Below, in pieces: positions 1 to 64,000 of a stretch of 64,000 nt of DNA (positions are counted from its first letter, which is position 1; each line of letters begins with the position of its first letter). The DNA is from Comamonas terrigena NBRC 13299. Its GTDB lineage: Bacteria; Pseudomonadota; Gammaproteobacteria; Burkholderiales; Burkholderiaceae_C. Under the pieces are notes generated by a model. The model had not been told where the DNA came from and made no database searches. It was given only the letters and a program-made list of their open reading frames with translations. The stretch is taken from positions 2,003,001-2,067,000 of the forward strand of contig NZ_AP019749.1 in the NCBI RefSeq assembly GCF_006740045.1. Direction: 5' to 3'. The position numbers and the translations under genes were made by a program.

Positions 1-86
1 AGGGCAAATGCCAGTTGTCAGCACTTTGTTTCAATCAAGTCCAAGGGGAAACCACCCCGATTCAGTGACCCAAAGGAAACACCAAG

Positions 87-689
87 ATGAAGAAGACTCT
101 GCTGGCAATTGCCGCTCTGACTGCCCTGACCTCCGGTGCTGCAATGGCGCAGCAGCAAGACGGCAACTGGATGGTGCGCGTGCGCGCCGTTCACCTGGAC
201 AGCGCTAACAAGGACTCCACCGGTCTGGGCTTGTCGATCAACAACAAGACGATGCCCGAGTTCGACATCTCTTACTTCTTCACGCCGAACATCGCTGCCG
301 AGCTGATCCTGACCTACCCCCAGAAGCATGACGTGCGTTCCAGCGCACTGGGCGGCAAGATCGGTACCCTGAAGCACCTGCCTCCCACCCTGCTGGCCCA
401 GTACCACTTCACCAACTTCGGTGCCTTCAAGCCTTATGTGGGCGCTGGTATCAACTACACCCGCTTCTCCAGCGTGGACATTGCTGACGGCGCTGCCGAC
501 GTGAAGCGCAACAGCTGGGGTGGTGCCCTGCAAGTGGGTTTCGACTATGCGCTGGACAAGAACTGGTCCATCAACTTTGACGTGAAGAAGCTCTACCTCA
601 AGACCGACGTGAGCCTGGCTGGTTCGAAGATCGGCACCCTGAAGGTCGACCCCGTGCTGGTCGGCGTGGGCGTGGGCTACCGCTTCTAA
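87..689 (+). CDS. ompW: OmpW family outer-membrane beta-barrel protein
   Basis: This 200-residue protein has a Sec signal peptide (positively charged MKK, a hydrophobic core and an AMA-Q cleavage site near residue 21). The mature part looks like the eight-stranded OmpW barrel: alternating strands, the segment YVGAGINYTRF, and a C-terminal aromatic ending GVGVGYRF that fits recognition by the BAM machinery. OmpW proteins sit in the outer membrane and pass small hydrophobic or charged solutes; the physiological substrate cannot be read from sequence. The start is supported by AAAGGAAA about 8 bases upstream of the ATG. It is monocistronic, closed by a strong terminator about 20 bases after the stop. 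Family assignment is firm, function only general. Confidence 0.93.
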   Translation: MKKTLLAIAALTALTSGAAMAQQQDGNWMVRVRAVHLDSANKDSTGLGLSINNKTMPEFDISYFFTPNIAAELILTYPQKHDVRSSALGGKIGTLKHLPPTLLAQYHFTNFGAFKPYVGAGINYTRFSSVDIADGAADVKRNSWGGALQVGFDYALDKNWSINFDVKKLYLKTDVSLAGSKIGTLKVDPVLVGVGVGYRF

Positions 690-710
690 GCTGTACGCTG
701 GATCCTTCCA

Positions 711-739
711 AAAACCGCTGCCTTGGCAGCGGTTTTTTT
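711..739 (+). terminator. Rho-independent terminator of ompW
   Basis: Near-perfect stem AAAACCGCTGCC / GGCAGCGGTTTT with a tiny loop, followed by T residues, 21 bases after the ompW stop. Confidence 0.88.
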
Positions 740-900
740 ATGCCTGCGCTGCCTCTCGCGGTCGGAATGCCCTGAGCCCGTAGAAATGGGTCGTCACGGT
801 TTGGCGAGCAGTCGAAGTGCCGGTGATGGATTGGGGAAAGGCTGGTGGCGTGGGGATCAGGCGGTTGCTTTGGGCAAGGTTGCCAGGCACACCGCCGACT

Positions 901-1644
901 TCAAACGCCCAGTGCCTGACCGACCAGACACAGCCCGCTGACCACCAGCAGTCCGCAGATCACCCGGCGCAATGCGCCAGGGGAAACACAGCGTGCTAAG
1001 CGATTGCCCAGCAGCACGCCGGCGACGGCCACACCCATCAGCAGCAACCACCGCTGCCACAGTTCGGCCTGTGACAGGCGCCCGGATGCGCCCATGGTCA
1101 GCAGCACGGTGCAGGCGCTGGCGGCAATCACCACCGGTGTGGTGGCACGCAAGGCCTGCATGTCGGGCAGTCGGCGGCTGAGCCAGGCGACGACCAAGGG
1201 GCCGGCCGTGCCAAACAGCATTTCCACCAGGCCGATGGCGCCACCCATGGCCGCAGCCCAAGGGGTGGAGGCTGCGCTGCCCGTACGCAGAGGGGCCGGA
1301 GCGGCGCGCAGTGCGTGCAGACCCACGGCGGCCACATAAGCCCCCAGCACCAGCAAAGGCCAGCGTGCCGACAGCACCTGGCTGAGCCACAGGCCGGCCA
1401 GGGCGCCGGCGACCAGGCCCGGCAGCAGGCGGCGCAGTTCGGTCATGTTCACCTGGCGCAGATTCAGCCCACCGTGCAACAGGGATGCAGGCACATCCAG
1501 CAGCAGGGTCAGGGCCACTACCTCCGGCAGCGGCCAATGCCAGGCCAGTAAAGGCACGATCACCAGAGCCGAGCCAAAGCCGGTGATGCCCAGCACCACA
1601 TAACCCGCCAGCACGACGGCGGCGGGGTAGAGCAGCTCGGGCAT
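901..1644 (-). CDS. TauE/SafE family sulfite/organic-anion permease
   Basis: A 247-residue integral membrane protein with about eight predicted helices and the duplicated TauE/SafE pattern: an N-terminal GITGFGSALVIVPLL loop and a second-half GLVEMLFGTAGPLVVAWL. Family members export sulfite, sulfonates or other small organic anions across the inner membrane. Its ATG overlaps the stop of the upstream M81 peptidase gene by one base (TGATG), so it is probably translationally coupled and belongs to the bug-mlrC-tauE operon. The context suggests movement of the same small carboxylate or amide compound handled by the neighbours; that is inference. Confidence 0.88.
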   Translation of the reverse strand: MPELLYPAAVVLAGYVVLGITGFGSALVIVPLLAWHWPLPEVVALTLLLDVPASLLHGGLNLRQVNMTELRRLLPGLVAGALAGLWLSQVLSARWPLLVLGAYVAAVGLHALRAAPAPLRTGSAASTPWAAAMGGAIGLVEMLFGTAGPLVVAWLSRRLPDMQALRATTPVVIAASACTVLLTMGASGRLSQAELWQRWLLLMGVAVAGVLLGNRLARCVSPGALRRVICGLLVVSGLCLVGQALGV

Positions 1645-3197
1645 CAGGCCACAGCGCCAGAGGTCATGGGCGGCATTGCAGCGGGCCAGCTCTCTGTCTG
1701 CTCCAGCCCGACATCGGCATCCAGCGGGTACATCGGACGGGGCAACTGCTGGAAGGGGAACAGGCTGTAGTCCGAGCTGCAGACACCCAGACCGCTGACC
1801 AGCACGATGTGCCTGGCAAACGGCTCAAAGCCGGCGCGGAAATGCTGGCGCGACTTGAGCAGCACGTACCTGGCCTGGGCTGGATCCACGCCGGCATGGG
1901 TAAAGACGCCGGTGTCGTAGGGCTCCTGCGGGCGCTCGGAGATGAAGATGCGCACCGTGCCTACACGCAGCACGGCCGTGCGGCCCAGGCTCAGGCGCAT
2001 GCCGGTGTACATGGGGCCGGTGACGGTGTAGTCGCCATCGGTCAGCCGCTCCACCACTCCGCACAGCCGCAGTGGCTGGCCCTGCAATTGCAAGGCAGGC
2101 ATATCGGTCTTGCCGCCCACGTCCAGCGTCACTTCGGCACCCACGCCGGCGTCAAACAGTGTGGCCACGCTGGCCGGGTCACAGAACGGGCCCGCCACCA
2201 CATCTTCCAGGCCCTGTGCCAGCACTTCCTGCAGCACCGCCATGATGTCGGTGGTACCGCCGGCGCCGCAGTTGTCGCCGTGGTCCACCAGGATCACCGG
2301 GCCCTGCGGCAGGCGCTTGGCCTGGGCAATCGATTCGGCCACTGGCGCGGCGGGAAAGACAAAGTCCGCGCGGCGCGCCCAGGCCAGGGTGCACAGCTCG
2401 TCCAGCAGTTGCTGGCCTTGCGCCAGGCGATCGCGCTCGGTCACGATGACCACGGAGAAGCCGGCGCAGGGAATGTCGGACAGCGGAAAACCGCCAAACA
2501 CCGAGGCGTTGCAGACCTCGCCGTCACGCTCCGCCTGCATGGCGCGGTCCATGATGTCTTTCATGGGCTGCATGGCCGGTGTCTGGCGCAGCATATGGGT
2601 CAGCATGGGCAGGCGGCGCCACAGCAGCACCGGGGCGCTGCGGCGCTCCAGCAGCGCGCGGATGCTGCGGCCCACGCGGGCCCCGGTTTCGTACACATCC
2701 ACATGTGGGTAGGTGCAGTAGCCGGCGATGGCCGTGGCGTGGCGGATGAGTTCGCGGCTGAAGTTGGCATGGAAGTCCAGCGCCACGCCGATGGGCAGGC
2801 CTGCCGGGGTGCAGGCGCGCAGGCGGCGCAGCAACTCGCCTTCGGCGTCGGCATAGCCGTCCACCACCATGGCGCCATGCAGGTCCAGCAAGATGGCATC
2901 GCAGCCTTGCTTGGCGCTGTGCACCACGGTGTCGCACAGGTGCTCGAAGGCTTCGCGTGTCACCAGGCCGCTGGGCACAGCGTTGGCGCAGACGGCAAAG
3001 TCCACGTCAGCGCCCATGTCGCGGGCCAGATCGAGGTAGGCGGCGGCAGCGCTGTTGGTGCCCTCGCAGGCCATGCGGGCGGCATCGCCGTAGGCGGGGC
3101 CGTTCAAGGTGGTACCGCGGCGAAAGTCGCTCAGCTGCGTGGGTACGGGCGAGAAGGTGTTGGTTTCGTGGCGAATCAGTGCAATGACGAATTTCAT
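1644..3197 (-). CDS. M81 family metallopeptidase (MlrC-like)
   Basis: A 517-residue protein matching the MlrC/M81 family (DUF1485 plus MlrC C-terminal domain). The start MKFVIALIRHETNTFSP carries the conserved HETNTFSP motif. Residues around 105 (LDLHGAM) and 143 (LDFHANFS) supply the Asp/His metal ligands, and LVDHGDNCGAGGTTD near residue 280 is the second conserved block. The family is named after microcystinase C, which degrades linearised microcystin; most homologues act on unknown small amides or peptides. It is preceded by a Bug receptor gene 15 bases away and overlaps the TauE/SafE gene by one base. The substrate is unknown; microcystin should not be assumed. Confidence 0.9.
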   Translation of the reverse strand: MKFVIALIRHETNTFSPVPTQLSDFRRGTTLNGPAYGDAARMACEGTNSAAAAYLDLARDMGADVDFAVCANAVPSGLVTREAFEHLCDTVVHSAKQGCDAILLDLHGAMVVDGYADAEGELLRRLRACTPAGLPIGVALDFHANFSRELIRHATAIAGYCTYPHVDVYETGARVGRSIRALLERRSAPVLLWRRLPMLTHMLRQTPAMQPMKDIMDRAMQAERDGEVCNASVFGGFPLSDIPCAGFSVVIVTERDRLAQGQQLLDELCTLAWARRADFVFPAAPVAESIAQAKRLPQGPVILVDHGDNCGAGGTTDIMAVLQEVLAQGLEDVVAGPFCDPASVATLFDAGVGAEVTLDVGGKTDMPALQLQGQPLRLCGVVERLTDGDYTVTGPMYTGMRLSLGRTAVLRVGTVRIFISERPQEPYDTGVFTHAGVDPAQARYVLLKSRQHFRAGFEPFARHIVLVSGLGVCSSDYSLFPFQQLPRPMYPLDADVGLEQTESWPAAMPPMTSGAVA

Positions 3198-3212
3198 GTG
3201 TCAGCCCGTTGC

Positions 3213-4205
3213 TTATTGTTTTTCCAGACCCGATTTCTCGACCAGCGCGCCGTAGCGCCGGGTTTCCTGCTGCAAGAAGGCCTTGGCCTTGGCGGGCTCC
3301 AGCAGCACGGTGTCCAGGCAGAGCATGTCCATGGTCCTGGTGAAGTCCTCCTCTTTGGCGCCGGCCTTGAGGATGTCGTAGAGCTTGTCGATGACGGGCT
3401 GGGGCGTGCCGCTGCGCATGACCACGGACAGGTTGGACTGCACGTTCAGTGCCTTGGGGTTCTGCTCACTTTGGGCTGTGGCCTTGGGAAATTCCTTGAG
3501 TGTGCGGCTTTGCAGCACGGCCACGGGCAGCACGCGGCCGCTGCGGGCGTGGGCGACGGAGGAGCCGACCACGTCCACATGCGCATCGGTGTGGCCGCCG
3601 ATCAGGTCGGCCACGGCAGGGGGCGATCCGCGGTAGGGCACGATTTCGAACTTCAGTCCGTTTTCGCGGCGCCAGCTGTCCAGGGCCAGATAGGCGGCTC
3701 CGCCAATGGTGTTGACGCTGATGGACACCTTGCCAGGCCGGGCCTGGATGGCCTGCACCAGGTCGTCCAGGCTCTTGTAAGGCCCCTGTCCATTGACGAT
3801 CAGCCAGTGCGGGTAGGTATTGAGCACGGTCACCGGGGTGAAGTCGCGGTCGCCGTCGTAGCGCGCGTCCTTGAGCAACCAGCGGTTGATGTTCAGCGTG
3901 TTGTCGCTGGCCAGGAACACGGTGTGGCCGTCGGCCGGCTCGCGCATCACGGCCAGGGCGCCGGGTACGGTGGCACCACCGGTGACGTTCTCCACCACCA
4001 CGCTCACCTTGGGGAAGGCTTTGCCCAGCTTGTGGGCCACCAGGCGGCCCATGACGTCGGCCGTGCCGCCTGGCGGGTAGGGCACTACCACCTTGATGGT
4101 GCGGCGGGGCCAGTCGGTTTGCGCGTGGGCAGCGGACATGCCCAGCACGGGGGGGAGGCAGGTGGTGAGGGCCAGGCCAACAATCTGGCGGCGAGAGGGG
4201 TGCAT
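3213..4205 (-). CDS. Bug/TctC family tripartite tricarboxylate transporter substrate-binding protein
   Basis: A 330-residue periplasmic receptor with a signal peptide carrying a twin-arginine-like RRQIVGLALTT start and an AHA-Q cleavage site. The mature segment begins WPRRTIKVVVPYPPGGTADVMGRL, the signature of Bug receptors, which bind carboxylates such as tricarboxylates, aromatic acids and amino acids. I chose the ATG at 4205 because it follows AAGGAG at good spacing; the longer frame to 4271 would overlap the divergent LysR promoter. No TctA/TctB membrane partner lies nearby, as is usual for orphan Bug genes. It heads the bug-mlrC-tauE operon and probably delivers or senses the compound processed by the M81 enzyme (inference). 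Confidence 0.93.
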   Translation of the reverse strand: MHPSRRQIVGLALTTCLPPVLGMSAAHAQTDWPRRTIKVVVPYPPGGTADVMGRLVAHKLGKAFPKVSVVVENVTGGATVPGALAVMREPADGHTVFLASDNTLNINRWLLKDARYDGDRDFTPVTVLNTYPHWLIVNGQGPYKSLDDLVQAIQARPGKVSISVNTIGGAAYLALDSWRRENGLKFEIVPYRGSPPAVADLIGGHTDAHVDVVGSSVAHARSGRVLPVAVLQSRTLKEFPKATAQSEQNPKALNVQSNLSVVMRSGTPQPVIDKLYDILKAGAKEEDFTRTMDMLCLDTVLLEPAKAKAFLQQETRRYGALVEKSGLEKQ

Positions 4206-4275
4206 GCGTGTCTCCTTGTTATCTATTGCCGGTATGCGAGGTAGGCAACGCGGCGGAGTATAGAAACGCATGTCG

Positions 4276-4301
4276 ATAAGGTCTAATATATATAAGGTCT
4301 A
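4276..4301. promoter_or_regulatory. Repeated ATAAGGTCTA sites in the bug/lysR divergent promoter
   Basis: ATAAGGTCTA occurs at 4276-4285 and again at 4292-4301, 16 bases apart, inside an unusually AT-rich stretch between the divergent bug and lysR genes. A TTTATATAAA palindrome follows at 4305-4314. The placement fits binding by the neighbouring LysR protein and/or the promoter itself. Function is inferred from position only. Confidence 0.45.
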
Positions 4302-4320
4302 TTGTTTATATAAAAACTAT

Positions 4321-5223
4321 ATGGATGAGCACCGTCTGAAATGCTTTGTCGCGGTTTACGAGCAAGGCAGTGTGTCGGCTGCGGCCGAGCGCCTGCACAT
4401 GACCCAGCCGCCTTTGAGCATCTTGCTGCGCAAGCTCGAGGAAGAGCTGAAAGTGAGTCTGTTCGACCGTAGCGGCCATCGCCTGGTGCCGACCGCCACG
4501 GGAGAGCTGTTCTATCTGCGTGCCAAGGCATTGCAGGCCAGTTTGCAGGCCGTGCGGCGTGAGCTGCGCGAGGCAGAACAGGGATCGCGCGGCACCGTGC
4601 ACGTAGGCTGTGCCACGGCGGCCAGCCTGTTTCTGATGCCCCGGGTGATGGAGCAGCTGATGGCGTGTGATCTGAAGATCACCGTGCATGTGCACGAGGG
4701 CGAGACAGGCTACATGCTGCAGCGTTTGCGGGAGCGCAGCCTGGATCTGATCATCTGCCGCAGCCAGTACACGGCGCCGGAGCTGCAGAACCTGGAGATC
4801 ATGAACGAGCCGCTGCGGGTGGCGCTGCCTCCACAGCACCCGCTGTGCGAACACGCGCAGGTGCCGCTGGCGGCGCTGCGCCATGAACGCTTTCTGCTGC
4901 ACAGCTCACTGCTGGGCACGGGCATTTCGGACATGTTGCTGCGCGCCTGCCAGCAGGCCGGATTCACCCCGGAAGTGGCATATTGGGGCGTGGAGACCCT
5001 GCCCATGCTGTTGATGGTGCAAAAAGGATTGGGCGTGGCGTTTGCCCCCGAAAGCTTTGCCCAACTGGGTATGCAGGGTCTGCCCGCGCTGGTGCCGCTG
5101 CAGGATGCCGGGCTGCGCACGCACCTGAACCTGATCTGGCAGCGCGCGCATGCGCTGCCCCCCGCGGCCGAGCGGCTCAAGGCGCTGATTCTGGCGCAAT
5201 GCGGGGTGCAGCCGGCAGGGTGA
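4321..5223 (+). CDS. LysR family transcriptional regulator
   Basis: A 300-residue LysR regulator. The N-terminal winged HTH covers about residues 4-62 (LKCFVAVYEQGSVSAAAERL... TQPPLSILLRKLEEEL) and a periplasmic-binding-like effector domain runs from about 90. I chose ATG 4321 because LysR proteins start a few residues before this motif; an in-frame ATG at 4270 would add 17 residues lying in the promoter. It is divergent from the bug-mlrC-tauE operon, so it is probably the local activator responding to the substrate of that pathway (inference). A hairpin that also ends yccA lies downstream. Confidence 0.9.
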   Translation: MDEHRLKCFVAVYEQGSVSAAAERLHMTQPPLSILLRKLEEELKVSLFDRSGHRLVPTATGELFYLRAKALQASLQAVRRELREAEQGSRGTVHVGCATAASLFLMPRVMEQLMACDLKITVHVHEGETGYMLQRLRERSLDLIICRSQYTAPELQNLEIMNEPLRVALPPQHPLCEHAQVPLAALRHERFLLHSSLLGTGISDMLLRACQQAGFTPEVAYWGVETLPMLLMVQKGLGVAFAPESFAQLGMQGLPALVPLQDAGLRTHLNLIWQRAHALPPAAERLKALILAQCGVQPAG

Positions 5224-5266
5224 GGGGCGTGTTGCTCGGACTGCCGGCGCAGGGTGCGCGCCCATG

Positions 5267-5290
5267 AAAAAGGCACGCCGTAGCGTGCCT
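5267..5290 (-). terminator. Terminator of the yccA-like gene
   Basis: Perfect 8-bp stem AGGCACGC/GCGTGCCT with a 4-base loop; on the minus strand it is followed by a T run (A run at 5267-5271). A second perfect hairpin, CCCTCTGC/GCAGAGGG at 5301-5320, lies just before it and lacks a T run. Confidence 0.75.
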
Positions 5291-5335
5291 GGGTGTGGGT
5301 CCCTCTGCGCATGCAGAGGGTGGCCGGTGTGCCGC

Positions 5336-6028
5336 TTACTCGCGTTCGCCGCCCATGATGCCCAGCAGGGCAAGCAGGCTCTGGAACACATTGAAGATGT
5401 CCAGGTACAGCGACAGCGTGGCGCTGATGTAGTTGGTTTCGCCGCCGTCGATGATCTGCTTGAGGTCATACAGCATGTAGGCGGAAAAGATGCCGATGGC
5501 CAGCATCGAGATGGCCATCATGCCGGCGGTGGAGCCCACGAACACGTTGATGACCGAGCCCACCAGCAGCACCATGGCGCCGACGAACAGCCATTTGCCC
5601 ATGCCCGACAGGTCGCGCTTGATCACAGTGGCCAGCGAGGCCATCACGAAGAACACGCCGGCCGTGCCCGCAAAGGCGGTCATGATCAGCTCGGAGCCGT
5701 TCTTGAAGCCCAGCACCATGGCAATCATGCGCGAGAGCATCAGGCCCATGAAGAAGGTGAAGGCCAGCAGCACGGGCACGCCGGCGGCGGAGTTCTTGGT
5801 CTTTTCGATCGCGAACATGAAGCCGAAGGCACCGACCATGAACACGATCAGGCCCAGGCCGCCGGAGAGCGAGCGGGTGATGCCGGTGGACACGCCGATC
5901 CAGGCGCCCAGCACGGTGGGCAGCAGGCTCAGCGCCAGCAGCCAGTAGGTGTTGCGCAGCACCTTGTGGCGCTGCTGCTGCGAGATGGCAACGCCAGCAG
6001 TGTCCCAAGAGGTGACGTGATCATTCAT
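5336..6028 (-). CDS. Bax inhibitor-1/YccA family membrane protein
   Basis: A 230-residue, roughly seven-helix inner-membrane protein of the BI-1/YccA/YbhL family. Characteristic blocks include NTYWLLALSLLPTVLGAW near the start, a GFMFAIEK loop, SAYMLYDLKQIIDGG and the C-terminal SLYLDIFNVFQSLLALLG. YccA in E. coli interacts with the FtsH protease; the wider family includes pH-dependent calcium-leak channels. No partner gene is adjacent. It is monocistronic with its own terminator. Confidence 0.92.
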   Translation of the reverse strand: MNDHVTSWDTAGVAISQQQRHKVLRNTYWLLALSLLPTVLGAWIGVSTGITRSLSGGLGLIVFMVGAFGFMFAIEKTKNSAAGVPVLLAFTFFMGLMLSRMIAMVLGFKNGSELIMTAFAGTAGVFFVMASLATVIKRDLSGMGKWLFVGAMVLLVGSVINVFVGSTAGMMAISMLAIGIFSAYMLYDLKQIIDGGETNYISATLSLYLDIFNVFQSLLALLGIMGGERE

Positions 6029-6239
6029 GGATAGGTTTCTCCTGTGTGTGGCTGCCGTTCAGGCAGTCCAGTGAATATGAGGGTGGAGGAAGGAAAGCGC
6101 AAGGGCCATGCGCTGGCACCCGTGGATGGACCTGGGCATTTTTAGGTTGTAATGTTTTGCGCTCAGGGTCGCTTTCGGTCCGGGTTTGCACATTATGCTG
6201 GTTGCTTCCTACTCAGCGCAAATTTCTGCCTTACAGACC

Positions 6240-6647
6240 ATGAAGACCAAGCACGAACTCGAACTGTCCGACGTCAAGAAGATCGCCGCCGCCGCCGAGG
6301 CCGAGGCCCTCAAGAACAAGTGGGCTGTGACCATCTCCATCGTCGACGATGGCGGCCACCTGCTGTGGCTGCAGCGCATGGACGGCGCCGCGCCCATCTC
6401 CTCGCACATCTCGCCTGCCAAGGCCCGCACGGCCGCCGTGGGTCGCAAGGACACCAAGGCGTTTGAAGACATGATCAACAATGGCCGCACCGCTTTCCTG
6501 AGCGCGCCGTTTGTCGACGGCCTGCTGGAAGGTGGCGTGGCCATCGTCAAGGACGGCCAGGTGCTGGGCGCCGTGGGCGTGTCCGGTGTGAAGGCCAGCG
6601 AAGATGCACAGGTGGCCAGCGCCGGTATTGCGGCCCTGGGGCTGTAA
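6240..6647 (+). CDS. GlcG/HbpS family heme-degrading-domain protein (DUF336)
   Basis: A 135-residue protein of the GlcG/HbpS family: ELELSDVKKIAAAAEAEALKN, then VTISIVDDGGHLLWLQRMDGA and a C-terminal LLEGGVAIVKDGQVLGAVGVSG. HbpS from Streptomyces binds heme and regulates a two-component system; GlcG is encoded with glycolate oxidase. Here it is a single gene with no glc or heme neighbours, so the role is unknown. I prefer ATG 6240 to the in-frame ATG at 6186, because the family begins near MKTKHELELSD. A very strong terminator follows. Confidence 0.85.
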   Translation: MKTKHELELSDVKKIAAAAEAEALKNKWAVTISIVDDGGHLLWLQRMDGAAPISSHISPAKARTAAVGRKDTKAFEDMINNGRTAFLSAPFVDGLLEGGVAIVKDGQVLGAVGVSGVKASEDAQVASAGIAALGL

Positions 6648-6701
6648 GCAGCCAGGCTTTCCGCCTCGCCGGCTGCTGTGCGCTTTCAAGCGCACCGGCG
6701 G

Positions 6702-6743
6702 CCACCAACAAAAAGAGCGCTTCGGCGCTCTTTTTGTTGGTGG
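6702..6743 (+). terminator. Exceptionally long UUCG-capped terminator hairpin
   Basis: Perfect 19-bp stem, CCACCAACAAAAAGAGCGC with its exact complement, closed by a TTCG tetraloop. It contains internal A5/T5 tracts, so the inner part can act as a terminator in either direction. Confidence 0.85.
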
Positions 6744-6905
6744 AGGCATCTGGGAGGCGGCGGTCATGGCCGGAAGGCCGCCCGATGCGCACTACATACC
6801 ATACCGCGTAACGGCAGCTTTATCCCGCAGTCCGCAGGCGTGCCTGACTGGCGTGGTTGACGTAGCTGGCGCGGCGGGTGCAGCCGTGAAGCATGGTCAA
6901 GCATG

Positions 6906-6927
6906 AAAAAAGAGCGCCGAAGCGCTC
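6906..6927 (-). terminator. Terminator of metY
   Basis: GAGCGC/GCGCTC stem with a TTCG loop on the minus strand, followed by a T run (A run at 6906-6911), 28 bases beyond the metY stop. Confidence 0.75.
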
Positions 6928-6954
6928 CTTATGGGGAGGGCGGGCAGGGCGCTC

Positions 6955-8232
6955 TCAGACCTGGGCCAAGGCCTGCTCCAGATCGGCCAGCAGGTCGTCG
7001 ATGTGCTCAATGCCCACGGACAGGCGCACCATGCCTTCGGTGACGCCGGCCTTGGCCAGCTCGGCGGGGTCCAGCTGGCGGTGGGTGGTCGAGGCCGGGT
7101 GGGTGGCCAGCGACTTGGCATCGCCAATGTTCACCAGGCGCGTGAACAGCTGCAGGGCATCGAGGAAGCGCGCTCCGGCGGCGCGGCCTTCGCTGCCCTT
7201 GAGGCTGAACGACATAATGCCCGAGGCGCGGCCGCCCGACTGCTTTTGCACGATGGCATGGTCGGGATGGTCTTTCAGGCCGGCATAGCGCACCCATTCC
7301 ACCTTGGGGTGGTTTTGCAGTGTTTCTGCAATCTTCTGCGTGTTTTCGCAGATGCGGTCCATGCGCAGGGCCAGGGTTTCAATGCCTTGCAGGATCTGGA
7401 AGGCGTTTTGGGGCGAGATGGCGGCGCCCATGTTGCGCAGCGGCACCACGCGGGCACGGCCGATGAAGGCGGCGGGGCCTAGCGCCTCGGTATAGACCAC
7501 GCCGTGGTAGCTCACGTCGGGCTCGTTCAGGCGCTTGAAGCGGGCCTTGTGCTCGGCCCAGGGGAATTTGCCGCTGTCCACGATGGCGCCGCCCACGCTG
7601 GTGCCGTGGCCGCCCAGGTATTTGGTCAGCGAGTGCACGACGATGTCGGCGCCATGCTCAAACGGACGCAGCAGATAGGGCGAGGGCACGGTGTTGTCCA
7701 CGATCAGCGGCACGCCATGCTGGTGGGCCACATCGGCCAGTGCACGGATGTCGGTCACGTTGCCCAGCGGATTGCCGATGGATTCGATGAACACGGCCTT
7801 GGTCTTGCCGTCGATCAGCTTGCCGAAGCTGGCCGGATCGCGCGGATCGGCGAAGCGCACCTCGATGCCTTGCTGCGGAAAGGTGTGGGCAAACAGGTTG
7901 TAGGTGCCGCCATAGAGCGTGCTGGCGGACACGATGTTGTCGCCGGCTTCGGCCAGGGTCTGGATGGCGGCAGTGATGGCGGCCATGCCCGATGCCACGG
8001 CCAATGCGGCAATGCCGCCTTCCAGGGCCGCAACGCGCTTTTCCAGCACGTCGGTGGTGGGATTCATGATGCGGGTATAGATATTGCCCGGCACCTTCAG
8101 GTCGAACAGATCAGCGCCATGCTGGGCGCTGTCGAATGCGTAGGCCACCGTCTGGTAGATGGGCACAGCCACGGCCTTGGTGGTGGGGTCGGGGGCGTAA
8201 CCGGCGTGAACGGCAAGGGTCTCGAGGCGCAT
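6955..8232 (-). CDS. metY: O-acetylhomoserine aminocarboxypropyltransferase (sulfhydrylase)
   Basis: A 425-residue PLP enzyme of the Cys/Met metabolism family. It makes homocysteine from O-acetylhomoserine and sulfide in direct-sulfhydrylation methionine synthesis. The start [15 protein letters not shown] and [23 protein letters not shown] are typical of MetY, and the PLP lysine is in [17 protein letters not shown]. The ATG at 8232 matches the family N-terminus; the longer frame to 8364 has no support. Length and the [10 protein letters not shown] insertion fit MetY better than cystathionine gamma-synthase. It is transcribed alone, divergent from the first diguanylate cyclase. Confidence 0.93.
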
Positions 8233-8469
8233 GGATGTCTCTTTCTGGTGGTCTGCGAAAAAGGAGTGGAGCCAGGTATCGCACCGGCCGCGAGGGCCTG
8301 CTGTGACCGCTGGTCCGGCATAGCTGCGGCGATTATGCAAGGGGCCCTGCGCAGAACGAACCAAGCTTTAGCTATGTGCTTATGGGGCTGGCCCCACGGT
8401 CTTTCCGGATGGGTGGCAGCACTTGGATACACTTGTTTACCTTCTTCCTTCTGTGCAGGCCCTGCATCG

Positions 8470-9660
8470 GTGTTCTCTCTGCCCGACCGCTATTTCGCAC
8501 TCCTGGTACCGCTGTGCGTGCTGCTGCTGGCAGCGGCACTGGTGGTGTGCTGGGGAGTACTGCGCCAGCAACGCCAGCAGCGCTATCTGCTGTGGCTTGC
8601 TGCGGGCTATGCGCTTAGCGCCATTGGCCTGGGCTGGCAGAGCCTGCTGGACAGCGCGCAGTTCGCCTTCTGGGCCCCCGTGACCGGGGTGCTGTACCTG
8701 GGGGGCGCGTGGTCGCTGGCGCGTGGCATTGCCGGGCGCTATGGGAAATCGGCCCACCCGCGCACGGCGCTGCTGATCGCCATGGTGGTGCTGGCCGCTT
8801 TGTACTACTACGGCCATGTGCAGGACAGGCTGCTGGTGCGCATGCACTGGCTCAATGCCGGCCTGGGTCTGATGCAGATTCTGCCCATGCGCGGCATTTT
8901 GCGCAGCCAGCTGCCGGGCAACCGGCTGGAGCGGGCTCTGCGCATGTCCTTTCTGCTGTTTGCCTGCTACACCATGGTGCGGCCCTTGCTGATCATGTTG
9001 CTGGTGCCGGGATTGCAGGGCAACGACATTCCGCGCTCGGGCTATTGGCTGATCACGCTGGCGGGGACACTGTTGTTTGCGCTGTGGTTCACCATGCTGG
9101 TGGTGGCCTGCACGGTGCGCGATGTGTTTGCCCAGCTGCATGAAGAGCGCAGCCGTGACCCGCTGACCAGGCTGCTCAACCGCCGGGCGTTCATGGAGAC
9201 CGCCGAGGGAGTGCTCCGCGACCGCCGCAGCGGCCCCTGGGCCGTGGTGGTGGGCGATATCGACCACTTCAAGCAGGTCAACGACAACTGGGGCCATGCC
9301 TGCGGTGACCGGGTGCTGCAGCAAATCAGCCTGGTGCTGCAGCAGCAAGTGCGCCAAGGCGATCTGGTGGCGCGCTTTGGCGGTGAGGAGTTTGTGTTGC
9401 TGCTGCAGCGTGCCAGCCTGCTGGATGCCGAAAGCGTGGTGCAGCGCGTGCGCCAGCAACTGGACTCCTCCGATGTGCCTGGCCTGCCCAATGGCCGGCG
9501 GGTGACGGTCAGCTTTGGCATTGCTCCGGTACAGAGCCTGGAGCACCTGAGCAAGGCCTTGTCGCGTGCCGATGCCCTGTTGTATGAGGCCAAGCAGGCC
9601 GGTCGCAACCGGGTGCGGGTGGACGCCGAAGCCCAGGCTGCCGGCATGGTGGCGCCATAA
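8470..9660 (+). CDS. Membrane-bound diguanylate cyclase (tandem copy 1)
   Basis: A GGDEF-domain protein of about 396 residues. The N-terminal ~220 residues form about seven hydrophobic helices with no recognised sensor family. The C-terminal cyclase domain starts near RDPLTRLLNRRAFME, has DIDHFKQVND, the active GGEEF loop, and an intact product-inhibition site RQGD five residues before it. It should make c-di-GMP from GTP. I infer the GTG start at 8470 because the downstream paralogue has an equivalent GTG (SLPDRYFAL versus NLPADQYFAL); the much longer upstream frame runs antisense through metY and is not credible. The cyclase call is firm; the start is moderate. Confidence 0.85.
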   Translation: MFSLPDRYFALLVPLCVLLLAAALVVCWGVLRQQRQQRYLLWLAAGYALSAIGLGWQSLLDSAQFAFWAPVTGVLYLGGAWSLARGIAGRYGKSAHPRTALLIAMVVLAALYYYGHVQDRLLVRMHWLNAGLGLMQILPMRGILRSQLPGNRLERALRMSFLLFACYTMVRPLLIMLLVPGLQGNDIPRSGYWLITLAGTLLFALWFTMLVVACTVRDVFAQLHEERSRDPLTRLLNRRAFMETAEGVLRDRRSGPWAVVVGDIDHFKQVNDNWGHACGDRVLQQISLVLQQQVRQGDLVARFGGEEFVLLLQRASLLDAESVVQRVRQQLDSSDVPGLPNGRRVTVSFGIAPVQSLEHLSKALSRADALLYEAKQAGRNRVRVDAEAQAAGMVAP

Positions 9661-9692
9661 TCGGACTGACGGTGGAGCAATGAATGGCCGTG

Positions 9693-9755
9693 GCGATCGC
9701 TCTTGAAACAAGAGCTGCTTGTGCTTTGCTGCAGGGCGCTGAGGGGTCCAAAGCC
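9693..9755. repeat. Palindromic intergenic element between the DGC genes
   Basis: A perfect GCTCTTG-AAA-CAAGAGC hairpin (9699-9715) is followed by TGCTTGTGCTTT and GGGCGCTGAGGGG. The arrangement resembles, from memory, the ATAGC-TGCTtGCGCTT intergenic palindromes abundant in Comamonadaceae; a related one may lie at 61411-61460. There is no T run, so it is not a standard terminator. Confidence 0.35.
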
Positions 9756-9943
9756 TGCAGATTCTTGGCGCGCTGACAGGGGCTGCGACCGCGCCAGGAC
9801 TTGCACGGGGAATGGGCGCCGACGCCAATGTGCACTTGTACAAGATCAAAGGCAGATGCGGTAGGGCACTCTTGCGCAAAGATACACTCAGATACATAGG
9901 GCTTACAAAGCCTGCGCCCCTTTTTCCACCGCCCGCATTGCCT

Positions 9944-11152
9944 GTGAATCTGCCTGCTGACCAGTACTTTGCCTTGATTGCACCCGCTTGCGTGATCTTG
10001 CTGGGCGGCGTGCTGCTGGCCTGCTGGTGGGTGCAACGCAACCAGACCCGTGCGCGGTTTCTGCTGTGGATGGCGGCCGGCTATGTGCTGCCGGCGCTGG
10101 CGCTGGGCGCGCAAAGCCTGATGACCAATGCCCAGCTGGGCCGGTGGTCGCTGGCCACCGCTGTGCTGTACCTGGCAGGGGCCTGGGGGCTGGCGCAGGG
10201 CATGGCGTTGCGCTGTGGCCAGGCGCACATCAACCGCTGGGTGGGGGGGCTGGCCGTGGTGGGTACGCTGGCCGTGCTGTATTACTTCTCCTACGTCGAT
10301 GACGACCTGTGGGCACGGGTGCAGTGGCTGAACGTGGGGGTGGGTGTGCTGCAGTTCCTGCCCACACACAGCCTGCTGCGTGGACCGCGCGCTCGGGACC
10401 GGCTGGAAACCGCGTTGCGCTGGACCTATTTCTTCTTTGCTTCCTATACGCTGCTGCGCCCGTTGGGGGTGTGGCTGGTGGTACCCGTCGAGCATGTGGG
10501 TGAACTCACCCGCTCGGGCTACTGGCTGCTGACGTTGGCGGGCACCTTGCTGTTCACGTTGTGGTTTTCGCTGGTGCTGCTGGCCTGCGTGGTGCGTGAT
10601 GTGTTCACCACGCTGCGCGAGGAGCGCAACCGCGATCCGCTGACCCGCCTGCTCAACCGCCGCGCTTTCATGGAGGCTGCCGAAGGCGTGCTGAACGACC
10701 GCCGTGTGGCACCCTGGGCGGTGGTGGCGGGGGATATCGACCATTTCAAACGGGTGAACGACAGCTGGGGCCATGCCTGTGGTGACCAGGTGTTGCAGTC
10801 CGTCAGCCAGGTGATGTTGCAGCAGGTGCGTGCGGGCGATCTGGTTTCACGCTTTGGCGGCGAAGAATTTGTGCTGCTGCTGCAGCGGGCCAGCCTGGAC
10901 GACGCGGAAGGTGTGGTGGAGCGCATCCGCCAGCAGATGGCGTCGCCCCAGGGACCCTGTCTGCCCAATGGCCAGCAGGTGACGCTCAGCTTTGGCATTG
11001 CCCCTGTCCATAGCCTGCTGCACCTGACCAAGGCATTGTCCCGCGCCGATGCCTTGCTGTACGAGGCCAAACAGGCTGGTCGCAACCGCGTGCATGTGGA
11101 CCGTCTGCTGCCGCCTTCGGTGCTGAACGATTTTCAGGCGCTGAAACGCTGA
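9944..11152 (+). CDS. Membrane-bound diguanylate cyclase (tandem copy 2)
   Basis: A 402-residue paralogue of the gene just upstream, with the same seven-helix N-terminal domain and a GGDEF domain (RDPLTRLLNRRAFMEAAEG, DIDHFKRVNDSWGHACGD, GGEEF, inhibition site RAGD). The cyclase halves are nearly identical while the membrane halves have drifted, which suggests a tandem duplication with divergence of the sensing part. Start: GTG at 9944, conserved in position with the first copy; an in-frame ATG at 9812 would add 44 residues lacking any counterpart. The c-di-GMP product is expected; the signal is unknown. Confidence 0.85.
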   Translation: MNLPADQYFALIAPACVILLGGVLLACWWVQRNQTRARFLLWMAAGYVLPALALGAQSLMTNAQLGRWSLATAVLYLAGAWGLAQGMALRCGQAHINRWVGGLAVVGTLAVLYYFSYVDDDLWARVQWLNVGVGVLQFLPTHSLLRGPRARDRLETALRWTYFFFASYTLLRPLGVWLVVPVEHVGELTRSGYWLLTLAGTLLFTLWFSLVLLACVVRDVFTTLREERNRDPLTRLLNRRAFMEAAEGVLNDRRVAPWAVVAGDIDHFKRVNDSWGHACGDQVLQSVSQVMLQQVRAGDLVSRFGGEEFVLLLQRASLDDAEGVVERIRQQMASPQGPCLPNGQQVTLSFGIAPVHSLLHLTKALSRADALLYEAKQAGRNRVHVDRLLPPSVLNDFQALKR

Positions 11153-11228
11153 CACCACAGCGCGGATCGCTGTCCCTACCGCGGCTCAAAGGCCGGCAGG
11201 GCTTGCAATCCTCAGGAGCCGGTCCGGC

Positions 11229-12056
11229 TCAGCCTCGGCGGGGCTGGAAAAGCGCTGCAATGCGGCTGCGGACGGGAGCTGCACCTTGCATGCTTTGCGG
11301 GCCTTGTGTGCCAGATGGCAGTGCCGGGGCGGTGGGCTGTGGCACGGGCGACGGCTGCGGTGTGGGCGCCGGTGGGGCGGACTGGATGAGGTCCGACCCG
11401 GGTGCACGGGGTGCGCGAGGGGGCCGGGGCGGGCGGGCTGTTGCAGGCGCGGGCTGGCGGGACTGCCAGGCGGGCAGGGCGGCATGGACCACGGCCGGCC
11501 CGTGGGCATCGTTGGCCGCATAGCGCAACTGGCCGGGGCTGTACTGGCGCGCCGCCCAGTTGGAGGTGGACATCTTCTTGGACTTGTGGAAGTTCTGCCC
11601 CAGTACCAGCGCCACGGCCGCACGCACACCGGTGCTGTTGCCGTAACCGTACTGTTTGAACACCCGGTCCAGGTCCACCACGTTGTGCAGTTCACAGCCC
11701 AGGCGGCGCGGCAGGGTGGCTTTGTCGTTGTCCAGGCCAAAACCCACTTTGCAGATGCCGGGGTGGGCCAGCAGTTCGCGGGCCAGCTCCAGCGCCTGTG
11801 GATGGTGCAGCTGCAGCAGCCAGGCTGCATCCGTGGTCGCCAGTTGCACCAGGTGCGGGCCGGTGTCGACCTGCTGGGTGCTGAATATGGGCTTGCTTTC
11901 CGTATCAAAACCCAGCGCGCTCTGGGCCAGCAGGGCCGTGCGGGCGGCGGCAAACTCGGCCTCGGTGGCGGGCAGGTGAATGGCGCTGTCCGGCAGGGCT
12001 GCAAACGCAGGCAGCAGCAGGCTTTCTTCTTTGGAGGGCGGTTTGAGGCGAGGCAT
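11229..12056 (-). CDS. RNase D-like 3'-5' exonuclease domain protein
   Basis: A 275-residue protein with a DEDDy exonuclease domain at about residues 20-185: motif I GFDTESKP, motif II VGFGLDNDKATL and motif III YAANDAHG. This domain degrades or trims RNA or DNA from the 3' end. Unlike RNase D it lacks HRDC domains, and the last ~85 residues are a Pro/Ala-rich, probably disordered tail. ATG 12056 is chosen because the upstream in-frame extension to 12188 is Ala/Arg-rich and unlike the family. The substrate is unknown. Confidence 0.82.
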   Translation of the reverse strand: MPRLKPPSKEESLLLPAFAALPDSAIHLPATEAEFAAARTALLAQSALGFDTESKPIFSTQQVDTGPHLVQLATTDAAWLLQLHHPQALELARELLAHPGICKVGFGLDNDKATLPRRLGCELHNVVDLDRVFKQYGYGNSTGVRAAVALVLGQNFHKSKKMSTSNWAARQYSPGQLRYAANDAHGPAVVHAALPAWQSRQPAPATARPPRPPRAPRAPGSDLIQSAPPAPTPQPSPVPQPTAPALPSGTQGPQSMQGAAPVRSRIAALFQPRRG

Positions 12057-12201
12057 GGTGCGCAATTGTCGCAGCTGCACCGGGCCGGCGCCGCGCAGAT
12101 GCGCGGGCGGCCGGGCAGCCTGGGTTGGTGGCGTTGTCGCCCGCAGAGCTGCTTGCGCGCTTCGCTGTGGCGCGCGTACGGCCTTCACCGGGAGAGGCTA
12201 G

Positions 12202-14214
12202 TCAAACCTGGGGCTTGGGCAGCGACGTGGGGCGGGTGCGGTAGAACTGCATGGGGTGTTCCTGCATTTCCTTGGCATGCTGGTTCAGCACCGATTTCTT
12301 CATCTTGCCCACCACGTGCATCTCGCAGGGTTTGCAGTCGAAGCGCAGTGTGAGCTTTTCCTTGCCGTTGATCAGCTGCAGCGGCTCAGCCTTGATGGTG
12401 CCCTTGACGCCGATCACGCCCTTGGCCTGCTTGGGGCACAGGCTCATGGAGAAGCGCACGCAGTGCTTGGTGATCATCAGCGAGACTTCGCCTTCTTCTT
12501 CCTTGCTTTCATAGGCGGCGTCCACCACCTTCACGCCATGCTTCACATAGAAGTCATGCGCCTTCTGGTTGAACACATTGGCCAGATAGCTCAGCGTGTC
12601 CTCGGGGAACGGGGTGGGCGGCTCCACCGGCTTGGCGCGCGGCAGGCGGATCAGGCCGTCGGCGCGGGCCTGTTCCAGCCCGGCCAGCGCATCGCGGCGC
12701 AACTGGTTCAGGGCCGAAGCGGGCACAAACCAGGGCTGGCTGACGCTCAGCGCGATGTCGTTGACCGCGAAGATGCTGGCGCCAAAGCGGCCCAGCTGTT
12801 CGCGCAGCGTGGCTTCGGCCTTGGCCGTGTCTGTGGCGGCCTGGTGGGCCTGTTCGATGCCGGCGGTGGCGGTGAAACCGTCTTCGTCGGTCAGGGTCAG
12901 CGCAAAGCCCGCAGCAGTTTCCTTGAACTCGGCCCACAGGCCGATGCGGCGTTCGCTGGACTTCTTCTCCAGTGTGCGCACCCAGTCCATATCGCGGTTG
13001 CGGTTGATTTCCAGGCCCTTGCGCAGGTCCTTGAACTCGGCAATCTCGTTTTTGGGAAAGACCCGCCAGATGCCTTTCTTGGCATGCACGCATTCGGCAC
13101 GGTTGATGTGCACGCCCACCAGTTCCTTTTGCAGGTCGTAATAGCACAGGCCGTCGCCGTTGTGCAGCTCGGTGGCCTTGTCGCTGGCTTCGATTTCGAA
13201 CCACTTGTCGCCCACCTGGGTGACCCAGCCAATGGCACGGCCGGGGGTCTTGGGGGTGTCGAAGGCGCCGATGTCGTCCTTGCGGCCATTGACAAAGTAG
13301 TCGGTGAACTCGCGGTTGAAGTTCTGGTCGGGATCGGGCTCGAACGTGAACGTGGTGCGCCCGGAGGAGGAGCGCGCCAGCGGCTGGTCGGAGAATTCGC
13401 GCTCTTCGATGATCTCGTCCAGCAGCTTGCGGTAGTGGGCCGTGATGTTCTTCACATAGCCCATGTCCTTGTAGCGGCCCTCGATCTTGAAGCTGCGCAC
13501 GCCGGCGTCGATCAGGGCGCGCAGGTTGTCGCTCTGGTTGTTGTCCTTCATGGACAGCACATGCTTTTCGTGCGCAATGATGCGGCCGCCTGCATCCGTC
13601 ACCTCATAGGGCAGACGGCAGGCCTGGTTGCAGTCGCCACGGTTGGCGCTGCGGCCTGTGTGGGCGTGGCTGATGAAGCACTGGCCGGAATAGGCCACGC
13701 ACAGCGCACCGTGCACAAAGAATTCGATGGTGGTGCGTGCCGGGTCGGTGGCGGCGCGCACGGCGGCAATCTGCTGCAAGTCCAGCTCGCGCGCAATCAC
13801 GATCTGGGACAGGCCTGCATCCTGCAGAAACCGCGCTTTTTCGGGGGTGCGGATATCGGTCTGGGTGGAGGCGTGCAGCTGGATGGGGGGCAGGTCCAGC
13901 TCCAGCAGGCCCATGTCCTGGATGATCAGCGCGTCGGCCCCTGCGTTGTAGATCTGCCAGGCCATGTCGCGCGCGCCCTGCAGTTCATCGTCGCGCAGGA
14001 TGGTGTTGAGCGTGATGAAGATGCGGCTGCCAAAACGGTGGGCATGCCGGATGAGCCGCTCCAGGTCGCGGATGTCATTGCCTGCCGTGGCGCGTGCGCC
14101 AAAGGCCGGGCCGCCGATGTAGACAGCATCCGCGCCATGGTTGATGGCTTCAATGCCGATATCGGCGTCGCGGGCCGGGGACAGGAGTTCGAGCTGGTGG
14201 GGCAGGAGGGACAT
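12202..14214 (-). CDS. rlhA: U32 family prephenate-dependent 23S rRNA C2501 hydroxylation protein RlhA
   Basis: A 670-residue U32 family protein closely resembling E. coli YdcP/RlhA in length and sequence, including ELLSPARDADIGIEAINHG, LHASTQTDIRTPEKARFL, the Cys-bearing GALCVAYSGQC and GDCNQACRLPY, and VRSFKIEGRYKDMGYVKNI. RlhA is required to hydroxylate C2501 of 23S rRNA; the shorter paralogue TrhP acts on tRNA U34. Length and the C-terminal domain (from about 480) favour RlhA. The conserved cysteines are likely iron-sulfur ligands (family knowledge). It stands alone on this strand. Confidence 0.9.
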   Translation of the reverse strand: MSLLPHQLELLSPARDADIGIEAINHGADAVYIGGPAFGARATAGNDIRDLERLIRHAHRFGSRIFITLNTILRDDELQGARDMAWQIYNAGADALIIQDMGLLELDLPPIQLHASTQTDIRTPEKARFLQDAGLSQIVIARELDLQQIAAVRAATDPARTTIEFFVHGALCVAYSGQCFISHAHTGRSANRGDCNQACRLPYEVTDAGGRIIAHEKHVLSMKDNNQSDNLRALIDAGVRSFKIEGRYKDMGYVKNITAHYRKLLDEIIEEREFSDQPLARSSSGRTTFTFEPDPDQNFNREFTDYFVNGRKDDIGAFDTPKTPGRAIGWVTQVGDKWFEIEASDKATELHNGDGLCYYDLQKELVGVHINRAECVHAKKGIWRVFPKNEIAEFKDLRKGLEINRNRDMDWVRTLEKKSSERRIGLWAEFKETAAGFALTLTDEDGFTATAGIEQAHQAATDTAKAEATLREQLGRFGASIFAVNDIALSVSQPWFVPASALNQLRRDALAGLEQARADGLIRLPRAKPVEPPTPFPEDTLSYLANVFNQKAHDFYVKHGVKVVDAAYESKEEEGEVSLMITKHCVRFSMSLCPKQAKGVIGVKGTIKAEPLQLINGKEKLTLRFDCKPCEMHVVGKMKKSVLNQHAKEMQEHPMQFYRTRPTSLPKPQV

Positions 14215-14417
14215 AGGGCGCGGATTATCCCAGGGCCATGCCGGAAGCGGGTGAAAACGGGGAATTGACCGTTCATCGGCAAAAATACCAAAAACCAGGG
14301 ATGTGCAGGTGTACGAGATTTACCTACAGTGGCATTGCCACCTTCGCGGGTGGAGTGGTGCCGGCCGCAGCCGCTGACAGGCGGCGCCCGGTGCGTCCAA
14401 GAGAGCCCATTGCGGTG

Positions 14418-16031
<1,614 letters not shown>

Positions 16032-16140
16032 CCCGCAGGCCGTGCCTGTGCGGCGTGGGTGCCTTGCTGTTGTGGCAAGACCCTCTCTCGCATTCCCCTT
16101 TTTCACGGAGCGCGCCGCCTGCTTGCGGTGCGGACAAGCT

Positions 16141-17346
16141 TTGGCGACCACCCGCAAATCCACCGGAACCTCTCCCAGCCCATCCACCCGCAAGACCCCG
16201 GCCACGGTGGCTCCGGCCGCTGCTGCTGCACCTGCCTATACCGCGGTGCAGACACCGGCACAGGGCCTGGGCATGGGGCATGCCTGCGGTGCAGACTGCG
16301 GGCATGACGGCCATCACGACCACGGTCACGATCATGGCCATGCCGACCATGTGCATGCGGCCGACGGCAGCTGCTGCGGCCACGACCACAGCCACGGTCC
16401 CAAACATATCTATGTGTACTCGCCCTCGGGCGCGGTGCGCGACAAGGCCGCATTCAAGCGCGGTATCCGGCAGCTGGAAGCCATGGGGCACCAGGTGGAA
16501 GTGGATGCCGATGCCCTGGCCAGCAGCCAGCGCTTTGCCGGTGACGATGCCACCCGCCTGGCCGCCATCCACCGCGCGGCCGCCAGCGGCGCCGATGTGG
16601 CACTGATCTCGCGTGGCGGCTACGGCCTCACGCGCATCCTGCCGGGCATCAAGTACAAGACCGTGGCCAAGGCCATTGCCAATGGCACGCAATTTGTGGG
16701 GCTGAGCGATTTCACCGCCTTCCAGTTGGCCATGCTGGCCCAGACCGGCGCCACGACCTGGGCGGGCCCGGTGGTCAACGCCGACTTCGGCGTGGACACC
16801 CGCGATGGCGGCGAGGTGGATGACATCATGCTCGACTGTTTTGCCGATCTGCTCAGCGGCCAGGGTGAGGGGGCCGGCTGGCAGATGCCCAAGGTGGGCG
16901 AGCTGCCCAACGGCAAGCCCCAGCTCAAGGACTTCTATGTGTCCGGCGGCGCCACGCTGTGGGGCGGCAACCTGGCGGTGCTGGTGTCCCTGCTGGGCAC
17001 GCCGTATTTTCCGCAGGTTGAAGGCGGGGTGCTGTTCCTGGAGGATGTGGGCGAGCACCCCTACAAGATCGAGCGCATGCTGAACCAGCTGCTGCTGGCC
17101 GGGGTGCTGCAAAAGCAGAAGGCCATCGTGCTGGGGCAGTTCACTGAATTCAAGCTCAACACCCATGACAAGGGCTTCAAGCTGCAGACCGTGATTGACT
17201 GGCTGCGCATGCGGCTCAAGCGCCCGGTGCTGCAAGGCCTGCCGTTTGGCCATGTGCCCACCAAGGTGCTGCTGCCGGTCGGGGCGCAGGTGTCGCTGTC
17301 GGTGGAAGGGCGCGATGCCCTGATCTACTGGGGGCATACCCACTGA
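16141..17346 (+). CDS. ldcA: LD-carboxypeptidase (S66) with His-rich N-terminal extension
   Basis: A peptidase of the LdcA family (about 401 residues), which trims D-Ala from L,D-tetrapeptides during cytoplasmic murein recycling. The nucleophile serine is in FVGLSDFTAFQ, the triad glutamate in LFLEDVGEHPYKIERML, and the histidine in PFGHVPTKVL; SRGGYGLTRIL is also typical. Residues about 47-85 hold 13 His and 4 Cys in runs such as HDHGHDHGH, a probable metal-binding tail that ordinary LdcA lacks. The start is uncertain: TTG at 16141 or ATG at 16273. Frames further upstream are shadows of tadA. Confidence 0.85.
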   Translation: MATTRKSTGTSPSPSTRKTPATVAPAAAAAPAYTAVQTPAQGLGMGHACGADCGHDGHHDHGHDHGHADHVHAADGSCCGHDHSHGPKHIYVYSPSGAVRDKAAFKRGIRQLEAMGHQVEVDADALASSQRFAGDDATRLAAIHRAAASGADVALISRGGYGLTRILPGIKYKTVAKAIANGTQFVGLSDFTAFQLAMLAQTGATTWAGPVVNADFGVDTRDGGEVDDIMLDCFADLLSGQGEGAGWQMPKVGELPNGKPQLKDFYVSGGATLWGGNLAVLVSLLGTPYFPQVEGGVLFLEDVGEHPYKIERMLNQLLLAGVLQKQKAIVLGQFTEFKLNTHDKGFKLQTVIDWLRMRLKRPVLQGLPFGHVPTKVLLPVGAQVSLSVEGRDALIYWGHTH

Positions 17347-17434
17347 ATTGCTTCCGGGGCCGGCGTACGCGCGGCCCCAAGCAGAGTACCCGTTGGCGGG
17401 TGTGGGGTGATGGATGGTTCAGAGGGGGCAATCG

Positions 17435-18169
17435 ATGTGGGAATTTGCGGCCTATCCGCTGCTGGCGCTGGTGTTCGTGGGAATCTTCAGCCGGGAAGTG
17501 ATTGCCCCGGCATCGCGCAACCACTGTGACCGGCGCTGGCTGCTGATGTCCAGCGCGCTGGCCTGCAGCACACTGCTGGTGACCTTGCTGGTGGGACATT
17601 GGTTCTCGGACAGCATCCGCGCCGTGGCGCTGTTCGATGTGGGCCAGCGCTGGCCCGCGCCGCTGGTGGGCCTGGCCAGCTTCGGGCTGACCAGCTTTGT
17701 CTTTTACTGGTGGCACCGTGCCACGCACCGCTGGGATCTGCTGTGGCGGGTGTTCCACCAGCTGCACCACAGCGCCCCCCGGGTGGAGGCCTTGACCGCT
17801 TTCTACGCCCATCCCATGGACACGGCAGCAGCGGTGCTGCTGAGTGCGCTGTCCAGCTACTGGGTGCTGGGCGCCAGCCCGCTGGCGGCGGCGTTCGCCA
17901 TCGGCCTGACCGGTGCCTTTGACCTGTTTCTGCACGCGGACATCCGCACGCCGCGCTGGGTGGGTTACCTGGTGCAGCGCCCGGAGATGCACACCGTGCA
18001 CCACCAACATGGCCACCATGCGCAGAACTACGGCCTGCCGATCTGGGACCTGCTGTTCGGCACCTGGGCCAACCCGCCCGAGCGCGTGCAGCGCCTGGGC
18101 TTTGACGACGAAAAGGCCGCGCGCATCAGCGACATGCTGCGCTGGCAGGATGTGCACAAAAACCGCTGA
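17435..18169 (+). CDS. Sterol desaturase/fatty acid hydroxylase family membrane protein
   Basis: A 244-residue membrane protein with four hydrophobic segments and the histidine clusters of the di-iron hydroxylase family: HRATH, HQLHH and HTVHHQHGHH. Such enzymes use O2 to hydroxylate or desaturate lipids; the substrate is not predictable. The start at 17435 follows GAGGGGG at good spacing; an in-frame ATG at 17414 is an alternative adding seven residues. It lies 88 bases after ldcA on the same strand. The family is firm, the substrate unknown. Confidence 0.87.
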   Translation: MWEFAAYPLLALVFVGIFSREVIAPASRNHCDRRWLLMSSALACSTLLVTLLVGHWFSDSIRAVALFDVGQRWPAPLVGLASFGLTSFVFYWWHRATHRWDLLWRVFHQLHHSAPRVEALTAFYAHPMDTAAAVLLSALSSYWVLGASPLAAAFAIGLTGAFDLFLHADIRTPRWVGYLVQRPEMHTVHHQHGHHAQNYGLPIWDLLFGTWANPPERVQRLGFDDEKAARISDMLRWQDVHKNR

Positions 18170-18234
18170 GGGGTGCTGGCGCGTAGCGCGCCGTCCCTTT
18201 CGCTTTCCATTTTTCCAACCAGGACAGACACCGC

Positions 18235-18693
18235 ATGGGCAAAGCCGCACTGCAATGGACTGACGCGATGCTGGCCCAGCTGGGTCAGGAAAAAGACGCC
18301 GTGCTGGCCGAGCGCTGGGGTACATCGGCCAAGACGGTCAACCTCAAGCGCAATGCGCTGGGGATTCCCGCTGCGGGGCATTTCCAGTGGACGCCCGCAG
18401 CCCTGGCGCTGCTGGGTCAGCAGCCGGATGCGGCCGTGGCACAGCAACTGGGCATCAGCAAGGCCAGCGTGGTCGCCAAGCGCACGGAGCTGGTGATTGC
18501 CCCGGCCTCTGGCGCCACGGCTGCTACTGCTGCCTACGACTGGACACCCGAGGCCGTGGCCCTGCTGGGCACAGCGTCTGACGCCAAGGTGGCGGCCCAG
18601 TTGGGAATCAGCCGGCTGACGGTCTACCACGCCCGCGTGCAACGAGGCATTGCGGCAAGCCAAGGAAGCCGCAAGCCGGCGGATGCCAGCTGA
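18235..18693 (+). CDS. Hypothetical protein with three HTH-like repeats
   Basis: An unrecognised 152-residue protein built from three copies of one motif, starting at W8, W52 and W103. In each copy an Asp lies 13 residues after the Trp and a G(I/T)S turn lies about 21 residues after it. The pattern W-T...LLG..xD..VA.qLGIS...V..kR looks like a helix-turn-helix (A..LGIS..TV), so it may bind DNA through three tandem domains. There is no effector, catalytic or membrane segment. AGGA lies upstream of the ATG. It follows the sterol desaturase gene by 65 bases. Function is unknown; DNA binding is inference. Confidence 0.75.
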   Translation: MGKAALQWTDAMLAQLGQEKDAVLAERWGTSAKTVNLKRNALGIPAAGHFQWTPAALALLGQQPDAAVAQQLGISKASVVAKRTELVIAPASGATAATAAYDWTPEAVALLGTASDAKVAAQLGISRLTVYHARVQRGIAASQGSRKPADAS

Positions 18694-18783
18694 TACCTGC
18701 CTGATTTCTGCTGGGTGCGTGTCGGATGCCGCTGGAAGCGGTGCGGTGGCGTGCCGCACCAGGCTCCCTGCTGGAGATAAGGG

Positions 18784-19625
18784 CTAGCGCGCGGCCTGCC
18801 GTTCGGCCCAGACCACGGCGCAGGCGATGATGCCCAGGCCCAGCCATTGCCCGCCATCCAGGCGCTGGCCCAGCAGCAGCCCTCGATCAGCAGTGCCACG
18901 CGGCTGGTGGGCAGGCGGGCCATGCCGGCGTAGATCAGCATATAGGCCAGGGCCGTGTGGGCCAGTCCCAGGCCGGCCAGCCACAGCCAGCTGGTGCCCG
19001 ATGCGGGCCAGCCGTGCTGCAGCGGCCAGACCCACAGCAGCACGGTGCCCAGCAGGCACTGCCACCAGGCCAAGGTGCTGGCGGTGACCGGCTGGTGCCG
19101 CTGCAGCCCCTGGGCGATCAGCGTGACGGCGGCGGTGCACAGTGCGCCCAGCAGGCACAGGGCTACGCCCAGCAGGTAAGCGGGGCGGGTGGCGTGGGCC
19201 TGGTCCTGCCACAGTGCCGACAGCGTGCCTGTGGCCAGCACCAGCCACAGCGGCTGTACATGGAACAGCACCACTGCCATGCCGGTGGATGTGGCGGGAA
19301 TGGCGGCAAAGAACAGGACCCAGGCCAGCACCATCAAGGAGCCTGCGGCCAGCACCCCGGGGGCGGTCTGGCGCGTCAGCCGCAGCTGGCCGCCCTGGCG
19401 ACGCCACAGCAGCCACAGTGTCAGCCCCAGCAGGCCGAAGGCGCTGCGTGCCCAGGTGGCGGTCAGCGCACCGGCCTGGGCCTGGTGCAGGAACAGCCCG
19501 ATGCTGCCCAGCAGGGCGTTGCCCCACAGAAAAGGTGCCACCCCCGAGGCGCGGTGGACGCCGGACGGGGTGGAGGCGGCAGGGGCCGTGGTGCAGGCCG
19601 AAGAAGGGGAGGAAGGTGACGACAT
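18784..19625 (-). pseudogene. Frameshifted EamA/DMT family transporter
   Basis: The first ~235 codons, from ATG 19625, encode a good EamA-type drug/metabolite transporter (APFLWGNALLGSIGLF, SLMVLAWVLFFAAIPATS, HTALAYMLIYAGMARLPTSRVALL). At about 18890 the frame is lost; the final helix continues in another frame as LLLGQRLDGGQWLGLGIIACAVVW to a stop at 18784. The conserved stretch after SRVALL (normally about ten more residues of a helix) is missing, so a small internal deletion with net loss of 3n+1 bases is the simplest reading. A sequencing or assembly error cannot be excluded. Confidence 0.72.
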
Positions 19626-19683
19626 GCCGCGCAGTGTGCGGTGCTGCATGCATGCCGAAAAGCGCATAATATTGGCAATAATT

Positions 19684-19698
19684 ATTCGATAAACGAAT
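19684..19698. promoter_or_regulatory. LysR-box palindrome in the eamA/lysR divergent promoter
   Basis: ATTCG-ATAAA-CGAAT inverted repeat containing the T-N11-A core of LysR sites, placed just upstream of the lysR ribosome-binding site and 59 bases from the transporter start. Confidence 0.55.
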
Positions 19699-19712
19699 GT
19701 AAGGAGGCGTCT

Positions 19713-20585
19713 GTGGCCCTGCGGGATCTGCAAATCGACTGGCTGCACTGCCTGGTGGCCGTGGTGGATGCCGGTTCGCTGTCGGCTGCGACGGTGCAGC
19801 TGCACCGTTCCCAGTCGGCAGTGAGCATGCAGCTCAAGAAGCTGGAGGATGCCGTGGGCCACCGTCTGCTGGAGCGCGGGGCGCGCAGGCTGGAGCTGAC
19901 GGAGCAGGGCCGGACCTTGCTGGGCTATGCCCGCCGCATGCTGGACCTGCAGGCCGAGGCCCAGGCCGCGCTGCAGCCTGCGGTGCTGAGCGGCCGTGTG
20001 CGCCTCGGCGTGCCGGATGACTATGCGGCCACCTACCTGACCCCGGTGCTGCGCCGCTTTGCGCCCCGGCACAGCGGCGTGGAGATCGAGCTGAACTGCG
20101 AGCAGTCCACCGCGCTGATTCCGCGGGTGGAGCGGGGAGAGCTGGATCTGGCGCTCATCTCGCGCGACCACGCGCGGCGCGGGCGCTTGCTGTTCCATGA
20201 GCCCATGGTCTGGGTGGGCTCCCCCCAGCTGGAGTTGTGGCGGCGCGATCCGCTGCCGATTGCGGTCTACGAAGACATCAGCCTGGCGCGGCGGGGTGCC
20301 ATCCATGCGCTGGCGTTGCAGGGGCGGCGCTGCAAGGTGGTCTACCACAGCTCCAGCCTGGCAGGGCAGCTGGCGGCGGTGGAAAGCGGCCTGGCCGTGG
20401 CGGCCCTCACGCAGTGCAGCGCGCCCGCGCAGCTGCAGGTGCTGGGGCGCGAACAGGGTCTGGGGCCGCTGGCGCCGATGCAGGTGGCGGCCTACCGCAG
20501 CAAGGCATCGCGGGGGAACGCGGCCGTGGACGAACTGGAGCGCCTGCTGGTGCAGACGCTGCGCATGGCGCGCGGTGTAGGCTGA
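19713..20585 (+). CDS. LysR family transcriptional regulator
   Basis: A 290-residue LysR regulator. HTH at about residues 8-65 (WLHCLVAVVDAGSLSAATVQLHRSQSAVSMQLKKLE), effector-binding domain from about 88. The start is GTG 19713, six bases after a perfect AAGGAGG; an upstream ATG-initiated frame (19641) lies in the promoter. It is divergent from the broken EamA transporter, which it probably controlled. The preserved regulator next to a broken target is notable. Confidence 0.9.
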   Translation: MALRDLQIDWLHCLVAVVDAGSLSAATVQLHRSQSAVSMQLKKLEDAVGHRLLERGARRLELTEQGRTLLGYARRMLDLQAEAQAALQPAVLSGRVRLGVPDDYAATYLTPVLRRFAPRHSGVEIELNCEQSTALIPRVERGELDLALISRDHARRGRLLFHEPMVWVGSPQLELWRRDPLPIAVYEDISLARRGAIHALALQGRRCKVVYHSSSLAGQLAAVESGLAVAALTQCSAPAQLQVLGREQGLGPLAPMQVAAYRSKASRGNAAVDELERLLVQTLRMARGVG

Positions 20586-20615
20586 GGTGTTCAGCCCCCC
20601 TCGGCGTGGCAGTGA

Positions 20616-22061
20616 CTAGGGCCCTGATGGGGGCGTGGCGGCACCAGCGCCACCCACGGCATCTGCTTGCCAGCCGCCACCCAGGGCTTTGTACAGCTGC
20701 ACGCGGTTGTCCAGTTCGGCCTGGTGCAGGCGCACCACCTCCAGCTCGGCCGCATAGAGGTTGCGCTGCGCGTCCAGCTCCTCCAGGTAGCTGGCATAGC
20801 CGGCTTCATAGCGGTCATGGGCATAGCCCAGGGTCTGGTGCAGCACATCACGGCGCTGTGTGGCGTGCAGTGTCTGCTGGGCCAGGCGCTGGGTGCCGGT
20901 CAGCGCCGATTCCACATCGGCAAATGCGGCCAGCACGGCGCCGCGGTAGGCGTAGGCCGCCTGGTCGCGCTGTGCGGTTGCGGCATCCAGCTGTGCCTGC
21001 AGACGGCCGCCGTTGAACAGCGGGGCCAGCAGGCTGCCGCCCAGGCTCCACACGGTCAGCGGGTTGTAGTTGAGCGAGTTGACCAGCAGGCTGCCCACGC
21101 TGGCGCTGAGGTTCACCTGTGGCAGAAAGGCGGCGCGCTGGGCCTGCAGCTGGTGGTCGCTGGCGGCCAGCAGGGCGGCGGTGCGGGCGATGTCGGGGCG
21201 GCGTTCCAGCAGCTGCGATGGCAGGCTGGACGGCACGGCGGGCAGCTGCAGATCCTGCAGGCGCTGCGTGGGTGCTGCGGCCAGCGCGGCGTTGCCGCCG
21301 GCCTGGCCGAGCAGCAGATTCAAGGTGGCCAGCTGTTTGTCGACCTGCCATTGCAGCTGCTGCACCTGCTGCTGCACGCTTTCATGCTCGGCCTGGGCCT
21401 GGGTGACCTGCAGCTGCGAGATATAGCCCACGCGCTGCTGGTCCTGGGCCAGCTGCAGTGCTTTTTCGCGTGAGGCGACGGTGGCCTGGCTGATGGCCAG
21501 TTGCTGCTGCAGCGCGCGCAGGCCCACATAGGTCTGCACCGTGGTGGCGGCCACCGTCAGCTGCACCGCAGCGCGGTCGGCCTGGCTGGCCTGCAGCCGG
21601 GCGGCTGCGGCCTGGCTCTGCTGGGACAGCCGCCCCCACAGGTCCAGTTCCCAGCTGGCCTGCAGGCCGGGTTGCACATTGCGCGACTGGCTGGGGCCCA
21701 GCACCGTCAGGCTGCGGCCGGCCTGGGCACCCAGTGTGGCGTTGAGCTGCGGGCTGCGCGCGGCGTCGGTGGCGGCCAGGTTGGCCTGGGCTTCCTGCAC
21801 GCGGGCCGCGGCGGTCAGCACATCGGTGTTGTTCGCCAGCGCCAGCTGTACCAGGGCGTCGAGTTGGGTATCGCCCAGCTGCTGCCACCACTGGGCCGCG
21901 ATGGGGGCGGTGCCGGCTTCGGCCGCTGTACTCCACTGCGCAGGCAGCTGCGGCCGGGCGTTGTCGGGCGCGGCGGGAGGCAGAGGGGCGCAGGCGGACA
22001 GCAGGGCGGCGGCCAGCACCGCCGCCAGCGTGGCTGTGGCTGGGGTGGAGCGGCGCATCAT
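20616..22061 (-). CDS. NodT family efflux RND/MFS outer-membrane lipoprotein
   Basis: A 481-residue TolC-like outer-membrane factor with a lipoprotein signal (LLSAC lipobox near residue 20). Two OEP repeats rich in Gln/Ala coiled-coil heptads follow, with landmarks WWQQLGDTQLDALVQLAL, ASWELDLWGRLS, LLERRPDIARTAALLAA and the C-terminal RYEAGYASYLEELDAQRNLYAAEL. It forms the exit duct of the pump encoded upstream. Its ATGATGA start overlaps the stop of the HlyD gene, so it is translationally coupled. Last gene of the tetR-emrB-emrA-nodT operon. Confidence 0.93.
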   Translation of the reverse strand: MMRRSTPATATLAAVLAAALLSACAPLPPAAPDNARPQLPAQWSTAAEAGTAPIAAQWWQQLGDTQLDALVQLALANNTDVLTAAARVQEAQANLAATDAARSPQLNATLGAQAGRSLTVLGPSQSRNVQPGLQASWELDLWGRLSQQSQAAAARLQASQADRAAVQLTVAATTVQTYVGLRALQQQLAISQATVASREKALQLAQDQQRVGYISQLQVTQAQAEHESVQQQVQQLQWQVDKQLATLNLLLGQAGGNAALAAAPTQRLQDLQLPAVPSSLPSQLLERRPDIARTAALLAASDHQLQAQRAAFLPQVNLSASVGSLLVNSLNYNPLTVWSLGGSLLAPLFNGGRLQAQLDAATAQRDQAAYAYRGAVLAAFADVESALTGTQRLAQQTLHATQRRDVLHQTLGYAHDRYEAGYASYLEELDAQRNLYAAELEVVRLHQAELDNRVQLYKALGGGWQADAVGGAGAATPPSGP

Positions 22062-23230
22062 GGCTGCGGACCCTCTGCGGCGGGGACCGCCGGGGCCTGG
22101 GGCGCGGCAGCAGTATCCACATGGGCGATCACGGACATGCCGGGGCGCAGGCGCGCCGCGTCGGGCTGGCCGGCATCGATGGCGATCTTCACCGGCAGGC
22201 GCTGCACCACCTTGGTGAAGTTGCCGGTGGCGTTGTCGGCCTTGAGCACGGAGAACTCCGAGCCGGTGGCGGGCGCAATCTCCAGCACGGTGCCGGTCAG
22301 CTGTGCGCCTTCCAGGCCGTCCACGGTGAAGCGGGCGGGCTGGCCGATGCGCACATGGGCGGTCTGGGTTTCCTTGAAATTGGCCACCACCCATAGCTGG
22401 GGCGGCACCACGTACAGCAGCTGGCTGCCGGCGGCCACGTACTGGCCCTTGCGCACCGTCACTTCGCTCACCTGCCCGTCACTGGGGGCGTGCACCGTGG
22501 TGTTGTCCAGGTTGATGCGGGCCTGCTGCACCTGGGCTTCGGCCATCTGCACGGCGGCCTGCAGGGCATCGCGGTTCACGGTGGTGGCCTTGATGGCTTC
22601 GTTGCCGATGGCGATGTCGGCCCGGGCCTTGTCCACATTGCTGGCGGCCAGGCGGGCGGTGGCGCGCACCTTGTCGCGCTCGTTCAGCGACACCGAGCCG
22701 CGGTTGGCCAGGTCTTCCACGCGGCGCAGTTCGGCCTGGGCACGTTCGGATTCAGCCTGGGCGGCCGACAGGGTGGCTTGCTTGGCCCCCAGTCCGGCGT
22801 GGTTCTGCGATTGGGTCTGGGCCGAATTTGCCAGCTGCGCCTTGGCATTGGCCAACTGGGCCTGGGCCTGGGCCAGCGCGGCTTCATAGCTGCGGGTGTC
22901 GATCTTGACCAGCGGCTGGCCGGCAGTGACACGTTCGTAGTCCTTGACCAGTACTTCCGTCACATAGCCGTTGACCTGGGGCGCCAGCACCGTGACCTGG
23001 CCGCGCACATAGGCGTTGTCGGTGGAGATGTCGGCCGTCTGGAACGGGCCCACATTCCAGGCGCGCAGCACCAGCGTGATGCCGAGCACGCCGATCACCA
23101 CGGCCATCAGCGCGCTGCGCAGCGTGGGGCGCTCCTTCTTGGGAGTGGGGGACGGGCCCGGGGCCGCGGCAGCAGGGGCTGCGGGCGGCGTGGGGGCAGA
23201 GGTCGGTGCGGAAGTGGGGGCGGTGCTCAT
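22058..23230 (-). CDS. HlyD/EmrA family periplasmic adaptor of multidrug efflux pump
   Basis: A 390-residue membrane-fusion protein. A Pro/Ala-rich cytoplasmic start is followed by one TM helix (about 45-65), the biotinyl-lipoyl halves around TDNAYVRGQVTVLAPQVNGYV and NTTVHAPSDGQVSEVTV, an alpha-helical hairpin (about 115-235) and a beta-barrel domain. TDNAYV is characteristic of EmrA-type partners of MFS pumps. Start ambiguous: ATG 23230, or ATG 23287 overlapping the MFS stop; neither has a good ribosome-binding site. It bridges the MFS transporter and the NodT duct. Confidence 0.92.
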   Translation of the reverse strand: MSTAPTSAPTSAPTPPAAPAAAAPGPSPTPKKERPTLRSALMAVVIGVLGITLVLRAWNVGPFQTADISTDNAYVRGQVTVLAPQVNGYVTEVLVKDYERVTAGQPLVKIDTRSYEAALAQAQAQLANAKAQLANSAQTQSQNHAGLGAKQATLSAAQAESERAQAELRRVEDLANRGSVSLNERDKVRATARLAASNVDKARADIAIGNEAIKATTVNRDALQAAVQMAEAQVQQARINLDNTTVHAPSDGQVSEVTVRKGQYVAAGSQLLYVVPPQLWVVANFKETQTAHVRIGQPARFTVDGLEGAQLTGTVLEIAPATGSEFSVLKADNATGNFTKVVQRLPVKIAIDAGQPDAARLRPGMSVIAHVDTAAAPQAPAVPAAEGPQP

Positions 23231-23286
23231 GTTGTTGGGTTCGGTTATGGGGAGCAAAAGGGGGCCGGCGCAAGGCGCCGCTGGCA

Positions 23287-25077
23287 TCAGCGGGCGTCTG
23301 CGGTGGCGGGTGGCGGCCGGGTCGCAGAGGCCGGTGCGGCAGCGGATGCGGGGACGTCGTCGGTATCGTCACCGTCATCGTCCGGTGTGGCATTGGCGGC
23401 GTCGGTGCCGACTTCGCTGGCGTTGTCCTGGAGGCTGCGGGCATGGCGTGCCGCCCGCGCGGCGGCGCGCCGTGCCTGGCCGATTTCCAGCAGACACCAG
23501 GCCAGGTAGACAAAAGCCACCAGGGCCACGACGTGGAACACATCGTTGTAGGCCAGCACATTGGCCTCGCGCCGCACGGTGGCGGCCAGTTGGGCCGTGC
23601 CCTGGGCGGAGCGCAGCACGGGGTCGGTGATGGTGGGGGCCAGGGCCTGCTGCTGCAACTGCAGGCGTTGCGCCACCAGCGGGTTGGCCGGGTTGATCTG
23701 CTGCACCAGATCCACTGAGTAGGACTGTTCGCGGTAGGTCTGGTAGGTGCCCAGCAGCGAAGAGCCGATCAGTCCGCCCAGCGCCTGGGTCATGGAGATG
23801 GTCAGAATGGCCGTCAGCATGTGGCTGGGTCCGTTTTTCAGGCCCTGCACCACGCCCAGCAGCATCAGCGGGCCCATGAAGATGCCCGAGCCCACGGCCA
23901 GCAGGAGCTGGCTGAGATAGAAGTCGGCCGGGCGGTCCAGGCTGGTGCGGTGAAAGTCCAGGAAGGCGCCTGCCGCCAGCAGCACCAGGGCGGCCAGCAA
24001 CTGCTTGGCAGCGTTGTCCAGGCCGAAGGTGGCCGACGACAGCACAATGCCCAGCAGCGTGCCGAAGAAGATCACCACGAACAGCGGCTGCATCTGGTCG
24101 GGCGTCATGCCCAGCGTGCGCATCAGGCCCACCACGCCATAGCTTTGCTCGGTGGTCAGAAAGCGCAGCACGATGGCACCGATCACAAAGCGGATGGTGG
24201 CGCTTTGTGTGAACCAGCGGGTGTAGAGCAGCGGGTTGGGGCGGTGGTGTTCCAGATAGAGGCCGGCAAAGAGCAGGACGATGGCACCGCACAGCAGCCA
24301 GGCCAGCTCGGGCGCATTGAACCACCAGCGGGTGGTGCCTTGCACCAGCACGGCCACCAGCAGGCCCACGCCGTGAATCAGCAGTGCCATGCTCAGAAAA
24401 TCGCGCTTGCCGAAGACCTGGATGTGCACCCCCGCCGGCAGCTTGAGCAGCACCACGGCGGCAAACGACAGCAGCGCCAGACCGGCTTCCAGCATGTACA
24501 GGTTGTGCCACTGGCCGTGGTTGAGCAGACTGGGCGAGAGCATCCAGGCCAGGGGCGTGGCCAGCTGGCTCACGCCCACGCCCAGCACCAGCAGCTTGAG
24601 CACATAGGTGCGCGGCAGCGCCTGCAGCATGTACAGCGTGCCCAGTGAGGTGCAGGCCGCTGCCGCCAGGCCGCTGGCACCGCGCAGCCAGAGCAGGCTT
24701 TGCGGGCTGCCCAGCAGCAGGTGCAGCACGCACAGCAGGGCGTACAGGCCCAGGCCGATCTCGGCAAACAGGCGCATGCCGTACTGCTGGCGGAATTTGT
24801 AGACCAGCATGTTGGCGGTCACATTGAAGGTGACGTAGGCACCGGACAGCCAGGCGGCCTCGCTGGGTGTGAGCCCCATCTGCCCCTGGATGGTGGGCAG
24901 GTTGGCGGTGAACAAGGCATTGCCCAGGCCCCCGGTCAGCCCCACCAGCACGGCCACCAGGGCGTAGCAGACTCGCTCCCATGGCGCATGCCAGGGCATG
25001 GCGGGCGAACCGGGCAGGGCCGGTTTTTCGTGCTCCTCCCAGTCGGGGGGACGGCGCAGGTAGACGGTTTCGGTCAT
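23287..25077 (-). CDS. DHA2/EmrB-like MFS multidrug efflux transporter
   Basis: A 596-residue, roughly 14-helix major facilitator protein of the EmrB/DHA2 kind. The first helices include GGLGNALFTANLPTIQGQMGLTPSEAAWL, matching the typical motif before loop A. A large extracytoplasmic segment lies near 460-520 and a charged Asp/Ala-rich cytoplasmic tail follows 540 (DDDGDDTDD). It exports hydrophobic compounds with the adaptor and NodT protein encoded downstream. Its start overlaps the tetR stop by four bases (ATGA) and its stop touches the adaptor gene. Confidence 0.92.
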   Translation of the reverse strand: MTETVYLRRPPDWEEHEKPALPGSPAMPWHAPWERVCYALVAVLVGLTGGLGNALFTANLPTIQGQMGLTPSEAAWLSGAYVTFNVTANMLVYKFRQQYGMRLFAEIGLGLYALLCVLHLLLGSPQSLLWLRGASGLAAAACTSLGTLYMLQALPRTYVLKLLVLGVGVSQLATPLAWMLSPSLLNHGQWHNLYMLEAGLALLSFAAVVLLKLPAGVHIQVFGKRDFLSMALLIHGVGLLVAVLVQGTTRWWFNAPELAWLLCGAIVLLFAGLYLEHHRPNPLLYTRWFTQSATIRFVIGAIVLRFLTTEQSYGVVGLMRTLGMTPDQMQPLFVVIFFGTLLGIVLSSATFGLDNAAKQLLAALVLLAAGAFLDFHRTSLDRPADFYLSQLLLAVGSGIFMGPLMLLGVVQGLKNGPSHMLTAILTISMTQALGGLIGSSLLGTYQTYREQSYSVDLVQQINPANPLVAQRLQLQQQALAPTITDPVLRSAQGTAQLAATVRREANVLAYNDVFHVVALVAFVYLAWCLLEIGQARRAAARAARHARSLQDNASEVGTDAANATPDDDGDDTDDVPASAAAPASATRPPPATADAR

Positions 25078-25709
25078 GCGGCAGAAACGGCTGAAGCGGC
25101 AGAATCCACCGAAGCGGCCGTTGACGCGGCAGAGGCGGCCGCGGTGTCGGCATCCGGCTGCAGGCCGCGGCGCACAATGCCCAGCGCCTGGCGGGCCAGG
25201 CGGCGGCGTTCGGCGTCGGTGTTGCCCCGCAATGCTGCCCCCAGCATGCTGGACAGCAGGGAAATGTCCTGTGCCTGGATATCGGCGCGGATCAGACCGC
25301 TTTGCTTGCCGCGTTCCAGGGCCGGGCCGAACGCTGACCAGACACGCTGGCGCAGGGCGTTGACGCGCGGGTCGTCCAGCTTGGCGGTGCGCCAGTAATC
25401 CGACAGCGCGGGCGAACCCACGATGCGGGCGGACAGGTATTCCAGCAGGGCGAAGAAGGCGTCCGGTCGGTCCTTCAGCCGATCGGCCTGGTCATGCAGG
25501 CGCTGGGCCGAACGTTCCATCAGGGCCAGCAAGATGGCGTGGCGATCGGGGAACTGGCGGTACAGCGTGGCGCGGCCCACACCGGCCTGTTCCACCACCA
25601 GTTCCAGCGGAGCATTCACGCCGTGTTGGGTGAACACGGTGTCCGCAGCATCCAGCAACTGGGCGCGGCGGGTGGCGGCATCGGGGCGTTTGGTGGGGCA
25701 GGAGGTCAT
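25074..25709 (-). CDS. TetR family regulator of the efflux operon
   Basis: A 211-residue TetR protein with HTH at about residues 13-58 (RRAQLLDAADTVFTQHGVNAPLELVVEQAGVGRATLYRQF), a ligand-binding C-terminal domain, and an odd low-complexity Ala/Ser tail (last ~25 residues). It is the first gene of the efflux operon. A palindrome at 25723-25738, immediately upstream of the start, is the likely operator, so it probably represses itself and the pump until an inducer binds. Confidence 0.92.
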   Translation of the reverse strand: MTSCPTKRPDAATRRAQLLDAADTVFTQHGVNAPLELVVEQAGVGRATLYRQFPDRHAILLALMERSAQRLHDQADRLKDRPDAFFALLEYLSARIVGSPALSDYWRTAKLDDPRVNALRQRVWSAFGPALERGKQSGLIRADIQAQDISLLSSMLGAALRGNTDAERRRLARQALGIVRRGLQPDADTAAASAASTAASVDSAASAVSAA

Positions 25710-25722
25710 GGGGGTGAATTTT

Positions 25723-25738
25723 CGGACAATTTTGTCCG
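25723..25738 (-). promoter_or_regulatory. Probable TetR operator
   Basis: Inverted repeat CGGACAA-TT-TTGTCCG located 14-29 bases upstream of the tetR start, in an AT-rich stretch fitting the promoter. TetR repressors usually bind such palindromes over their own promoter. Confidence 0.7.
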
Positions 25739-25823
25739 TTTTGTTTTAGCGCCTGAGCAGCCATGGCGCGAAGCGGGTTATTGCCGGACCTGCCTGGTCC
25801 GAGGTGGATCTGCCCAGGGTGGT

Positions 25824-25863
25824 GGGCTACTGGGCTACTGGGCTACAGGGCTACAGGGCTACC
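25824..25863. repeat. Five tandem copies of an 8-bp unit GGGCTACN
   Basis: GGGCTACT twice, GGGCTACA twice and GGGCTACC once, head to tail. They sit in the ~380-bp gene-free gap (25710-26093) between tetR and the chemosensory kinase. No terminator or gene is evident elsewhere in the gap. The array is too short and unspaced for CRISPR. Confidence 0.85.
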
Positions 25864-26093
25864 GGGGCCAGTGCGGCCAGCGCGCCACAGCGGCGCAGAA
25901 AGTCGCCGCAGCGGTTGCTGCGCGGGCACCGTGGGTCCTGCCGGAGCGCCGCCGAATCACTCCTGCAGCTGCTGCAGTTCCGTGCGTCCAGGGCGTGCCA
26001 CCAGTCGGCACCCGTGCGTGCGAGTCGGATGGGGCCGGGGTAGGGCGCGGTCAGCACACGCTGCACCGCGTGCAGATGCAGTGCAGCAGTGGC

Positions 26094-30800
<4,707 letters not shown>

Positions 30801-31082
30801 GGCAGTGGGGAGGCAGGCCTGGCGGCATGCAGCACAAAGTCGGGGGAAGGCAGGCGGCAGCTATGGTACGCGCCTGCGGGCAGCACGCAGGCAAATCCAT
30901 GCAAGCTGCAAGCGTAGCGCGAGATGGGCGTGTAGACCGCTTCCTCCGAGCAATTCGCTGCGCCACTGCAGACCGTGGGCAGGGAAGTCAGGTCGCTGGC
31001 CGGCCCGGCATGGGCATCCGCGCGACCTGTTGGGGCCGTCAACCCGGGGTTGACCGGGGTGTAGCGGCCGCGCCGGGGCGGC

Positions 31083-31457
31083 TTATTCCGCGTACTTGCC
31101 GTTTTCCTTGCGCCGCTCGCGCATACCTTTGCGGATGAACAGGTTCACACCGGGCAATGCCAGAAAGGGCTGGCCCATGCCGCCGGCCACATGGGCGGCC
31201 AGGCGTTGGGGCAGATCGGCCAGCGTGGCCTGGATGGCGGGGACTTCGCTGGCATGCGGGTGTTCGTCCACAAATTCCTGCAGGTACTGCCGGACTTCGC
31301 GTTCCAGCCATTCCAGGTTGGAAGGCAGGGCGATGTAGGTAGGCTGCTGCTCGCCTTCGGCCTCGAAGCCGAACAGGTAACAACCGATGAAGTGGCGGAA
31401 GGTTTCGCCCACATCGGGGCCGCGGGAGAGCTTGCGCAGCAGATCAAAAGGCCACAT
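31083..31457 (-). CDS. Hypothetical protein
   Basis: A 124-residue unrecognised protein. It starts MWPFDLLRKLSRGPDVGETFRH, has a mildly hydrophobic patch FIGCYLFGFEAEGEQ, an amphipathic helical region near 50-75, and a basic end (RKGMRERRKENGKYAE). The whole ORF could extend to 31598, but the extra residues look non-coding. It lies upstream of the ChpA-like gene on the same strand, 280 bases away; that gap (30801-31082) shows nothing I recognise. Composition and codon use match neighbouring genes, so it is probably real. Confidence 0.6.
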   Translation of the reverse strand: MWPFDLLRKLSRGPDVGETFRHFIGCYLFGFEAEGEQQPTYIALPSNLEWLEREVRQYLQEFVDEHPHASEVPAIQATLADLPQRLAAHVAGGMGQPFLALPGVNLFIRKGMRERRKENGKYAE

Positions 31458-31631
31458 GGCAGGAGGGTGTCCGTGGTGGGGCGCTGGCAGCATGGCTGCA
31501 GGGCCTGCAAAAACAGGAGCGCACGGGGCGCGCCGGATGGGAAAAATGGATGCCCAATGTAGCGCAAATGCCGCGTGCGCAAACACAAGCCGCGGCATGG
31601 GGCATAGGGCGGTATGAGACAGGCGCCGCGT

Positions 31632-32369
31632 TCAGGGCTGGCGCACCAGACGGCTGAGCTGGTCGAGCAACAGGTGCAGGTGGCGTGTGCGCAGGGTGTC
31701 GCCTAGCAGATCCACCTGCAGCAGGCTGTTCCAGGTGGCGGCGTGGTCGACACGAAAGCTCGACAGGGCGGAAATCAGGTAGTGGACGTCGACCGCCGTC
31801 ACATCGGCGCGGAACACGCCTTGTGCCACGCCGCGCTGCAGAATGCGCTCCACAGGCTCCAGTGCGGCCTTGCGCAGCAGTTCGGTGTTGGAAACCTGGC
31901 CCAGCAGCTGCGCGCCCTGAAAGTTCTCCTGCAGCACCAGGCGGGTGAATTCCTGGTTCTGTTCGTGGTACTCGAAGCTTTTCTGCGCCAGGGCGTGCAG
32001 GGCCTGCAACGGCGGCAGGGCGTCGAGGTTGAGCTGTTCTTCCGAGGCCCGGATATCGCTGTAGCACTGGGCGATAACGGCCAGGTACACATCCTTTTTG
32101 TTGCCAAAGTAGTAGTACAGCATGCGCTTGGCGCAGCCCACCTTGGCCACGATGCGTTCCAGCCGGGCGCCGTCAAAACCGTAGTTGGCGAACTCGGTGC
32201 GGCCCGCTTCCAGCAGGGCTCGGCGCATGTCGGCGGCGGAGTCCACAGCTGCATTCGGGAGTGGACGGCCAGTGTCGCTGAGGTCGCTGGCATGGCCGGG
32301 TGCAGCCTGGGGTGTGGCCGGCACCATGCCGTAAGCCTTGTCACTGTTGTGCTGCGCGTTCACCACCAT
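31632..32369 (-). CDS. TetR family transcriptional regulator
   Basis: A 245-residue TetR regulator. An unstructured N-terminal stretch of ~45 residues is followed by the HTH (MRRALLEAGRTEFANYGFDGARLERIVAKVGCAKRMLYYYFGNKKDVY) and a TetR_C-type ligand domain. ATG 32369 has AAAGAGAG just upstream; the longer frame to 33083 runs through the dehydrogenase terminator and is not credible. It follows the PQQ dehydrogenase gene on the same strand but is separated by a terminator, so it has its own promoter. Control of the dehydrogenase is plausible but unproven. Confidence 0.88.
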   Translation of the reverse strand: MVVNAQHNSDKAYGMVPATPQAAPGHASDLSDTGRPLPNAAVDSAADMRRALLEAGRTEFANYGFDGARLERIVAKVGCAKRMLYYYFGNKKDVYLAVIAQCYSDIRASEEQLNLDALPPLQALHALAQKSFEYHEQNQEFTRLVLQENFQGAQLLGQVSNTELLRKAALEPVERILQRGVAQGVFRADVTAVDVHYLISALSSFRVDHAATWNSLLQVDLLGDTLRTRHLHLLLDQLSRLVRQP

Positions 32370-32440
32370 CTCTCTTTGCAAGCTGTCGTCCACCAAAGCC
32401 TGCCAGCGTAGCATGCGCAGCGGCGGCGGGCGCCAGAGAC

Positions 32441-32471
32441 AAAAAAAGCCATGGCCCTTGCAGACCATGGC
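32441..32471 (-). terminator. Terminator of the PQQ dehydrogenase gene
   Basis: GCCATGG/CCATGGC stem with a 10-base loop followed on the minus strand by T7 (A run 32441-32447), about 60 bases past the dehydrogenase stop. Confidence 0.75.
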
Positions 32472-32530
32472 GTTGGGGAGCTGGCGCTGCGCGCATTCCG
32501 TGGAACAGAAAGTGCGCGCAGGGCCGGGGC

Positions 32531-34978
32531 TTACCTGGCGGTGCCGTCTGGCAGCGCGTAGGCGATCACATAGTCGCCGCGGTCGGGCGACTGGCGGGCA
32601 CCGCCGGCCGAGATCACCACATACTGCTTGCCGGTCTTGGGCGACTTGTAGCTCATGGGGCCGCCCTGGCTGCCCACGGGCAGGCGGCTCTTCCAGATTT
32701 CCTTGCCGGTGGCCGTATCCCAGGCGCGCAGGTAGTAGTCCTGTGTGCCGGCAAAGAACACTAGGCCGCCCTGCGTGGCCAGGGTGCCGCCCAGTGTGGG
32801 CAGGCCCACAGGCAGCGGCAGGCGCATCTTGATGCCCATGGGGCCGGTGTCCTGCACCGTGCCCACAGGCACTTGCCAGGCCACTTGCTGGGTCTTCATG
32901 TCGATGGCGGTCAGCGTGCCGAACGGCGGCTTCTGGCAGGGAATGCCCAGCGGCGACATGAAGCGGTCCTTCATCACCGCGTAGGGCGTGCCGCCCAGCG
33001 GCACCTGGCCCATGCCGGTGTTGGGTGCTTCGCCGCCGTCGGACAGCGCGGCATCCTTCTTCTGCGGCACCATCTGCACCCACAGGCCCAGGCGCATGTC
33101 GTTCACGAACAGCAGCTGGTTGGTCGGGTCGGCCGACAGGCCGCCCCAGTTCATGCCGCCCAGCGAGCCGGGGAAGCTCAGCGAGACATCGGTATCCGGC
33201 ACGGTGAACAGGCCGTCATAGCGCATGGACTTGAACTTGATGCGGCACATCAGCTGGTCCAGCGGTGTGGCGCCCCACATATCGGCTTCGGTCAGTGTCT
33301 GCGTGCCGATCTGCGGCATGCCGACGGACAGCGGCTGGGTGGGTGCATATTTCTCGCCCGGGATGCTGCCGGGCTTGACGGCCACGTCTTCCACCTTGGT
33401 CAGGGGCTGGCCGGTCTTGCGGTCCAGCACAAAGATCTGTCCGGCCTTGGTGCCGACGACCAGTGCGGGCGTGGTGGCACCGTCGGGGTGGGGAAAGTCG
33501 ATCAGCGTGGGGGCCATGGGAATGTCGAAGTCCCACAGATCGTTGTGCACGGTCTGGTAGACCCATTTTTCCTTGCCGGTCGCGGCGTCCAGCGCCAGAA
33601 CGGAGGCGCCGTATTTCAGGTCGGCTGCCGAACGGGTGGCGCCATACAGATCGACCGAGGGCGAGCCCATGGGCAGGTACACGGTGTTGGAGCTGGGGTC
33701 GTAGGTGGTGCCCGCCCACACGTTGGCGGACGAGCGGGTGTAGGTCTGGCCGGGGCTGAGCAGCGCGTTCGGCGTGGCCGAGCCGGCGTCAAATGCCCAG
33801 CGCTGGGCACCGGTCACCACGTCGAAGCCGCGGATCACGCCGCCGGGCATGTCCACCTGCACGTTGTCGGCTACACGGCCGCCGATGACGATGGTGGTGC
33901 CTGCCACGGTAGGGGCCGAGGTCAGGGTGTAGTAGGCGGGGTTGGCAATGTTGCCCAGGCCCTGCTTGAGATCGACCACGCCATGGGTGCCAAAGTCATC
34001 GCACAGCGCGCCGGTGTCGGCGTTCAGGGCAAACAGGCGCGCGTCGATGGTGTTCATCAGAATACGGCGCTTGCAGCTGCCGGTGGCGGGCAGAGCCACC
34101 GCCTGCACCGGTGTCGAGCCCGGGACGCTGGGCTGGGCCAGGGGGGCTTCGGCATCGAAATAGGCCAAGCCGCGGCAGCGTTCCCACACGCCGCCCACAT
34201 GGGAGTTGGTGTCATGGCGCCACAGCTGCTGACCGGTGTCGGCATCGAGTGCGATCACATTGTTGCTGGGCGTGCAGAGGAAGACCTTGTCGCCCACCTG
34301 CAGCGGCGTCAGCTGGTCTTCGGCGCCTGCGCCGGTAGATTTGGGTACATCACCGGTGTGGAAGGTCCAGGCCACCTGCAGCTGGTTCACGTTGTCCACA
34401 TTGATCTGGTCCAGCGCGGCAAAGCGGTCGTTGTTGCTGCTGTTGCCGTAGTGGTTCCAGTCCTTTTGTTCGCTGGCGGCATCCACGGGCTTGCGCGTGG
34501 CTGCAGCGGCCTGGGGGCTGACCTCGGGATGGATCTGGAACATGGAGGCAAAAGCGGCCAGACCCGCGATCAGCAGCACGCCGGCCGTGGCCAGGGGCGC
34601 TTTGGCGCGGGAGCCGGCAGGCACACCGCCCTGGCGCAGCAGCGGCATGCTGGCCAGCACCACCACGGCGCCAAAGGTCAGCGCCAGCAGGCGGGAGATC
34701 AGGCTCCAGTAATCCAGACCCACTTCGCACAGTGCCCAGACCACGGTCGCAGCAAAGGTCAGCAGGTACAGCCATGCTCCGCTGCGGTGGCTGCGAACGG
34801 TCTGCAAGCCGGAGGCCAGCAGGCCGATGCCCGCCAGCGCAAAGTACCAGCTGCCTCCCAGACTGATGAGCTTGGCACCGCCAACCAGGAAGGCCAGGCC
34901 GGCCACGGCCAGCACTGCCCCCAGGATCCAGAGCCAAACACGCGCCGCCACCGGCTGCGCCTGCGCTTGATGAGTCAT
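32531..34978 (-). CDS. Membrane-bound PQQ-dependent dehydrogenase (glucose/quinate/shikimate family)
   Basis: An 815-residue quinoprotein. Five N-terminal TM helices (about 12-145) anchor it in the inner membrane and pass electrons to ubiquinone. A periplasmic eight-bladed propeller follows from about 160 (DWNHYGNSSNNDRFAALDQIN, WDFDIPMAPTLIDFPHPDG, LGGMNWGGLS, GLVFFAGTQDYYLRAWD). The family oxidises glucose (Gcd) or quinate/shikimate (QuiA) in the periplasm using PQQ. I cannot decide the substrate. No pqq biosynthesis genes are in the window, so the cofactor must come from elsewhere. It is followed by a terminator. Confidence 0.9.
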   Translation of the reverse strand: MTHQAQAQPVAARVWLWILGAVLAVAGLAFLVGGAKLISLGGSWYFALAGIGLLASGLQTVRSHRSGAWLYLLTFAATVVWALCEVGLDYWSLISRLLALTFGAVVVLASMPLLRQGGVPAGSRAKAPLATAGVLLIAGLAAFASMFQIHPEVSPQAAAATRKPVDAASEQKDWNHYGNSSNNDRFAALDQINVDNVNQLQVAWTFHTGDVPKSTGAGAEDQLTPLQVGDKVFLCTPSNNVIALDADTGQQLWRHDTNSHVGGVWERCRGLAYFDAEAPLAQPSVPGSTPVQAVALPATGSCKRRILMNTIDARLFALNADTGALCDDFGTHGVVDLKQGLGNIANPAYYTLTSAPTVAGTTIVIGGRVADNVQVDMPGGVIRGFDVVTGAQRWAFDAGSATPNALLSPGQTYTRSSANVWAGTTYDPSSNTVYLPMGSPSVDLYGATRSAADLKYGASVLALDAATGKEKWVYQTVHNDLWDFDIPMAPTLIDFPHPDGATTPALVVGTKAGQIFVLDRKTGQPLTKVEDVAVKPGSIPGEKYAPTQPLSVGMPQIGTQTLTEADMWGATPLDQLMCRIKFKSMRYDGLFTVPDTDVSLSFPGSLGGMNWGGLSADPTNQLLFVNDMRLGLWVQMVPQKKDAALSDGGEAPNTGMGQVPLGGTPYAVMKDRFMSPLGIPCQKPPFGTLTAIDMKTQQVAWQVPVGTVQDTGPMGIKMRLPLPVGLPTLGGTLATQGGLVFFAGTQDYYLRAWDTATGKEIWKSRLPVGSQGGPMSYKSPKTGKQYVVISAGGARQSPDRGDYVIAYALPDGTAR

Positions 34979-35043
34979 ATCGAACCTCGCATGAAAACGG
35001 GCCTGGGCATGGAACCATGCAGGCCATTATTGTTGTGAGAAAA

Positions 35044-35075
35044 AAAGTCCATTCTTCATGGGAAATAAAGTCCAT
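35044..35075 (-). promoter_or_regulatory. Direct repeat AAAGTCCAT upstream of the PQQ dehydrogenase
   Basis: AAAGTCCAT at 35044-35052 and 35067-35075, 23 bases apart, with a CCAT-TCTTC-ATGG dyad between (35049-35061). It lies 66-97 bases upstream of the dehydrogenase ATG; the position suits an activator or repressor. The rest of the 34979-35307 gap shows nothing else recognisable. Confidence 0.4.
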
Positions 35076-35307
35076 GTCGTGCTGGCGTGTACCGGATATT
35101 TCAGAAATTTGTGAAATTCAATAGCGGCGACCGCTGCTGGCGCATGTGCGCGGTGGGCTGTCACGGGTTGGGGGGCATGCTTGCGTTTGCGCGGCGCTTC
35201 GCTGGCGCCATGGGCGGACGCGCACCCTGTGATGCCGCTAGCCGGGCCGTCTGGCTGCTGATACTGGCATGGGGACGCGTTTGGGAGGCAGGCTGTGCGT
35301 CAGTTCG

Positions 35308-36159
35308 TCAGTTGCCGGGCTGGAAATGCTGCTCGATGGCCCAGGCGCTGCGCAGCAGCAGCGCGCGCACGGTGTGCTCGACAAACTGCGGCGTCATGGT
35401 GCGGATGTCGCCCGAGGCGCTGAGAACCATCATGGGCATGCCCTTGCCCACGCGCAGCGGGGTGGCGATGGCACCGACCTCGCCCCGCCATTCCGAGTAC
35501 GAGGTGCAGCAGTCGGTGGCTTCGTACTCTTCGCCGGCGCGGGTGATGGCGCGCTCGATGTCGGCATAGCCCTCGGGGTTGAGGTTTTTGACCCGCTCCA
35601 TCACCGATCTGCGGGCTGCCGGGCGCGAACCGGCCAGGTAGGCGCGGCCCATGGCGGTGGTGTGCAGCGGAATGCGCGAGCCCAGGTTCAGCCGGATTGT
35701 GATAACCGAGGCATCGCTGCGTGCCGTTTCCAGATAGAGCATCGACATGCCTTCGCGCATGCCCAGGGCGATCAGGCAGCCGGTCTGGTTGGCCAACTCC
35801 TGCATGATGGGTCGGCTGATTTCGCGCGCGTCCAGCCTCAGGAGCGTGGTGCCGCCCAGGGACAGCGTGGCCATGCCCAGCCGGTAGCGGTTTTGCACGC
35901 TGTCGTGGTGCAGAAAGTCCAGCAGCGTCAGGGTGTGCGTGAGCCGGGTGACGGTGGATTTGGGCAGGCGGCAACGCTGGGCGATTTCCTGGTTGCCCAG
36001 ATGCTCCTCGCCCGAGGTGAAGCATTTGAGCACCTGCAGCCCCCGCGCCAGCGCAGTGACGAACTGGCGGTCTTCCTTGTGGTCGTCAATGGGCATCGGC
36101 AGTTTTCCGATGTCGCGGGAGGGCGTGGGAGGGCGCATGGGCAGGAGAGGAAATGCCAT
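35308..36159 (-). CDS. IclR family transcriptional regulator
   Basis: An IclR regulator of about 283 residues. HTH: FVTALARGLQVLKCFTSGEEHLGNQEIAQRCRLPKSTVTRLTHTL; effector domain with SRIPLHTTAMGRAYLAG and a C-terminal VGAIATPLRVGKG. Start: ATG 36159 follows AGGAG at 8 bases; ATG 36096 is also possible and closer to the family norm. It is the last gene behind SDR, isomerase and nitronate monooxygenase, so it is probably the local regulator. The 20-bp repeats at 38821 and 38956 are candidate binding sites. Confidence 0.88.
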   Translation of the reverse strand: MAFPLLPMRPPTPSRDIGKLPMPIDDHKEDRQFVTALARGLQVLKCFTSGEEHLGNQEIAQRCRLPKSTVTRLTHTLTLLDFLHHDSVQNRYRLGMATLSLGGTTLLRLDAREISRPIMQELANQTGCLIALGMREGMSMLYLETARSDASVITIRLNLGSRIPLHTTAMGRAYLAGSRPAARRSVMERVKNLNPEGYADIERAITRAGEEYEATDCCTSYSEWRGEVGAIATPLRVGKGMPMMVLSASGDIRTMTPQFVEHTVRALLLRSAWAIEQHFQPGN

Positions 36160-36226
36160 GTCCCTGGCTCCTGGCTGAAAGGCGTGGGCTGGGACATGGC
36201 TGGGCAAGCGGGCAATGCCGCGATTT

Positions 36227-37219
36227 TCAGGCGGATGTGCCGGCGTCCACCATGGCACGCAGGCGGCCGTTGATCAGCTCGTCGGTGGCTTCGCGCATGA
36301 TGCGCTCGATCAGCTCGGCCACGCTGGGGATGTCGTGGATCAGGCCGGCCACCATGCCGCAGCTCCAGGCGCCGGCATCGACATCGCCCTGCACCATGGC
36401 CTTGGGGTAGATGCCGCCCACCAGCTCGCGGATGTCCTCGATGGTGGTGCTGGCGCCCTTGGCGGCTTCGATCTCCAGCAGCTTCTGCACGCCGGGGTTG
36501 TTCAGCACGCGTTCGGTGTTGCGCAGCGGGCGCATGACCAGGCGGGTGTCCAGCTCGCTGGCGGCAACGATGGCGTTCTTCACGTTCTGGTGGACCGGGG
36601 CTTCCTGGGTGCACAGAAAGCGTGTGCCCATGTTCATGCCATCGGCGCCCAGCGCGAGTGCCGCCACCAGGCTGCGGCCGTCGGCCATGCCGCCGGAGGC
36701 GACAAACGGGATCTTCAGCGCACGGGCGGCTGCGGGCAGCAGAATCATATTGGGCACGTCGTCCTCGCCGGGGTGGCCGCCGCATTCAAAACCGTCCACA
36801 CTGACGGCGTCGCAGCCAATGCGTTCGGCCTTGAGCGCATGGCGCACGGCGGTGCATTTGTGGATCACCTTGATGCCGGCGGCTTTCAGGGCGGGCATAT
36901 AGGCCTCGGGGCTGCGGCCGGCGGTTTCCACCACCGTGATGCCGCCTTCGCGGATGGCGGCGATGTATTCCTCGTACGGAGGCTGGGTGAAGGAGGGTAG
37001 AAAGGTGAGGTTGACGCCGAACGGCTGGTCCGTCATGTCCCGGGTCTTGGCGATTTCCTGGGTCAGCTTCTCGGGCGTGCCCAGCGTGAGGGCGGTGATC
37101 ATGCCCAGACCGCCGGCGTTGGAGACGGCTGCCGCCAGCGGCGCCAGGCCCACATAGTGCATGCCGCCCTGGATGATGGGGTGGCGGATGTTGAACAGTT
37201 CGGTGATGCGTGTCTTCAT
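36227..37219 (-). CDS. Nitronate monooxygenase / 2-nitropropane dioxygenase-like flavoprotein
   Basis: A 330-residue TIM-barrel FMN enzyme of the NMO/FabK group: HPIIQGGMHYVGLAPLAAAVSNAGGLGMI at the start, VSVDGFECGGHPGEDDVPN holding the conserved histidine, and FVASGGMADGRSLVAALALGADGMNMGTRF for phosphate binding. Members oxidise nitronates or act on enoyl thioesters. In this cluster with an acyl-CoA ligase and SDR, a CoA-thioester or detoxification role is equally possible (inference). Confidence 0.88.
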   Translation of the reverse strand: MKTRITELFNIRHPIIQGGMHYVGLAPLAAAVSNAGGLGMITALTLGTPEKLTQEIAKTRDMTDQPFGVNLTFLPSFTQPPYEEYIAAIREGGITVVETAGRSPEAYMPALKAAGIKVIHKCTAVRHALKAERIGCDAVSVDGFECGGHPGEDDVPNMILLPAAARALKIPFVASGGMADGRSLVAALALGADGMNMGTRFLCTQEAPVHQNVKNAIVAASELDTRLVMRPLRNTERVLNNPGVQKLLEIEAAKGASTTIEDIRELVGGIYPKAMVQGDVDAGAWSCGMVAGLIHDIPSVAELIERIMREATDELINGRLRAMVDAGTSA

Positions 37220-37302
37220 GGTGTGTGAGGGCGTGGAAAGGGTGTTGCAGGTGCGCCCCGTCAGGGCCGAGGCAGCGATGGTGCAGCGGGTGGAGCAGGG
37301 CG

Positions 37303-37923
37303 TCAGCTGCCGGAACGCTGGGCCAGGATTTCTTCTTCCACCTCGCGCAGGCGGTCCTTGCCGAAGAACATCTCGCCGCCGACAAAGAAGGTGGGACTGC
37401 CAAAACAGCCGCGCTCATAGGCCTGCTGGGTGTTGGCCAGCAACCGGTTCTTGACCTCGGGTGTGGCAATGGCGGCGGTGATGGCTGCTGCGTCCAGCCC
37501 GGCCTGCTGCAGCACGCTCTGGAACAGCTCGGGCTCGGCCATGTTCAAGGCACGTTCCCACATGGCGGCAAACATGGCGTCCACATAGGGGTCCAGGCAG
37601 CCCATCTGCTGGGCGGCGATGGCGCCGCGCATCATCATCAGCGTGTTGACCGGGAAATGCGGGTTGCGCTGGTAGCGGTGCAGGTCGTGCTTGCGGATGA
37701 AACGCTGGATCTCCAGCTGGTCGTAGGCGCGCTTGGTGGGGATGTCGGCAAACGCCTCCATGGGCGAGCGGTTGTTGGCCAGCTTGAAGATGCCGCCCAG
37801 CAGAATGGGCACATAGGTCACGGGCTGGCCGGTGCGCGCGGCGATGGCGGGCAGCACCTGGTGGCAGAAATAGGCATTGGGGCTGCCAAAGTCGAACAGG
37901 AATTCCACGGTCGGTTGGTGCAT
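37303..37923 (-). CDS. 2-hydroxychromene-2-carboxylate isomerase / DsbA-like (kappa GST) protein
   Basis: A 206-residue thioredoxin-fold protein of the DsbA/HCCA isomerase family. VEFLFDFGSPNAYFCHQVLP holds the serine expected to activate glutathione; the helical insert follows, then GCFGSPTFFVGGEMFFGKDRL. HCCA isomerases act in naphthalene-type aromatic degradation with glutathione. Its place between an SDR and a nitronate monooxygenase-like gene supports a catabolic operon. The exact substrate is unknown. Confidence 0.88.
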   Translation of the reverse strand: MHQPTVEFLFDFGSPNAYFCHQVLPAIAARTGQPVTYVPILLGGIFKLANNRSPMEAFADIPTKRAYDQLEIQRFIRKHDLHRYQRNPHFPVNTLMMMRGAIAAQQMGCLDPYVDAMFAAMWERALNMAEPELFQSVLQQAGLDAAAITAAIATPEVKNRLLANTQQAYERGCFGSPTFFVGGEMFFGKDRLREVEEEILAQRSGS

Positions 37924-37968
37924 GGTGCAAGCTCCGGTCTGGGGATGGTGGTGACGGGGGGCGGCGGT

Positions 37969-38697
37969 TTACCAGCTCTCCAGCCAAGGGCGCAGTTCGG
38001 TCTCGTGCGTCCAGGCGTTGCGCGGCTGCTGGTGGATGGCCCAGTAGGCGTCGGCAATGGCTTCGGGGCTGACGATGCCGTCCTGCTTCTTGAGCGCATA
38101 GCGTTCGGGGAAGTTGCTGCGGATGAAATCGGTGTCGATGGCGCCATCGATGATGGGATGGGCTACATGGATGCCCTGGGGCCACAGCTCGCGTGCCATG
38201 CTCTGGGCCAGGGCGCGCAGGCCGTGCTTGGCGCCGGCGAAGGCGGCAAAGCCGTCGCGCCCACGCAGGCTGGCGGTGGCGCCAGTGAACAAAATTGTGC
38301 CCCGCCCGCGCGGCAGCATGCGTTTGGCGGTCTCGCGCCCCATCAGAAAGCCGGCAAAGCAGGCCATTTCCCAGACCTTGAAATAGACGCGTGCCGTGGT
38401 CTCGGTGATGCCAAAGCGCACATTGGCCCCGATGTTGAACACCGCCACTTCGATGGGAGCGATCTGGCTTTCGATGTGCTCGATCAGGCTGACCATCTCG
38501 TCTTCCTTGCGCGCATCGCTGCCAAAGCCGTGGGCTTCACCACCTGCGGCGCGGATCTCCTGGACCAGCGGCTCCAGCTTGTCGGCGCTGCGGCGGGTGA
38601 CGCAGGCGATATAGCCCTCACGGGCAAAACGCTTGGCAATCGCGCCACCCGTGGCGTCTCCGGCGCCAATCACGAGGATGGCTTTCTTGTCACTCAT
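37969..38697 (-). CDS. SDR family oxidoreductase with Phe replacing the catalytic Tyr
   Basis: A 242-residue short-chain dehydrogenase/reductase fold. The cofactor motif is atypical, VIGAGDATGGAIAKRF, followed by VFNIGANVRFG where NNAG normally sits. The active-site Ser is in FTGATASLRG, but the YxxxK motif reads FAGAK (DGFAAFAGAKHGLRALAQSMARE). ATG 38697 follows AGGAG at good spacing. It heads the minus-strand operon with isomerase, nitronate monooxygenase-like and IclR genes, and is divergent from the acyl-CoA ligase. Loss of the Tyr suggests altered chemistry. Confidence 0.87.
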   Translation of the reverse strand: MSDKKAILVIGAGDATGGAIAKRFAREGYIACVTRRSADKLEPLVQEIRAAGGEAHGFGSDARKEDEMVSLIEHIESQIAPIEVAVFNIGANVRFGITETTARVYFKVWEMACFAGFLMGRETAKRMLPRGRGTILFTGATASLRGRDGFAAFAGAKHGLRALAQSMARELWPQGIHVAHPIIDGAIDTDFIRSNFPERYALKKQDGIVSPEAIADAYWAIHQQPRNAWTHETELRPWLESW

Positions 38698-38820
38698 GGC
38701 TTGTCTCCTGTGTGTGCAGATGCAGTGCAGCCGGTGGGGCATGCATGTGCCGCCATCCTTGCCACTGGGATCGATTGTGGAGGGCGTGGACCGTTTGCAA
38801 CCGCCGGCGGCACAGATCAA

Positions 38821-38840
38821 GTTCCGCACAGCGGTTTTGC
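38821..38840. promoter_or_regulatory. Candidate IclR operator, copy 1
   Basis: GTTCCGCACAGCGGTTTTGC, containing the dyad CCGC-aca-GCGG-like core; it is repeated with few changes 135 bases downstream in the same divergent promoter region. Confidence 0.5.
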
Positions 38841-38955
38841 AGCGGCATGGACAGCTGCAGTCTGCCGCCCCATGAACCGGTCTGCGGCACAAGATGGTGC
38901 CTGTGCCATTAGCGCAGCGATGGCCAAATGACAAGGGTGTCTTTCTGGAGGTGAT

Positions 38956-38975
38956 GTTCCGCATGGCGGTTTTGG
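38956..38975. promoter_or_regulatory. Candidate IclR operator, copy 2
   Basis: GTTCCGCATGGCGGTTTTGG, matching copy 1 at 17 of 20 positions, with a CCGC-AT-GGCGG dyad; 92 bases upstream of the ligase ATG. Confidence 0.5.
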
Positions 38976-39066
38976 AAAAGAGCCCACCGGGCCGGGGGCG
39001 CTCCTACACTTTTCCAGCGCAGCAGCCATGTCGGACCGCTGTGACCCCCACCAGACAGGAGACACC

Positions 39067-40629
39067 ATGCCCGCAGACACTGTGGAGGCCGGCTTGACGG
39101 CCCCGACCCTTTCTTCAGCGCCGCGCCGCATCCATGAGGCGATTGCCCCCTGGGTGCAGCGTCAGCCCAGCCATCTGGCCGTGCAGGATGCCCAGCACTG
39201 CCTGAGCTACCAGCAACTGTGGGCGGCGAGCGATACACTGGCCCAGCAGCTGCAGCAGGCCGGGGTGGGCCCCGGCGACCGCCTGCTGGTGGTGGGCGAG
39301 AACTGCGTGGCCGCCTGCGCACTGTTTGTGGCTGCCAGCAAGTTGGATGCCTGGGCGAGCATCGTCAACGCGCGCTTGTCGGAGCGGGAAATTGCCCAGT
39401 TCAAGGAGCATTCCGGTGCCCGCCGTGTGGTCTACCTGACCCATGTCTCGCCCGAAGCTGTGGTCCATGCCCGCCATGCGGAGGCGGTAGGCTGGGACAC
39501 CCCGGTGGGGGCACTGGGTCTGGGCCCGCTGAACGCACAGGCCCAGGCGGAGCCTTGCAGCGCCGACCCGGCCGAGCAGGTGGCGGCCCTGGTCTACACC
39601 TCAGGCACCACGGGCCACCCCAAGGGGGTGATGCTGACGCACGCCAACCTGCTCTTTGTGGCGCAGTCGGCGCGCGAGATCCGCGAGATCGGCCCGCGCG
39701 ACCGGGTCTATGGCGTGTTGCCCATGGCCCATGTGGTGGGGCTGTCGACCCAGTTTCTGGGCAGTCTGTGCGCCGGCGCCAGCCTGCTGCTGGAAGCCCG
39801 CTTCACGCCGGAGGCCGCTGCCCGGGCGCTGGGGGAGCAGGACGTTACCCTGTTCGTGGGCGTGCCGGCGCTGTTTGCCCGGCTGCTGGAATGGAGCCGC
39901 TCGCAGCAGCAGACGTTGCGAGCACCGGCACTGCGCCTGATCGGGGTGGCCGGTTCACCGCTGACGCCCAGCCTCAAGGCCCAGGTCGAGCAGGCGCTGG
40001 GCCAGACGCTGCACAACGGCTATGGCCTGACCGAAACCGGCCCCACCATCGCCCAGACGCGCGGTGCGCCGCGTGCGGACTGTGCCGTGGGCCAGCCGAT
40101 TCCGGGCGTGGAGGCCAGCCTGCGTGGCCCCGGCGGCCTGCCGGTGGCGGCCGGGCAGGTGGGCGAACTCTGGGTGCGCAGCCCGGGACGCATGCGCGGC
40201 TACTACCGCGACGCCGCCACCACGGCCCAGGTGCTGGATGCCGCGGGCTGGTTCAACACCGGCGACATGGCGCGCCAGGGGGCGGATGGTGCGCTGGAGG
40301 TGGTGGGGCGCAGCAAGGAGCTGATCATCCGCTCGGGCTTCAATGTCTACCCGGTGGAAGTGGAGCAGGTGCTCAACAGCCATGCGGCCATCGTGCAGTC
40401 GGCTGTGGTGGGGCGCGAGGTGGCGGACAACGAAGAGGTGGTGGCCTTTGTCGAGGTGAAGGCCGGCATGGACCCCGACCTGCAGGAGCTGCGCCAGTGG
40501 CTGCGCGCACAGCTGTCGCCCTACAAGGTGCCCAGCGAGATCCGCATTGTGCCGGCGCTGCCGGCCGCGCCCACCGGCAAGATCCTCAAGCATGTGCTGA
40601 AACACTGGGCCGGCAGCCCGGCGGTGTGA
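39067..40629 (+). CDS. Acyl-CoA synthetase / AMP-dependent ligase
   Basis: A 520-residue ANL-family enzyme that activates a carboxylic acid to its CoA thioester through an acyl-AMP. Motifs: P-loop YTSGTTGHPKGVML, NGYGLTETGP, GWFNTGDMARQG, hinge GRSKELIIRSGFNVYPVEVE and the catalytic lysine in PTGKILKHV. The start ATG 39067 follows AGGAG; an upstream ATG at 39028 is less likely. Divergent from the SDR operon with a shared regulatory region, it probably performs the CoA-activation step of the same pathway. The acid is unknown. Confidence 0.92.
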   Translation: MPADTVEAGLTAPTLSSAPRRIHEAIAPWVQRQPSHLAVQDAQHCLSYQQLWAASDTLAQQLQQAGVGPGDRLLVVGENCVAACALFVAASKLDAWASIVNARLSEREIAQFKEHSGARRVVYLTHVSPEAVVHARHAEAVGWDTPVGALGLGPLNAQAQAEPCSADPAEQVAALVYTSGTTGHPKGVMLTHANLLFVAQSAREIREIGPRDRVYGVLPMAHVVGLSTQFLGSLCAGASLLLEARFTPEAAARALGEQDVTLFVGVPALFARLLEWSRSQQQTLRAPALRLIGVAGSPLTPSLKAQVEQALGQTLHNGYGLTETGPTIAQTRGAPRADCAVGQPIPGVEASLRGPGGLPVAAGQVGELWVRSPGRMRGYYRDAATTAQVLDAAGWFNTGDMARQGADGALEVVGRSKELIIRSGFNVYPVEVEQVLNSHAAIVQSAVVGREVADNEEVVAFVEVKAGMDPDLQELRQWLRAQLSPYKVPSEIRIVPALPAAPTGKILKHVLKHWAGSPAV

Positions 40630-40748
40630 TACCGGCGCCCGCAAACGGAAGAGACACACCACACCGAGACGCGCTGAACAGGCCTGCACACCTGGGCGGC
40701 GCATCTGGCGCACATTGAGCACATCCCTTTCATAACTGGAGACCTTCC

Positions 40749-40868
40749 ATGACCGATTCCCGCATGAGGCAGGGTCGCCGCCGCATGGCCGCTGCACTGG
40801 TACTGAGCCCTTTGCCGGCCCCGCTGGCCGGGCTGCAGCCCGTCCGCAGCTGGGCTGCTGACCGCCGC
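40749..40868 (+). pseudogene. Orphan signal-peptide remnant, possible truncated Bug-type receptor
   Basis: A well-placed GGAG precedes ATG 40749 and the frame begins MTDSRMRQGRRRMAAALVL, then a hydrophobic, Pro-rich core ending RSWAAD, like a Sec/Tat signal peptide with an A-A cleavage site. After about 38 codons the frame runs antisense into the alpha/beta hydrolase gene and loses sense. Such a secretion signal would suit a Bug receptor, which often accompanies acyl-CoA ligases. It may be the 5' remnant of a deleted gene. Confidence 0.4.
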
Positions 40869-40873
40869 AGGCT

Positions 40874-41803
40874 TCAAGCGGCGGCGGTGCAGAAATCCTC
40901 GATCAGCCGCGCCACGGCAGCAGGTTGGTCGTGGTGCAGCATGTGGCCGGCGTCTTCGACGCGCGCCAGCCGGCAGTCGGGCACGGCCTGCAGGCGCTGG
41001 TGGTATTCGGCCAGCGTGTAGCGCTCTTTCCACCAGCCGGCCAGGCTGTCGTCGCTGGCTTCCACCGCCAGCAGGGGCGCGGTGATGGCCGCGTAGTGGG
41101 CCAGGGCTTCGTCCACACGGAACAGCTGGGGGTTGACAATCTTGTGTGCAGCGTCGCCCAGGATGGCCCAGCTGCCGTCGGCCTGCGGGGCCGACCAGTG
41201 CTGGGCCAGCCACAGGGCTTTGTCTGCAGGTAGGCGCGGGTTGGTCTTGCGCAGGCGCTGGGCCACTTCGTCCACGCTGGCATAGGTTTTGAGGGCGATG
41301 GCGCCGCTCTCGAGCTTCCGCAGCTCGTCCAGCCACTGGGCTGTGCGCCTGGGGGCCTGGGCGGGGCGGCTGGCAGGCATGCCGAAGCCTTCCAGATTCA
41401 CCAGGCGGCGAATGCGTGCCGGACGGGCGCCCGCATAGAACATGGCCACATTGCCGCCCATGCTGTGGCCCACCAGATCGATGGCACCGTCTCCCGGCAC
41501 ACAGTGGCGCAGCAGTGCGTCCAGATCGCCCAGGTAGTCGGCGTAGTGGTAGTTGTCGCAGGGCGCAGGCATGGGGCTGAGTCCGAAGCCGCGCCAGTCC
41601 GGAGCGATGATCTGCCGCCCCTGCGCAAACGCCTGGCTGAAGGCATCCACCACAAACTGCCAGGAGGCGGAGACATCCATCCAGCCATGCACCAGTACCA
41701 GGGGGACGCTATCGGGTTGGGGCTGACCCCAGGTGCGCACATGGTAGGAGAGGGTGCGCACCGGAAGGTGCTGGCTGGTGGCGGCGCGTTGGGGCTGGTA
41801 CAT
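40874..41803 (-). CDS. Alpha/beta hydrolase
   Basis: A 309-residue alpha/beta hydrolase. Oxyanion region LVLVHGWMDVSASW, nucleophile elbow LVGHSMGGNV, acid residue probably in LAVEASDD, and the catalytic histidine in VEDAGHMLHHDQP: the triad is complete. It resembles serine esterases/lipases; the substrate is unknown. Convergent with the upstream ligase region and divergent from the binding-protein gene at 41986. Confidence 0.9.
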   Translation of the reverse strand: MYQPQRAATSQHLPVRTLSYHVRTWGQPQPDSVPLVLVHGWMDVSASWQFVVDAFSQAFAQGRQIIAPDWRGFGLSPMPAPCDNYHYADYLGDLDALLRHCVPGDGAIDLVGHSMGGNVAMFYAGARPARIRRLVNLEGFGMPASRPAQAPRRTAQWLDELRKLESGAIALKTYASVDEVAQRLRKTNPRLPADKALWLAQHWSAPQADGSWAILGDAAHKIVNPQLFRVDEALAHYAAITAPLLAVEASDDSLAGWWKERYTLAEYHQRLQAVPDCRLARVEDAGHMLHHDQPAAVARLIEDFCTAAA

Positions 41804-41985
41804 GTCGGTATGTCAGTGCAAAGGCGGTACGGCTGTCAGATAAATGCCCGTGGAAGGGGTGAACGGTGCACGCACCGGCAGTTGCGCGCACTACAGTAGC
41901 TGCAGCAAATCCTATAGCAACCGATGCGGCACGGGTGGGCGGGACTGTCCGGCGCGTGACGCACTGCGTGACATGGGGGACCGGA

Positions 41986-43329
41986 GTGGAGAGACCAGTC
42001 AAGCTTGCCAGTTTTCGATGGGCTGCTGCCCTTTTTCTGTGCCTGTGCAGCGGCTGGCCGCCGGCATTGGCGCAGGCCGGTACGGTGACGGTGGTGACCT
42101 CGCTGTCGCAGGAAATGATGCGGGCCTACCGCCTGGCGTTCGAACGCCAGCATCCGGGCATCCGCCTGGAGATCGTGGCCAAGAGCACCGCAGAGCTGTT
42201 GCGCGAGGTGGAGCAGCGCCCGGCGGGCAAGCGGCCGGATGTTGTCTGGGCCTCGTCCATCGAAGCCTTTGTGCTGCTGGCGCGCAAAGGGCTGCTGCAG
42301 CCTGCGCCCGAGCTGCGCAACCCCCAGGTGCCGGCCAAGGTGGGGCCGCATGCGCTCAACGATGCGAGCGGGCGCTATTTTGGCCAGTCGCTGTCGGGCT
42401 ACGGCATCATGTGGAACAGTGACTATCTGCGCCAGCGCCAGATCCGGGAGCCCCAGGAGTGGCAGGATCTGGCCCAGCCCGCCTATGCCGGCCATGTGGT
42501 GCTGAGCGCGCCTTCGCGCTCCGGCACCACCCACCTGATGGTGGAAAGCATGCTGCAGGGCCTGGGCTGGGAACAGGGCTGGGCGCTGCTGCTGCAACTG
42601 GCGGGCAATGCGGCGGAGATATCTCCCGACAGCTATGCCGTGCCCCGGGGCATTGCGCGTGGCAGCTATGGCGCCGGTCTGGTGATCGACGCGTTCGGCC
42701 TGGCGGCCAAGTACTCCGGCATGCCGGTGGATTTCGCCTACGCCACCATGGCCCCTGTGCTGCCGGCCAGCATCGGCCTGGTCGCCGGGGCGCACAACCC
42801 GGACGGTGCCAAGCGCTTCATGGCCTTCACCCTGTCGCCGCCGGGGCAGCAGCTGTTGCTGGACCCCCGGATCAACCGCCTGCCGGTGCTGCCGGCCGCG
42901 GTGCTGCACATGCCTGCGGGCTACCCGGACCCCTACCTGCAGGCCCAGCGCTCGCGCCTGCAGTTTGATGTGGAGCTCTCCAGCACGCGCTACCAGCTGG
43001 TGAGCCGGCTGTTTGACCTGGTGGTGACGGAACCCCTGGTCGAGCTGCAGGCGGCGACCCGCGCCATCCATGCCGCAGACCGGGCATTGCGCAGCCGGTC
43101 CAGCCGGCAGGGTGCGGCGTTGCTGGCATCGGCCCGCAAAGTGGCTTATACGCCGGTGCTGCCGGCCATGGAGGCGAGCAGCCGGCAATGGCTGGCGGCG
43201 GCGGGTGCCCCGGCTGATGCCCAGTGGGAGCGGCTGCAGGCCATCTGGAGCGAGACGGCACGCAACAACTATCGGCGTGCGCGCCAGCTCGCGGAGCAGG
43301 CCCTGGCACAGGCCCAGGCTGCCCCCTGA
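41986..43329 (+). CDS. PgtC-like extracellular solute-binding protein
   Basis: A periplasmic binding protein of about 447 residues with a signal peptide (RWAAALFLCLCSGWPPALAQA) and a family-1/PgtC-type domain starting TVTVVTSLSQEMMRAYRLAFERQHPGI. The last ~120 residues are a helical extension (ATRAIHAADRAL...RRARQLAEQALAQAQ), also seen in PgtC-type regulators that work with sensor kinases. No permease, ATPase or kinase gene is adjacent. Start: GTG 41986 places the signal peptide at the N-terminus; the longer frame from 41866 adds non-signal sequence. The solute is unknown. Confidence 0.8.
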   Translation: MERPVKLASFRWAAALFLCLCSGWPPALAQAGTVTVVTSLSQEMMRAYRLAFERQHPGIRLEIVAKSTAELLREVEQRPAGKRPDVVWASSIEAFVLLARKGLLQPAPELRNPQVPAKVGPHALNDASGRYFGQSLSGYGIMWNSDYLRQRQIREPQEWQDLAQPAYAGHVVLSAPSRSGTTHLMVESMLQGLGWEQGWALLLQLAGNAAEISPDSYAVPRGIARGSYGAGLVIDAFGLAAKYSGMPVDFAYATMAPVLPASIGLVAGAHNPDGAKRFMAFTLSPPGQQLLLDPRINRLPVLPAAVLHMPAGYPDPYLQAQRSRLQFDVELSSTRYQLVSRLFDLVVTEPLVELQAATRAIHAADRALRSRSSRQGAALLASARKVAYTPVLPAMEASSRQWLAAAGAPADAQWERLQAIWSETARNNYRRARQLAEQALAQAQAAP

Positions 43330-43424
43330 AGCCATCCCGTGGTACGGATTCCGCCCGGTTTGTCTGCAACCGGGCTGCCAGCTCCTTACACTTGAACACT
43401 ATTGTGAAGAGCAGGAAAGCAAGC

Positions 43425-44483
43425 ATGCAGCATGTCGAACTGGGCCGCAGCGGCCTGAAAGTCAGCCCCATCTGCCTGGGCACCATGACCTTTGGAGAGC
43501 AGGTGAACGAGGTGGACGCCCACCGCATCCTCAGCCGTGCGCTGGAGCGTGGCGTGTATTTCTGGGACACGGCCGAGATGTATGCCGTGCCGGCGCGCGA
43601 AGCCACCTACGGTGCGACCGAGACCATTCTGGGCAACTGGTTCAAGGCCAACCCCGGCCAGCGCGACAAGGTGGTGCTGGCCAGCAAGGTGGCCGGGCCC
43701 TCGCGCGGCATGCCCTGGATCCGCGAAGGCACGGGCCTGAGCAGTGCCGACATCGTGGCCTCCTGCGAGGGCAGTCTGCGTCGTCTGCAGACCGATGTGA
43801 TCGACCTCTACCAGATCCACTGGCCGGAGCGCCATGTGCCTGCCTTCGGCGCGCTGTACTACGAACCGGCCAAGGACAACTCCGCGACCCCGATCCGCGA
43901 ACAGCTGGAGACACTGGCCAAGCTGGTGCAGCAGGGCAAGATCCGCCATGTGGGGCTGTCCAACGAAACGCCTTATGGCGTGCACGAGTTTGTGCGCCTG
44001 GCCGAGGAATATGGCCTGCCGCGCGTCGCCAGCGTGCAGAACCCCTACAGCCTGCTGAACCGCAGCTGGGAAAACGGCATGGACGAGAGCTGCCACCGCC
44101 TGGGCGTGGGCCTGCTGGCCTATTCGCCGCTGGGCGTGGGCCTGCTGTCCGGCAAGTACGACGCCATGGGTACGCAGGCGCCGGATTCCCCGCAGGGCCG
44201 CATTGCCAAGTACGAATCGGTACGCAAGCAGCGCTGGGGCCGCCCCGAGGTACTGCCCGTGGCCCGCCTGTACAACGCGCTGGCGCGCCAGCACGGCCTG
44301 ATGCCGTCGCAGATGGCCCTGGCGTTCTGCTACACCAAGTGGCAGGTGGCCAGCACCATCATTGGCGTGACCAGCCTGGCGCAGCTCGACGAAGATCTGG
44401 CGATCTGGGGCACGCAGCTGTCTGCGGAACTGCTGGCGCAGATCGACGCCATCCGCTGGCAGCACCGCGACCCGGCGCAGTGA
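43425..44483 (+). CDS. Aldo/keto reductase (Tas-like)
   Basis: A 352-residue AKR of the Tas/YajO kind, an NADPH-dependent carbonyl reductase in a TIM barrel: LGRSGLKVSPICLGTMTFGEQ, catalytic D and Y in FWDTAEMYAVP, K in VLASKVAGP, H in YQIHWPER, and nucleotide binding near SLAQLDEDLAIW. The ATG at 43425 follows AGGAAA; the longer in-frame extension (43224) overlaps the upstream gene. Physiological substrate unknown. Confidence 0.92.
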   Translation: MQHVELGRSGLKVSPICLGTMTFGEQVNEVDAHRILSRALERGVYFWDTAEMYAVPAREATYGATETILGNWFKANPGQRDKVVLASKVAGPSRGMPWIREGTGLSSADIVASCEGSLRRLQTDVIDLYQIHWPERHVPAFGALYYEPAKDNSATPIREQLETLAKLVQQGKIRHVGLSNETPYGVHEFVRLAEEYGLPRVASVQNPYSLLNRSWENGMDESCHRLGVGLLAYSPLGVGLLSGKYDAMGTQAPDSPQGRIAKYESVRKQRWGRPEVLPVARLYNALARQHGLMPSQMALAFCYTKWQVASTIIGVTSLAQLDEDLAIWGTQLSAELLAQIDAIRWQHRDPAQ

Positions 44484-44648
44484 CAGGGCGGCACGCCCGC
44501 TAAAGCGGCGCTGCTTGCCTTGCGCACCTGCGCTGCAAGGGAACGGCTGTGTACCGGGCGGTGCCTGCAGGGCCAGGCTACCCTGGTTCCATCGGTCTTC
44601 CACGCGCTTGTCAGGCGTGTGGGAGGCGAGGCTATCCATTCAGAGAAT

Positions 44649-45146
44649 ATGGCAAAAAAAGACAAAGCCCATGTGAGCGAGACCCCGGCCACCCAGCTGC
44701 TCAAGGCGCACAAGGTGGAGTTCACCGAGCACCCGTATGAGTACGTGGAGCATGGTGGCACCAGCGAATCGGCACGCCAGCTGGGGCTGGACGAGCACGC
44801 GGTGGTCAAGACCCTGGTGATGCAGGACCAGGATGCCAGACCGCTGCTGGTGCTGATGCATGGTGATTGCACCGTGTCCACCAAGAATCTGGCGCGCCAG
44901 ATCGGCGCCAAGAGTGTCGAGCCCTGCAAGCCCGAAGTGGCCAACCGCCACAGCGGCTATCTGGTGGGCGGGACGTCGCCGTTTGGCACGCGCAAGGAGA
45001 TGCCGGTCTATATCGAGTCCAGCATCCTGGATTTGCCGCGCATCGCCATCAACGGTGGGCGCCGTGGTTTCCTGGTGCAGATCGCCCCCCGGGTTTGTGT
45101 GGAGCTGCTGAACGCCAAGCCGGTGCAGTGCGCGCTGGCACAATAA
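44649..45146 (+). CDS. ybaK: Cys-tRNA(Pro)/Cys-tRNA(Cys) deacylase YbaK
   Basis: A 165-residue YbaK/EbsC-type editing protein that removes Cys mischarged on tRNA(Pro). Landmarks: [29 protein letters not shown], the conserved lysine region [15 protein letters not shown], and [14 protein letters not shown] with the GxxxP loop. It sits upstream of plsY and alaS, the latter another tRNA-charging gene. In-frame sequence upstream of 44649 lacks family similarity. Confidence 0.92.
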
Positions 45147-45205
45147 GCGCTTCGGGGCGGCCCTGGCCGGCCCCTCCAAAACCGGAAAAACAACAAATAC
45201 CAGCC

Positions 45206-45230
45206 GCCTGCCTTGGAGGGCAGGCAAGGA
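45206..45230 (+). promoter_or_regulatory. Hairpin abutting the plsY ribosome-binding site
   Basis: Perfect GCCTGCC/GGCAGGC stem (45206-45225) with a TTGGAG loop, directly followed by AAGGA (45226-45230) and the TTG start 9 bases later. It could modulate access to the ribosome-binding site. Confidence 0.5.
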
Positions 45231-45238
45231 TTTCTCTC

Positions 45239-45904
45239 TTGAACGCATTGCTTCCTTCCCTGGCCACCGTGCTCGCCTACCTGATCGGTTCGCTGTCGTT
45301 TGCCGTCATCGTCAGCCGCGCTTTCGGCCTCAGTGACCCGCGCACCTATGGCAGCGGCAACCCCGGCGCTACCAATGTGCTGCGCTCGGGCAGCAAGAAG
45401 GCGGCGGCCGTGACGCTGCTGCTGGACGCGCTCAAGGGCTTTGTGCCCGTGGTGCTGGTGAAATATGCCGGCCCCCAGTTCGGGCTGGAAGAGGGCACGC
45501 TGGCGCTGGTGGCCATTGCGGCCTTCCTGGGCCATCTGTTCCCGGTGTTCTTCCAGTTCAAGGGCGGCAAGGGCGTGGCCACGGCGCTGGGCGTGCTGCT
45601 GGGCATCAGCGGCTGGCTGGGTCTGCTGGTGCTGCTGACCTGGCTGGCGGTGGCGGTCATCAGCCGCTACTCCTCGCTGTCGGCCCTGATTGCCTCCATT
45701 GCCGCACCGGTGTACTACGTGCTGCTGGACGGTAGCCTGTGGTCGGCAGAAAAGCCGCTGCTGGCCGCCATCATCGCCATGTCGGCCCTGCTGCTGTGGC
45801 GCCATGCGCAGAACATCGGCCGCCTGCTCAAGGGCCAGGAAAGCAAGATCGGCAGCAAGAAAGACAAGGCCGCTGCCGCCAAGGGCAAGGCCGCCAAGCA
45901 CTGA
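45239..45904 (+). CDS. plsY: Glycerol-3-phosphate acyltransferase PlsY
   Basis: A 221-residue, five-helix inner-membrane enzyme that transfers acyl from acyl-phosphate to glycerol-3-phosphate, the first step of phospholipid synthesis with PlsX. All three motifs are present: [22 protein letters not shown] and [18 protein letters not shown]. The start is TTG 45239, where the first helix begins and AAGGA is correctly spaced; the in-frame sequence before it is a shadow of ybaK. A Lys/Ala-rich tail ends the protein. A terminator follows. Confidence 0.93.
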
Positions 45905-45930
45905 GTCAGGCCTTTCGTCCCCCCACACCG

Positions 45931-45962
45931 AAGCCCTGCAGCCCACGCTGCGGGGCTTTTTG
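45931..45962 (+). terminator. Terminator of plsY
   Basis: AAGCCCTGCAG/CTGCGGGGCTT stem (one G-U pair), loop CCCACG, then T run. Confidence 0.8.
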
Positions 45963-46018
45963 CTGGTGGGGGCATCGCGGGAATGCCGCGGTGCAGGCGG
46001 AGGGCGGTGGGCCAAACC

Positions 46019-46024
46019 TATAAT
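46019..46024 (+). promoter_or_regulatory. Possible -10 box of alaS
   Basis: Consensus TATAAT 62 bases upstream of the alaS ATG and after the plsY terminator; no good -35 hexamer is seen at standard spacing. Confidence 0.4.
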
Positions 46025-46086
46025 CAAAGGTTGTTCCGTGCCGTAGCAAGCAATTCGGCTCCTGGCACACCGAAACCCCCATATCC

Positions 46087-48711
<2,625 letters not shown>

Positions 48712-48760
48712 AACATCGTCGCTGCGGCAGCGGAAAACCCTGTTTTCCGGCCATGCATGA

Positions 48761-48788
48761 AAAAGCCCGCCATGCGCGGGCTTTTTTT
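48761..48788 (+). terminator. Terminator of alaS
   Basis: AAAAGCCCGC/GCGGGCTTTT perfect stem, loop CATGC, followed by more T. A second hairpin, GGAAAAC/GTTTTCC, lies just upstream. Confidence 0.9.
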
Positions 48789-48854
48789 CGTTATCGTTCT
48801 GGGTTTTTGCTGTGATGGCCCGGGGTGGGGCTGCACGCGCCAGGAAACTCCACG

Positions 48855-50027
48855 ATGCCATTGATTGCCCGCCTTGCGCTGGGATGTAGGAAGACACAGG
48901 ACTGTCTGCGCCAGTGCGGGAGCAGGGCCGCTTGGCGTGCCCTGGCGGCATGCATGGCGCTGCTGCTGGGCGTTGCGACGGGGGCGGCGGCGCAGCGCGT
49001 GACCTTCATCAACCCGGGAAAGAGCAGCGAGGGCTACTGGGTGACGGTGTCGCAGGTGATGCAACAGTCGGCACGCAGCCTGGGCATGGAGCTGGAGATC
49101 CTCTATGCCGAGCGCAATCGCCTGATGCCTATCACGCTGGCCAAGGAAATCGCACAGCGGCCGGCGCGCAGCAAGCCGGACTACCTGGTGGTCACCAACG
49201 ACTACAGCGTGGGCCCGGAAATCCTGCGCTCGCTGGAAGGCGCCGGGATTCCGGTGTTCATGGTGTTCAGCGGCATCCCGGAGGATCTGCATGCCCAGAC
49301 CGGCCGCCCGCGCGAGCGCTATCCGTTCTGGCTGGGCAGCATGGAGCCGCGTGCGGAAGATGCGGGCTACATGACCGCCCGGGCGCTGATCCAGAAAGCG
49401 CGCGCCATGCCGCAGCTGCGCGGCGCTGACGGCAAGCTGCACTTCATGGCAGTGGCCGGGGATCGCTCCACCACCGCCTCGGCGGCACGGAACAGGGGCA
49501 TGCTGCGTGCGGTGCAGGAAGCCAAGGAGGTGGTGTTCACCCAGCAGGTCTATGGCGAGTGGCTGCGCGAGCGGGCGCACGAGCAGGCCAAGGTGCTGTA
49601 CCAGCGCTATCCCGATGCCCGCCTGGTCTGGGCTGGCAGCGACCAGATGGCTTTTGGTGCCATGGAGGCCTGGAGACAACAAGGCGGCGTGCCGGGCAAG
49701 GATGCCTTGTTCAGCGCCATCAACACCTCCCAGGAGGCCCTGGATGCCCGCAGGCGTGGGGAGTTGACGGCGCTTGCCGGAGGCCACTTCCTGGCGGGTG
49801 CCTGGGCGTTGGTGATGCTCTACGACCACTTCCGGGGCATCGACTTCGCCTCCGAGGGGCTGGAGCTGCATTACCCCATGTTCATGCTGCTGAATGAAAC
49901 CAATATTCCGGCCTTCGAGTCACGTTTTGCACAGGTGCAGACGCGTGTGGACTTCAAGGCCTTCAGCAAGTTCCACCAGCCGAAGTTGAAGCGCTACGAC
50001 TTCGACATCGGCCGTTTGCTGCGCTAG
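48855..50027 (+). CDS. Periplasmic sugar-type substrate-binding protein, partner of the adjacent diguanylate cyclase
   Basis: A 390-residue periplasmic binding protein of the Peripla_BP_4 (sugar/autoinducer) fold. It has a long signal region with the hydrophobic core ALAACMALLLGVATGAAA, then QRVTFINPGKSSEGYWVTVSQVMQQSA and a second-lobe VWAGSDQMAFGAMEAWRQQG. No ABC permease or ATPase is nearby; instead the next gene, 14 bases on, is a membrane diguanylate cyclase with a periplasmic domain. This arrangement suggests a ligand-sensing receptor feeding c-di-GMP output (inference). ATG 48855 follows AGGAAA. Confidence 0.85.
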   Translation: MPLIARLALGCRKTQDCLRQCGSRAAWRALAACMALLLGVATGAAAQRVTFINPGKSSEGYWVTVSQVMQQSARSLGMELEILYAERNRLMPITLAKEIAQRPARSKPDYLVVTNDYSVGPEILRSLEGAGIPVFMVFSGIPEDLHAQTGRPRERYPFWLGSMEPRAEDAGYMTARALIQKARAMPQLRGADGKLHFMAVAGDRSTTASAARNRGMLRAVQEAKEVVFTQQVYGEWLRERAHEQAKVLYQRYPDARLVWAGSDQMAFGAMEAWRQQGGVPGKDALFSAINTSQEALDARRRGELTALAGGHFLAGAWALVMLYDHFRGIDFASEGLELHYPMFMLLNETNIPAFESRFAQVQTRVDFKAFSKFHQPKLKRYDFDIGRLLR

Positions 50028-50041
50028 CCCGCGGCCTATTC

Positions 50042-51289
50042 ATGTCGTCTGCAGACACCACGCGCTTCCGTTCCATTTCCACGCTGCTGATCCAGCGCAT
50101 TGTCTGGCTGTCGTTGGGCTGCATGCTGGCGTTGGGCGGGTTGCATGCCTGGATCGAGTTCCGGCATGAACAGGCCAGCTTCGAGCGGTCCATGCGCCTG
50201 CTGGCGGACAACAGCATGCGCAACCTGTCGATGGCACTGTGGGACATCGATCCCAGGGCCGTGCGCGAACAGGTCGACTGGATGGGCGCACTGCCGGAGG
50301 TGGCCCAGGTGCAGGTGCAGGCGCTGGCCACGGGCGAGACGTTCAGCAGCGGTCGGAATGTGCGGGACGTGCCGGCCACCGTGACGGTGCAGATCATGCC
50401 GCCGGACGGACAGGCGATTGCACTGGGTGTGCTGGAGATCTGGGCCGACCCGCAGTACTTTCTCTCCACCATGGCGCAGTCCACGCTGCGCGTGACCTTT
50501 GGCTATGCGCTTTTCACGCTGCTGATCTGCGTGATGGTGGCCTGGGTGCTGGGGCGCGAACTGCGCCAGCCGCTGTCCCAGATTGCGCACTTTGCCGCCG
50601 GGCTCAAGCCCAACGCGTTGAGCAAGCCGCTGCAGCTGCAGCGCCCGCAGCGCGCGCAGTCCGATGAGATTGACCTGGTGGTGCAGGGCTTTTTGCAGCT
50701 GCAGGGCGATGTGCGCAGCCACATCGACAATTTGGATGGGTTGGTGGCCGACCGCACCCAAAAGCTGGAAGTGCTGGTGGATGAGGTCAAGCGCCTGTCG
50801 CTGACCGATGCCTTGACAGGCTGTTTCAACCGCCGCGCACTGGATGAGCGCCTGCCGTCCGAGCTGGAGCGCAGCCTGCGCTATGGCCGGCCGCTGTCGC
50901 TGGTGTTTGTGGACATCGACCATTTCAAAGCCATCAACGACCAGCATGGCCACGGCGTGGGGGACATCGTGCTGCGGGAAGTGGCGTTGCGCCTGCAGAC
51001 GCATCTGCGCAGCCAGGTGGACTGGGTGGCGCGCTACGGGGGCGAGGAGTTTCTGCTGGTGATGCCGGAAACCACGGCCCGCGAGGCGCTGGAATCGGCG
51101 CAGCGGCTGGCCGATTTCGTGCGTACCGGCCCGGTGCTGGCGCAGGGCGTGGCGCTGCAGGTGACGGCCAGCTTCGGCATTGCCCAGCTGCGCGGGCGCG
51201 AGACACTGTGCAGCTTGCTGGAGCGGGCCGACAGCATGCTCTACCAGGCCAAGGCCGATGGCCGCAACTGCATCCGCATGGCGTTGTAA
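50042..51289 (+). CDS. Membrane diguanylate cyclase with periplasmic sensor domain
   Basis: A 415-residue protein: TM1 (about 19-38), a ~120-residue periplasmic domain (MALWDIDPRAVREQVDWMGALPEVAQVQV), TM2 (about 159-180), a HAMP-like stretch, a short coiled coil, and a GGDEF domain (LTDALTGCFNRRALDE, DIDHFKAIND, GGEEF). The product-inhibition motif is degenerate: SQVD instead of RxxD, so feedback may be lost. It lies 14 bases after the binding-protein gene with no clear ribosome-binding site, suggesting coupling. Probably converts the periplasmic signal into c-di-GMP. Confidence 0.9.
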   Translation: MSSADTTRFRSISTLLIQRIVWLSLGCMLALGGLHAWIEFRHEQASFERSMRLLADNSMRNLSMALWDIDPRAVREQVDWMGALPEVAQVQVQALATGETFSSGRNVRDVPATVTVQIMPPDGQAIALGVLEIWADPQYFLSTMAQSTLRVTFGYALFTLLICVMVAWVLGRELRQPLSQIAHFAAGLKPNALSKPLQLQRPQRAQSDEIDLVVQGFLQLQGDVRSHIDNLDGLVADRTQKLEVLVDEVKRLSLTDALTGCFNRRALDERLPSELERSLRYGRPLSLVFVDIDHFKAINDQHGHGVGDIVLREVALRLQTHLRSQVDWVARYGGEEFLLVMPETTAREALESAQRLADFVRTGPVLAQGVALQVTASFGIAQLRGRETLCSLLERADSMLYQAKADGRNCIRMAL

Positions 51290-51371
51290 GTTGTTGCCCG
51301 GCACTGGTGCTGCTGGAAAAGCAGCAGATTGAAAGCAGTGGATGGGCGGTCCAGGAGGCTGCGGGGCGAGC

Positions 51372-52397
51372 CTAGAAAAGCTCGACGTCGTCGTGGGCGA
51401 CCTGATGGCCCAGGGCACCTTCGGCCACCAGGCTCTCGTAGTGGCAGACCTGGTTGCGGCCGTGCTGCTTGGCGTAGTACAGGGCCTGGTCGGACTGGCC
51501 CAGGATTTCCACCGGCGAGCACAGGCGCGTGCTGGTAAAACCCAGGCTGACGGTGATCTGGCCCAACTGCGGGAAGGCGTGGGATTCCACGGTCTTGCGA
51601 AAACGCTCGAACACCTGGTGCGCTTCCTTCAGCGAGGCGGCGCGCAGCAGGATCACGAACTCCTCCCCGCCAAAGCGAAAGATGCGGTCCTGGGTACGGA
51701 ACGAGGCGCGCAGCAGATTGGCCACCAGAATCAGCACCTCGTCACCAAACAGGTGGCCGAAGCGGTCGTTGACCTGTTTGAAGTGGTCGATGTCCACCAC
51801 CGCCAGCCACTGCTGGGGGACTTCGTCGCTCAGGCTGTGCGGCGCCGCGGCGACGCTGGCATTGGCTTCCAGGCTGGCAAAGCGGATGAACTGCTCGTCA
51901 AAGGTCTTGCGGTTGAGCAGGCCCGTCAGGGCATCGCGTTCGCTGTAGTCCAGCAGGCTCTGGTAGTTCTGGTAGACGCGGAAGATGCCTTGCAGCACCT
52001 CGATGCGCTGGGTGCTGAAAGGGCGGGACTGGGTGATCTCGAGGCAGGTGCGCGCCTTGTTGTGCATCCACACCGGCAGCCACAGCACATGGTGGTGGGG
52101 ACCATCGCTGTGGCGGGCACTGCTGCGGGCCTGCTGGATACACTCGGCCAGCGGTGGCAGCGTGTGCAGGGGCTGGCCACGCTGGTCGCTGGAGGCCTCG
52201 CAGTCGGAAGACAGGATCTCGCCGTCCTGCAGCCAGGTGCGGGGACGGATCAGGGTGCCTTCGGCCTGCTCGGACAGCTCCAGCGCGCGCACATTGGTCA
52301 CATGGGGCAGCTGCTGCATGGTGGAGAGTACCGACACTTCCAACCGCACGTGATCGCGGTGGCCGGTCATCTCAACCAGGTTCTGAAGAATTTGCAT
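51372..52397 (-). CDS. Cytoplasmic diguanylate cyclase
   Basis: A 341-residue soluble GGDEF protein. The N-terminal ~150 residues look like a GAF-type sensor (RLEVSVLSTMQQLPHVTNVRALEL ... WLPVWMHNKARTCLEITQSRPF), then the cyclase: RDALTGLLNRKTFDE, DIDHFKQVND, active GGEEF and an intact inhibition site RTQD. No membrane segment. It is convergent with the other cyclase and followed, on its own strand side, by trmB upstream (32 bases). Confidence 0.88.
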   Translation of the reverse strand: MQILQNLVEMTGHRDHVRLEVSVLSTMQQLPHVTNVRALELSEQAEGTLIRPRTWLQDGEILSSDCEASSDQRGQPLHTLPPLAECIQQARSSARHSDGPHHHVLWLPVWMHNKARTCLEITQSRPFSTQRIEVLQGIFRVYQNYQSLLDYSERDALTGLLNRKTFDEQFIRFASLEANASVAAAPHSLSDEVPQQWLAVVDIDHFKQVNDRFGHLFGDEVLILVANLLRASFRTQDRIFRFGGEEFVILLRAASLKEAHQVFERFRKTVESHAFPQLGQITVSLGFTSTRLCSPVEILGQSDQALYYAKQHGRNQVCHYESLVAEGALGHQVAHDDVELF

Positions 52398-52429
52398 GCT
52401 GCCTTGTCGGACTCAATGAACTGGGGGTG

Positions 52430-53182
52430 CTATACGCGGCGGAAAACGACGTCCCACACGCCATGGCCGAGACGCAGGCCGCGGTTTTCGAACTTGGTCA
52501 GCGGGCGGTAGTCGGGTTGCGGCGCATAGCCTTCGGCAGTGTTGCGCAGCAAAGGTTCGGCGTCCAGCACTTCCAGCATCTGTTCCGCATAAGGCTGCCA
52601 GTCTGTGGCGCAATGGATATAGCCACCGACTTTCAGACGAGCGGTCAACTTGGCCACAAAAGCGCTCTGGATCAGACGCCGCTTGTTGTGTTTCTTCTTG
52701 TGCCAGGGGTCCGGGAAAAAGATGTGGATGCCGTCCAGGCTGCCTTCGGGCAGCATCTGCTCCAGCACTTCCACCGCGTCGTGCTGGAGGATGCGGATGT
52801 TGGTGATGTCGTGCTCGCCAATGCGCTTGAGCAAGGCGCCCACGCCGGGCTCGTGCACTTCGCAGCACAGGAAGTTGTCATCCGGGCGGACACGGGCAAT
52901 GTGTGCCGTGGCTTCGCCCATGCCAAAGCCGATTTCCAGAATCAGTGGCGCGGTGCGGCCAAAGGCGGCCTGCGCGTCCAGCGGAGCGTTCTGGTAGTTC
53001 AGCAGATAGCGGGGGCCCAGGTCTTCAAACGCCTTGGCCTGGCCGGTGGTCACACGGCCGGTGCGGCGCACGAAGCTGCGGATGGTCTTGGGGTGGAGCA
53101 CACCGGCAGGCGCCTGGCCTTGCGGGGTGGGGGCTGCATCAGGGGCAGCGGGGGTATGAGGAGTATCGGTCACGGGCCGCAT
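52430..53182 (-). CDS. trmB: tRNA (guanine-N7-)-methyltransferase TrmB
   Basis: A 250-residue SAM-dependent enzyme making m7G46 in tRNA variable loops. SAM site [17 protein letters not shown], signature [16 protein letters not shown], and the C-terminal [13 protein letters not shown] substrate region. An N-terminal Pro/Ala-rich extension (~30 residues) precedes the core. Its start overlaps the 3' end of gluQ by 44 bases, which suggests co-transcription of two tRNA-modification genes; a later start would remove the overlap but lose conserved length. Confidence 0.95.
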
Positions 53183-54176
53183 TGTAAAAGCCCTGCCAAT
53201 TCAGGACCCATGTGTGCAAGGCGTCCGGGATTGTCGCGGGGCTCTCCACGGGCGGCAAGCCCAGTACAGAGGCGGCTTGATATAGCGCAAACAATGGGTC
53301 GCTGAGATCCAGTGGTGTGGCGCCATGCTGCTTGGAGAGCTTTTCTCCATCGGGCATCAGCACCAGCGGCGTGTGCAGATAGGCCGGTGTCGGCACGCCC
53401 AGAGCATGCTGCAGCAGCATCTGGCGGGGGGTGTTGTCGGTCAGGTCTTCGCCGCGCACCACATGGGTGATGCCCTGCAGCGCATCGTCCACCACCACGG
53501 CCAGCTGGTAGGCATACAGGCCGTCGGCGCGCTGCAGGATGAAGTCGCCCACGGCCTCGACGGGGCGCTGGGTTTGGGGCCCCAGGCGCCGGTCCTGCCA
53601 TTGCAGGCAGCCATCTTCCAGTACAAAGCCGGCCGGTGTCGCCCCGGCCGCCTGCCTGGCAGGCCAGTCCCGCACATATTCATCGAGCCGGAAACGCCAG
53701 CTGCGCGCCGGTTTGCCGTGCAGGCCGTGGCGGCAGGTGCCGGGGTAGGGACGCTCCACATGGCGCACATGGACCACGCCCTGGGCCGCCCAGGCGGCTT
53801 CCAGGTCACGGCGTCCGCAGCCGCAGGGGTAGGCCAGGTCGCTGTGCCGCAGCTGCTCCAGCGCGGCGGCGTAGTGCGCCTGGCGCTGCGATTGCCAGAC
53901 CGGAGGTGCGTCGGGATGCAGACCGCATTGGGCCAGCTGCTGCAGGATGTACTGGTCGGCGCCGGGTTGGCAGCGCGGTGGATCGATGTCTTCGATGCGC
54001 ACCAGCCAGGTGCCGCCATGGGCGCGGGCATCCAGCCAGCTGGCCAGGGCGGCGACCAGCGAGCCCGCGTGCAGCGGGCCGGTGGGGGAGGGGGCAAAAC
54101 GGCCGCAGTAGGGAGCGGCCGTGGCGGGCAAGGTGACCGCAGCAGCGGCCGAAGGTGGGCAGGCAGAGTCAGGCAT
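53139..54176 (-). CDS. gluQ: Glutamyl-Q tRNA(Asp) synthetase GluQ
   Basis: A 345-residue GluRS paralogue lacking the anticodon-binding domain. It attaches Glu to queuosine-34 of tRNA(Asp). HIGH-like motif [22 protein letters not shown]-like EKLSKQHGA, zinc cysteines in [11 protein letters not shown] with PGTCRHG. The C-terminus is slightly long and overlaps trmB. Confidence 0.94.
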
Positions 54177-54238
54177 GTGCGGGCACAGGCCTGGCAGGCG
54201 GCACCATCACAGGGTGCCGGCCCGCAGGCCGCAGGAGA

Positions 54239-55342
54239 TCAGGCTGGATTGTCCACCTGATCGGCAATGGCCAGCGCCAGATCCAGGCCGGAGAGGAATG
54301 CGTCTTCGACCCGCATGCCCACGCACCAGTCGCCGCAGACGCCGAACTGCTCGTGCGAGTCCCAGGCAAACGACTGGCCCAGCGGGGTGCTGGTGCGGGC
54401 GTGGGGCCACAGACGCACATCCATGTGGCTGGGCTGCACGCGGATGCCCGTCACTTCGGTGAAAGCCTTGTGCAGCTTGGCGAGCACGCGGGCCGGGCTG
54501 TCATTCTGGTGCTTGTGCGACCATTCGGCACTGGCGTGCACCGTCCAGCGTTCCTTGAGCGAGCGGCCGGGCTTGGACGATTCGCGCGCCAGCCAGGCAA
54601 TGCGGTGGTGGGTGCTGCTGGCCACGTTCCAGTCCGGGCCCAGTGTGGTCACGCCGGGCTGCATGGCCTGGGGGAAGGACAGCATCATGGTCCAGCAGGG
54701 TTCCATTTCCACTTCCGACAGCGGCAGGGTCAGCGGGCTTTGCACGCCGCTGCCGCGCAGCAGCAGGGTGGCTGCCGGAGCGGGGATGGCCAGCACCACG
54801 GCGTCAAAGCCAGCATAGACATTGGGGGCGTCATCCGGGCTGGAGACGCGCAGCTGCCATTGGTCCGGGTGCAGGCGGTCGCGTTCCAGGGCCTGGACCT
54901 GGGTGCGGGTGTGCAGCATGCCATGGCGCTCCAGCGGGGCGGCCCAGGTGCGCACCAGATCGCCCATGCCGGGGCAGGCCACCCAGTGGTGTTCCTTGCC
55001 ATTGGGGCGAGCGACTTTCTTGCCGGTTTCGTCCAGCACCACGATGGTGGTGGCGCTCCAGGGGCGGCACAGACCCGGTACGGTCACGTCCAGCGCCTGG
55101 GCAAAGCGCGGGTCGCGCACGGTGAAGAACTGCACGCCGGCATCGAAGCTGCCGTTGGCGGTGTCGACATGACCCATGCGGCCGCCGGCCTGGGCTTCTT
55201 GTTCGAAGACCGACACGCGAAAGCCGGCCTGCACCAGGGTGCGGGCGCAGGCGGTGCCGGCCATGCCGGCGCCGATGATGGCGATGTGATAGGGGCGGGA
55301 GGGAGCGGGCAGAGGGGTGTCGTAGGCTGCGTTGCGCGGCAT
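54239..55342 (-). CDS. FAD-dependent oxidoreductase (renalase/amine oxidase-like)
   Basis: A 367-residue flavoprotein. Rossmann motif IAIIGAGMAGTACARTLVQAG, the second FAD motif EQEAQAGGRMGHVDTANGSFDAG, and the C-terminal GVCGDWCVGMRVEDAFLSGLDLA closing the FAD site. This group includes renalase-like and amine-oxidase-like proteins, function unknown in bacteria. ATG 55342 follows GGAG. A 60-base gap separates it from the upstream LysR gene on the same strand. Confidence 0.88.
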   Translation of the reverse strand: MPRNAAYDTPLPAPSRPYHIAIIGAGMAGTACARTLVQAGFRVSVFEQEAQAGGRMGHVDTANGSFDAGVQFFTVRDPRFAQALDVTVPGLCRPWSATTIVVLDETGKKVARPNGKEHHWVACPGMGDLVRTWAAPLERHGMLHTRTQVQALERDRLHPDQWQLRVSSPDDAPNVYAGFDAVVLAIPAPAATLLLRGSGVQSPLTLPLSEVEMEPCWTMMLSFPQAMQPGVTTLGPDWNVASSTHHRIAWLARESSKPGRSLKERWTVHASAEWSHKHQNDSPARVLAKLHKAFTEVTGIRVQPSHMDVRLWPHARTSTPLGQSFAWDSHEQFGVCGDWCVGMRVEDAFLSGLDLALAIADQVDNPA

Positions 55343-55402
55343 GGAGAGTCTCCGTTATGGGTATGGGGTGCGCGGCGCTGGGCGTGCACTCCGGTTCACA
55401 CT

Positions 55403-56371
55403 CTACACTGCATCCGACCCGCCGCCGGGCAGGTGGGGGTGCCGTGAATGGGCCAGCAGGGCGTTGCGGGTGGTGGGGCTTTCCAGCTGTTCCAGCCACC
55501 ACTGCAGGGCCCGGCCGGGGCGGGTGTGCGCCGAAGGTGTCCACGCATAGCGCAGCCGCATATTACGCGTGGGGCGGGCGACGTCCTTGACGCGGAGCAA
55601 GCCGGCTGCAACATAGGGAGCGACCATGCTGTCGGGCAGAAAGCCGCAGCCCAGGCCACGGATCTGGGCCTCGATCTTGGCGGGCATGCTGCCCACCGTG
55701 AGGGTGTCCTGCCCGCCGAGCAGGCCCACGCTGGCAGCGTCGCGCACGCCGGAGTCCGCCACCACGATCAGCCGGTGGGCCAGCAGGGTCTCGTCGTCGA
55801 TGGGTTCGGCGGCATTGGCCAGCGGATGGTGGGGCGCCACGGCAAAGCGGAAGATCATGTCGCCCAGATCGCGGGTCTGCAGACTCGCTGTGTCGCTGGA
55901 CTGCACGCTCACGCCGATTGCCAGGTCGGCGCGGCCGGAGGTGAGGGTCTCCAGCGTACCGGACAGAATGCCTTCCACCAGCTTCAGGCGGGTCGGAGGG
56001 TGCAAGGCGTAAAAGGCTTCGACCAGATCCAGCAGGGTGGCACGGTGGATCACGCCGTCGACCACGATGGTCAGCTGCGGCTCCCAGCCGGTGGCCACGC
56101 GCTTGACGCGGTGGGCCACGGCGTCCATGTCCTGCAGCAGACGGTCGGCTTCCTGCAGCAGGGCCTGGCCGGCTTCGGTGGGCTGGGCCTGGCGCGAGCG
56201 GCGGTCGAACAGCAGCACATCCAGCGCCTCTTCCATCTGGCGCACGCGGTAGGTCAGGGCGCTGGGGACCAGGCCCAGGGTGCGCGCGGCGGCGGCAAAG
56301 CTGCCGGTGTCGGCGATCACCTGCAGCATGGACAGACTGTCGGGGGTGAGCACGTCGCGGGGTTGGGGCAT
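55403..56371 (-). CDS. LysR family transcriptional regulator
   Basis: A 322-residue LysR regulator: HTH SLSMLQVIADTGSFAAAARTLGLVPSALTYRVRQMEEAL, effector-binding domain from about 95. Start ATG 56371 matches the family; the longer frame to 56485 lies in the intergenic region. Divergent from pirin-doxX, with a TTTGA-N9-TCAAA dyad (56393-56411) between them, so it probably regulates those genes, as LysR neighbours of pirin genes often do. Confidence 0.9.
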   Translation of the reverse strand: MPQPRDVLTPDSLSMLQVIADTGSFAAAARTLGLVPSALTYRVRQMEEALDVLLFDRRSRQAQPTEAGQALLQEADRLLQDMDAVAHRVKRVATGWEPQLTIVVDGVIHRATLLDLVEAFYALHPPTRLKLVEGILSGTLETLTSGRADLAIGVSVQSSDTASLQTRDLGDMIFRFAVAPHHPLANAAEPIDDETLLAHRLIVVADSGVRDAASVGLLGGQDTLTVGSMPAKIEAQIRGLGCGFLPDSMVAPYVAAGLLRVKDVARPTRNMRLRYAWTPSAHTRPGRALQWWLEQLESPTTRNALLAHSRHPHLPGGGSDAV

Positions 56372-56392
56372 GGCAGTGCAGGATGCAAAAGA

Positions 56393-56411
56393 TTTGAATG
56401 ATGCCATCAAA
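56393..56411. promoter_or_regulatory. Dyad TTTGA-N9-TCAAA between lysR and pirin
   Basis: A 19-bp inverted repeat in the divergent promoter, with LysR-type spacing; candidate binding site of the LysR at 55403. Confidence 0.45.
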
Positions 56412-56504
56412 CCCATGTTGCCCCCTGCAACAGCCCCCGCCCTACAGTACATCCATGGGTTGCACAACAGCGCGCAGCCCGCCATTCACACAAGGAGCAC
56501 CGCG

Positions 56505-57206
56505 ATGATCCGCATCCACAAATCCGCCGACCGGGGCCACGCCGACCATGGCTGGCTGGTGTCCCAGCACAGCTTTTCCTTCGCCAGCTACTACGATCCG
56601 GCCCATATGGGCTGGGGCAATCTGCGCGTCATCAATGAAGACCGCATCGCCCCCGGCACCGGCTTCGGCTCCCATGGTCACCGGGATATGGAGATCGTCA
56701 GCTATGTGATGTCGGGCCAGCTCTCGCACAAGGACAGCATGGGCAACGAGCAGGTGATTGCACCGGGCGAGGTCCAGCGCATGACCGCCGGTAGTGGTGT
56801 GGTGCACAGCGAGCACAACCACGCCGCCGGTCAGACCACGCATTTCCTGCAGATCTGGCTGCTGCCGCTGCGCCAGGGCATGGAGCCCGGCTACGAGCAA
56901 AAGCGCTTCACCAATGCAGAGAAAACCAATATCCTGCGCCTGGTGGCATCGCCGGATGGCGCGGAGAACTCCGTGCAGCTCAATGCCGATGCCCGCATCT
57001 ACGCCACGCTGATGGACGGTTCCACCGCACTGCACCAGGCCCTGGATGCACAGCGCAAGGCCTATGTGTTTGTCGTTTCGGGCGCGGTGTCCATCAATGG
57101 ACAAAAGCTGACAAGTGGGGATGCTGCGCTTATCGAGAATGAATCCAGTCTCACGCTGGACCAGGCCAGCCAGGCCGAGGTCTTGGTGTTTGATCTGGCC
57201 GCCTGA
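56505..57206 (+). CDS. Pirin family protein
   Basis: A 233-residue bicupin of the pirin/YhhW family: FSFASYYDPAHMGWGNLRVINEDRI, the metal-binding GFGSHGHRDMEIVSYVMSG with HGH-H ligands, and MTAGSGVVHSEHNH. Bacterial pirins bind iron and some degrade quercetin. AAGGAG precedes the ATG. DoxX follows 24 bases later; the two likely form an operon under the divergent LysR. Confidence 0.93.
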   Translation: MIRIHKSADRGHADHGWLVSQHSFSFASYYDPAHMGWGNLRVINEDRIAPGTGFGSHGHRDMEIVSYVMSGQLSHKDSMGNEQVIAPGEVQRMTAGSGVVHSEHNHAAGQTTHFLQIWLLPLRQGMEPGYEQKRFTNAEKTNILRLVASPDGAENSVQLNADARIYATLMDGSTALHQALDAQRKAYVFVVSGAVSINGQKLTSGDAALIENESSLTLDQASQAEVLVFDLAA

Positions 57207-57230
57207 TTGGTACAACTAGGAGCACGCAAC

Positions 57231-57647
57231 ATGATGTGGAATTCTTCTCAGAACGTCTTTGCGCTGGTCGGGCGCATCCTGATGGCTTTTCTGTTCATCC
57301 CTGCCGGGTTCGGCAAGATCAGCGGCTTTGCCGGAGCTGTGGGCTATGCCGGGGCGATGGGTATGCCCATGCCCACCGTGGCCGTCGGCATCGGTCTGCT
57401 GATTGAGCTGGTGGGGGGCGTCGCCCTGCTGCTGGGCTGGGGCACACGCTGGGCGGCCCTGGTGCTGGCGTTCTTTACGCTGGTGGCCAGCTTTTTCTTC
57501 CATGCCTACTGGGGGCTGCCGGCCGATCAGGCGGGCATGCAACAACTGCTGTTCAACAAGAACGTGGCAGTGGTGGGTGGGCTGCTGGCCTTTGCCGCCT
57601 TCGGTGCGGGCGCCTTCAGTGTGGATGGCCGTCGCCGTACCCTGTAA
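57231..57647 (+). CDS. DoxX family membrane protein
   Basis: A 138-residue, four-helix membrane protein of the DoxX/DoxD family: LVGRILMAFLFIPAGFGKISGFAG, GIGLLIELVGGVALLLGWGTRWAA. Members associate with redox processes such as thiosulfate:quinone oxidation or respiratory stress protection. ATG 57231 follows AGGAG; a TTG at 57207 would be in frame but overlaps the pirin stop. Confidence 0.9.
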   Translation: MMWNSSQNVFALVGRILMAFLFIPAGFGKISGFAGAVGYAGAMGMPMPTVAVGIGLLIELVGGVALLLGWGTRWAALVLAFFTLVASFFFHAYWGLPADQAGMQQLLFNKNVAVVGGLLAFAAFGAGAFSVDGRRRTL

Positions 57648-57692
57648 GCTGTGCTGCGCAATGCCGCCGTGCGGCGGTGTTGACTACCTTCC

Positions 57693-57717
57693 AAAGGCGC
57701 CCTCTGGGCGCCTTTTT
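57693..57717 (+). terminator. Terminator of pirin-doxX
   Basis: AAAGGCGCCC/GGGCGCCTTT stem with loop TCT and T run. Confidence 0.85.
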
Positions 57718-57907
57718 GGTTGTGTGGGCGGCAGCACCCAAGGCGTGCTGATGGGTGATGGACTGGAGGCTTGGGCGCATGGTCTGCCGCGGAGATGCCA
57801 TGCAGAACCCAGAGCCGGCCTGCACGCGATTTCGGGCGGTGGTGCCGGCGCCACCGGGGGGCAGTTTGGCATGCCGCGCCGCGCAAGGGTTGTCAGCCTG
57901 CTGCAAT

Positions 57908-57936
57908 AAAAAAACGGTGCAGATGACTGCACCGTT
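57908..57936 (-). terminator. Terminator of the FlhG/MinD-like gene
   Basis: AACGGTGCA/TGCACCGTT stem with six-base loop; on the minus strand followed by T run (A run 57908-57914). 28 bases past the stop. Confidence 0.85.
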
Positions 57937-57964
57937 GTTCTTGAGCGCTGGGGCTGGAGGCCGC

Positions 57965-58816
57965 TCAGGCGTACTCCACCGGGGTCAGCATGGTCTTGAT
58001 CTTGTTGGCCAACTGGGCCACGGCCAGGGCTGCCGGGCAGCCAGGCATGCTGTGCAGCAGCAACTGGCGGCGCATCACCGATTCACGCACGGCCTTGTCG
58101 GCGGGAATGTCGCCCATGTGGATCAGGCGCATGGGGTTGCCGGATTCCGTGCTGACAAAGCGGTTGAGCACCTGTTGCAGCTGGCCGGTGATGGCGCGGC
58201 CGTCACCGGGGCGTGCGGCTTGGTTGATCACCAGGCGCATGTTGTGGCGCTTTTGCTGGGTGGTCAGCACCTTGATGGCGGCGTAGGCATCGGTCAACGA
58301 GGTGGGTTCGGGCGTGGCCACGATCAGCACTTCGGAGGCCAGCGACACGGAGAACAGCACCACGTCGGAAATGCCGGCGCCGGTGTCGAGCAGCACCACG
58401 TCGTAGCGGGGCGCCAGTGTGTCGATCACATGCATCAGCTGGTTGCGGATTTCCGGGGTCAGGCGGGAATATTCCACCATGCCGGAGCCAGCCAGCAGCA
58501 CCGAGAAGCCACCGGGCGCGGTGATCACCGCTTCGTCCAGCGTGGCCTTGCCGGTGAACACATCGTGCAGCGTGACCTTGGGGTAGAGGTTCAGCACCAC
58601 GTCCAGATTGGCCAGACCGAGGTCGGCATCCAGCACCAGCACGCGCAGGCCGTGGCGGGTGAGGGCTGCCGCCAGGTTGGCGGAGACAAAGGTTTTCCCG
58701 ACGCCACCCTTGCCACTGGTGATGGCAATGATGTGCGCACGCGAACCACGCGAAGAAGGTACATGCGTGGACTGGGCAGTGGCTAACGGGGAAGGGGGGG
58801 GCAGCACGTCGCTCAT
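57965..58816 (-). CDS. FlhG/MinD-like P-loop ATPase
   Basis: A 283-residue deviant-Walker ATPase: IIAITSGKGGVGKTFVSANLA, switch regions DADLGLANLDVVL and VVLLDTGAGISDVVLFS. Proteins like this (FlhG/FleN/YlxH) set flagellar number or place polar machinery. No flhF, flagellar or min genes are in the window, so FlhG versus another MinD-like role is open. ATG 58816 lies 10 bases after the stop of the frameshifted DGC, indicating an operon. The longer frame to 58888 overlaps the DGC. Confidence 0.82.
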   Translation of the reverse strand: MSDVLPPPSPLATAQSTHVPSSRGSRAHIIAITSGKGGVGKTFVSANLAAALTRHGLRVLVLDADLGLANLDVVLNLYPKVTLHDVFTGKATLDEAVITAPGGFSVLLAGSGMVEYSRLTPEIRNQLMHVIDTLAPRYDVVLLDTGAGISDVVLFSVSLASEVLIVATPEPTSLTDAYAAIKVLTTQQKRHNMRLVINQAARPGDGRAITGQLQQVLNRFVSTESGNPMRLIHMGDIPADKAVRESVMRRQLLLHSMPGCPAALAVAQLANKIKTMLTPVEYA

Positions 58817-58826
58817 CTTATTGCTT

Positions 58827-59593
58827 TCAGTTGACGCTGCCGGCAGGCTCATCCACGGCGTTCCACGCCGCGGCATCTTCGGAAACATCCGCCCAGGTGG
58901 ACGGCATGTGGGTCAAAGGCCCAAATAGTAAGCTTTTTTCTTCTGCAGAAACGGTACTGTCCGGTTGTTCTTCGATATGCACGCAGTTGCGACCGCTACT
59001 TTTGGAGCGGTAGAGCTGTTGGTCCGCACGCTCCAGCCACAGTTTGCGGGTGCTGCGGATCCATTGGAGCGCGAAGGCGCCGCCGACGCTCACAGTCACC
59101 TGCAGCTCCTGGGTGGGGGAAATGGGCACGCGCACGGCTTCGACCGCACGGCGGATGCGCTCGGCCACCGATTTGCCGAATGCAGCATGGCAGGCTGGCA
59201 GGCTGGCAGGACGATGGCGAATTCCTCGCCACCAAAGCGCACCAGGGTGTCCATGGGGCGCACACTGTCGGCCAGCACGCGGCTCACGGCCTGCAGCACC
59301 TGGTCGCCAGCCACGTGGCCATGGGCGTCGTTGATGTGTTTGAAGTGGTCGATGTCCAGCATCAGCAGCAGGGCTGCTTCGCCCGAACGGGCCACACGGT
59401 CTAGTTCACAGTCGATGACCGTGAAAAGCTGGCGGCGGTTGGACAGACCGGTGAGTGGATCTTTGAGCGACAGCTCGCACAGACCGTCAATGAGGGCCTG
59501 CAGATAGCGAGCAGGCTCAGCGTCTGCAGGCAGCTGGCCGGCACCTACCAGTGCGCGCGCAGCTTCCAGTTGCAGATCCTGCAGGGACACCAT
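58827..59593 (-). pseudogene. Diguanylate cyclase interrupted by an 8-bp tandem-repeat frameshift
   Basis: A GGDEF protein split over two frames. From ATG 59593 the frame gives LKDPLTGLSNRRQLF, DIDHFKHIND, inhibition site RPMD and GGEEFAIVLPAC, then breaks at 59186-59209. The remainder (VAERIRRAVEAVRV, LQVTVSVGGAFA, RADQQLYRSKSSGRN) continues in another frame to 58827. The break sits on two perfect plus one partial copy of CTGCCAGC; removing one 8-bp copy restores a continuous ORF through GGEEFAIVLPACHAAFGKSV. It may be phase-variable, a mutation, or an assembly error. Between sulP (55 bases) and flhG-like. Confidence 0.8.
59186..59209. repeat. 8-bp tandem repeat at the DGC frameshift
   Basis: On the plus strand CATGGCAG-GCTGGCAG-GCTGGCAG: two perfect and one partial copies of an 8-mer within the GGDEF coding region. 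Gain or loss of one copy shifts the frame by two. Confidence 0.9.
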
Positions 59594-59648
59594 GGGGAAA
59601 GCCTTAGATCCAGTCACGAAAATTGTTCGAAAGTGTGACGGAAGTGTA

Positions 59649-61355
59649 TCAGCCTCGCGCATACCCTGGCGGCACCGACGATTTTGGCGTCGGAGTTGAA
59701 GGGGCCAGGGACGAGAGAGCTTGGGCATCGGTTCGGTACAGCACCAGGTCATCGCCGGGCACCAGTGCGCCGGCACGTACCAGTATCTGTTCCACGGGGA
59801 GTTTCATTCCCCCGATATGCAGGGCAATTCCCTGCTTTTGCAAGGATCGCCGCAGCCGCACGAACATTTCGACGCCTGTTACGTCGATGCGGTTGATGGG
59901 CAACGCGGCCAGATACAGGATGCGGATGTCCGGGCGCTGTGCCAGCTGGTCGGTGATGTGGCGCTCCAGCGACTGTGCGGAGGCAAAATCCAGTTCGGCA
60001 TCCATGCGCAGGGCCAGCACCTCCGGGGCGATGGCGGGCAATTGCCACAGGTGGCGGTCGCGCAGGCTGCCGTCGGGATGGGGCGCCACTTCGATGATGC
60101 GGGGGTGCAGGCGCTGGTACAGAAAATAGCCCAGGCTCAGCACAATGCCGGCAAACACCCCCCAGTACATCTGCGGCGCGGTCAGCAGCGTCAGCAGCAG
60201 GGTGGCCAGGGCAATGCAGCCTTCCACCCTGGAGATCTGGAACAGGTAGAGGATGGCCCGGGGCTTGATCAGGTTGACCACGGCCGTGATGACGATGGCC
60301 GCCAGCGCGGCCTGCGGCACATGGTAGAGCGCGGGAATGAACCACAGCACCACCACCACCACCAGCAGGATGGCAAAGAGGTTGGAGTACCCGGTCTTGG
60401 CGCCGGCCAGCAGATTGACGGCCGAGCGCGAGAACGATGCGCTGGTGGCAAAGCTGCCGAACAGGCCGGCGCTGATCTTGGACAGGCCCTGGGCGATCAG
60501 GTCCTGGTTCTCGTTCCAGCGGGTGCCTGCCTGCTGGTGCTCGACCTGGGCGCTGGATGCGGTTTCCAGGAAGCTGACCAGCGAGATCACCAGCACCGGC
60601 AGGATCAGCGCGCTGAATTCCTCCCAACTGAGCATGCCGGGCCATGTGAGGTGCGGCAGGCCGCTGGGCAGATGGCCCACCACATCGCCACCGGCATCGG
60701 CATACCCCGTGGCCCAGCTGACGATGCCGGTGAGGGCGATGATGACAATCGCCGACGGAAAGGCCGCGCGCCAGCGCTTGGCCAGCACCAGCAGCGCAAT
60801 GCTGCCCACGCCGTAGGCAATGGCATGTCCGTCAAAGTGCTGGAGCGAGGGCGTGTTCCAGACGGCACTCCAGGTGCTGCGCAGGCCCAGCACCGCTGGC
60901 AGCTGGGAAGCCAGGATCAGCAGCGCGGCCGCCTGGGTGAAGCCGGTCAGCACCGGGGCGGTGACCAGGTTGAGCAGCCAGCCGGCACGCACCAGCCCCA
61001 GTACGGCCTGCACCAGACCGGCCAGAATGGCCATCCAGGCTGCCAGCAGCACCCAGTGGGCGGACCCGGGCTCGGCCAGCCCCGTCAGCGAAGCACCGAT
61101 CAACAGCGCACTCAGGGCGGTGGGGCCGACGCCCAGCCGGGGAGAGCCGCTGAACAACACCGCGATCAGGGCCGGGACAATGGAGGCATAAATGCCGGTG
61201 ATCAGCGGCATGCCAGCCAACGCAGCGTAGGCCACGCCCTGGGGAAGCAGCATCAGCCCGACCGTCAGACCGGCCCAGAACTCCCCTTGCAGCAATGCGG
61301 CGGTGGGCCGGGGCCAGGCCAGAAAAGGGAAGTAACGGGCGAGAGAGGTCAGCAT
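59649..61355 (-). CDS. SulP family anion transporter with STAS domain
   Basis: A 568-residue SulP permease. Transmembrane part (about 20-440) has the signature LPQGVAYAALAGMPLITGIYASIVPALI; the C-terminal STAS domain covers about 465-560. Members move sulfate, bicarbonate or dicarboxylates. ATG 61355 fits the SulP N-terminus; sequence upstream to 62222 is antisense shadow of the BON gene. It precedes the broken DGC and FlhG-like genes on the same strand. Confidence 0.93.
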   Translation of the reverse strand: MLTSLARYFPFLAWPRPTAALLQGEFWAGLTVGLMLLPQGVAYAALAGMPLITGIYASIVPALIAVLFSGSPRLGVGPTALSALLIGASLTGLAEPGSAHWVLLAAWMAILAGLVQAVLGLVRAGWLLNLVTAPVLTGFTQAAALLILASQLPAVLGLRSTWSAVWNTPSLQHFDGHAIAYGVGSIALLVLAKRWRAAFPSAIVIIALTGIVSWATGYADAGGDVVGHLPSGLPHLTWPGMLSWEEFSALILPVLVISLVSFLETASSAQVEHQQAGTRWNENQDLIAQGLSKISAGLFGSFATSASFSRSAVNLLAGAKTGYSNLFAILLVVVVVLWFIPALYHVPQAALAAIVITAVVNLIKPRAILYLFQISRVEGCIALATLLLTLLTAPQMYWGVFAGIVLSLGYFLYQRLHPRIIEVAPHPDGSLRDRHLWQLPAIAPEVLALRMDAELDFASAQSLERHITDQLAQRPDIRILYLAALPINRIDVTGVEMFVRLRRSLQKQGIALHIGGMKLPVEQILVRAGALVPGDDLVLYRTDAQALSSLAPSTPTPKSSVPPGYARG

Positions 61356-61410
61356 GGCCCGATTGTGCGTGGTTTCACACCAAAGCGCTGAGGCGCGCTC
61401 GACAGGAGTG

Positions 61411-61460
61411 CAGTTGCTGCTATGGAATTGAATAGCACCGCCTATCGGTCGTGCAGGGGT
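61411..61460. repeat. Palindromic intergenic element upstream of sulP
   Basis: GCTAT-GGAATTGA-ATAGC inverted repeat (61419-61436) followed by a GC-rich arm, resembling the ATAGC-type intergenic palindromes common in Comamonadaceae (from memory). The rest of the sulP/BON gap shows no other clear feature. Confidence 0.35.
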
Positions 61461-61577
61461 TTGTCCTACGCTCCGCTGAGAGGGCGCCTCACTCCGTGCC
61501 ATGTGGGAACCACGTAGAGTCGGCTGGCATGGCCTTGCGCCATTCCGATGAACTGTCAGAACGAAGGAGCAGACACC

Positions 61578-62036
61578 GTGAGTAAATCGACCCAACGCAT
61601 TGTGCAGATCATTGCCGTTTCGGCTCTGGCCTTTGGCCTGGCGGCCTGCAACAAGGCTGCTGACGAGGGACAGACCGCAGGCCAGAAGCTCGACAGCGCC
61701 ATCGCCAACACCGAAAAGGCAGCGGACAACGCGGCGGCCAATGCCTCCGCTGCCGCCACCAATGCCGCTGATGCAGCCAAGGACGCCGCCAAGGAAGCTG
61801 GCAATGCCATGGTCTCGGCAGCCGACTCGGCCTCGATCACGGCCGCAGTGAATGCGGGCCTGATCAAGGACTCCGAGCTGAGCGCCATCAAGATCAATGT
61901 GGACACCAAGGACGGTGTGGTCACGCTGACGGGTGAAGCACCCAACCAGGCGGCCAAGGACCGCGCCGGTGATATCGCCAAGGCGGTGCAGGGGGTGAGT
62001 TCGGTGGCCAACAACCTGACCGTGAAGGCCGGCTGA
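61578..62036 (+). CDS. BON-domain lipoprotein
   Basis: A 152-residue lipoprotein: signal and lipobox AFGLAAC near residue 23, then an Ala/Asn/Asp-rich helical linker (DNAAANASAAATNAADAAKDAAKEAG), and a C-terminal BON domain (ITAAVNAGLIKDSELSAIKINVDTKDGVVTLTGEAPNQAAKDRA, as in OsmY). BON proteins are linked to envelope stress and osmotic protection. Start: GTG 61578, nine bases after AAGGAG; ATG 61548 would also be in frame. Terminator follows. Confidence 0.87.
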   Translation: MSKSTQRIVQIIAVSALAFGLAACNKAADEGQTAGQKLDSAIANTEKAADNAAANASAAATNAADAAKDAAKEAGNAMVSAADSASITAAVNAGLIKDSELSAIKINVDTKDGVVTLTGEAPNQAAKDRAGDIAKAVQGVSSVANNLTVKAG

Positions 62037-62083
62037 GCCGGCTTTGCCTTGCCCCTGCTGTACCGGCATGCTGGTGCAGCCGC

Positions 62084-62117
62084 AAAAAAAGCTGCGATGC
62101 GTCGCAGCTTTTTTTTT
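62084..62117. terminator. Bidirectional terminator between the BON gene and lapB
   Basis: A7-GCTGCGA-TGCG-TCGCAGC-T9: strong stem with A and T runs on both sides, serving convergent genes on both strands. Confidence 0.93.
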
Positions 62118-62164
62118 ATGGTCCAGTCCAGCCCTGCCGCCTTGGGCGGGCGGCTGGCAAGGGG

Positions 62165-63337
62165 TTATAGCTCCTCGACGCGGCGTGCGGGGTAGCTGTC
62201 CCAGCTCTGGCAGCCGGGGCAATGCCAGAAATGGGTGCGGGCTTCAAAGCCGCAGGCGGCACAGCGGTAACGCAGCAGCGGTTTGCTGGCATGGTCCAGC
62301 GCTTTTTGCACGGCGGGGTGGAACTGTTCCTGCTCCAGCTTTTCGCCTGCCAGCCACTTGGTGGCCGCGACCAGCGAGGGTTCCCGGGAGAGGTGCTGCA
62401 CATACCAGCTGCGGGCGTCGGCCTGGGCTTCGCTGTCTTGGGGCGATGCGGGGGCTGCCCCCAGCGCGACCAAGGCGTCCAGCAGGTCCAGCGAAGGTGT
62501 CTGCTGGTAGTGCTGGCGCAGCAGGGCTGCGGCATCAGTGGTGTGGTTGCTGGCGGCCGCCACTTCCAGCAGCAGCGGTGCGGCCAGTGGCAGGCCCTGC
62601 GGTGTTTCGCGCGACAGCGTGACCAGGGACTGGAAGGCGTCCTCGGAGCGTTGCAGGCGGTGCAGCACCTTGGCCAGTTCGATGCGTGGGCGGATGGACT
62701 GGGGGGCGATGGCCACGGCTTCATGGAGCAGGTCCATGGCGGGCTCCAGCTGGGCGTGGGCGGCTTTTTCGCTGGCTTGCTCGCACAGGTAATGGGCCAG
62801 GCGGGCGCTGAAGTCGCCTTGGTTGGCAGTCTGCATGCGGCGGGCAATGTCCGCAGCCAGCGGCCAGTCGCGTGAGCGTTCGTAGATGGCCAGCAGTGCC
62901 AGGCGGGATTCGGTCTCGTAGGGCGTGCCTTCCAGGCGGCGCAGGGCTTCTTCGGCACGGTCCAGCAGGCCGGCTTTCAGAAAGTCCTGGGCCAGACCGT
63001 GCTGGGCACGTTCGCGGTCGGAGGCGCTCAGGTCTGCCCGTGACAGCAGGTGCTCGTGCACGCGCACGGCGCGGTTGTATTCGCCACGGCGACGGAACAG
63101 ATTGCCCAGTGCAAAGTGCAGCTCGGTGGTGTCGGGGTCGTTCTGCACGGCCTCGATGAAGGCGTCAATGGCTTTGTCCTGCTGCTCGTTGAGCAGGAAG
63201 TTCAGGCCTTTGAAATAGGCCTTGGGTGCCTGGCGGTTTTCCGCGCGGATCTGGCGCAGGTCCAGGCGCGAAGCCAGCCAGCCCAGGATGAAGGCCAGCG
63301 GCAGGCCCAGCAGGATCCAGCTGAGGTCAAATTCCAT
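62165..63337 (-). CDS. lapB: Lipopolysaccharide assembly protein LapB
   Basis: A 390-residue LapB (YciM): one N-terminal TM helix (FDLSWILLGLPLAFILGWLASRLD), TPR repeats (about 35-310), and a C-terminal rubredoxin-type zinc ribbon CAACGFE... HCPGCQSWDS. LapB presents LpxC to FtsH and so controls LPS synthesis. Its start overlaps lapA by 11 bases. Last gene of ihfB-lapA-lapB, the common gammaproteobacterial and betaproteobacterial order. Confidence 0.95.
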   Translation of the reverse strand: MEFDLSWILLGLPLAFILGWLASRLDLRQIRAENRQAPKAYFKGLNFLLNEQQDKAIDAFIEAVQNDPDTTELHFALGNLFRRRGEYNRAVRVHEHLLSRADLSASDRERAQHGLAQDFLKAGLLDRAEEALRRLEGTPYETESRLALLAIYERSRDWPLAADIARRMQTANQGDFSARLAHYLCEQASEKAAHAQLEPAMDLLHEAVAIAPQSIRPRIELAKVLHRLQRSEDAFQSLVTLSRETPQGLPLAAPLLLEVAAASNHTTDAAALLRQHYQQTPSLDLLDALVALGAAPASPQDSEAQADARSWYVQHLSREPSLVAATKWLAGEKLEQEQFHPAVQKALDHASKPLLRYRCAACGFEARTHFWHCPGCQSWDSYPARRVEEL

Positions 63338-63638
63338 GGATGCTCGAGGAAATGGTGTCGGAAGAGGTCACAGGTGCCGGCGTCTCGGCATTGGCGGGCG
63401 CCGGGGCTGGTTTCTGGGCGTGGGCTGCAGCCTTGCGGTGCTTCCACCAGCGCGGCACCATGCCGAGCACCCCGGCAATCAGGCCCATGCCGAAGGCAGA
63501 CAGTACCACCAGGACCAGAGGGGCCCGCCATTGCGTGCCAAAGAAGAAATGCACCGTGACTTCTTGCTGGTTGTTCAGCGCGAAGGCGAAGAGGGTGAAA
63601 AAAATGGCTGCCTTGAGCAGCCACAACAGGTATTTCAT
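63327..63638 (-). CDS. lapA: Lipopolysaccharide assembly protein LapA (DUF1049)
   Basis: A 103-residue membrane protein with two helices (LLKAAIFFTLFAFALNN, APLVLVVLSAFGMGLIAGVLG), a basic loop and a Pro/Ala-rich cytoplasmic tail. LapA cooperates with LapB in LPS quality control. It overlaps lapB by 11 bases and follows ihfB by 79. Confidence 0.93.
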   Translation of the reverse strand: MKYLLWLLKAAIFFTLFAFALNNQQEVTVHFFFGTQWRAPLVLVVLSAFGMGLIAGVLGMVPRWWKHRKAAAHAQKPAPAPANAETPAPVTSSDTISSSIHGI

Positions 63639-63717
63639 GCGCGCCCTTGTAGTGACGCTCTGATTCTAGAACCTTCGCTGTGCTTTTTGAGCCAGCACAG
63701 CATGCGGATGCAAGGGC

Positions 63718-64000
63718 TCAGGCCTTGCGTTGCAGAAGGGTGGTGGTGTCGCTGGTGGCCGCGGGCACGGGGTGGTCTACATCTTCGCGCAGCGCCTTGC
63801 CGGGCTTGAAATGGGGAACGCGCTTGGCGGGAATCTGCACGGCTTCGCCGCTGCGGGGATTGCGGCCCAGACGGGGGGGGCGGCGGGTGACAGAAAAGCT
63901 GCCAAAACCGCGGATCTCAATGCGCTGGCCACGCACCAGGGCGTCGCTCACGGCGTCCAGGATGGTTTTCACGGCCAGTTCGGCGTCGCGCTGAGTCAGC
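63718..64000 (-). CDS. ihfB: Integration host factor beta subunit, 5' end beyond the window
   Basis: The 3' part of IHF-beta: [24 protein letters not shown], then [44 protein letters not shown], which holds the DNA-intercalating Pro region and minor-groove arms. A short tail follows ([16 protein letters not shown]). The frame is open at the window end; the missing start should encode about 15-20 residues. IHF bends DNA in transcription and recombination. Confidence 0.93.

Follow-up and report, generated by a model that had tools for sequence, protein, structure and literature searches.

Short tandem duplications within bacterial genes are described as potentially reversible loss-of-function mutations, with an expected reversion of about 1e-5 or less for insertions of up to 9 bp (PMC4022640). 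The duplications reported for pneumococcal capsule genes (cap8E, tts and the type 3 locus; Waite et al. 2001, 2003, cited in PMC4022640) are the closest precedent for the locus described here, in that a short duplication within the reading frame acts as a knockout that could in principle be lost again. The titles of those studies, as cited there, report observed phase variation, whereas the diguanylate cyclase gene of this study was found with one tract length only. Phase variation through simple sequence repeats, as reviewed in PMC11868660, is alike in relying on a coding-region unit that is not divisible by three, but the tract studied here has fewer than three units, is not conserved and comes with no demonstrated hypermutability or reversion. 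According to the same review, switching has to occur both ways above a certain minimum rate, which by precedent means detectable without selection; classic methods detect about 1 variant in 1e5 colonies, and close to that minimum it is difficult to distinguish evolved loci from chance tracts. The c-di-GMP phosphodiesterases PdcB and PdcC of C. difficile (PMC9286219, PMC11868660) resemble the outcome that had been proposed for our locus, a heritable on/off state of a c-di-GMP enzyme; these are switched by promoter inversion, whereas slippage within the coding region was proposed for the cyclase. A slippage-switched diguanylate cyclase was not recognised among the literature matches listed, which is no proof of its absence in print.

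The cyclase gene lies on the minus strand of a 64,000-nucleotide stretch of the Comamonas terrigena NBRC 13299 genome, the whole of which is referred to here as the window, and is split between two reading frames. The N-terminal frame runs from an ATG at 59593 to a stop at 59096 (59096 to 59593, minus strand) and encodes 165 aa, consisting of 132 native residues that include the RPMD and GGEEF motifs, followed by 33 out-of-frame residues; it covers positions 3-96 of the 161 positions of the Pfam GGDEF profile. The C-terminal part lies in another frame of the same strand (58827 to 59187, first GTG at 59168), ends at 58827 and covers profile positions 99-160. Its upper boundary is approximate because the repeat that separates the two parts is read in both frames. 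This repeat, at 59188-59210, is an 8-bp direct tandem array to which no strand is assigned, TGGCAGGC x 2.9 with 100% matches, reading CTGCCAGC on the coding strand. A preliminary description of this DNA had reported the array, which is indeed present, at 59186-59209, coordinates that are off by one or two bases.

The excess of one 8-base unit at the array shifts the frame just after GGEEF, within the GGDEF domain, so that the window copy has no complete domain with a GG(D/E)EF motif in a single frame and is without roughly the final 40% of the GGDEF profile. Since the shift removes the C-terminal part of the domain, the cyclase has very probably lost its activity in the sequenced clone, and the C-terminal part would not be expected to be active alone.

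The intact form of the protein was found by searching the N-terminal part against 5.8 billion predicted proteins. The best match, P0001, is a protein of 252 aa that represents 20 clustered sequences from 39 contigs. Its first 132 residues are identical to one frame of the window gene and its last 124 to the other; these add up to more than 252 since both frames read through the repeat. The window gene measures 767 bases against the 759 needed to encode P0001, and the difference of exactly 8 is one unit. Every other residue is equal in this protein-level comparison (P0001 is known as a protein), so the window copy carries one extra unit and no damage beyond the single indel. These results bear out the preliminary description in two respects, namely that the frame of a GGDEF cyclase breaks precisely on a tandem repeat of 8 bp, and that the removal of one unit yields an uninterrupted frame. 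P0001 is listed without source records, as are also proteins counted as the window's own; its sequence identity suggests that it comes from the same species as the window gene. A second protein, P0002 (ENA, on a separately sourced contig of 2207 bases), is identical to residues 1-156 of P0001 and intact across the break site. After residue 156 it continues as an unrelated C-terminal stretch that looks ABC-transporter-like by eye, and it is probably a chimeric assembly.

P0001 is a single-domain GGDEF protein (TIGR00254, 157.2 bits against a cut-off of 37.4) with a GGEEF motif and, five residues before it, RPMD, which we take from its motif to be the I-site. Its closest sequence relative among solved structures is 3ign, and WspR and PleD also match. 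P0001 aligns with these single-domain cyclases over the whole domain, including GGEEF and RPMD, whereas the window copy is without the C-terminal part. Membership of the cyclase in the SiaD family was rejected, as its score of 162.4 bits falls below the cut-off of 290. When the C-terminal fragment was used as query, 12 of 40 candidates were hits at E 1e-30, with identities of 76% at most. This gave no sign of a separate fragment from the species itself, a weak result in that full-length proteins lay outside the length range of the search and such a fragment may sit in the P0001 cluster.

Relatives were compared at the same site. At E 1e-30 the gene had a match in 41 of the 53 genus genomes, the own genome included, and the 12 without one were left out, giving 40 orthologues from all the other genomes with a match (39 from a set of 44 rows, in which 2 rows are the own locus and 3 repeat a genome, and the 40th from genome G065). 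The frame is intact in all 40, with at least 123 residues from GGEEF on compared with 45 in the window. None of the 40 carries two full units at the site: over the 75 bases that start at GGEEF, matches at period 8 extend for no more than 7 bases in any orthologue, compared with 15 bases in the window gene. The nearest species (G032 and G008, with 77% and 76% DNA identity, respectively) and P0001 all read ACHAAFGKSVAER. Four orthologues outside the genus, from named records (L011, L012, L013 and L018), are likewise intact and without the array. Comamonas suwonensis (L010) and G034, one of the genus genomes, have the same sequence over 600 bases of this gene, from which the genus compared is probably Comamonas as GTDB defines it. 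The preliminary description had also considered that relatives might share the same fixed and decaying frameshift, and this is excluded among the 40 genus genomes examined.

The gene downstream of the cyclase (57965 to 58816, minus strand) is an intact open frame for a FleN/FlhG-like P-loop ATPase. Its ATG at 58816 lies 10 bases after the cyclase stop, a spacing that had been given correctly before. The translation contains the Walker A motif KGGVGK and, amongst the MinD/ParA ATPases, is closest to FleN/FlhG; within solved structures, FleN (5j1j, E 2.5e-51) ranks ahead of MinD (1hyq, E 4.3e-27). Amongst the best 25 of 28 NCBIfam models, none reached its cut-off for this protein. The N-terminal stretch for FlhF, DQAxxLR, is not known to occur in every relative; inspection of residues 1-40 by eye did not reveal it, and the gene is therefore termed FlhG-like rather than FlhG. 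The FlhF gene of this genome is located elsewhere (G000:C1:453453-454523). An FlhG gene usually follows flhF, and the product of the open frame after flhF here (region G000:C1:452000-454600, L162) has no KGGxGK motif and may be a degenerate relative of FlhG. The cyclase-FlhG pair itself sits away from this flhF locus.

An FlhG-like gene was found downstream of the cyclase in 40 of 40 genus orthologues, and at 10 of 80 contig loci matching the cyclase, these ten being the ten best matches to P0001 and including Rhodoferax, Oryzisolibacter, Rhizobacter, Thiobacillus and Hydrogenophilales records. The pairing of a single-domain GGDEF cyclase gene with a FleN/FlhG-like ATPase gene immediately downstream (57965-59593 in the window) is conserved across the 40 genomes examined from the genus and extends to other Betaproteobacteria (loci L009-L015, L017, L018, L020, L089-L117, L119-L133 and L165). 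In the window, the broken frame ends translation about 280 bases before the FlhG-like start; with ribosomes stopping earlier, it is possible that translational coupling is lost and FlhG-like expression reduced.

We consider it likely that one of the many cyclases has been inactivated in this strain by a short tandem duplication of recent origin, an ordinary loss-of-function mutation. The first gene of the conserved pair would have gained an extra 8-bp unit, with replication slippage as the probable cause, shifting the frame and removing the end of the domain as described above. Back-mutation would be rare and unprogrammed, although the allele might revert on rare occasions. This reading is supported by the 40 intact genus orthologues without two full units, by the open frames of the flanking FlhG-like and SulP-like genes together with 51 other stop-free GGDEF matches, and by the intact, otherwise identical protein on other contigs, which fits a strain mutation at least as well as a switch. 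It is weakened by the frequency of period-8 arrays considered below, which leaves room for a slippage-prone genome, and by the intact allele being known as a protein, P0001, without listed sources.

The genome has 53 Pfam GGDEF matches, made up of the two halves of this gene and 51 others, none of which has an internal stop. With about 50 other GGDEF domains remaining, the effect of the mutation on the cell is probably small. In Pseudoalteromonas lipolytica, which has more than 40 cyclase genes, a dgcB deletion mutant is described as being like the wild type (PMC8919034). As found, the knockout of one of about 50 GGDEF genes in one genome carries little weight in itself. It does serve as a warning against reading every frame break that falls on a short repeat as a phase switch.

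The main rival to a duplication is an artefact of sequencing, assembly or culture mixture, by which the extra unit would be absent from the strain or present in only part of the culture. The extra unit was seen in this assembly only, and the otherwise identical proteins on other contigs are intact, as an artefact would predict. We nevertheless regard it as unlikely, given that in this single-contig genome neither the flanking frames nor any of the 51 other GGDEF matches contains a stop. Additionally, an in-register gain of 8 bp is atypical of the usual homopolymer error, and a tract of 23 bp is spanned by any read. A TAA in a ParA paralogue, taken up as a possible sign of poor assembly, was discarded, since the start codon follows shortly after it and the reading frame itself is uninterrupted.

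A more distant rival is the one put forward in the preliminary description, an evolved phase-variation switch in which slippage of the 8-bp unit reversibly toggles the cyclase, changing c-di-GMP and perhaps FlhG output. The gene does carry a tandem repeat at the break whose unit is not a multiple of three, so that a change of one unit alters the frame, both intact and broken versions of the same protein exist, and c-di-GMP enzymes are phase-variable elsewhere, as with pdcB and pdcC of C. difficile by promoter inversion (PMC11868660). The number of such arrays also speaks for it. Counting only perfect arrays of period 8 with 2.8 copies or more, there was one in ten simulated sequences of 464 kb (third-order Markov), one in the 400-kb sample on which the genome count is based, and two in the window, the latter being the cyclase array and one that was reported as two rows (25823 and 25840). 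Period-8 arrays are commoner here than composition predicts, which indicates that slippage or duplication makes such arrays in this genome more often than expected; the cyclase array is short and not unique.

A hypermutable tract of a phase-variable gene should be above chance and kept in the lineage. The array exceeds the expectation from composition, but it has 2.9 units and is absent from the site in all 40 genus orthologues. The exact 23-bp string occurs in the own genome and in one other of 299 family genomes, where no GG(D/E)EF motif was present in the six longest frames at the locus. A second tract length was not seen in DNA. With 51 other GGDEF matches in the genome and a review that requires unselected reversion both ways and cautions about chance tracts (PMC11868660), the proposed switch was not sustained, and we judge it highly improbable. 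Its widest form would have the cyclase of the cyclase-FlhG cassette switched in this species by gain and loss of the 8-bp unit, with c-di-GMP and, through coupling, FlhG dosage (and thereby flagellar number) changing together between swimming and attached states; from the sequence, this appears a very long shot. If both tract lengths were to be found in one culture, the locus would represent a coding-sequence slippage switch in a c-di-GMP synthase.

Synthesis of the full protein by ribosomal frameshifting in the overlap (59405-59096), where both frames are open (the C-terminal frame for 192 codons from 59405), is scarcely credible and was rejected, given that the N-terminal frame has a single X XXY YYZ heptamer, at 59122, which lies downstream of the break in the wrong register, and that the relatives are intact and need no such event.

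Other repeats were observed elsewhere in the window. A second 8-bp tandem array, TGGGCTAC x 5.5 with 94% matches (25823-25866), apparently occupies the gap that separates a TetR-like gene (25074-25709) from a CheA-like gene (26094-30800), the names of both genes coming from inspection by eye. The large CheA-like gene contains a perfect hexamer array, TCGGTG x 7.7 (29098-29143), that is read in frame as TDTDTD..., and the gain or loss of a hexamer unit there would preserve the frame.
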